27,568 bases of DNA from a virus: the IMG/VR virus record IMGVR_UViG_3300031521_000303, positions 1-27,568 of that record, one strand, 5' to 3'. Positions 1 to 27,568 of the stretch are shown here, one piece after another. A program made the position numbers and the translations under genes. The notes beneath the pieces were generated by a model. That model saw only the letters and a program-made list of their open reading frames with translations, had not been told where the DNA came from and did not search any database. Numbering within the stretch: the stretch's first letter is position 1; every line of letters starts with the position of its first letter.

Positions 1-24
1 TGCTTAAAGTAGTATTAAGAAGAT

Positions 25-55
25 TGATGACAAGAGATTTTGTCTCTTGTCATCA
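25..55 (-). terminator. hairpin downstream of major capsid gene
   Basis: A perfect 13-bp stem (25-37 with 43-55) closes a 5-nt loop, shortly after the stop codon of the leftward capsid gene. There is no long U-run after it on the minus strand, so it may be a terminator or an RNA-stabilising 3' structure. With the hairpin at 66-89 it forms a tandem pair closing the late block. Confidence 0.6.
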
Positions 56-65
56 TAACAAACCT

Positions 66-89
66 ATGAGAAGAAATTAATCTTCTCAT
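66..89 (-). terminator. second hairpin directly after the gp23 stop codon
   Basis: ATGAGAAGA (66-74) pairs perfectly with TCTTCTCAT (81-89) around a 6-nt A/T loop. It lies 5 nt beyond the end of the capsid gene. The position suggests termination or 3'-end protection of the abundant capsid mRNA. Confidence 0.5.
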
Positions 90-94
90 TTAAG

Positions 95-1522
95 TTATGC
101 TAAAGGCGTATTTGTAAAGTTTACAGTAAACATCTCAGCATAATTAGATCCACCACCTTCATCTAACAAGGTATTTACTGTCAAGCCGTAACGAGTTTTG
201 ATACCCATTACTGGTTGTAATGTTTGAGCGTTTACAGCCTCCACAACTTGCAACGGAGCGTAGGGCGAATAGATAAGACCGGCATCCATCTCTGTAGCAC
301 CTTTGTAGATGATCATAGCATACTCATTAGTTGCGAACCAATCTTGGTATACTTTCATACCATTTGATAGTGTGCCAACATAAGTAGTAGCTTGGTTCTC
401 ACCAGTTTTAACACTCTCTTCATATGCTGTCATTCTAAATTTACCAAGTGACTCAAGAGCACTGATAACACCAGCAGTAGCAAGAAGAATATTACCTTTA
501 CCACGTCTGTTTTTAACAGCTAAGCCATTAGCAGTTTTAAGAATTTTTTGGTATAGACCAGCATACATTTCCATATTCCATCTACCAGCAGAAGCAGTAA
601 GAGTACCAACAGCAAAGTCAGCATCTACAGTTGCGATAGATTTATATCTGTCAATGATTTCACGATCAAGATCAAGATTGATTTCAGTCTCAAGGAAGTT
701 CATTAATTCTTCATCAGCAGCAACACCATGCATTGCTTGAAGGTCTTGAACAAGTTCCATTGTGAACTCAGCTTTCAGTGCTCTTGTAACAACGTTAACA
801 GAGATTTTCTCTACTGTTACTTTTAACTGATGCATATCATCACCAAGAATCTCACCAGCAGCTGTGCTGTATGGACCAGTATATGATTTCAAGATTTGTT
901 TATAAGCTGACTCTGATGTATAGATAGCATTAATAGTGTTATCATTTGCACCTGCAGAATAAGTACCACCAATATCAAATTTCTCACCAGGTACAAATGT
1001 ACCAGAAACAACGTTTACAAGAAGTTTACCTACTGTACCAGACTCTTCAACATAAGTTACAGTACCAGTAGCTCCAGAAGCAGATGTAATTGTATTACCT
1101 ACAGCCACAGCTGCTGCAACTGTATATACAAGAAGTTTTGCATCATTAGAAATTGGAGTATTTTTAGAACCAGCATATTTACTTCTGATAGCAAATACAG
1201 AACTTGATGGTCCATCAACTGGTTGAACACCTGCGATATCAAACGCAATCATATTAGGAATAATACGTCTTAATAGTGGTTGCAATTTTTTTGTAAATGG
1301 TTCAATGTTAGCAGAGAAGTTTTGCTCATTCAAAGATTTCTCTTGAAGTTGAATCATTTTAACAGCTTGTGCAAGTCTAGACTCTTGAACTTTATCACCA
1401 GCACTCTCAAGTAAGCCTACAACTTCCTCATTTGAAAGGACTTTTGTTTTTAGGCTCTCATTCACAGCAATAACACTAGCTTGAACTGATTCAGCCAACA
1501 CTTGTTTTGTTTTGGTCTTCAT
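95..1522 (-). CDS. 23: major capsid protein, T4 gp23 family
   Basis: Encodes 475 aa, somewhat shorter than T4 gp23 (521 aa). Seen directly: an N-terminal helical part, then a segment with IAFDIAGVQPVDGPSS near residue 95, which matches the gp23 IAFDIVGVQP region. A later segment, DLQAMHGVAADEEL, matches the T4 DLRAVHGMDADAEL region. In this family the protein forms the hexameric head shell and its N-terminal part is removed by the prohead protease gp21, which is encoded at 9413. The gene follows scaffold gp22, the T4 order. The ATG has a good AAGGA-type ribosome site, and a TTAAATA-type motif lies 27-40 nt upstream, between the gp22 stop and this gene. Two hairpins follow the stop. Identity is secure; the proteolytic cleavage site was not located. 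Confidence 0.96.
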   Translation of the reverse strand: MKTKTKQVLAESVQASVIAVNESLKTKVLSNEEVVGLLESAGDKVQESRLAQAVKMIQLQEKSLNEQNFSANIEPFTKKLQPLLRRIIPNMIAFDIAGVQPVDGPSSSVFAIRSKYAGSKNTPISNDAKLLVYTVAAAVAVGNTITSASGATGTVTYVEESGTVGKLLVNVVSGTFVPGEKFDIGGTYSAGANDNTINAIYTSESAYKQILKSYTGPYSTAAGEILGDDMHQLKVTVEKISVNVVTRALKAEFTMELVQDLQAMHGVAADEELMNFLETEINLDLDREIIDRYKSIATVDADFAVGTLTASAGRWNMEMYAGLYQKILKTANGLAVKNRRGKGNILLATAGVISALESLGKFRMTAYEESVKTGENQATTYVGTLSNGMKVYQDWFATNEYAMIIYKGATEMDAGLIYSPYAPLQVVEAVNAQTLQPVMGIKTRYGLTVNTLLDEGGGSNYAEMFTVNFTNTPLA

Positions 1523-1548
1523 ATATATTTTCCTTTTTTATGGGTTTC

Positions 1549-1562
1549 TTTTAAGTATTTAA
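1549..1562 (-). promoter_or_regulatory. putative late promoter motif upstream of gp23
   Basis: Minus strand reads TTAAATACTTAAAA, one of thirteen near-identical motifs in the window. It falls in the short gap between gp22 and gp23. Confidence 0.5.
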
Positions 1563-1563
1563 T

Positions 1564-2337
1564 TTATCTCATCCACGATGGTTTTTTACCACTAGGATTT
1601 GATTCATGAAGATTCTTTTTATCTTCAACTTTGCTTTCTACAATGATGGATTTCAATGCCTGAACTTTAGTGGTGAAAGATTCTACATTATCAAACTCAA
1701 TTGATTCAATTAATTTAGAGAATTTATCAGATTGAATTGCTGTTAAATCAGCTACTGCTTCAGTCACAACTTTCTCTTTCTTTAATTCTTTGTTTTCATC
1801 TTCAAGTTCTTTAGCTTTCTTTTTCTCATCTTCAAGTTCTTTATCATCTGGATCACCATCAGCTTCTGCTAATGCAATAGCAAACTTATTTGCAAATTCA
1901 ACAGCAGCTTCTGTGATTCTTTTTGCTTTAGCAACTTCAACTTCATTATCAATAGCAGGTTTAATTTCTTCAACTGTCTCATTTACTGCTTGCTGTAAAA
2001 TGTTGTCAATTGATTCAACTAATACTTTGACTTTTAAATCAAACTTAGCATTTAAACTCTCTTGGAGTTCAGCTTCATATGCTTCGCTTAATTCTTTTGC
2101 TTTTGCTTCAGAAGCAGATTTAAAACTTTCGTTCAGATCATAAATATGAGCTTTAGCAATATTTGCAACATGTTCTTCAACAGCAGATACAACTGACTCT
2201 TGAAGTTCTTTCACTTTTTCATTTGCTTTCAAATCTACAGAAGCATCAAAAGCTTCCATAATTGTTGTTCGCACTTCTGGTGAAAGAAGTTTTTCATCAA
2301 TCTTGGAAATGGCTTCAAGTAAAAGCGATTTACTCAT
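1564..2337 (-). CDS. 22: prohead core scaffolding protein, gp22-like
   Basis: Encodes 257 aa, close to T4 gp22 (about 269 aa). The protein is almost entirely helical and highly charged, rich in E, K and A, with a strong coiled-coil stretch around residues 165-195 (repeated E-D-E-K-K pattern). In T4, gp22 is the main component of the internal scaffold that shapes the prohead and is degraded by gp21. The call rests on composition, length and position directly before gp23 and after the sheath gene. Direct sequence similarity to T4 gp22 is hard to judge by eye. The ATG has AAAGGAG upstream. The acidic, low-complexity composition creates a long serine-rich antisense reading frame that is not a gene. 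Confidence 0.85.
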   Translation of the reverse strand: MSKSLLLEAISKIDEKLLSPEVRTTIMEAFDASVDLKANEKVKELQESVVSAVEEHVANIAKAHIYDLNESFKSASEAKAKELSEAYEAELQESLNAKFDLKVKVLVESIDNILQQAVNETVEEIKPAIDNEVEVAKAKRITEAAVEFANKFAIALAEADGDPDDKELEDEKKKAKELEDENKELKKEKVVTEAVADLTAIQSDKFSKLIESIEFDNVESFTTKVQALKSIIVESKVEDKKNLHESNPSGKKPSWMR

Positions 2338-2353
2338 TCAGACTCCTTTATTC

Positions 2354-2367
2354 TTTTAATTATTTAA
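2354..2367 (-). promoter_or_regulatory. putative late promoter motif upstream of gp22
   Basis: Minus strand TTAAATAATTAAAA, about 17 nt upstream of the gp22 start and just before its AAAGGAG ribosome site. Confidence 0.5.
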
Positions 2368-2403
2368 TTTAATCTTAAAGAGGGTATTTAGCCCTCGTTC
2401 TTC

Positions 2404-4074
2404 CTATAGTGCTTCTAATTGTAATGCATTCTCAGCAATAGTCATTCTAAATGCAATTTCTTCAATAGCTCTATTTGGTAAGAATGCAATATCAACAATA
2501 AGTACATCCTGGTTGATAATATCAGAAGGGTTATTTGTACTATCACATTTTACTTTAAAGCCATCTTTTCCTGCATCTGTTTTTCTAATACCTCTACCAT
2601 CTTGAACTGATTTTAAGAAACGATTCAATTGAGAAGAAATAGAACCACGTGTAAAGTCATCATTGAATTCAAATAGTTTGTATTCAAGATAATCTCTACC
2701 AGTTCGCCAAATAACATTGACAAGTTCTCTTACACCCTCATCTCTTAATGCACTCGGTTTAGCAGTAAAGTTTCTTTGATTCCACTTTACATTACCTTTA
2801 CCAGGTTTTAAGATAATAGGATTCATTCTAGATTCTATAATAGTTTTAACAGCAGTAGCATCCCAATACTGAGCAAGTTTTTCAACTTCAACAAACTGTC
2901 CATAATTAAGACCAGCATCACTATACCAAGGTTGAGTTGATAAATTTTGTTTTATTCTGATACCAACTAGATCACCAGCAGTTCCAATCCATCTATATTT
3001 ATTGTTATAACTATCAAAAATCAAGAATGAATTAGCACCAAAAGATCCATAAGTTGAATTGGTTGGTAGAGTTGTTCCACTATATGTTTTGATAGCTGCA
3101 GTTGCAGTTGTCATATCTTTACCAACAATCAAGTTCTTTGGAACAGAAGCTCTAAACGAACAATCTTGTCTAGTCTCACATAGTGTGATAGATTCTGGGA
3201 TAACCATTGGATGGACATTCACATAATTAATATCAACTAACTCAGAGTTACCAAACAATGCAAGTGCTGCTGTATATTCTGCATCAGTTGGAGCTACATA
3301 AGCACCACCATGAAGAGCAGTTGCTTCAAATGAAAATGGAGTTCCACTTGTAACAGTATCATTTCTAAAAGCATAGATATACTGTGATTGTTGATTAAAT
3401 ACATTCTCAATATAGTTATCAAAACCATAAGTATCTGTGCCACCAGGATTTACATCAACGACATATTTCTCTAATATATTGTCTGAAGCATCTAGTACTG
3501 CAATAGCAACTTGAGTTCCTTCTGGAGCAACTTCAAAATTATCAATAAATGCAACACCATTATAAATCTCTGCAGTTGCAAAATCTGATGGTTTACATAG
3601 AGCTAACTTATAAACTACATCTGTAGGATATGCGGAATAGAATTTTAAAAATCCATGAGTCAAATCCACAGCAGAGTCAAATACTACTGTGACAGTATCA
3701 ACTTTGTCTCTATTCTCAATTAATAGTGGAGCTGGTGCAGGAACAACAGTTGTAGTTGTAACAGTTAAAGCCCCATTAATTGAACCTGTACCAATTGGTC
3801 GTATAACTTTAGCAAGAGCACCAAGTGAACCTACTTTATATTTCCACATTCTAGAAATGTTGAACCATTCATCAAAGTTATCATTTGTAGGTGCAGCAAA
3901 TATATTTTTAAGGGTTGTTTCATTCCCAACATCAATAATCTTATTGGCTTCACCAATTCTACTAGAAAGCAATGCAGCAACATTAATGCTGACTGTGCTT
4001 GTCATTACAAGTGATTCATCAAATACTTGTAGATAAACACCTGGCACATTTCGTTTTTGATATGCACTAGCCAT
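2404..4074 (-). CDS. 18: tail sheath protein, gp18 family
   Basis: Encodes 556 aa, shorter than T4 gp18 (659 aa). The N-terminus has the typical sheath start: about ten residues, then VPGVYLQVFD and a run into VSINVAALL. Near residues 285-310 it has a region ending in a MVIPESITLCE-like strand. The C-terminal domain (from about residue 400) has the features of contractile sheath proteins, with W-x-A-T-A-V-K-T-I and a long helix-rich segment ending in A-F-R-M-T-I-A-E-N. Sheath subunits form the contractile helix around the tail tube. In T4 gene 18 sits beside 19 and 20. Here it lies beside gp22 and gp23, away from the tube gene at 12750. The shorter length suggests a reduced middle domain. Confidence 0.92.
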   Translation of the reverse strand: MASAYQKRNVPGVYLQVFDESLVMTSTVSINVAALLSSRIGEANKIIDVGNETTLKNIFAAPTNDNFDEWFNISRMWKYKVGSLGALAKVIRPIGTGSINGALTVTTTTVVPAPAPLLIENRDKVDTVTVVFDSAVDLTHGFLKFYSAYPTDVVYKLALCKPSDFATAEIYNGVAFIDNFEVAPEGTQVAIAVLDASDNILEKYVVDVNPGGTDTYGFDNYIENVFNQQSQYIYAFRNDTVTSGTPFSFEATALHGGAYVAPTDAEYTAALALFGNSELVDINYVNVHPMVIPESITLCETRQDCSFRASVPKNLIVGKDMTTATAAIKTYSGTTLPTNSTYGSFGANSFLIFDSYNNKYRWIGTAGDLVGIRIKQNLSTQPWYSDAGLNYGQFVEVEKLAQYWDATAVKTIIESRMNPIILKPGKGNVKWNQRNFTAKPSALRDEGVRELVNVIWRTGRDYLEYKLFEFNDDFTRGSISSQLNRFLKSVQDGRGIRKTDAGKDGFKVKCDSTNNPSDIINQDVLIVDIAFLPNRAIEEIAFRMTIAENALQLEAL

Positions 4075-4099
4075 TCTCTTTTCTCCTTTGTTAATATTC

Positions 4100-4113
4100 T
4101 TTTAACTATTTAA
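4100..4113 (-). promoter_or_regulatory. putative late promoter motif upstream of gp18
   Basis: Minus strand TTAAATAGTTAAAA, the exact consensus form, 25 nt before the sheath start codon. Confidence 0.55.
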
Positions 4114-4118
4114 AATTT

Positions 4119-4355
4119 TTATTTATTGTATTTTCCAGCTTCTAGATTTTTAATAATTTTTTTAATTAGTGCATTTACTGGTTTAAAATCTTGATGCATT
4201 GCTACTACATCATATAAATCTCTATCAAATAAACCTGAAACTTTTAGTAGTTGTAAATCTATATCTTCAAGTTTCTTGATAATATCTTGAAGTTTTGTAG
4301 CTTCATCCAAAGTTCCATTTTTAGCTTTATAAGCCTCTCCCAATTTATACGGCAT
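4119..4355 (-). CDS. small hypothetical protein (78 aa)
   Basis: I do not recognise this protein. It is a mostly helical 78-residue product with charged residues spread evenly and no cysteine, signal peptide or membrane segment. The ATG has AAGGA about 7 nt upstream and its own late-type motif at 4365-4378, so it is very probably expressed. It lies between the Acb1-like gene and gp18. A structural or chaperone role is possible from position only. Confidence 0.7.
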   Translation of the reverse strand: MPYKLGEAYKAKNGTLDEATKLQDIIKKLEDIDLQLLKVSGLFDRDLYDVVAMHQDFKPVNALIKKIIKNLEAGKYNK

Positions 4356-4364
4356 ATTATTTCC

Positions 4365-4378
4365 TTTTAACTATTTAA
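4365..4378 (-). promoter_or_regulatory. putative late promoter motif upstream of the 78-aa gene
   Basis: Minus strand TTAAATAGTTAAAA, followed directly by AAGGA and the ATG. The expected transcript leader would be only about 10-15 nt. Confidence 0.55.
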
Positions 4379-4379
4379 T

Positions 4380-4829
4380 TTATTTATTTTCTACCCATTC
4401 AGGATCAAGTGGTTCAATATATTCACCAGAAAGAATGATATCAAAGTCTGGATTTTGTAAGTGTGAAAAATCTATATCACCACAATCATATTCTATTGTG
4501 ATATGAGGATTATAGTTTGGATAATCATATGAGGCTCCTGCTTCTTGTGTCCTATGATGTTCACATTGAAGAGGAATAGAATCTAGCATTAATACAAGAT
4601 GACTACCACCCATAATTCCAAACTGACTTTTTCCTGGAACAATATTTATTGTTTCAAGAGCAGGTCTAAAAATAAATGGTTTTGTGCTATATGCTATTGT
4701 AACATGAAGATCATCTGGCTTTGATACAAGCAATCCCTGAGACATACAAAATTCAATTAATTCTTCAGAATTCTCTACTTTGATTGCAACATAAATTCCA
4801 CTATTGTTTATATTCATATTTTGTTCCAT
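4380..4829 (-). CDS. acb1: 2H phosphoesterase resembling anti-CBASS nuclease Acb1 (T4 gene 57B type)
   Basis: Encodes 149 aa, about the length of T4 57B/Acb1. Two H-x-T motifs of the 2H superfamily are visible: LHVTIAYS (His42, Thr44) and PHITIEYD (His109, Thr111). Their spacing is close to that known for T4 Acb1. Other shared features, as I remember the T4 protein, are an early GIYVAIKV strand, VLMLDSIPLQCEHHR before the second motif, and a C-terminus EYIEPLDPEW. Acb1 enzymes hydrolyse the cyclic oligonucleotide signals of CBASS and so block abortive-infection effectors in the host cytoplasm. The start overlaps the end of the ClpP-like gene by 29 nt, suggesting coupled translation. Alternative start: the internal ATG at 4817. 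The fold call is firm; the substrate is inferred. Confidence 0.85.
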   Translation of the reverse strand: MEQNMNINNSGIYVAIKVENSEELIEFCMSQGLLVSKPDDLHVTIAYSTKPFIFRPALETINIVPGKSQFGIMGGSHLVLMLDSIPLQCEHHRTQEAGASYDYPNYNPHITIEYDCGDIDFSHLQNPDFDIILSGEYIEPLDPEWVENK

Positions 4830-5382
4830 TTATCTTTGCCCACCTTTTCATTCGTTTATTTAGCTCTTCACCAAAGAACCATTCTGTATCTGCATCTGTA
4901 TTGATTTTTACAATCTCATCCTGACTCAAAAATCCTTTATAGAACTTTGAAGTAAGATGCATAAAATAAGAATCTTCATGTTGTGCTCTTTTTCTATTTT
5001 CTTTACCAGTCCCATATGAACCAGATGTTCTATCATGAATCATAAACTCAGTTTCAAAATGACAAATTACTTTATCACAAGCAAAGGTAATAAGAGTTGC
5101 AGCACTAGCAGCTGCTGTAACATTCGCAATTGTGTTGGCTTTAGTCTCTTTAATTGCATTGGTTAGGGTAAGAGCACCACTTACATAACCACCAGCAGAA
5201 TTTATATGAAAGATCACAGTATCAGTCTCTTTCATCTGAACTAACATTTTAAGAATAGGAAGATAGTGCATAGGTTCTTTAATATCTTCAATTAAATAGA
5301 CATTTGCTACTGCTATATCATTCTCATCCATCTCAACAACAAATCTTCTAAAATCCTCTTGATATGATTCTTGTGGTAACAT
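4801..5382 (-). CDS. ClpP-like serine protease (S14 family)
   Basis: Encodes 193 aa from the ATG at 5382. ClpP hallmarks are visible: an oxyanion-loop motif NSAGGYV (residues 61-67, cf. NSPGG), the nucleophile region TAAASAATLIT with Ser93, and MIHD with His116 of the triad. A likely acid lies in the later DADTEWFFGEEL stretch. It is probably a peptidase acting with host Clp ATPases or as a phage-specific processing enzyme. It is distinct from the prohead protease at 9413. Odd feature: the reading frame continues upstream without shift to an ATG at 5445 that has an ideal GAAAGGA site, but a TAA at 5413-5415 interrupts it. The ATG at 5382 has no clear ribosome site. So either the gene carries a nonsense codon near its start or it begins by reinitiation. 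Confidence 0.85.
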   Translation of the reverse strand: MLPQESYQEDFRRFVVEMDENDIAVANVYLIEDIKEPMHYLPILKMLVQMKETDTVIFHINSAGGYVSGALTLTNAIKETKANTIANVTAAASAATLITFACDKVICHFETEFMIHDRTSGSYGTGKENRKRAQHEDSYFMHLTSKFYKGFLSQDEIVKINTDADTEWFFGEELNKRMKRWAKINGTKYEYKQ

Positions 5383-5445
5383 AGATAATGGAATTTGAAT
5401 TTCTTGTTGCTCTTATTCTTCACGCTCTTCATCTTCTAATTTCAT
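5383..5445 (-). other. in-frame upstream extension of the ClpP-like gene, broken by a TAA
   Basis: On the minus strand an ATG at 5445, preceded by GAAAGGA at good spacing, opens MKLEDEEREE and then a TAA (5413-5415). Ten further sense codons (EQQEIQIPLS) follow in the same frame and lead directly into the ATG at 5382. A late-type motif lies 32-45 nt upstream of 5445. This looks like the natural start of the ClpP-like gene with an internal stop, or a 10-codon leader peptide. Confidence 0.6.
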
Positions 5446-5476
5446 TTATATCCTTTCAAATTCCATTATAGTTCTC

Positions 5477-5490
5477 TTTTAACTATTTAA
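5477..5490 (-). promoter_or_regulatory. putative late promoter motif upstream of the ClpP-like gene
   Basis: Minus strand TTAAATAGTTAAAA. It overlaps the stop codon of the PhoH gene and points to initiation near 5445 rather than 5382. Confidence 0.5.
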
Positions 5491-6785
5491 TCAAAGATAG
5501 AATCAACCAATTTTGTAAGAGATGATCTTTGAATATTTTGAAGATCAACAAAAGATATTAAAGCATTATGTTTACATTTTGGAAGTAATTTTTTGAATCC
5601 TTCTCTACCTCTTGCTGCACCATAATTTTGTTTCGGATCCATTATTAATACACACTTAGATCCATCAGCCAATCTAGACATTATTTGTTTTAATGTCATT
5701 GCATCTAATAGTTGTGCTTCATCAACTAGAAGAATACTTTTATGAAAACTTGCACCTTGTACAGATTCAATAGCAACTGGTTTAAAATGTTCTTGAAAAA
5801 TTGCATCTGCTTTTTTCTCTTCAACATCTTTCAGATTCTTCTCATATAGAAACTCTAGGTTTGAAGTGAATCCACTTAGCCAGCTTTTTAGTTTGGTTGC
5901 CTCATCACCAGGTAAAAAGCCAATTTCATATTCTTTTGAAATTGGCTTGTTTGGCCTTGTGACTAAAATCTTGTTATAGAGTCTATTAGTATGAGTTCCA
6001 GCTGTTCTAGTCAGTGCTGCAATAGTTGAAAGAAGTGTTTTACCTGATCCTATTCTTCCACATATAACAGCAAGTGGAGTATCATCATTAAAAACTGCAT
6101 CAAATGCCATTGCTTGCTCTGGATCAAGAAAATCAAAATCAAGACCATGTTTAGTTCCACTTGATGAAAGATTACCAAGTGATGAAAATAACTTCTTACT
6201 CTCAGAGATTAAAATATAATCGTTTTCACGCTTTCTGAATATTCTATGATTTAGACTTCCATCATCAGGAATAACATATACGTATTCATTGATACCAGCT
6301 CTGATGTCACAATATTCCTCAACTTCAGGTATTTGTAATGTATTGATATTATTCAATGTATCATAGTAAAATGTAGATGGAACAATATGTTTTGAATATC
6401 CGATATAGGTAGAATCATATTCAACAACAGTATCCTCAAATAATTCAACACCAGTTGCCATTGCTATTACTGATGCACCGACATCACCTGTCCATATTTT
6501 GGCACTATTAAGCTTTGCTGTCTCTACTATCTTTTCATCATTAGTGGATACCGTATCTGGGATATTAGTGATGGTTATACTTCTGTTTGAGTATCTTTCT
6601 CTGATAATCTTTATTGCTTGTTGAGCAGTTTGTTTTAAATCAGGATTGCGTTTCAATCCATCTAACTCTGATAAAACTGTGTATGGTAGAATGATAGAGA
6701 TATCATCTCTAAGAAGTATCTGTGGTGAATCCAAAATAACATTTGTGTCAAAGACAATCTTTTGGAGAGGTAGTAAGGTGTCCAA
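5487..6785 (-). CDS. phoH: PhoH-like ATPase with N-terminal PIN domain
   Basis: Encodes 432 aa. The N-terminal third is a PIN-type nuclease domain: IVFDTNVILDS (Asp13), VLSELDGLK (Glu40) and WTGDVGA (Asp101) fit its acidic active site. The C-terminal part is a PhoH P-loop domain with Walker A GRIGSGKT (243-250), Walker B ILLVDEAQ (351-358) and an IMDPKQ-type sensor region. PIN-PhoH proteins are thought to couple RNA unwinding to RNA cleavage. PhoH genes are common in phages of many hosts and their phage role is unsettled. The start is TTG at 6785 with AGGAG 7 nt upstream; no nearby ATG fits. It lies in the late block, directly before the ClpP-like gene, with its own upstream late-type motif at 6811-6824. 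Confidence 0.9.
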   Translation of the reverse strand: MDTLLPLQKIVFDTNVILDSPQILLRDDISIILPYTVLSELDGLKRNPDLKQTAQQAIKIIRERYSNRSITITNIPDTVSTNDEKIVETAKLNSAKIWTGDVGASVIAMATGVELFEDTVVEYDSTYIGYSKHIVPSTFYYDTLNNINTLQIPEVEEYCDIRAGINEYVYVIPDDGSLNHRIFRKRENDYILISESKKLFSSLGNLSSSGTKHGLDFDFLDPEQAMAFDAVFNDDTPLAVICGRIGSGKTLLSTIAALTRTAGTHTNRLYNKILVTRPNKPISKEYEIGFLPGDEATKLKSWLSGFTSNLEFLYEKNLKDVEEKKADAIFQEHFKPVAIESVQGASFHKSILLVDEAQLLDAMTLKQIMSRLADGSKCVLIMDPKQNYGAARGREGFKKLLPKCKHNALISFVDLQNIQRSSLTKLVDSIFD

Positions 6786-6810
6786 AATTTGGCTCCTTTG
6801 CTTTGGTTTC

Positions 6811-6824
6811 TTTTAATTATTTAA
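6811..6824 (-). promoter_or_regulatory. putative late promoter motif upstream of phoH
   Basis: Minus strand TTAAATAATTAAAA, 26 nt before the TTG start and just ahead of its AGGAG site. Confidence 0.5.
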
Positions 6825-6883
6825 AAGAGGAAGAGGAAGAGGAACAAAAACAGTAATTGATTTCTTATTTGATAGTTAGAGAG

Positions 6884-6899
6884 TTCTACATATGTAGAA
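6884..6899. other. perfect 16-bp palindrome TTCTACATATGTAGAA
   Basis: It lies in the 192-nt gap between the 351-aa gene and phoH. It may be an operator, a protein-binding site or a small hairpin. Apart from this, the terminator-like hairpin at 6962 and the late motif, I see nothing in the gap. Confidence 0.4.
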
Positions 6900-6961
6900 T
6901 AGAAGCCTGCAATAGTGTCTAAAATCGTTGATAATATTGAAGATTATAACTTATACTATAA

Positions 6962-6997
6962 AAAGCAGATTGGGCTATTACCCAACCTTACTGCTTT
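6962..6997 (-). terminator. terminator-like hairpin at the end of the 351-aa gene
   Basis: The outer stem AAAGCAG/CTGCTTT (62-68 and 91-97 of 69xx) encloses an inner stem TTGGG/CCCAA. On the minus strand it runs into a short T-run, as in a rho-independent terminator. The stop codon of the leftward gene lies inside the hairpin. Confidence 0.6.
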
Positions 6998-8033
6998 CTA
7001 TAAACGTATCAGATATAACCCAACCAGATAATCCAGTTGCATCAAAATATGGACTCTCTCCATATTCATATCCTTTATCAGATATTTTATCCTCTACTAA
7101 TTGAAGTATAAGATTTTCATTGATAATAAAAATAAATGATAGTAATATATGAGATGTCAATGCAGGTGGCATTTTTTCAAATAATAGATTACATACCATA
7201 TTCATATCACTCTTTATTTTATAACCATCATTTTCTTTAACAATATAAACTATTACATTGAATTTATACTCACCGACAATAGTATGAATTAATGCATCAA
7301 GTTCAGTGTTTTTGATTGCTGAGGTGATATTAAGATTTCCTTTTGAAAAATCAATAATATATGCTATCTTACTATCAATTTTTATATTGATTCTTGGGGA
7401 AGTTTTTGTTGGAAATACAAGAACCAGATTTTTACCTTTTTGATTGACACCCACAACATCAGGGATATCAAGTTCAATTTTCTTGACTCCTAATTCAATT
7501 AAATCTTCTTCAAATGGCATGAACATTTCAGAGCTCAATCCGGCAGTTGATGTTTGAAGAGTTTTAATCTGATTAGCATTAATATCTTTCTCAAGATCTG
7601 GAGCTGCTGCTGTATCAAATTGATTTGACAATGTCTTAGCATCTTTTGTGAGACTTTTTAAATTTTGAAGAATCCTAATACTCATTTTAAGATCAGAGAA
7701 TTTTCTGACTGTATGAGGTAACATATGATATGAATCAAGCATATTATCAGTATCTTGAGTATCAATATTATATCCTATAGCATGAGCAACTCCAACTTTT
7801 GATCCATTATTTTTATTCTTCATCAATAAATATAGATTACCTTCAAGGTGTCTAGGATGGATAAATCCTACTTGCCATAATCCATTTTTAACTGTTGAGA
7901 TATTAAATGATGTTGCACCTAATTCTTTTTGAATCAATTTGAAATATTTCATAATATTTGTAGAAGTTATTGCAATAGCTTCCTTAATATATTTTTCTGC
8001 TATTACTGTTTTCATTGTTTTCATTGTTTTCAT
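6978..8033 (-). CDS. hypothetical protein (351 aa)
   Basis: I do not recognise this protein. The 351 residues hold alternating strands and helices, with no cysteine cluster, signal peptide or clear nucleotide motif. A hydrophobic stretch near residues 290-312 (about LTSHILLSFIFIINENLIL) could be a buried helix or a membrane segment. The start overlaps the preceding stop as ATGA, so the two genes are translationally coupled. The first nine codons are three exact copies of ATG AAA ACA, giving three possible starts in one frame. It ends inside a terminator-like hairpin, which makes it the last gene of the gp20-gp21 subgroup. A structural or internal head protein is possible from position only. 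Confidence 0.75.
   Translation of the reverse strand: MKTMKTMKTVIAEKYIKEAIAITSTNIMKYFKLIQKELGATSFNISTVKNGLWQVGFIHPRHLEGNLYLLMKNKNNGSKVGVAHAIGYNIDTQDTDNMLDSYHMLPHTVRKFSDLKMSIRILQNLKSLTKDAKTLSNQFDTAAAPDLEKDINANQIKTLQTSTAGLSSEMFMPFEEDLIELGVKKIELDIPDVVGVNQKGKNLVLVFPTKTSPRINIKIDSKIAYIIDFSKGNLNITSAIKNTELDALIHTIVGEYKFNVIVYIVKENDGYKIKSDMNMVCNLLFEKMPPALTSHILLSFIFIINENLILQLVEDKISDKGYEYGESPYFDATGLSGWVISDTFIESSKVG
8007..8033 (-). repeat. three tandem 9-bp repeats at a start codon (MKT x3)
   Basis: The unit ATGAAAACA is repeated three times exactly at the 5' end of the 351-aa gene. Slippage would change the protein N-terminus by three residues without a frameshift. Confidence 0.7.
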
Positions 8034-8371
8034 ATAGCCCTCTTTGCCTCAGATTCTTTTTTAAATACATCTACTGGTTCAGAATCCATCACAAACCCAA
8101 TATCCATATTTTCAACATCAAGTTTTAATGTCACATTATATGTAGCAAACATATCGTTTACATCATTAGCAGTTGCAACTTTAAAATGATGTAATTCACC
8201 TTTTGATTTAACAAATTTGCTAGCAACGATCCTATGATTAAGACCATTATATTTTAACAGCTTTGCTAATTTATCTCTAGGTATATCTTTAATGTTTGGA
8301 AGTTTCATTAACTCTTCATATAATGGAGATGTTCTTAGAGTAACTTCATTTAACAAATCTTGTAGTGTCAT
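8030..8371 (-). CDS. hypothetical protein (113 aa)
   Basis: I do not recognise this protein. The likely start is the ATG at 8371, preceded by AGGA seven nt upstream. A longer frame from a TTG at 8407 would run through a hairpin and lacks a ribosome site. The product is helical at the N-terminus, beginning MTLQDLLNEVTLR, and mixed alpha/beta after that. It is placed between the Dps-like gene and the 351-aa gene and is coupled to the latter by an ATGA overlap. Confidence 0.7.
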   Translation of the reverse strand: MTLQDLLNEVTLRTSPLYEELMKLPNIKDIPRDKLAKLLKYNGLNHRIVASKFVKSKGELHHFKVATANDVNDMFATYNVTLKLDVENMDIGFVMDSEPVDVFKKESEAKRAI

Positions 8372-8387
8372 CTTTTGATCCTGAGAT

Positions 8388-8410
8388 GACTTGGGAATAT
8401 TTCCCAAGTC
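8388..8410. terminator. 10-bp hairpin between the Dps-like gene and the next gene
   Basis: GACTTGGGAA pairs perfectly with TTCCCAAGTC around a 3-nt loop, exactly at the stop codon of the Dps-like gene and 17 nt before the next ATG. It lacks a strong U-run. It could be an attenuator or a processing site that sets different expression of the two genes. Confidence 0.5.
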
Positions 8411-9402
8411 TAGTTTAATGTCAATTTATAAAGTAACTCATCTACAAGTTTTTGCATATCAATCATAACATCATTGATTGAAGCGTATTCTGGATCTTCA
8501 GTTGAAGCTAAACCTTCAGAAACAATATCTCTAAATCCTCTAAGAATAGGATCAATACCATCATTAGTAAGCGCAAATGTGAAGGTAGTTACATTTGAAT
8601 CATCTAGAGTAAGATCATATCCCATAGATAAGAATTTCTCAATTAGTTCATCAGCAAGATCTGAAATCTCTTCGTAGAAATCTTTAAATGCCATGTGCTG
8701 TGCATACGAAAGAGTATTCAAATGGAATAGATGAACTTGTGTATCCATAGCAAGAGCATTTAATGCAACTAGCTTTGTTGGATGGCAATCAAATTCTTCA
8801 TAATCCTCACCATATTCATTAGCTTCATCATCATAATCATAGTCTTCAACATCTTCATTAACAGATTCTAGTTTCAACATCTTTTTAAGAATACCAGTGA
8901 TATATGCATAATCTTCTGCTTTATCTTCCTTTGCTGCTTGGTCTTTTGCTTCTTTCCAAAGTTTCTCTACTTCAGGGACAGATTTTCCTGATTTCTCTGC
9001 AAAGGCTTTTACTACTGGTACTGATTCTTTGATATTAAGCATTCTAGCAACAAGACCAGAAATATGATCAATATCATCATCACCTTGTTCATCAGCTATT
9101 TTTTTAGCCTCATTCCATCTTTCTTCAACTTCATTTTCAGCTTTACCTGATTTTTTAGCAAGGGTTTGAATCATATTTGAATATTTAGCATGCTCTGCAG
9201 CTTCTTTTGCAATTTCTTCATTCTCTGTTACTTCATCACTAGCTTTAAATGAAGCTTTATCAACTTCAATAAGGAATGTTTCTTGTTTTGCTTCATCTAA
9301 TTCTTCAAAACTTGATACACCATATGTTTTTAATACAGCTTCAAACATTGCAAGATATGTTGAATTCACTTCATCCATTTTTTCTTTTAAATCAATTTTC
9401 AT
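8410..9402 (-). CDS. modular phage protein with Dps/ferritin-like C-terminal domain
   Basis: Encodes 330 aa from the ATG at 9402 (AAGGAG upstream; a TTG one codon earlier is less likely). Three parts are visible. Residues 1-55 are a helical module with Y-G-V-S-S-F-E-E-L-D. Residues about 76-125 and 132-180 are two copies of a small helical repeat (KKSGKAENEVEERW and EKSGKSVPEVEKLW, each ending in a G-[LI]-[LV] helix). After a very acidic linker (182-206), residues 207-330 resemble the ferritin-like/Dps-like domain of phage proteins: H227, H236, D241 and a later DELIEK segment fit a four-helix metal site. It sits between gp21 and other head-region genes. An internal head protein that binds metal or protects DNA is possible. 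Domain calls are from memory of family patterns. Confidence 0.75.
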   Translation of the reverse strand: MKIDLKEKMDEVNSTYLAMFEAVLKTYGVSSFEELDEAKQETFLIEVDKASFKASDEVTENEEIAKEAAEHAKYSNMIQTLAKKSGKAENEVEERWNEAKKIADEQGDDDIDHISGLVARMLNIKESVPVVKAFAEKSGKSVPEVEKLWKEAKDQAAKEDKAEDYAYITGILKKMLKLESVNEDVEDYDYDDEANEYGEDYEEFDCHPTKLVALNALAMDTQVHLFHLNTLSYAQHMAFKDFYEEISDLADELIEKFLSMGYDLTLDDSNVTTFTFALTNDGIDPILRGFRDIVSEGLASTEDPEYASINDVMIDMQKLVDELLYKLTLN

Positions 9403-9412
9403 CAAATCTCCT

Positions 9413-10024
9413 TTATTTTTTAAAACAATTTATAATAGATTCAGCAAGATGATGTCTCAGCGTAATTTGTTCTCCCATAGACAATTCATTAAATCTACAT
9501 TTACATTTTGGAGTATCTACTAAATGATCATCCAAAGTATTCTCATTTAAAGTTCCCTCTGTTAATCTACAAATCTGACAAGATTGAAGAGTCTTGATTA
9601 CATCAGCAGTATAAAAATAAAGATCATCTTGAACTTCTTTATTCTCATTTAATGAACCAGCACCTCTTGTAGAAATACCATATGTCTCTCCTCTTGCTAC
9701 ACCAGCAAGAACTTCTCTACCCATAGGAGTAGTGTCAACAATTTGAACTTTACAATAAGAAATACCAGTTGCTTCATCCCAAGTTACCTCAGTCAACATA
9801 CCACAAGCTTTTTCAGATACTAGCTCAATATAGTCTGGATGTTCAAGTTCACTATAGACAGGTGTTGAACTTTCACCACCAACACGTCTTGCTAAATCAA
9901 ATGTAGCAGCTCTTAAAATAGGTTTAGGATATATTCTTCCATTTCTATTTTTAACATCTGCTTGTGACATTGGACCTTTTAGAATTACATTACCATTCTC
10001 ATGTAAAACTTGTATAGAATCCAT
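9413..10024 (-). CDS. 21: prohead maturation protease, gp21 family
   Basis: Encodes 203 aa, close to T4 gp21 (212 aa). The herpesvirus-assemblin-like active site is visible: His in YSELEHPDYIEL (residue about 62) and Ser in TYGISTRGAG (about 137), with the N-terminal K-N-R-N-G-R-I-Y-P motif typical of the family. It cleaves scaffold and capsid proteins inside the prohead. The order gp20, small proteins, gp21, further on gp22 and gp23, follows T4 but with an insertion of about 7 kb between gp21 and gp22. The ATG has AAGGA at good spacing, overlapping the end of the 58-aa gene region. The C-terminus has a short CxxC and CKC cluster (about residues 149-176) that could bind zinc. Confidence 0.93.
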   Translation of the reverse strand: MDSIQVLHENGNVILKGPMSQADVKNRNGRIYPKPILRAATFDLARRVGGESSTPVYSELEHPDYIELVSEKACGMLTEVTWDEATGISYCKVQIVDTTPMGREVLAGVARGETYGISTRGAGSLNENKEVQDDLYFYTADVIKTLQSCQICRLTEGTLNENTLDDHLVDTPKCKCRFNELSMGEQITLRHHLAESIINCFKK

Positions 10025-10026
10025 TA

Positions 10027-10203
10027 TTAGTCCTTGTTTGGTTTAGATTCTGGTTCTTTATATTTTTCCATATCTTGTGAAAATTTTGAGAAATCTTCGT
10101 TCTGACCCAATTTTTCATAGAAAGCATGTTTTAAAGATTGTGCTAACTCAACTGAATCAGAAGTTTTAATATATGATTCTACAGCTGTAGATATTTTACT
10201 CAT
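10027..10203 (-). CDS. small prohead-core candidate (58 aa), gp67 position
   Basis: This 58-codon gene begins with ATG at 10203 and ends with TAA at 10027, just before the gp21 start. A strong AAGGA site and a late-type motif (10215-10228) precede it. The product begins MSKISTAVESYIKT, is helical and is highly charged, ending in a K/P-rich tail. In T4 the small core protein gp67 and gp68 lie between gp20 and gp21, so this and the 100-aa gene upstream occupy that slot. Homology to gp67 is not shown by the sequence; the role is inferred from position, size and charge. Confidence 0.75.
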   Translation of the reverse strand: MSKISTAVESYIKTSDSVELAQSLKHAFYEKLGQNEDFSKFSQDMEKYKEPESKPNKD

Positions 10204-10214
10204 TTGTCTTTCCT

Positions 10215-10228
10215 TTTTAATTATTTAA
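10215..10228 (-). promoter_or_regulatory. putative late promoter motif upstream of the 58-aa gene
   Basis: Minus strand TTAAATAATTAAAA, followed by AAGGAAAG and the ATG at 10203. Confidence 0.5.
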
Positions 10229-10230
10229 TT

Positions 10231-10533
10231 TTAATCAACATTAACATCAGTGAATTCCATTCTCATAAAATTTGAACCATTCTCTTGATGGTAGTCATTA
10301 TATATTCTTCTTAATAAACCTTTTTGTTCATCAAGAGTATTTATATACAACCCTTTTGGATCACCAAAACATTCTTTACAAAAATCCTCAACAACTTTTG
10401 GATCTCGCCAATCTAAGTCTAAGAATCTATATTTGAATGTTCTATCATCAGTCATCAGTTGTCTTAGTTTACCATTCAATTTAACTAATTTTGTTTGTGT
10501 CACTGCTTCAATTAAATCTGTTAATTTTGACAT
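10231..10533 (-). CDS. hypothetical protein (100 aa) downstream of the portal gene
   Basis: I do not recognise this protein. The 100 residues are mainly helical, with a W-R-D-P segment near residue 42 and a C-K-E-C pair near 52. The start overlaps the portal stop codon as TAATG, so translation is coupled to gp20. It lies in the place of T4 gp67/gp68 between gp20 and gp21 and could be a core or portal-associated protein. Confidence 0.7.
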   Translation of the reverse strand: MSKLTDLIEAVTQTKLVKLNGKLRQLMTDDRTFKYRFLDLDWRDPKVVEDFCKECFGDPKGLYINTLDEQKGLLRRIYNDYHQENGSNFMRMEFTDVNVD

Positions 10534-12119
10534 TATTTTCCCTCTTGATCAACATTGGTAAGTAATTTATCTTCTGCAGTTACTTCAGCTGGTTCAGTTA
10601 TAACTTCCTCATCTTTATCAGAATAAAACCAACCATCTTTTTTCTCTTGTTCAATCATCTTTTGTTGTTCTTCAAATTCTTCTTTAGTCATATTCCATAT
10701 ATTTCTAATAACATATTCATATGAAAGAACTTTTCCAATAATCCCACTATCTTCTAGCTCTTTAGTAGTCTCAGCTTTTTTAAGAAGAGAGTTCATTCTA
10801 GCTTTTTCAACTATTTGATTATTACCAAATGCTTGAAATATAATTTTAATTTCAGATTCATATTGAGGCCATTCAGATTCACTTAATATCTTTTTAGCAA
10901 TACAATGTCTTTTTAATAGCTCTAGAAGAAATGATGAGAAACTAATTTGAATATCATTAATAGTTTTCAGAAATTTCTCTTCAGCTCTTAAAATATCATC
11001 GGCTGAAAAATCAAGAGTATTTGTATCATCTAATCTATTTACTGGTATTTTTAAAGCAAGATATAATTTCTTAAGAAATACTTTTAGGTCTTCCATTGAT
11101 TCGATAAAATTAGTATTTCCGCCGATTGTAGAAACAGATGTAGCTTCTGCTGTACCTCTTGAAGGAAATACGAAGTCATTTATTAAAGACTTCATATCAG
11201 TATAGCCTTTAAACTCACCTGTGATGGAATCATATGCAATATCATTCTTAATTTCACTAATGACGGTATTAAGATAATTCTCTGCTTTTTGTTTTGGCAT
11301 TCTTCCAATGTTTACATTCCATACTCTAGTCTCTACAGCTCTCATGACTCTGTAGATGAGGATTGAATCTTCAATCATAACTAGATTATTTGATGGCTTA
11401 ATAGCAGAATATAGATAGCCTATATCATAATTTTGATATTTCATACCAGATGTTGATATTACAATTTGATCATTTAAAAATGTTTCAGTTGTTCCATGCA
11501 GACTTTGTCTAGCATTTGATTCATACTTATATGTGATTTTTAATGTCTTATTTTTACCAGATCCTGTCTCTTCAATATTTCTTCTAAATCCTAGAGGAGA
11601 AATAATAAAAACTTGTTGAATTCCTTTTGTTAAAGCAGCCTCATCATATACTAGCTCCGCAACGATTTTACCATCAACATACCATTGTCTAAAGATATCC
11701 TTACCTTTTTGTTGAAATCTTAAAATTTTCATTATTTCACCCCAAGCATCAATAACTTTTGCTTGAGCAGATTTAGGTGTCAATACTTTTCCATTATCAA
11801 CTTCAAAGGTAATAGTAGGAACACGAGAACCCTCTATTGAAATTCCAAGTGCTTCATTTTGAATCTCATCAATAGCACTTGATACTTCAGGAATAATTGA
11901 CATTCTTCTATATTGTTTTATATAGATATCAGAGTTATATGTTCTATTTCTCTCTTCAATATTATAGTTACCACGTTTATTATTTGCATATGGTAGATCA
12001 TACTCAGAACTTGCCAATCTAATATCAATATCATTCTCAGTAGCTGTCAATGTAGATGGCTTTGGTTTAGCATCTGATAAAAATGGTTTCTTTAATACTT
12101 CTTTAAGTGTTTCAAACAT
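10533..12119 (-). CDS. 20: portal vertex protein, gp20 family
   Basis: Encodes 528 aa, similar to T4 gp20 (524 aa). Conserved portal features are visible: R-R-M-S-I-I-P-E-V-S-S-A-I-D-E-I-Q-N-E-A near residue 70, V-W-N-V-N-I-G-R-M-P-K-Q-K-A-E near 267, and NRLDDTNTLDFSADDILRAE near 362. The portal dodecamer occupies one head vertex, nucleates prohead assembly and is the channel for DNA packaging by the terminase, whose genes are outside this window. A ribosome site AAGG and a late-type motif (12132-12145) precede the ATG. The stop overlaps the next gene. Confidence 0.95.
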   Translation of the reverse strand: MFETLKEVLKKPFLSDAKPKPSTLTATENDIDIRLASSEYDLPYANNKRGNYNIEERNRTYNSDIYIKQYRRMSIIPEVSSAIDEIQNEALGISIEGSRVPTITFEVDNGKVLTPKSAQAKVIDAWGEIMKILRFQQKGKDIFRQWYVDGKIVAELVYDEAALTKGIQQVFIISPLGFRRNIEETGSGKNKTLKITYKYESNARQSLHGTTETFLNDQIVISTSGMKYQNYDIGYLYSAIKPSNNLVMIEDSILIYRVMRAVETRVWNVNIGRMPKQKAENYLNTVISEIKNDIAYDSITGEFKGYTDMKSLINDFVFPSRGTAEATSVSTIGGNTNFIESMEDLKVFLKKLYLALKIPVNRLDDTNTLDFSADDILRAEEKFLKTINDIQISFSSFLLELLKRHCIAKKILSESEWPQYESEIKIIFQAFGNNQIVEKARMNSLLKKAETTKELEDSGIIGKVLSYEYVIRNIWNMTKEEFEEQQKMIEQEKKDGWFYSDKDEEVITEPAEVTAEDKLLTNVDQEGK

Positions 12120-12131
12120 TATTATTAACCT

Positions 12132-12145
12132 TTTTAACTATTTAT
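12132..12145 (-). promoter_or_regulatory. putative late promoter motif upstream of portal gene
   Basis: Minus strand ATAAATAGTTAAAA, one base off the consensus (and closer to the T4 late box TATAAATA), between the 201-aa gene and gp20. Confidence 0.5.
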
Positions 12146-12747
12146 TTTGTATCTCTTCCAACTCTTATATTTTTAGACTTTTTAGTTTGAGCTGAAGCAT
12201 GTCTTATCATAGCATCAATATCTTCTCTACTATATGAAGCATCAAATACAAACTCTTCTGTAGGTAATACAGAAGCATATTTCCATTGTGAATACGGAAT
12301 ATATTGAAGTCCTTGAATTCTTCCAGATATATACTGTTTCACAATAAGATGTTCTAAATCATTTCTTACTAGAAATTCTTTTATAATTGGCCAACCAAGC
12401 TCAAAACTTCTATTATTATCAATATTTGATTTATTTAATTTTATAACCATCTTCATGATTATTTCTCTCATAGGTCTAGCAGTCCAATGAAGATTCAATC
12501 CAAAAATATATCTACCTCTGATATTGAATATAATAACCAAAGGAGAACTATCAAAAAATTTAAGCTGTTTTAAAGGTGTTTTTGGATTTGGATATGAGAA
12601 TGCAATCATTGACCCAGGTTTAATAATCTTTCTTTCACCTTTTACATAAGAGTCAACGGATTCAGCTTTTGCTACTTTCTTGAGCATATCTTTATACCAA
12701 GCAACACTATCTTGCTGTTCACTTGTAAGTGCTTTTTTTCTAGGCAT
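12142..12747 (-). CDS. conserved-type phage protein of unknown function (201 aa)
   Basis: I cannot assign a function. Residues 45-75 read P-G-S-M-I-A-F-S-Y-x-N-P-K, then L-K-F-F-D, then P-L-V-I-I-F-N. I recall this pattern (a P-G-x-M-x-x-F-x-Y-x-P-K segment followed by Y/F-D-x-x-P-L-V) from uncharacterised proteins of several phages. The tail is basic (K-K-S-K-N-I-R-V-G-R). It lies between the tail tube gene and the portal gene and starts 2 nt after the tube gene stop, so it belongs to the virion or assembly block. Confidence 0.75.
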   Translation of the reverse strand: MPRKKALTSEQQDSVAWYKDMLKKVAKAESVDSYVKGERKIIKPGSMIAFSYPNPKTPLKQLKFFDSSPLVIIFNIRGRYIFGLNLHWTARPMREIIMKMVIKLNKSNIDNNRSFELGWPIIKEFLVRNDLEHLIVKQYISGRIQGLQYIPYSQWKYASVLPTEEFVFDASYSREDIDAMIRHASAQTKKSKNIRVGRDTK

Positions 12748-12749
12748 TA

Positions 12750-13286
12750 TTAAAATCCTGCATCTATAGGTGTTACTTTTGTTACAAAGAATGTAACATC
12801 GAATGTACCATATTGATCAACTAGCTCATTATCAAGTCTAAAATCGCCAACAGATATAGGATAGATATTTTCTAAAACATATACATCTGTATCATGAGTT
12901 GAAATAGTTATTTCGCCTTGATATTCATCTGGATAATATTGAAGTGCTCCATTTGTATTAAGTCTTCCAGTTAGCCAAAAGTTAAATAGTCTATGGAAAA
13001 ATAATGTTTTTGTATCATAGAAAGTAAGAATAAAAGAATCATAAGAAACTCCAAGAGCAGTTCCTCTTAATATAGTCATGATTCTTGATATTTGATTCTC
13101 AGATGTGATTGATGGTACTGATAAAGATTTACCAAACAATCTAAAAGATTTAGCACCATCAGGCGGGGTTGGAAGATTACTCATACCAGATGGAGTAGTA
13201 AGAATAAAATCAAATTGATTAGGATGATTTTTATTAGCTATGACTACTTTTAAATCATCTATTGATGTTGCATCTGATTTGTTCAT
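12750..13286 (-). CDS. 19: tail tube protein, gp19-like
   Basis: Encodes 178 aa (T4 gp19 is 163 aa). The C-terminal half matches the tube fold: E-N-I-Y-P-I-S-V-G-D-F-R-L-D near residue 140 corresponds to the gp19 L-W-P-T-N-V-G-E-L-Q-L-D motif. A last T-F-D-V-T-F-F-V strand follows, as in gp19 (T-F-E-V-T-L-A). The middle has the expected F-x-x-W/R-L-F-N-F-W segment. It forms the inner tail tube through which DNA passes. The ATG overlaps the stop of the -1 frame ORF of the gp26-like gene (ATGA), so it is coupled to tail assembly proteins. A second tube-fold protein is at 15574; which of the two is the main tube protein is inferred. Confidence 0.8.
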   Translation of the reverse strand: MNKSDATSIDDLKVVIANKNHPNQFDFILTTPSGMSNLPTPPDGAKSFRLFGKSLSVPSITSENQISRIMTILRGTALGVSYDSFILTFYDTKTLFFHRLFNFWLTGRLNTNGALQYYPDEYQGEITISTHDTDVYVLENIYPISVGDFRLDNELVDQYGTFDVTFFVTKVTPIDAGF

Positions 13287-13501
13287 CTTCTCCCACCTTT
13301 CTTATATAATTGCTTTTCTTTCTCTACTAAATCTTTTTGGAACATTAAATAAAATTGTTTAAAATCAAATGGTGGCATTTCTAGTACCTCATCAATAGAC
13401 CATGACAGACCATGTTTTTTCATAGTATATATGCTATTGTATAGTGACATCATTCCACCATCTATAATGTCACTAAAGAAAAATCCGGCAGCTGAATACA
13501 T
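13283..13501 (-). CDS. -1 frame extension of the gp26-like gene (tail assembly chaperone-like C-terminal part)
   Basis: This frame overlaps the last 40 nt of the gp26-like gene in the -1 phase and ends inside the tube gene start. If read alone it could start at ATG 13501 (72 aa), but no good ribosome site is visible there, nor at the two ATGs near 13455. The product has G-L-S-W-S-I-D-E-V-L-E-M-P, then a helical, charged tail ending KKGGRR. This recalls the small helical partner found after gp26-type genes. The preferred reading is a -1 frameshift at the T5 run (13479-13483), giving a fusion of about 304 aa from start 14196. See the separate signal entry. Confidence 0.65.
   Translation of the reverse strand: MYSAAGFFFSDIIDGGMMSLYNSIYTMKKHGLSWSIDEVLEMPPFDFKQFYLMFQKDLVEKEKQLYKKGGRR
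13442..13484 (-). promoter_or_regulatory. candidate -1 ribosomal frameshift signal (slippery T-run plus stem-loop)
   Basis: On the minus strand the zero-frame codons GAT TTT TCT TTA form a T5 run where a -1 slip of the Phe codon is possible (TTT to TTT). Two to three nt later a perfect 9-bp stem (13467-13475 with 13442-13450) closes a 16-nt loop. The zero frame stops at TAG five codons after the slip, inside the hairpin region, while the -1 frame continues for 65 codons. Run, short spacer and stem are the parts of a programmed -1 frameshift site. Confidence 0.55.
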
Positions 13502-14196
13502 GTAAATTCTTCTGTATTTCCACAAAAGTCACATTTCATAGGAGCTTTCATTTCCATTGAAGGAAGTCTAGTTACTATAAGCTCTAAAAATTCGTTGTAA
13601 TCAGTTTCACTTAATTCTTCTAGAACCCAATTAACAAATTCTGTTAAATCTGTGACAATGAATTTTTCTTTTTTAAAGGTAAATTCTTTCACAAATGAAC
13701 AATAGAAGTAAATCAATTTATCTTGATCAGCAATATCAGGATAATTACTTTCATCAAATGAAGAACTCTTTAATGTAAAGCAAACATTATTGGTATTAAT
13801 ATCACCAAGTTTTACATCTGAATATTTTACACTCTTTGTAATATCAAAATTATTAGCAGATTTGCCTTTACATTTTGGACATGAATATGAAAGAGTAATG
13901 ATAGTTCCTCTGCTTATTTTATACATCTCAATAAACAATACTTCTTTTTCAAAAGTAGTTAGAATCCCATCATACTCAATATTTGGTTTTACTAAATGTT
14001 CAAAGACAGCATCCATAAATAGTTTCTTTTTCTCAAAGATATTCACAAATTCTAGATTATTATTTATAGCTGTTTGAACATCATCTTTAGCATTCTCATA
14101 GTAAAGAACATTTCTATTTGTCCATGGTTTAATATTAATTGATTTTCCAGATATCTTTACAATAGAATTTCTGACAGATGTTAACTTAGGAAACAT
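13462..14196 (-). CDS. 26: gp26-type baseplate hub / tail assembly protein
   Basis: Encodes 244 aa in the zero frame. The pattern fits the T4 gp26/gp51-type family: an N-terminal beta region with N-I-K-P-W-T, then L-T-T-F-E-K-E-V-L-F-I-E-M-Y-K-I-S-R-G. A CPKC pair follows (Cys106/Cys109), then a V-x-Y-S-D-V-K-L region. A second CDFC pair lies at residues 222-225 near the end; the two CxxC pairs may form a zinc site. In T4 these proteins are needed to assemble the central hub of the baseplate; relatives in other phages act as tail assembly chaperones, several of them with a -1 frameshift. Here the C-terminus overlaps a -1 frame ORF with a likely frameshift signal. The start overlaps the stop of the basic 82-aa gene. 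Confidence 0.8.
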   Translation of the reverse strand: MFPKLTSVRNSIVKISGKSINIKPWTNRNVLYYENAKDDVQTAINNNLEFVNIFEKKKLFMDAVFEHLVKPNIEYDGILTTFEKEVLFIEMYKISRGTIITLSYSCPKCKGKSANNFDITKSVKYSDVKLGDINTNNVCFTLKSSSFDESNYPDIADQDKLIYFYCSFVKEFTFKKEKFIVTDLTEFVNWVLEELSETDYNEFLELIVTRLPSMEMKAPMKCDFCGNTEEFTCIQLPDFSLVTL

Positions 14197-14444
14197 TATT
14201 GATCACCACGTCTCTGCATAGTTCTAGCTCTTTTTCTTATAATCTGATTCATCTTAGCTTTATTTTTTCTTGCAGTTCTTTTGGCTGCTTTTCTTCTTTT
14301 GATTTGCTCTCTTGTTGTCATTTTAATTTCAGAGCCATCTTCCATTTTATAGCCAACTTTGTCTGTTTGTTTTTTTACTAGACGTTTTCCATCTCTCCAA
14401 ACTACATTTCTTGTGACTGTTTCTAAAAGTTCTAGTAATGTCAT
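14196..14444 (-). CDS. small basic protein (82 aa)
   Basis: I do not recognise a named family. The C-terminal half is extremely basic: T-R-E-Q-I-K-R-R-K-A-A-K-R-T-A-R-K-N-K-A-K, then I-I-R-K-R-A-R-T-M-Q-R-R-G. It probably binds nucleic acid or packs against DNA or the prohead core. Similar R-K-R-x-R-S/T-M tails occur in small phage structural proteins. It overlaps the gp26-like start by one base, has AAGGA upstream and a late-type motif at 14454-14467, which makes it the first gene of its subgroup. Confidence 0.75.
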   Translation of the reverse strand: MTLLELLETVTRNVVWRDGKRLVKKQTDKVGYKMEDGSEIKMTTREQIKRRKAAKRTARKNKAKMNQIIRKRARTMQRRGDQ

Positions 14445-14453
14445 ATGAGTCCT

Positions 14454-14467
14454 TTTTAACTATTTAA
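14454..14467 (-). promoter_or_regulatory. putative late promoter motif upstream of the basic 82-aa gene
   Basis: Minus strand TTAAATAGTTAAAA, immediately before an AAGGA ribosome site. Confidence 0.55.
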
Positions 14468-14469
14468 TT

Positions 14470-15204
14470 TTATGAGAACAATCTTTTAATAGGGATAAGA
14501 GAACCCCACTCATCCTCATCAATACCTTTATCAATCCTCTCTTGAATAGAATCTGCTTTTTGATTCATCCTATCTGGATTCAACTTCAATCCATTTCCCA
14601 TAATAGAAGCAGATGATGTATCATATTTAATATTGATATTATCAGCCCATTGTCTAAGAGTATTCATTTCTACAACAAGCTTAAATAAGTAGTTATTAAC
14701 AATCTCATCTGTATCTTCGGTGGTAACTACTCTAAAAGCAACCTTATTATAATCTGATCTACCAAATCGTAATCTTTTTGATTCTGTATTAAAATCAAAG
14801 ATTATTGGTTCTCTAAATAAATCCTTAAAGGTGTTTAGATATTGTCTCATAACAACATATGCAGACATTTGAATTTGATCTCCGCCACCATTCACAGATA
14901 ATAGATAATAAATAGATGAAGATGGATATGCCATATTTGCAACATTTGGTGCATCATCAATTCCATAACAATCAGAGATTGCAACAACTGAATCAGCCAA
15001 TTCAACTTCCATTTGACCATTAGGCTCTATCACTATAAATTGCTTATATGAACCCCAATCACTATAATCATAGAAAAATCTTGAGGAGTTTTCTATAATG
15101 TCATCCCATTGTTCATCTGTAACTTCAACTGTATGAATTTGAGAACCAAGCTTCCTAAAAATATATGATTTTAAATCTGCTACATTTGATAAATATTTAG
15201 CCAT
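14470..15204 (-). CDS. neck / head-completion protein candidate (gp13-like)
   Basis: Encodes 244 aa from the ATG at 15204 (AAGGA seven nt upstream). The N-terminal segment, D-L-K-S-Y-I-F-R-K-L-G then V-E-V-T-D-E-Q-W-D-D-I-I-E-N-S-S-R-F-F-Y-D-Y, fits the pattern L-x-x-Y-x-x-R-x-L-G-x-P-x-x-x-I-x-V-x-D-x-Q-x-x-D-x-I-x-D-A-L-x-x-F of phage neck proteins. In T4 gp13 and gp14 join the filled head to the tail. Length is below T4 gp13 (309 aa) and near gp14 (256 aa), so the exact counterpart is uncertain. It lies between an HNH nuclease and the small basic gene in the late block. Confidence 0.6.
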   Translation of the reverse strand: MAKYLSNVADLKSYIFRKLGSQIHTVEVTDEQWDDIIENSSRFFYDYSDWGSYKQFIVIEPNGQMEVELADSVVAISDCYGIDDAPNVANMAYPSSSIYYLLSVNGGGDQIQMSAYVVMRQYLNTFKDLFREPIIFDFNTESKRLRFGRSDYNKVAFRVVTTEDTDEIVNNYLFKLVVEMNTLRQWADNINIKYDTSSASIMGNGLKLNPDRMNQKADSIQERIDKGIDEDEWGSLIPIKRLFS

Positions 15205-15213
15205 CAAATATCC

Positions 15214-15564
15214 TTATGGTCTATTTTTATATTTGATATTTAACATCTTTGCATCTGATATAACATCAACATTAAATGATTTATATGAACCTAAATGTCC
15301 TATAGAAAGATGACAAATGATGCCATCTGACCCATCCTCACATAATGTGATTAGATTATCAGGATTTAATTCAAGTGACTGATCTAAATGAAATGGTTTA
15401 ATATGATGAACTTCTAATTTTGTTGTTCCACCACAGACAGCACATGTACCATTATCTTTTAAATGAGCAGCTCTTACTTTTGGCCATTCTGGACTTCTTG
15501 AAACATCTAAAGGTACTTTACCTTTTAGAACATCATTGATTTTTGTTAAGATAGTTGAAGCCAT
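15214..15564 (-). CDS. HNH endonuclease
   Basis: Encodes 116 aa. A complete HNH core is visible: CAVCGG (Cys41/Cys44), L-E-V-H-H-I-K-P (His53/His54), L-N-P-D-N-L-I-T-L-C (Asn70, Cys75), then CHLSIGH (Cys84, His85, His90), giving zinc ligands and a His/Asn active site. A preceding segment S-P-E-W-P-K-V-R-A is typical of stand-alone phage HNH enzymes. Such enzymes nick or cut DNA; free-standing copies between structural genes are often homing endonucleases, though some phages use HNH proteins in packaging. It is flanked closely on both sides (9-10 nt gaps) and has an AAGGA site. Confidence 0.88.
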   Translation of the reverse strand: MASTILTKINDVLKGKVPLDVSRSPEWPKVRAAHLKDNGTCAVCGGTTKLEVHHIKPFHLDQSLELNPDNLITLCEDGSDGIICHLSIGHLGSYKSFNVDVISDAKMLNIKYKNRP

Positions 15565-15573
15565 TTTATTTCC

Positions 15574-16029
15574 TTATAAGTTTTTTTCTCTGTTAAACTC
15601 TCTAAATTTCATATCAACATTTACAATAATTTGGGTGTCGTTTTCAGTAGTACTAAAGAGTGGACCATCTACACTTAGAAACCAAATATCAGTGAAACTA
15701 TATTTTTTAATTGTTATATGTTGGTTATTTTGAATATAGACTTCAAATGTATCAAGAGGCATTTTTGTTTGTCTGAATGATTCTTGCATATCAAGAATGA
15801 TATCATATACCTCTAAATCCTCATCCATAATAAATGATATTGGCATAGTAGTATATTGTCTAGAATCTCCAACATTTATAACTTGCTCACCATTTCTATA
15901 ATTTTCAATAGGATTTAACATTACATCAGGTAGTTTAACTGATTGTAAATAAAATTTTAATGTTTCTTCTTTCCATGTGAACTGAGCAAAAAAGCTTAGA
16001 TTATTAGCAAAATTATTATATGCTTTCAT
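15574..16029 (-). CDS. tail tube-fold protein (tube paralogue or tube initiator)
   Basis: Encodes 151 aa. The C-terminal half has the tube signature: Y-S-F-T-D-I-W-F-L-S-V-D-G, then S-T-T-E-N-D-T-Q-I-I-V-N-V-D-M-K-F, which corresponds in layout to the gp19 P-T-N-V-G-E-L region and final strand. The front half, with S-V-K-L-P-D-V and N-V-G-D-S-R-Q-Y-T-T-M-P-I-S-F, fits the first sheet of the fold. It could be a second tube protein or, like gp48/gp54 in T4, a protein that starts the tube on the baseplate. It is the first leftward gene, with the late-type motif 16039-16052 and no strong ribosome site (AAAGAGA only). Confidence 0.6.
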   Translation of the reverse strand: MKAYNNFANNLSFFAQFTWKEETLKFYLQSVKLPDVMLNPIENYRNGEQVINVGDSRQYTTMPISFIMDEDLEVYDIILDMQESFRQTKMPLDTFEVYIQNNQHITIKKYSFTDIWFLSVDGPLFSTTENDTQIIVNVDMKFREFNREKNL

Positions 16030-16038
16030 ATATTCTCT

Positions 16039-16052
16039 TTTTAACTATTTAA
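16039..16052 (-). promoter_or_regulatory. putative late promoter motif, first of the leftward block
   Basis: Minus strand TTAAATAGTTAAAA, 10-23 nt ahead of the tube-fold gene. The remaining part of the 179-nt divergent gap holds only A/T-rich DNA and the rightward promoter at 16147. Confidence 0.55.
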
Positions 16053-16146
16053 TTTTGTTTAAAATTCTTTACAATTTATATGAAATATGTTAGAATGTAT
16101 AAAATATTTTACAAAACTACAAATTCTTTTTAAAAAACCCTTTACT

Positions 16147-16169
16147 TTTACATTATTAAATAGTATAAT
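16147..16169 (+). promoter_or_regulatory. rightward sigma70-type promoter
   Basis: TTTACATTAT (16147-16156), weakly like the other -35 boxes, lies 17 nt (start to start) before TATAAT (16164-16169). The acidic-protein gene starts 40 nt downstream with AAAGGAG. Confidence 0.55.
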
Positions 16170-16208
16170 AACACCAAGGATAATTCTATCTAATGATAAA
16201 GGAGAATA

Positions 16209-16466
16209 ATGACAGAAATTTATGATGAAGAAGATGACTTTGATATTGATGCTTTTGATGAAGAATTAGACAGGATGATGGGAACAGATGAAAGAGTACA
16301 AAAACTTCCAGAGGATGCCTTTGACTGTTCTGAATTCTCAATAGTATTAAGAGAAAATGGTGATACTGTTACAATTATTGAAAGATATGATGGAACAGTT
16401 GAAGAGTATATAACATGTACTAAAGCTATGGAAGATAGATTAAAAGAAAATCTAGCCAAACAATAG
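16209..16466 (+). CDS. small acidic hypothetical protein (85 aa)
   Basis: I do not recognise this protein. The first 30 residues are very acidic, followed by a probable three-strand region (S-I-V-L-R-E-N-G-D-T-V-T-I-I-E) and a C-terminal helix. A good AAAGGAG site lies 7 nt before ATG. Acidic early phage proteins of this size often mimic DNA or bind host enzymes, but nothing here proves that. The real frame is the plus strand; the opposite frame is a serine-rich shadow. Confidence 0.75.
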   Translation: MTEIYDEEDDFDIDAFDEELDRMMGTDERVQKLPEDAFDCSEFSIVLRENGDTVTIIERYDGTVEEYITCTKAMEDRLKENLAKQ

Positions 16467-16474
16467 TCTTAAAA

Positions 16475-16488
16475 TTAAATAGTTAAAA
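16475..16488 (+). promoter_or_regulatory. late-type motif on the plus strand
   Basis: TTAAATAGTTAAAA in the exact consensus form, 15 nt before the AUC start of the helix-turn-helix gene. It is the only rightward copy found in the window. Confidence 0.5.
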
Positions 16489-16502
16489 AGAAAGGAGAAA
16501 GA

Positions 16503-18245
16503 ATCAAACAGCAAGCAATTATATGTTCAAATGAATTTAAAAAATACTTTGATAAAAAAGAGTTCAAGATTCTTTCTCCTCTTTCTGATTCTGTTACAGT
16601 ATATAACTATGACATAAAATATGTAATATTAAATGTTGATGATTATAAACTATTCAAATCTAGACATCTTCCAGTAGGTCTTGCTGTAAAAATAATAAAA
16701 CCATCTGCTTCTGATATTGAAAATGCTTTCTATAAAGATAACTTCAAAACAATCCCATTAGAAGTATTGAACAAACAAAAGATCACATCATTAGAACTTA
16801 ATAGTATTGTCTTAAATGATATGTCTGTGACACTTCAAGATAAATACCTTTATGAGCTAACTAGATCATTCCTTGATACAGAAACAGCGGATAGAAAAAG
16901 AGTGCCTGGTGATAGATGGGTAAATGTAGAAGATTTAAGAAAATGGGTTAAATTGACATTCAGAACAACTGATGTTGATGGCTTCTTACCTCATTTTCTT
17001 AAATCTTCATTTGTTCTTCATGATCAAACTATAAAAAAAGGAATCTTCAAACTACAAACTAAACAGGGTGTACTTGGAGACAAATCTGGAATTTATACAA
17101 CACACATCATGAAAAGAAATGAAAGATTTTCGTTTAAAGCCTTCCTAAGAACAACTGTGGAATTTTTATATGCTATGCCAACTGCAGAAAATAGAACATC
17201 TGGTATTGATTATCTATCAGAAATAGCAGAAGCACCAGCAGGTAAAAGAGGAAAACTGATATCAAAGTATTCGTCATCTATTCTAGGCACAACAAACCAA
17301 GCACATATAGCAAAGATTGTTGGAATTTCTCAAGCAAGAGTTTCTCAAATCTGTAAAGATTTCTTAAAAGTATATTCATTCAAACAAATCTCTAGAGAAG
17401 AGTTTGAAAATACTAATTTTGAATACAAGAATGAGAATGGAGTTAAAAGTCCGCTTCTTAGAAAATATCATCTTGAATCTGGAGTTGATAGTCTGACTGG
17501 TGAAGTCACTATTGATAATAGATATTATGTTTTGATTGGATCTAAGTTAGTATCACACTTTTTCTTCAAATCATCTATTGTAGGCATGACAAAAAAGAAA
17601 GTCAGAACTAGAGATGGAAAAGAACTTGAAATTGAGAAACTAGAAAGAAGAGAACTATCTTTATTGGCTAACTCTACTAAATATAAAACACAGTTAAAAC
17701 ATGTCAATGCCACAACTAATGTACAACTAAATAACAAACCTAAAACAAATACACGACATTATGCATACAATAATGAAGTTGAGAAATGTGTTGAAAATAA
17801 TATGTTACAAATAGTTGCACACACTAGAAGAATAGCAAATGACAAACTAACATCTTTTGTTCTAAAAGAGATGATCTTGAATTTGATTGAGACTGTGAAA
17901 GTTGGAAAGCTAAACAAGTCAGTCAGACAAATGAATGTGATGAGAAAACAAATTGGTAGAGAGATTAACTTGATTAATACTCAACTAAACAATAGATCAT
18001 TACAAATGGATTCATTATATGTATTTAAACTCCAAACAATTTCAAGTGCATATAATAGAATTAAAAACATCCTAAAAGAAGTTGATACTAAAATATTAAA
18101 CCAATCAAAACACTTCTATTCTAATTCTGATTTGGATTCTTCTTTTGATTCAGAAATAGATTCAACTTTAACTCTTCTTTCTTCTATTTTAGATTCAAAT
18201 ACAGATTCTTCTTTAGATAATCCATTAGAGGTAGCTCCTTTTTAA
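16503..18245 (+). CDS. helix-turn-helix DNA-binding protein, likely AUC start
   Basis: Encodes 580 aa if begun at ATC 16503, which has AGGAG five nt upstream. The frame is open from there, but no ATG, GTG or TTG occurs before TTG at 16767 (492 aa). The first 88 codons look coding (N-terminal K-Q-Q-A-I-I-C-S-N-E-F-K-K-Y-F-D) and the AGGAG site fits only the ATC. Residues about 264-291 form a helix-turn-helix (H-I-A-K-I-V-G-I-S-Q-A-R-V-S-Q-I-C). The middle and C-terminal parts are helical and basic, and the last 40 residues are a Ser/Asp-rich tail. It could be a replication initiator or a regulator; I cannot name a family. If AUC is used, initiation would be weak and possibly IF3-sensitive, as in autoregulated genes. 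The upstream motif is of the late type. Confidence 0.75.
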   Translation: MKQQAIICSNEFKKYFDKKEFKILSPLSDSVTVYNYDIKYVILNVDDYKLFKSRHLPVGLAVKIIKPSASDIENAFYKDNFKTIPLEVLNKQKITSLELNSIVLNDMSVTLQDKYLYELTRSFLDTETADRKRVPGDRWVNVEDLRKWVKLTFRTTDVDGFLPHFLKSSFVLHDQTIKKGIFKLQTKQGVLGDKSGIYTTHIMKRNERFSFKAFLRTTVEFLYAMPTAENRTSGIDYLSEIAEAPAGKRGKLISKYSSSILGTTNQAHIAKIVGISQARVSQICKDFLKVYSFKQISREEFENTNFEYKNENGVKSPLLRKYHLESGVDSLTGEVTIDNRYYVLIGSKLVSHFFFKSSIVGMTKKKVRTRDGKELEIEKLERRELSLLANSTKYKTQLKHVNATTNVQLNNKPKTNTRHYAYNNEVEKCVENNMLQIVAHTRRIANDKLTSFVLKEMILNLIETVKVGKLNKSVRQMNVMRKQIGREINLINTQLNNRSLQMDSLYVFKLQTISSAYNRIKNILKEVDTKILNQSKHFYSNSDLDSSFDSEIDSTLTLLSSILDSNTDSSLDNPLEVAPF

Positions 18246-18344
18246 AATCTTCCGCAGTTATGCATAAGATAAATATATAAGATTTTAGAATAAAATCAGC
18301 TTTTAACTCCTTCCCTACTATACCTCTGTCTAATTTAAAATTAC

Positions 18345-18366
18345 TTTAAGATTAACATAGTATAAT
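18345..18366 (+). promoter_or_regulatory. rightward sigma70-type promoter before the sigma factor gene
   Basis: TTTAAGATTA (18345-18354) and TATAAT (18361-18366), spaced 16 nt start to start. It is followed by a mini-ORF and two direct repeats before the gp55-like gene. Confidence 0.65.
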
Positions 18367-18386
18367 ACTATATAAGGAAAAGAATA

Positions 18387-18419
18387 ATGATGATTGTATC
18401 ACTATTTGACTTCATATGA
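18387..18419 (+). CDS. possible 10-codon leader peptide
   Basis: ATG at 18387 has AAGGA upstream and reads MMIVSLFDFI before TGA. It lies between the promoter and the gp55-like gene, 78 nt before its start. It could be a leader that controls translation of the sigma factor, or chance. Confidence 0.35.
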   Translation: MMIVSLFDFI

Positions 18420-18441
18420 GTAGTTAGTCAATTCATATGAG
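18411..18441 (+). repeat. two direct repeats TTCATATGAG, 21 bp apart
   Basis: Copies at 18411-18420 and 18432-18441, start to start exactly two helical turns, downstream of the promoter at 18345. Each contains the palindrome CATATG. It is suggestive of a tandem operator for a dimeric regulator. Confidence 0.4.
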
Positions 18442-18496
18442 ATCATTTAAATTTGGTACCATTCTATTACTCTATTGACTATATAACAACAAAAGG

Positions 18497-19780
18497 ATGG
18501 AACAACAAAACATGTTTAATAATCAATCAGAAGATCAACAACCAAAGAAGTATCTTGCCTTATATAGCATATGGTGTCAAGATACAAATAAAAAAGAGAA
18601 AGATAAAGCCAACCATTATATGAATGGTGAGTTCTTTCAGTATGTAGTTACAAAGTATAAAGACACTGGTGAATATACAGATGAGTTATGTGAACTTCTT
18701 GATCTTCTCATTAGAAAGAATTTGACTCATAAAAACTTTATTAGATATGAGGCTGGTGATAAACATGAGATGTATAGTAATGCTATGGCAAAGATTTGGC
18801 AATATACAATCAAAGGATACAATCCTAAACTGAGTACTGCTTTTGTATTCTTTACCACTGCAATTAGAAATGCATTTAAGGAAGTTCTAAAAGACTATTA
18901 CTCAGAAAAGAATATGGCTAGAAATTTATTACGAAGAAGAGATATTAATATCTTTGTTCATAACTATGAAGTTCAAGATATCTGTGACTTTGATGAGTCT
19001 GTAACAGACGCTCTTAAATTTATGAATGATGAAGAAGTAGTTGATGTAAAAGAGGATATAAATGAGTTTTATCTAGCAGTAAAAGAGAAATGGGAATCAT
19101 CATCAATCAGACTTATTGAAGATGAGAATGCTCCAAAGTTTAAAAGACAGTACTATACTTTCAATCACTTTATCCCTGTTCATAATTTCTCTGAAGAATC
19201 TCTAGGACTCAATCTATATAATAGTGTAAACAAAACTGACTTTATTGAGTATGCTAAAAGAGAAAATGTGATCTTAGATGAAAATAAAGATATCAAAGAA
19301 CTCAAAAAATTATTTCTACATGTTCTAATCAAAAGATCAAAAGGTATTGTCGTTGATTATTTTGATTTAAGAGTTATCAATGAAGCAAATGGTATTCCTC
19401 CATCATATATTCAAAACAGAGCAACTATGGTTCGTAAACTTGGACATCAGTACATCGGAGTATTTTCTGATGAGTGGGAGTTTAAAGCTGAAGATGGAAA
19501 AGAGTTAGGTAAGAATATTATATTAGGCAGAATTCAGGAATCATTTGATATGATGTTGAACAAATCACCTATTTCAAATGGCAGATATATACGATACTCA
19601 TACATTCCCAGAGAAGATTTTGTTACTGCAGAACAATATCCAAAAGTATGGTATGGATTAAAAGATGATAGAGTAAAGAGACATATTTCAATTGATCAAA
19701 CTCCTACAACATATTTAGCTTGGTTGAACACTGAGAAGAATCCAACAAGAGTTTATGATGCTTGTTTACTCAGGCAATAA
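18497..19780 (+). CDS. 55: gp55-like late sigma factor with long C-terminal extension
   Basis: Encodes 427 aa, more than twice T4 gp55 (185 aa). Residues about 85-135 match the gp55 sigma region 2 pattern: H-E-M-Y-S-N-A-M-A-K-I-W-Q-Y, then Y-N-P-K-L-S-T-A-F-V-F-F-T-T-A-I-R-N-A-F-K-E-V-L-K-D, as in phage late sigmas. Gp55 binds the host core polymerase and directs it to late promoters; the TTAAATA-type motifs upstream of the capsid genes are the likely targets. The extra 250 residues include a small helix-extended-helix-like segment (about 246-280, K-T-D-F-I-E-Y-A-K-R-E-N) and an unrecognised C-terminal part. The ribosome site is odd: AAAAGG touches the ATG directly, and the second ATG (18512) is too far. 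An alternative start is therefore possible. Confidence 0.75.
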   Translation: MEQQNMFNNQSEDQQPKKYLALYSIWCQDTNKKEKDKANHYMNGEFFQYVVTKYKDTGEYTDELCELLDLLIRKNLTHKNFIRYEAGDKHEMYSNAMAKIWQYTIKGYNPKLSTAFVFFTTAIRNAFKEVLKDYYSEKNMARNLLRRRDINIFVHNYEVQDICDFDESVTDALKFMNDEEVVDVKEDINEFYLAVKEKWESSSIRLIEDENAPKFKRQYYTFNHFIPVHNFSEESLGLNLYNSVNKTDFIEYAKRENVILDENKDIKELKKLFLHVLIKRSKGIVVDYFDLRVINEANGIPPSYIQNRATMVRKLGHQYIGVFSDEWEFKAEDGKELGKNIILGRIQESFDMMLNKSPISNGRYIRYSYIPREDFVTAEQYPKVWYGLKDDRVKRHISIDQTPTTYLAWLNTEKNPTRVYDACLLRQ

Positions 19781-19790
19781 CTAAGTAGCT

Positions 19791-19813
19791 TTTAAGTTAA
19801 TATGGTGTATAAT
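19791..19813 (+). promoter_or_regulatory. rightward early-type promoter, copy 1
   Basis: TTTAAGTTAA (19791-19800) and TATAAT (19808-19813). The 31 nt around it are almost identical to those at 20504-20526. The -35 box resembles the C. jejuni box TTTAAGTnTT. Confidence 0.8.
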
Positions 19814-19844
19814 AACACTATCAAATAATTAGAAAGGCTATATA

Positions 19845-20501
19845 ATGGAAGACAAATATATCCCTAGTTGGCTAAGACAAACTACAAAAGAAAAGGAACT
19901 ACTTGAAATGTCTATAGCTGGTTGGGGTGATTGGCAACCTAAAAGAGATAGAGTTGCATCCAAAACACTAAAAAGTCTAAAATCAGATTATAAAAAGCTA
20001 ACTGATATTGAATTTGATGGAATATCATTTGAATTATATAAGCACAAAGATAAAGAATGGTATTTACTTGGAAAAATAAATGACCTTAAACTTGATGATA
20101 TAAGTTTTGAAGTAATATTTAAAATTGAATTTTCAAAAAGACCTGATATTACTAGAATGTTTTCTATTTATAAAAATACAGTGAATGTTGATGGTGTAAT
20201 GACAAGAGAAGATATGAGAGGATCAAAAATTGGTAGATTTATGTATCAATATTTTGTAAATAAACTTGATTATACTTTATTATCAGATGAGATCCAATAT
20301 CACAAAGCTAGACTACTCTGGGCTAGATTATCAAAATTAGATACTGTCATTGTTGATATTATTAATCTTGATAAAGAAGTTATTGTTGAAAAGAATATAA
20401 CTGTACACCATGGAGAACTTGATCATGAATTTGATCCTAGAGTTTGGGATTATTCAGACATTAAAAAGAATATCAGATTAGTTCTTACATCTGTTAAGTA
20501 G
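19845..20501 (+). CDS. GNAT-like protein (218 aa)
   Basis: The C-terminal half has a GNAT-type pattern: M-R-G-S-K-I-G-R-F-M-Y-Q-Y (residues 124-136, cf. the R-x-x-G-x-G/A acetyl-CoA loop), then L-L-S-D-E-I-Q-Y-H-K-A-R-L-L-W-A-R-L. The latter recalls the S-D-x-x-Q-x-x-x-A-x-x-L-W-x-x-L motif of phage GNAT-like proteins. The loop has R-G-S-K-I-G rather than a full Q-x-x-G-x-G/A, so activity is not certain. Phage acetyltransferases can modify host proteins such as RNA polymerase, but no substrate is indicated. The gene has its own strong promoter (19791-19813) and an AAAGG site, and is followed by an identical promoter for the next gene. Confidence 0.6.
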   Translation: MEDKYIPSWLRQTTKEKELLEMSIAGWGDWQPKRDRVASKTLKSLKSDYKKLTDIEFDGISFELYKHKDKEWYLLGKINDLKLDDISFEVIFKIEFSKRPDITRMFSIYKNTVNVDGVMTREDMRGSKIGRFMYQYFVNKLDYTLLSDEIQYHKARLLWARLSKLDTVIVDIINLDKEVIVEKNITVHHGELDHEFDPRVWDYSDIKKNIRLVLTSVK

Positions 20502-20503
20502 CT

Positions 20504-20526
20504 TTTAAGTTAATATGGTGTATAAT
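20504..20526 (+). promoter_or_regulatory. rightward early-type promoter, copy 2
   Basis: TTTAAGTTAA (20504-20513) and TATAAT (20521-20526), same spacing and nearly the same flanks as the promoter at 19791. The -35 box begins directly after the GNAT-like gene's stop codon, 3 nt away. Confidence 0.8.
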
Positions 20527-20558
20527 AACTCTATTAAATAATTAAAAAGGATTTTGAG

Positions 20559-20837
20559 ATGAAAAAGATTTTAATTTCATTAGCTTTAATAGCAGGAATT
20601 TTATCTAATGCTTCTGCTATGGGAGATAGAGAAAGAAACGCTTTAGCAATTATTGGTGGGGTAGCAGTAGTTGGAGCCATTGTCAATGCTAATCAACCAA
20701 GATATGAAGAGAGATATGAATCATATCCTCCAAGATATGTAGAACCACAAAGAGAAGTTATTGTAGTTGATCGACCAGTAAGAGTTATAAGATATGAAGA
20801 GAGATATTCATATCCAAGTTACTATCGTTATAGATAA
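20559..20837 (+). CDS. small secreted or envelope protein with Gly-rich membrane segment and Arg/Tyr-rich tail
   Basis: Encodes 92 aa. Residues 1-20 form a classical signal peptide (KK, then I-L-I-S-L-A-L-I-A-G-I-L, then N-A-S-A), with likely cleavage after Ala20. The mature part begins MGDRERN and has a glycine-containing hydrophobic stretch (residues about 28-43, I-I-G-G-V-A-V-V-G-A-I). A tail very rich in Arg, Tyr, Glu and Pro follows, with repeated R-Y-E-E-R-Y and S-Y-P motifs. It is probably exported to the periplasm or outer membrane. Possible roles include superinfection exclusion or lysis timing, but no known family is evident. It resembles host small periplasmic proteins in style, so capture from a host is possible. 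Confidence 0.75.
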   Translation: MKKILISLALIAGILSNASAMGDRERNALAIIGGVAVVGAIVNANQPRYEERYESYPPRYVEPQREVIVVDRPVRVIRYEERYSYPSYYRYR

Positions 20838-20849
20838 CTTTAAATTTAT

Positions 20850-20871
20850 TTTAAGGTTATTATGTTATAAT
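20850..20871 (+). promoter_or_regulatory. promoter for the structured RNA / tRNA region
   Basis: TTTAAGGTTA (20850-20859) and TATAAT (20866-20871). It follows the secreted-protein gene and precedes 1.6 kb without a protein gene, so its product should be RNA. Confidence 0.7.
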
Positions 20872-20897
20872 TATATTGAACATGTTGATTGTTTGTC

Positions 20898-20922
20898 ACC
20901 TCCAAGAAATTATCTTGGAGGT
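20898..20922 (+). terminator. hairpin near the 5' end of the RNA region
   Basis: A perfect 10-bp stem, ACCTCCAAGA (20898-20907) with TCTTGGAGGT (20913-20922), around a 5-nt loop. It is followed by TCTTT, so it could act as a terminator or attenuator about 45 nt after the promoter. It may also be the first helix of the large RNA. Confidence 0.55.
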
Positions 20923-20996
20923 TCTTTAAAATACATATTTTAAGCTATCGGCCTAGCTTTTAAGTCTTAGGAAAGACATAATATGTATTTTAAAGA
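20923..20996 (+). ncRNA. three-way-junction RNA element
   Basis: A perfect 17-bp outer helix (20923-20939 with 20980-20996) encloses two hairpins. The first is AAGCTA/TAGCTT with a 6-nt loop (20942-20959), the second GTCTT/AAGAC with a 4-nt loop (20964-20977). The perfect long helix and neat inner hairpins are not expected by chance in plain intergenic DNA. It is placed directly after the 20898 hairpin and probably is the 5' domain of a longer structured transcript. Confidence 0.65.
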
Positions 20997-21553
20997 GCTT
21001 GAGGAGTAATTAACCTAAGGCTTAACCTATTTTTATAATAATGTGTATATTTGATGTGATGGCACTAAGAGAGGTTCAATTCCTCTTTGGATATCATCCA
21101 AGCAGGTTTGTCAAATTTGGGATCAAACTCCAAGTCAGATGATAATTATTGTATCAAAGCTCATAATAGATGTGCATAAAAATGAGATTGGTGAGAGTTA
21201 CTGAGTCATATGATGGTCCTGCGCTTAAGTGGGTAATTGTACAGTAACTGCTTTGAGTTTTCTAAGGAAGATTGAAAGCAGTTATAGCTGAAAAGCACCA
21301 CACGAGTTGGTGTCTAATCCCTTTGTTAAAAGACTGTATGTCAATGCTTAGGGTGAGTTGCGATCATAGGACTAACATGCTGGACTATGAAAATACACTA
21401 TTATAATTGCGGATATGGCATGTTCTTGAGCCAAAGAGAGAACAAAATACAATACTTTGATGGTATGTGATTCAGAACATTGGTATATAAGCCCAGAACG
21501 TCAACATCAAAGTTCTTTAAATTGGTAGCCCATATATGTAACTGGGCACTTAT

Positions 21554-21659
21554 ATGAGAGTGACGGAATTGGTAGACGTGTTCATAACTATAGAATAGGA
21601 CGCTATTTTATGTGTGTGATAAATTCTAGAATATTGTTGGTTCGAATCCAGCCTCTCAT
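21554..21659 (+). ncRNA. tRNA-Leu-like element, 106 nt, abnormal length
   Basis: A perfect 7-bp acceptor (ATGAGAG with CTCTCAT), a D-arm identical in style to tRNA-Leu (CGGAATTGGTAGACG) and a proper T-arm (GTTGG TTCGAAT CCAGC) are present. Between D-arm and T-arm there are about 60 nt. A short candidate anticodon stem (TGTTC/GAATA) gives a 9-nt loop, and TAGAATA occurs twice, 36 nt apart (21591 and 21627), as if an insertion lies there. There is no encoded CCA (TCA instead). It may be an interrupted tRNA, a tRNA with a giant variable arm, or a tRNA-mimic domain of the larger RNA. Confidence 0.55.
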
Positions 21660-21669
21660 ATCATTTTGT

Positions 21670-21746
21670 GGACCAGTAGCTCAGATGGTTAGAGCAAGCC
21701 GCTCATAACGGCTGGGTCGGGAGTTCGATTCTCTCCTGTTCCACCA
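21670..21746 (+). tRNA. tRNA with CAT anticodon (Met, or Ile if lysidine-modified)
   Basis: A full 77-nt cloverleaf with encoded CCA. Acceptor GGACCAG/CTGTTCC has one C-T mismatch; the D-stem is GCTC/GAGC, the anticodon stem AGCCG/CGGCT with loop CTCATAA, and the T-arm GGGAG TTCGATT CTCTC. The acceptor does not show the 1-72 mismatch of an initiator tRNA, so an elongator Met or an Ile(CAT) tRNA is likely. Confidence 0.95.
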
Positions 21747-21766
21747 GTTTTAAATTGTTATATAAT

Positions 21767-21842
21767 GGGGAATTAGCTCAGCTGGGAGAGCGCCTGCTTT
21801 GCACGCAGGAGGTCGTAAGTTCAATTCTTACATTCTCCACCA
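21767..21842 (+). tRNA. tRNA-Ala (TGC)
   Basis: A full 76-nt cloverleaf with encoded CCA. The acceptor is GGGGAAT/ATTCTCC, the D-stem GCTC/GAGC, the anticodon stem CCTGC/GCAGG with loop TTTGCAC, and the T-arm GTAAG TTCAATT CTTAC. It lies 20 nt after the CAT tRNA. Confidence 0.95.
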
Positions 21843-21884
21843 TTTTAGTATATTATAAGCAATAAGCTACTCTACTGTCACACA

Positions 21885-21971
21885 ATGAGAACGGGTAGAG
21901 ACTGGTTGGTGCCGTTGGGTAGCACATGAACCAGAGGTTGAAACTATATACAGTCTGTTGATGTTTCTCAT
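21885..21971 (+). ncRNA. compact multi-helix RNA element after tRNA-Ala
   Basis: ATGAGAA (21885-21891) pairs with TTCTCAT (21965-21971). Inside, CTGGTT (21902-21907) pairs with AACCAG (21929-21934) and encloses GTGC/GCAC around a 9-nt loop. AGACTG/CAGTCT is a competing inner helix, so the element might switch between two folds. No tRNA features were found. Confidence 0.45.
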
Positions 21972-22048
21972 AAGAGTACCTGATTGGACAATAAACACTA
22001 AAGATAATAATATCAATAGTCTGTAAACCCCAAAAGCTCTTTTTATAT

Positions 22049-22182
22049 GGATGACTGTGATTCCTTTAAGAACTTATAAGTTGTGATATCCAGCTTATAT
22101 GTTTTGGAAATTGTTTTTATAATAGATAGCTTGCAAGAAGATCTGTTATTAAGGAGTGGTTCAAATCCTCTCCCATCCTCCA
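22049..22182 (+). ncRNA. tRNA-like element, 134 nt, ending in CCA
   Basis: The 3' part is canonical in layout: T-arm AGTGG TTCAAAT CCTCT (one mismatch), 7-nt acceptor CCCATCC, a discriminator T and CCA. The 5' end GGATGAC pairs only at its first five bases. The 134-nt length and the lack of a normal D-loop mean it is no ordinary tRNA. It may carry an insertion or be a pseudo-tRNA. Confidence 0.4.
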
Positions 22183-22187
22183 TTTAT

Positions 22188-22262
22188 ATACACCAATGTT
22201 CCAAGGTGGCGAACGAGACCCAAATCTTGTTGTGCAAAGTTTGATTCTTTGGGTGTATGCCA
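22188..22262 (+). ncRNA. tRNA-like element, 75 nt, non-standard anticodon arm
   Basis: The acceptor ATACACC/GGTGTAT is perfect, followed by G and an encoded CCA. The D-arm is GTTC/GAAC with a GG-containing loop and the T-arm CAAAG TTTGATT CTTTG. The central arm does not give a 7-nt loop with U33: the best helix is CGAGA/TCTTG with the 6-nt loop CCCAAA. An automatic finder may call it a tRNA or pseudo-tRNA; I cannot assign an anticodon. Confidence 0.5.
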
Positions 22263-22271
22263 TTTTTATAT

Positions 22272-22485
22272 GGGACGAGATATTACGTTAAGTGATAGAA
22301 ATATCATACAATATGTCAGTTAGCTAGATGTTGCATAATCTATCTAACCTCTATTGGTAGTAAGTTGAATTTGATTTATCATTATTGAAGTTTAGCAAAA
22401 TGCAATACTTGCTTTAATATGTATGATGAGTTATTGTGATTCTTTAGTAGATATCCTTCTGGTTCAAGTCCAGTTGTTCCCACCC
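22272..22485 (+). ncRNA. tRNA-like element with a very long interior (about 214 nt)
   Basis: GGGACGA at 22272 can pair with TTGTTCCC at 22474-22481 (one bulge), just after a T-arm-like hairpin CTGG TTCAAGT CCAG. The interior holds hairpins at 22282-22308 (GATATT/AATATC) and 22319-22348 (11-bp arms, 8-nt loop). It ends ACCC rather than NCCA. This is compatible with an interrupted tRNA or a domain of the large RNA. Confidence 0.35.
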
Positions 22486-22492
22486 TTATTTT

Positions 22493-22516
22493 ATCAAAAC
22501 AAAGGAGAAGACAATG
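22493..22516 (+). repeat. repeated 5' leader cassette, copy 1
   Basis: ATCAAAACAAAGGAGAAGACA followed by the start codon region occurs identically before the genes at 22514 and 23224 (copy 2 at 23203-23226). A close variant (ATCAAAGATAGGAGAAGACA) precedes the gene at 22905. It contains the ribosome site and probably reflects duplication of a small-gene expression cassette. Confidence 0.7.
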
Positions 22517-22849
22517 TCACACTATATCATTCTAGCAGAAACACCTCAATATAATAAAGATTGTATATATACTGGTATGACATATGAACTATGGAGACAT
22601 ACTCATACAAAGTATGCTAATAATGAACCATATTTCTCAACTGATCTATCTCCATATAAAACAAAATATGGAATCTCTAAAGAAGATTTACCAAACCAAT
22701 TAAAAGATGCACAGCACTATCTTACTACAAGAAAAAGACAACCTGTAAGACAGTCAAGAGTGAGTAAGATATTTGTTCTAAAAGTAAACTCACCAAAGAT
22801 GTTCTATATTCTTAACCCAAAATATTCATCACCTCACCTTTATCTTTAA
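22514..22849 (+). CDS. hypothetical protein (111 aa)
   Basis: I do not recognise this protein. It is a soluble 111-residue product rich in Tyr and Lys. The start M-S-H-Y-I-I-L-A-E-T resembles a first beta strand, Y-T-G-M-T-Y-E-L-W-R-H-T-H lies near residue 19, and the C-terminus is V-N-S-P-K-M-F-Y-I-L-N-P. AAGGAG lies 8 nt before ATG. There is no close separate promoter, so it may be transcribed from the RNA region upstream. Confidence 0.75.
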   Translation: MSHYIILAETPQYNKDCIYTGMTYELWRHTHTKYANNEPYFSTDLSPYKTKYGISKEDLPNQLKDAQHYLTTRKRQPVRQSRVSKIFVLKVNSPKMFYILNPKYSSPHLYL

Positions 22850-22855
22850 TCTCCT

Positions 22856-22878
22856 TTTAAGTTCTTCTCTTATATAAT
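22856..22878 (+). promoter_or_regulatory. rightward early-type promoter
   Basis: TTTAAGTTCT (22856-22865) and TATAAT (22873-22878), 17 nt start to start. The -35 box fits TTTAAGTnTT well. Confidence 0.75.
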
Positions 22879-22904
22879 ACTCTTATCAAAGATAGGAGAA
22901 GACA

Positions 22905-23162
22905 ATGAGATCACAACTAAATGTTATGCAACTAGCATGGAAACTTTATAAATTCACACCAGTAACAATCAAATTTAGATATGCTCTAAAATATGCATGG
23001 AAAGTTTGTAACGCTGGTGCTGTTATGATTGAATACGGACTCCTAAAACTCAAATCAAAAATCACAATTCCAAATGGTGTCTTCAAAAGATCAAACGGAT
23101 TTACTCACATACTATTTGACTCCTATCATATCAATTTATTTTTATATCAAATTCGATATTAA
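22905..23162 (+). CDS. small hypothetical protein (85 aa)
   Basis: No function can be assigned. The N-terminal 38 residues (M-Q-L-A-W-K-L-Y-K-F, then F-R-Y-A-L-K-Y-A-W-K-V) resemble a short helical phage module of the type A-x-x-L-x-K, then S-x-A-L-K-x-A-W-x-x. The C-terminal part looks beta-rich and is basic. It has its own promoter and a shared type of leader. Confidence 0.7.
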   Translation: MRSQLNVMQLAWKLYKFTPVTIKFRYALKYAWKVCNAGAVMIEYGLLKLKSKITIPNGVFKRSNGFTHILFDSYHINLFLYQIRY

Positions 23163-23173
23163 TATAAGCTCTT

Positions 23174-23196
23174 TTTAAGTTATAGTGTAGTATAAT
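23174..23196 (+). promoter_or_regulatory. rightward early-type promoter
   Basis: TTTAAGTTAT (23174-23183) and TATAAT (23191-23196), 17 nt start to start, 28 nt before the start of the next gene. Confidence 0.8.
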
Positions 23197-23202
23197 TATT
23201 CT

Positions 23203-23226
23203 ATCAAAACAAAGGAGAAGACAATG
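23203..23226 (+). repeat. repeated 5' leader cassette, copy 2
   Basis: Identical to the leader at 22493-22516, including the AAAGGAG ribosome site and the spacing to ATG. Confidence 0.7.
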
Positions 23227-23490
23227 AAAAATCTAACTACTAACTTTCTTTTATATCTAAAAGAAAATAATCTAAAATCATTTGATTCTAATAAAATCAC
23301 ATATTTATGTGAAAATCATTGGGGAACAGAGTTGATATCAATATCTCATAGTATAAGAGGTGAGAGAACCCCGTTTGGTGTATTCCCTGTTGATGTTTTG
23401 GAATTTAAAACTGATAAATGTCAAAAATGTTTATCACAAGTTGATATCAACAAATATGAGATCAAACTTGATATATCAAACACATTCTAA
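23224..23490 (+). CDS. hypothetical protein (88 aa) with Cys pair
   Basis: I do not recognise this protein. It has a helical start (L-L-Y-L-K-E-N-N), then C-E-N-H-W-G near residue 29, which may supply metal ligands, and a later C-Q-K-C pair near residue 66. Together these could form a small zinc site (C-x2-H, then C-x2-C). AAAGGAG lies 7 nt upstream of the ATG. Confidence 0.7.
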   Translation: MKNLTTNFLLYLKENNLKSFDSNKITYLCENHWGTELISISHSIRGERTPFGVFPVDVLEFKTDKCQKCLSQVDINKYEIKLDISNTF

Positions 23491-23504
23491 TATAGAGAAT
23501 ACAA

Positions 23505-23636
23505 ATGAACAAGTTAAAAGCTTTTATGAAAAAATATGATTTAGATTCTTTTGAAGTTCAAAGTGTAGTAGTATTCATAGTATTAGTTCTACTTGAGACA
23601 GCAAATTATTATATACAGTTATTAAATAAATTTTAA
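23505..23636 (+). CDS. small membrane protein candidate (43 aa)
   Basis: An ATG at 23505 opens 43 codons ending in TAA at 23636. The first 20 residues are charged (M-N-K-L-K-A-F-M-K-K-Y-D). Then come about 18 hydrophobic residues (V-V-V-F-I-V-L-V-L-L-E-T-A) likely to cross the membrane, and a short tail. The ribosome site is weak. It fills the gap between the 88-aa gene and rIIA. Confidence 0.5.
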   Translation: MNKLKAFMKKYDLDSFEVQSVVVFIVLVLLETANYYIQLLNKF

Positions 23637-23650
23637 AAATGGAGAAGTAA

Positions 23651-25744
23651 ATGAAGTTAGCAATAGATGAATCTTTTCAAGCAAATGGATTAGGTGAAAC
23701 AAACCAGTTTCAAATGAAAGCTAGTGCAATGGCATTCAAAATTTTGTCAGATGGTTTATATAAAGACAAAATTGGAGCTATTGTAAGAGAGCTTGCTTGT
23801 AATGCATATGACTCTCATATTATGAGTGGAAATGCAGATACTCCTTTCACTATTCATTCACCAACATACTTAGATCAGACATTCAGAATCAGAGACTATG
23901 GAACAGGACTATCAGAGTCAGATACAATGACGATGTATTGTACTTACTTTGAATCAACAAAGACAATGACAAACTCTGCAATTGGTTGTTTTGGTCTTGG
24001 GTCAAAATCACCATTCTCATATACAAATAGCTTCACAGTCAATTCATATTTTGAAGGTGTAAAATATGAGTTCTGTGTCTTCCTTGATGCAAGTGGATTC
24101 CCTAATATTTCAAAGTTATCAGAAGAACCTTCAGAAGAACCATCTGGACTTGAAGTATGTATTTCTGTTGATAATAATGATAGACACAAGTTTGAGTCTG
24201 CTATCGAAACATACTGTAAAACCTTTGAGTTTATAGAATGTAATATTGATATTCCGAAACTTAATATTGTATATGAGGATAAAGAGAATTCATTATCTGT
24301 ATTTTATAAATACAATTATTCATATGGTAGCAGCAAGAGTTGTAATTTCTATGTAAAGCAAGGTCACATTATCTATCCTGTTAACTTTGAGTTGCTTAAT
24401 ATTAAACAAAAGGATGTAAAATTATTAACAGCATCAAGTAATTATTCATTTTTGCTTGATGTTCCAATAGGAACACTTGAAGTAACTCCATCGAGAGAAG
24501 AGCTTGGATACGATTCGAGAACTATTGAGAATTTAAGAACTAAGATTTTTGAAGCAAGAGATATTTATAATAAAAAACTTCAATCATATTTAGACGAGGT
24601 TATTGAAGAATATCCAGATGATATCTTTGCTTATACAAAAGCTTTTGTTATGAAGTTAACAGAATTAGATCCAACAGGCAATCTATATTTTGGAGATTTT
24701 GAGATCAATCATAATAATGAAGTAACCACTGTTTCTAAAATGACAGATTATCATTTGAATATTTCAAATATTAAGTTTTCATATGATGAAAAATTAAAGA
24801 GCAAATTTAGGAGAAGAGATTCGTTATCAATCATATGTAGTGATGATGATATATTTGTCTCTATTCCATATGGTGCTAGAATACCACAATCATCTGTTTC
24901 CGTATTCTTTAATGAGTCAGAAAACAGAAATAAACAGGTTAGATTTGTCAGTTACAAGATGCCATCTGCTCTTGAGAAATATGTCATTTCAGTAGATGTA
25001 TTCAAGGCTAAATATCCAGCACCAGCAAGACAAGCATATAGTAGAACCACAACTAAGTCTGGTATTTTATTATTGACTACAGTTTCTGGTTCTTTAAAAG
25101 TAAAAACACTATATAAGTCTTATTGTAATGAAACTATTGAGAAGCTAAAAGAATGTTACTATATAAATGTAAATGAAGTTGCAAAATCATATTTATATGA
25201 AATGAGCCTTGCTCTATCAGATATAAACGATTTGTTAAATACACAGCATAAAGTTTATATTCTTAATAAATCTCAAGTAAAAATTATGGAAGATAATGGA
25301 ATGAAACACTTTAAGGAACTATTGAACACAAATGTTAAAGCTATTATAACTGAAGCAAACTCTGCAATTTTTATTAATGATATTGGTAATAGGTGTGATA
25401 TGACTTTAATGGAATTAATTTCTAAATACCAACCAAAATATAAAAAGTTGACATACTCAACAGTATTTGCACATCTTAACTATTCTTATAAAGTAATACA
25501 TTTATTAAAGCTATTTAATATAAAACATTCTCTTGAAGGATGCTTTGAAAGATCAGCTAAAATGAAAGATTTATTTTTTGTATTACAAGAAGAAATGAAT
25601 ACGGATTTTGGAATGTTTAATCTATTAGAAGAATCATATTTCTCAAAAGAGAAGAAAGTGATATTAGAAGATTATATTAAGTTGGTTTTAAGTAAGAAAA
25701 CTATAAAATTAAGAAAAAGTATGGAGGTTAAAAATGTTGCCTAA
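23651..25744 (+). CDS. rIIA: rIIA lysis-inhibition/exclusion protein, GHKL ATPase fold
   Basis: Encodes 697 aa (T4 rIIA is 725 aa). A GHKL-type ATP site is clear: N-box I-V-R-E-L-A-C-N-A-Y-D-S-H (Glu47, Asn51, Asp54), G1 box I-R-D-Y-G-T-G-L-S (Asp82), and G2 box I-G-C-F-G-L-G-S-K-S-P-F-S-Y (111-124). The latter is nearly the same as in T4 rIIA (G-G-F-G-L-G-S-K-S-P-F-S-Y). In T4, rIIA and rIIB counter Rex exclusion by lambda lysogens and affect lysis; the biochemical role is not settled. The ATG has GGAG upstream. The stop overlaps the rIIB start by 11 nt, as expected for a coupled pair. Confidence 0.93.
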   Translation: MKLAIDESFQANGLGETNQFQMKASAMAFKILSDGLYKDKIGAIVRELACNAYDSHIMSGNADTPFTIHSPTYLDQTFRIRDYGTGLSESDTMTMYCTYFESTKTMTNSAIGCFGLGSKSPFSYTNSFTVNSYFEGVKYEFCVFLDASGFPNISKLSEEPSEEPSGLEVCISVDNNDRHKFESAIETYCKTFEFIECNIDIPKLNIVYEDKENSLSVFYKYNYSYGSSKSCNFYVKQGHIIYPVNFELLNIKQKDVKLLTASSNYSFLLDVPIGTLEVTPSREELGYDSRTIENLRTKIFEARDIYNKKLQSYLDEVIEEYPDDIFAYTKAFVMKLTELDPTGNLYFGDFEINHNNEVTTVSKMTDYHLNISNIKFSYDEKLKSKFRRRDSLSIICSDDDIFVSIPYGARIPQSSVSVFFNESENRNKQVRFVSYKMPSALEKYVISVDVFKAKYPAPARQAYSRTTTKSGILLLTTVSGSLKVKTLYKSYCNETIEKLKECYYINVNEVAKSYLYEMSLALSDINDLLNTQHKVYILNKSQVKIMEDNGMKHFKELLNTNVKAIITEANSAIFINDIGNRCDMTLMELISKYQPKYKKLTYSTVFAHLNYSYKVIHLLKLFNIKHSLEGCFERSAKMKDLFFVLQEEMNTDFGMFNLLEESYFSKEKKVILEDYIKLVLSKKTIKLRKSMEVKNVA

Positions 25745-26807
25745 ATTTAAGTTTTTGCAATCACTAAAAGAAGTTGTCTTGTTCATCAAAGGAAAGACAT
25801 TCAAAGTTGCTTCTGGCTCAGCAGAGTTTGAGGAAGTCAAAACAATTCTAAATACACCAAATGCAAATGAAGAGGATATGTTAAAAGTTGTTGATAACAC
25901 ATCTAAAGCTATTAAGGCTATGAGCTTTGATAAGAGATTCAAAATTGTTAATGGTGATGAAGTTTATTTTAAGGATGTTCAGATCCCTGTTGATTGTGCA
26001 GCACATGCTATTGAATTACATAAACAAGGTGTTCTTGATTCTACATTTGTTTCCTTTATTGAAAATCTTATGATGAATCCTAATAAGGAAGCTATCAAAG
26101 ATTTATATTCATTCATTCTAAAAGGTAAAATGCCTATCACAGAAGGTGGGTATTTTTGTGCTTATAGAGTATGTACAAATGATTTTAAAGATTGCCATAG
26201 TGGAACTTTTGATAATTCTATTGGTGCTACAGTAAAGATGGATAGATCAAAATGTGATTCAAACAGAAACCAAACATGTTCAACTGGTTTACACTTTTGT
26301 TCAGACTCGTATGTTTCTAGTTTTAGATCTGGTAACAATAGATTATTGATGGTAAAGATCAATCCAATGGATGTTGTAGCTATCCCAAATGATTATAATG
26401 ATGCCAAGGGCAGATGTTGTGAATTCTATGTCGTAAAAGAGATTGAACTTGGATCTATCACTGGTGTTGGTAAAATACAAACCACCAAAATTGTGAAAGA
26501 GAACAATACAACTAAAGATGGTGTAAAAACATGTTCAAAATGTAAGCAGACTAAAGTGTTGGACGATTTCTCTAAAGATAAATCAACCAAAGATGGATAT
26601 AGATGTCAATGTAAAGAGTGTTCAAAGAAAAAGTCAAAAGCTACAAAAGTTAAAACAGAAATTCAAGCAGAAGACCTGACTATTCATAAGACATGTACAG
26701 TTTGTAAAAAAGTTCTTTCCTTAGATTCATTCTCAAATGATAAATCAACCAAAGATGGAAAGAGATGTCAGTGTAAATCTTGTACATCAGAAAGAAGAAA
26801 GAAATGA
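25734..26807 (+). CDS. rIIB: rIIB protein with two C-terminal zinc-ribbon repeats
   Basis: Encodes 357 aa (T4 rIIB is 312 aa). Residues about 105-235 match T4 rIIB: F-I-E-N-L-M-M-N-P, L-P-I-T-E-G-like K-M-P-I-T-E-G-G-Y-F-C-A-Y, N-S-I-G, T-C-S-T-G-L-H-F-C-S and V-K-I-N-P-M-D-V-V-A-I-P-N-D-Y-N. Residues 265-357 are extra. Two copies of a Cys-rich motif of about 35 residues (C267/C270 with C291, C293, C296; C321/C324 with C345, C347, C350), each with D-x-F-S-x-D-K-S-T-K-D-G-x-R-C-Q-C-K, probably bind zinc. Such ribbons occur in many phage proteins that bind nucleic acid. The stop overlaps the next ATG as ATGA. Confidence 0.92.
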   Translation: MLPKFKFLQSLKEVVLFIKGKTFKVASGSAEFEEVKTILNTPNANEEDMLKVVDNTSKAIKAMSFDKRFKIVNGDEVYFKDVQIPVDCAAHAIELHKQGVLDSTFVSFIENLMMNPNKEAIKDLYSFILKGKMPITEGGYFCAYRVCTNDFKDCHSGTFDNSIGATVKMDRSKCDSNRNQTCSTGLHFCSDSYVSSFRSGNNRLLMVKINPMDVVAIPNDYNDAKGRCCEFYVVKEIELGSITGVGKIQTTKIVKENNTTKDGVKTCSKCKQTKVLDDFSKDKSTKDGYRCQCKECSKKKSKATKVKTEIQAEDLTIHKTCTVCKKVLSLDSFSNDKSTKDGKRCQCKSCTSERRKK

Positions 26808-27568
26808 TTCAATTCAAAAAGATTAGACTCAAAAACTACAAGAACATTGGTGGTGCTTGGGTTGAATTGGATTTTGATAAAACTGGATTCTATCGTATCT
26901 CTGGAACAAATGGAACTGGCAAGACAACAATTTTGTCAGCTCTCACATTTGCTCTCTTTGGCAAAAACTCAGATATGAGAAACGACTCTAAAAGTCCAAT
27001 CTCATCAGTGGAGTTGATAAATGATCTAAACAAGAAAGAGTTAGTAGTTGAGCTATTCCTTGAGAATGGTATGTTAATCAGAAGAGGGTTAAAACCAGAT
27101 ATTTTTGAGATTGTCGATATTGATGGAATGAATCTAGCAGACAAATCATCTAAGACTATTGATCAAAACTTTTTAGAACAGGAAATTCTTGGTGTGATGA
27201 CATTTTCAATGTTCCATAAGTTGACATATGTTTCTTCTAAGGCTATATCAACACCTTTCTTATATATGACTCCAAGTCAACGAAAAGAATTCTTGGAGCA
27301 TGTTCTTGATATCAGACTGATTTACTATGTAGGTGAGGAGATCAAGAAGAGAGCTTCAGAGAAGAAACTTGATTTAAAAACTGTTGAATCACAGATGACA
27401 ACATTGAAAATGTCACTCCAAGCAGAGGAGAGTAATCTAAGCAATCTTGAAATTCAAAAGAAAGAACAAGATGAACAAATTCAATTGTTAGTAGCAAATA
27501 AGAGTAATATGATTAAAGAAGTTGAATCACAAATGGCTATTGCTCTAGAAGAGTATAAGACAGAATTC
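26804..27568 (+). CDS. 46: recombination endonuclease subunit gp46 (SbcC/Rad50-like), partial
   Basis: The first 255 codons are inside the window; the gene continues past the right edge. The N-terminal ABC-type ATPase domain shows Walker A G-T-N-G-T-G-K-T-T (residues about 34-42) and, near residue 50, F-G-K-N-S-D. The frame then enters a charged coiled-coil region (from about residue 185). In T4, gp46 works with the nuclease gp47 to resect DNA ends for recombination-dependent replication and host DNA degradation; gp47 should lie outside this window. The ATG overlaps the rIIB stop (ATGA). No rightward promoter is seen directly upstream, so it is read with rIIA and rIIB. Confidence 0.93.
   Translation, partial: MIQFKKIRLKNYKNIGGAWVELDFDKTGFYRISGTNGTGKTTILSALTFALFGKNSDMRNDSKSPISSVELINDLNKKELVVELFLENGMLIRRGLKPDIFEIVDIDGMNLADKSSKTIDQNFLEQEILGVMTFSMFHKLTYVSSKAISTPFLYMTPSQRKEFLEHVLDIRLIYYVGEEIKKRASEKKLDLKTVESQMTTLKMSLQAEESNLSNLEIQKKEQDEQIQLLVANKSNMIKEVESQMAIALEEYKTEF

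Follow-up and report, generated by a model that had tools for sequence, protein, structure and literature searches.

A tRNA island with further tRNA-like units and a folded leader in a fragment of a T4-like phage

A non-coding stretch of about 1.6 kb in a T4-like phage (positions 20876-22490) is best explained, at slightly better than even odds (about 55%), as a T4-type tRNA and small-RNA island, in which two decoding tRNAs stand beside processed tRNA-like units kept as non-decoding small RNAs. The stretch holds a promoter motif, two tRNAs, a large excess of T-arms, two extra units with both acceptor and T-arm, and locally folded segments, and it lacks a protein frame. The locus is real, non-coding and partly new in content, and a single giant ornate RNA is not supported. 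The supposed giant RNA is for the most part a tRNA island, which the usual tRNA finders recognise only partly.

A non-coding stretch with its own promoter

The window, i.e. the whole stretch of DNA analyzed, is an IMG/VR virus record of 27,568 bases and a fragment of a T4-like phage whose encoded proteins include a major capsid protein, a portal protein, and PhoH-like, rIIA and rIIB proteins. Its coding share is about 92% outside positions 20838-22513, which form a 1676-bp gap between genes. The longest stop-free run in the six frames of this gap is 70 codons, below the shuffle median of 79, which rules out protein coding of the stretch in any frame and bears out the preliminary description, made from the sequence alone, in its claim that about 1.6 kb carry no protein frame. 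The non-tRNA parts of the island have a GC content of 34.1%, compared with 24.4% for the rest of the contig's intergenic DNA and 31.0% for its genes. In this AT-rich genome, a GC content above that of other intergenic DNA suggests RNA genes or fairly recent tRNA ancestry and argues against long unconstrained drift.

The "strong promoter" placed before the stretch by the same description corresponds to a putative phage-type promoter [Table 1] whose motif is recurrent: the family TTTTAAG-N10-16-TATAAT has 5 copies on this strand against 0.12 expected. An identical 24-base promoter sequence, TTTTAAGTTAATATGGTGTATAAT, is found at 19790-19813 and 20503-20526, each copy ahead of one of two neighbouring genes.

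Table 1. Features of the island, in positions of the window, and tRNA-ended RNAs of other T4-like phages, in positions of their own records
Feature	Position	Strand	Evidence and remarks
Phage-type promoter TTTTAAGG-N-TATAAT	20849-20871	+	Motif; predicted island transcript start near 20880
10-bp hairpin ACCTCCAAGA-aatta-TCTTGGAGGT, leader start	20898-20922	+	Repeat scan; z -5.5 for 20876-21010
Three-way junction, 17-bp stem closing two hairpins	20923-20996	+	Repeats, folding; AAGCTA-TCGGCC-TAGCTT and GTCTT-AGGA-AAGAC
Orphan tRNA 3' half, T-arm AGAGG-TTCAATT-CCTCT then TTGGATA	21070-21093	+	T-arm scan; acceptor partner P 0.89
Structured segment, long imperfect hairpin 21245-21284	21191-21330	+	z -2.6, 3/200 shuffles; 160-nt window at 21201 z -4.0
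tRNA-Leu-like unit, 107 nt to discriminator plus TCA	21554-21663	+	Acceptor P 0.0065; z -2.2 for 21554-21660
tRNA, anticodon CAU (Met, or Ile if modified), CCA encoded	21670-21746	+	ARAGORN, Rfam
tRNA-Ala (UGC), CCA encoded	21767-21842	+	ARAGORN, Rfam
Possible orphan tRNA 5' half, D-arm GACTGGT TG GTGC-CGTTGGGTA-GCAC	21900-21925	+	Weak: 11.1 bits with model R1, D-arm scan
134-nt element ending CCCATCC-T-CCA	22049-22182	+	z -3.2, 0/200 shuffles as good; other strand z -1.0
tRNA-Trp-like unit	22188-22262	+	T-arm scan, folding; acceptor P 0.014
Orphan T-arm at 22458, TCTGG-TTCAAGT-CCAGT, TGTTCCC A	22272-22485	+	T-arm scan; z -1.9 for 22263-22490
T4 RNA C	L176:1409-1547	minus	tRNA-like T-arm and acceptor at end
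Oversize pseudo-tRNA family of KVP40-type and related T4-like phages (alignment A3), members	L183:10865-10986; L186:796-918; L186:1183-1308; L184:113-236		
Same family, further members	L185:144-259; L181:14706-14822; L189:795-910		
tRNA-ended RNA of about 240 nt, KVP40-type phages (alignment A5)	L183:9478-9718	minus	Also in L198, L199, L200, L201, L202, L203

tRNAs and tRNA-like units

The two normal tRNAs reported earlier, with anticodons CAU and UGC, were confirmed and are the only complete cloverleaves at gathering score; the CAU tRNA is possibly an Ile tRNA for AUA codons instead of Met. The scan for T-arms went further. Seven were found in 1.8 kb, where 0.075 were expected, and a single one in the other 25.8 kb of the same strand; two of the seven belong to the normal tRNAs, two to further acceptor-bearing units (21554 and 22188) and three to orphan 3' halves (21070, 22155 and 22458). 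Together with the candidate promoter, the absence of a frame and a non-tRNA GC content of 34% against 24% in intergenic DNA, these seven T-arms support the identification of the stretch as a phage tRNA island and a locus of non-coding RNA.

Only the acceptor partners of the units at 21554 and 22188 are beyond chance, so that a T-arm and acceptor close a body other than a normal tRNA at P 0.0065 and 0.014, respectively, whereas the closing stems at 22049 and 22272 give P 0.52 and 0.81. The partners of the three orphan T-arms are no better than chance, and the tRNA-like closings of 22049, 22272 and 21070 were accordingly dropped as significant (partner test P 0.5-0.9). Split or permuted tRNA halves were ruled out, since acceptor strands from different orphan halves show no pairing.

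The unit at 21554 has a perfect acceptor (ATGAGAG/CTCTCAT), a perfect T-arm and a D-arm of the Leu type, on which its reading as tRNA-Leu-like is based; its 5' half weakly matches phage tRNA-Leu (E 5). The place of a normal anticodon arm is taken by an oversize hairpin of 55 bases that folds as one long hairpin; the matching part of an ordinary tRNA-Leu has about 32 bases. The 9-bp repeat 21552/21653 listed in the preliminary description is the acceptor stem of this unit. With the tRNA-like model R1 it scores 29.8 bits, in the range of the island's two real tRNAs. Its reading by the intron mode of ARAGORN as a tRNA-Asn with a 17-base intron was set aside, there being no match to an Rfam intron family.

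The unit at 22188 combines a perfect 7-bp acceptor, a 5-bp T-stem and a GCCA end with a degenerate D-arm and an anticodon loop of six bases, CCCAAA, much like that of a tRNA-Trp from which U33 was deleted; the unit looks damaged rather than specialised. The 134-nt element before it has a free MFE structure composed of an acceptor-like stem, which closes it with 5 bp, a pair of hairpins and the T-arm at 22155. For both this element and the segment 21554-21660, folding beats that of shuffles, and does so on the plus strand alone. Further downstream, a pairing with GGGACGA would permit a 214-nt tRNA-like closing that starts at 22272.

tRNA-ended RNAs in other T4-like phages

Scanning other phage tRNA clusters for T-arms revealed tRNA-like units that ARAGORN does not report. 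Some of these are plain missed tRNAs or pieces of permuted tmRNAs. Three groups are not, and since all three covary, tRNA-ended RNAs other than tRNAs recur in the islands of T4-like phages.

The first of these is T4 RNA C (species 1 RNA, rnaC), a non-coding RNA of about 139 nt encoded beside tRNAs, whose role, like that of RNA D, is unknown (PMC3014915, PMC9697503). Its 3' end carries a perfect T-arm and, after that, an acceptor strand whose pairing partner is the 5' end of the same RNA. Across six phages both bases have changed in 18 pairs, those of the acceptor and T-stem included, where shuffles give 6.1 (none of 500 reached 18), and the covariation between acceptor and 5' end was found in Tevenvirinae. 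The window units share with it the tRNA-like ends and the island setting, and the 134-nt element is close to it in size. They differ in having no homology to it past the tRNA-like ends, and in being several where T4 has one. The best score in the window with the covariance model of T4 RNA C built on the six phages (R2) was 13.6 bits, contributed by acceptor and T-arm alone and below the 16-25 bits that ordinary tRNA genes attain.

The second group consists of pseudo-tRNAs of 113-126 nt in the tRNA clusters of KVP40-type, Aeromonas, Cronobacter and Citrobacter phages and of cyanophages, filed as pseudo or "other" tRNAs or left without annotation. Their alignment (A3, 18 sequences) shows acceptor, D-arm and T-arm retained and a covarying hairpin inserted in the anticodon arm, with the core AACGC-NNNN-CTGAYAAG-NNNN-TATTCNGCA. 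The unit at 21554 has the same outline, but this core is absent from the window, and its R1 score is that of ordinary tRNAs, compared with 68-119 bits for the members. The third group is an RNA of about 240 nt in KVP40-type phages (A5), in which a long body is closed by a covarying acceptor stem and T-arm and 28 pairs show compensatory changes in 7 sequences. It has no Rfam match and no RNA annotation, and is partly overlapped by small hypothetical ORFs that are probably spurious. Its outline, too, is shared by the window units; the covariance model detected no homology to it in the window.

None of the three covariance models placed the window units in the T4 RNA C, KVP40 pseudo-tRNA or KVP40 240-nt RNA families. 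Judged from sequence, then, the units have an outline in common with these groups (tRNA-like ends, an altered or missing anticodon arm, a position in an island) and sequences of their own.

A small-RNA island or a decayed tRNA cluster

According to the reading that we prefer, a single transcript would start from the promoter, run through the folded leader and hold the decoding CAU and Ala-UGC tRNAs, interspersed with the tRNA-like units 21554 and 22188, probably 22049, and perhaps 22272 and 21070, which have kept the T-arm and often an acceptor and CCA but lack an anticodon arm that could be used. The tRNA-like ends would be the points at which the host's tRNA-processing enzymes release every unit from the precursor. 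Translation would be the task of the two tRNAs; the tRNA-like units would last as small RNAs that do not decode, of the same kind as T4 RNA C, and might serve as stable regulators or as decoys that draw off host factors which bind tRNA. From the sequence features at hand, we infer the transcription, processing, stability and any function of these units. The reading draws on the excess of T-arms, the acceptor partners of 21554 and 22188, the R1 score of the former unit, the plus-strand-only folding of 22049-22182 and 21554-21660, the higher GC content of the non-tRNA parts, the putative promoter, and the like arrangement with covarying ends in T4 RNA C and in KVP40-type phages. Counted against it are the failure of our searches to find a relative with the region, the chance-level partners at 21070, 22155 and 22458, the damaged-looking Trp-like unit and the lack of homology, by covariance model, to the T4 RNA C and KVP40 units.

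Decay of tRNA genes is a serious rival, albeit one that we consider to fall well short of an even chance. The island would then be what is left of a once larger tRNA cluster, most of whose genes have decayed by insertions and deletions, leaving function to the two intact tRNAs alone or to these and the leader. The Trp-like unit, its anticodon loop one base short and its D-arm degenerate, is what such decay would leave, as are the three T-arms with no significant acceptor partner and the lone 5' half that may sit at 21900. Decay fits less well with the GC content of the non-tRNA parts, which exceeds that of genes as well as of other intergenic DNA, or with the 134-nt element, which folds far better than shuffles and on one strand only; 1.6 kb of useless DNA would, moreover, be unusual in a contig that is about 92% coding, and comparable tRNA-like units are conserved and covarying in T4 and KVP40-type phages.

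The small-RNA island reading invites a generalization, which we put forward tentatively, as a possibility that is not the favored one. tRNA-ended non-coding RNAs may be a general class in distant T4-like lineages, represented by T4 RNA C, the KVP40 pseudo-tRNAs and the 240-nt RNA, in which the decoding part has been swapped for other domains and the maturation handle kept; the present island would add three to five very divergent members, along with a structured leader RNA that is new. For decades no role has been assigned to two small RNAs of the T4 tRNA cluster. Recurrence of tRNA-ended RNAs with covarying ends in unrelated T4-like phages would mean that selection acts on them and that they are open to study in T4 and KVP40; they may then reveal how phages put tRNA processing to use in producing other stable RNAs, or how host defences that target tRNAs are handled. 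This wider pattern is of more interest than the window itself.

Folding and the case for one large RNA

GOLLD and ROOL are frequent near phage tRNA islands and their function is open (PMC12286853). The preliminary description had proposed that the stretch might be one large structured RNA, either a divergent member of these families or a new class. The setting is indeed similar, with two tRNAs in an island of a T4-like contig, but the window lacks a match to either covariance model: over 20800-22600 GOLLD gave none at gathering threshold or at E<=10, and the same was true of ROOL, a result that speaks against membership. No other Rfam family besides tRNA matched the stretch. A tmRNA was detected neither by ARAGORN nor at Rfam gathering score, the permuted tmRNA model reaching 18.3 bits where 47 are needed. 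Permuted tmRNA genes do occur upstream of rIIA in other T4-like contigs of IMG/VR (L018:3969-4371, L027:5329-5808 and L035:2904-3304).

Folding was compared with that of dinucleotide shuffles (200 for segment tests). Significant folding turned out to be local rather than global, and of the units lying between the structures two or more derive from tRNAs. Segments 20876-21010, 21191-21330, 21554-21660 and 22049-22182 beat their shuffles (z values in Table 1), and 21331-21550 folded no better than shuffles. The whole 1615 nt gave z -4.3, which dropped to a slight -2.0 when the leader was left out (21001-22490). The inverted repeats tell a similar story. Those listed earlier exist, among them 17 bp at 20923/20980, 10 bp at 20898/20913 and the 11/12 pair at 20960/21014, but their supposedly unusual density held only in part. 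There are 14 perfect repeats of at least 7 bp; shuffles have 9.0 (P 0.095), and windows of equal length from the same contig have 16.5 on average, so that the density at 7-8 bp is ordinary. Of repeats of at least 9 bp there are 4 where shuffles have 0.65, an excess that loses significance without the first 160 bp, in which the leader lies.

One large ornate RNA spanning the tRNAs, be it GOLLD-like, ROOL-like or of a new class, is therefore very improbable. The island setting, the z score of the whole stretch and the strongly structured leader agree with it, and 678 nt, a length that would suffice, lie between the promoter side and the first complete tRNA-like unit; against these stand the failed covariance searches, the slight fold that remains without the leader, the ordinary repeat density and the separate tRNA-derived units that make up part of the stretch. 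A new RNA class as such is conceivable.

The folded leader

The best candidate for a new structured element in the island is the leader, 20898-20996, whose three-way junction (about 20895-21000) is far outside chance and has no Rfam match. Positions 20960-20971 can alternatively pair with 21014-21025 (11 of 12 bases), which could let the leader alternate between two structures. As DNA the leader is an almost perfect palindrome, the minus strand of which folds as well as the plus strand or better. That the leader acts apart from the tRNA-like units, either at the DNA level (a cruciform or a palindrome bound by protein) or by regulating the transcript of which it is part, is the least probable of the explanations considered. 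In its favour are the minus-strand fold (z -8.1 vs -5.5), expected of a perfect palindrome, and the two states that the alternative pair would permit; against it are the two hairpins nested in the 17-bp arms, which make a neat RNA three-way junction, and the position just downstream of the promoter.

Relatives, host and neighbouring genes

Relatives were sought in IMG/VR with the rIIA, 218-aa, 492-aa, major capsid and portal proteins, with rIIA and capsid profiles and with a DNA pattern of the tRNA pair, and in genome contigs with capsid and rIIA. No relative carrying the 1.6-kb stretch was found in IMG/VR, the genome contigs or the phage records searched, and a nucleotide search of the region against phage records matched tRNAs only. 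The only contigs of the same clade found in IMG/VR were L003 (100% by capsid protein, 6.9 kb) and L004 (78%); the region was seen in neither, rIIA being absent from both records and a tRNA from both loci. By major capsid protein, the nearest cultured phages include the Eucampyvirinae of Campylobacter, which points weakly to the Campylobacterota host guessed earlier, yet their identity is only 34-37% and they are mixed with phages of other hosts.

Elsewhere in the window, positions 25734-26807 encode the rIIB-like protein, in the C-terminal part of which a Cys-rich motif with matches to endonuclease VII/HNH families, CSKCKQTKVLDDFSKDKSTKDGYRCQCKEC, occurs twice.
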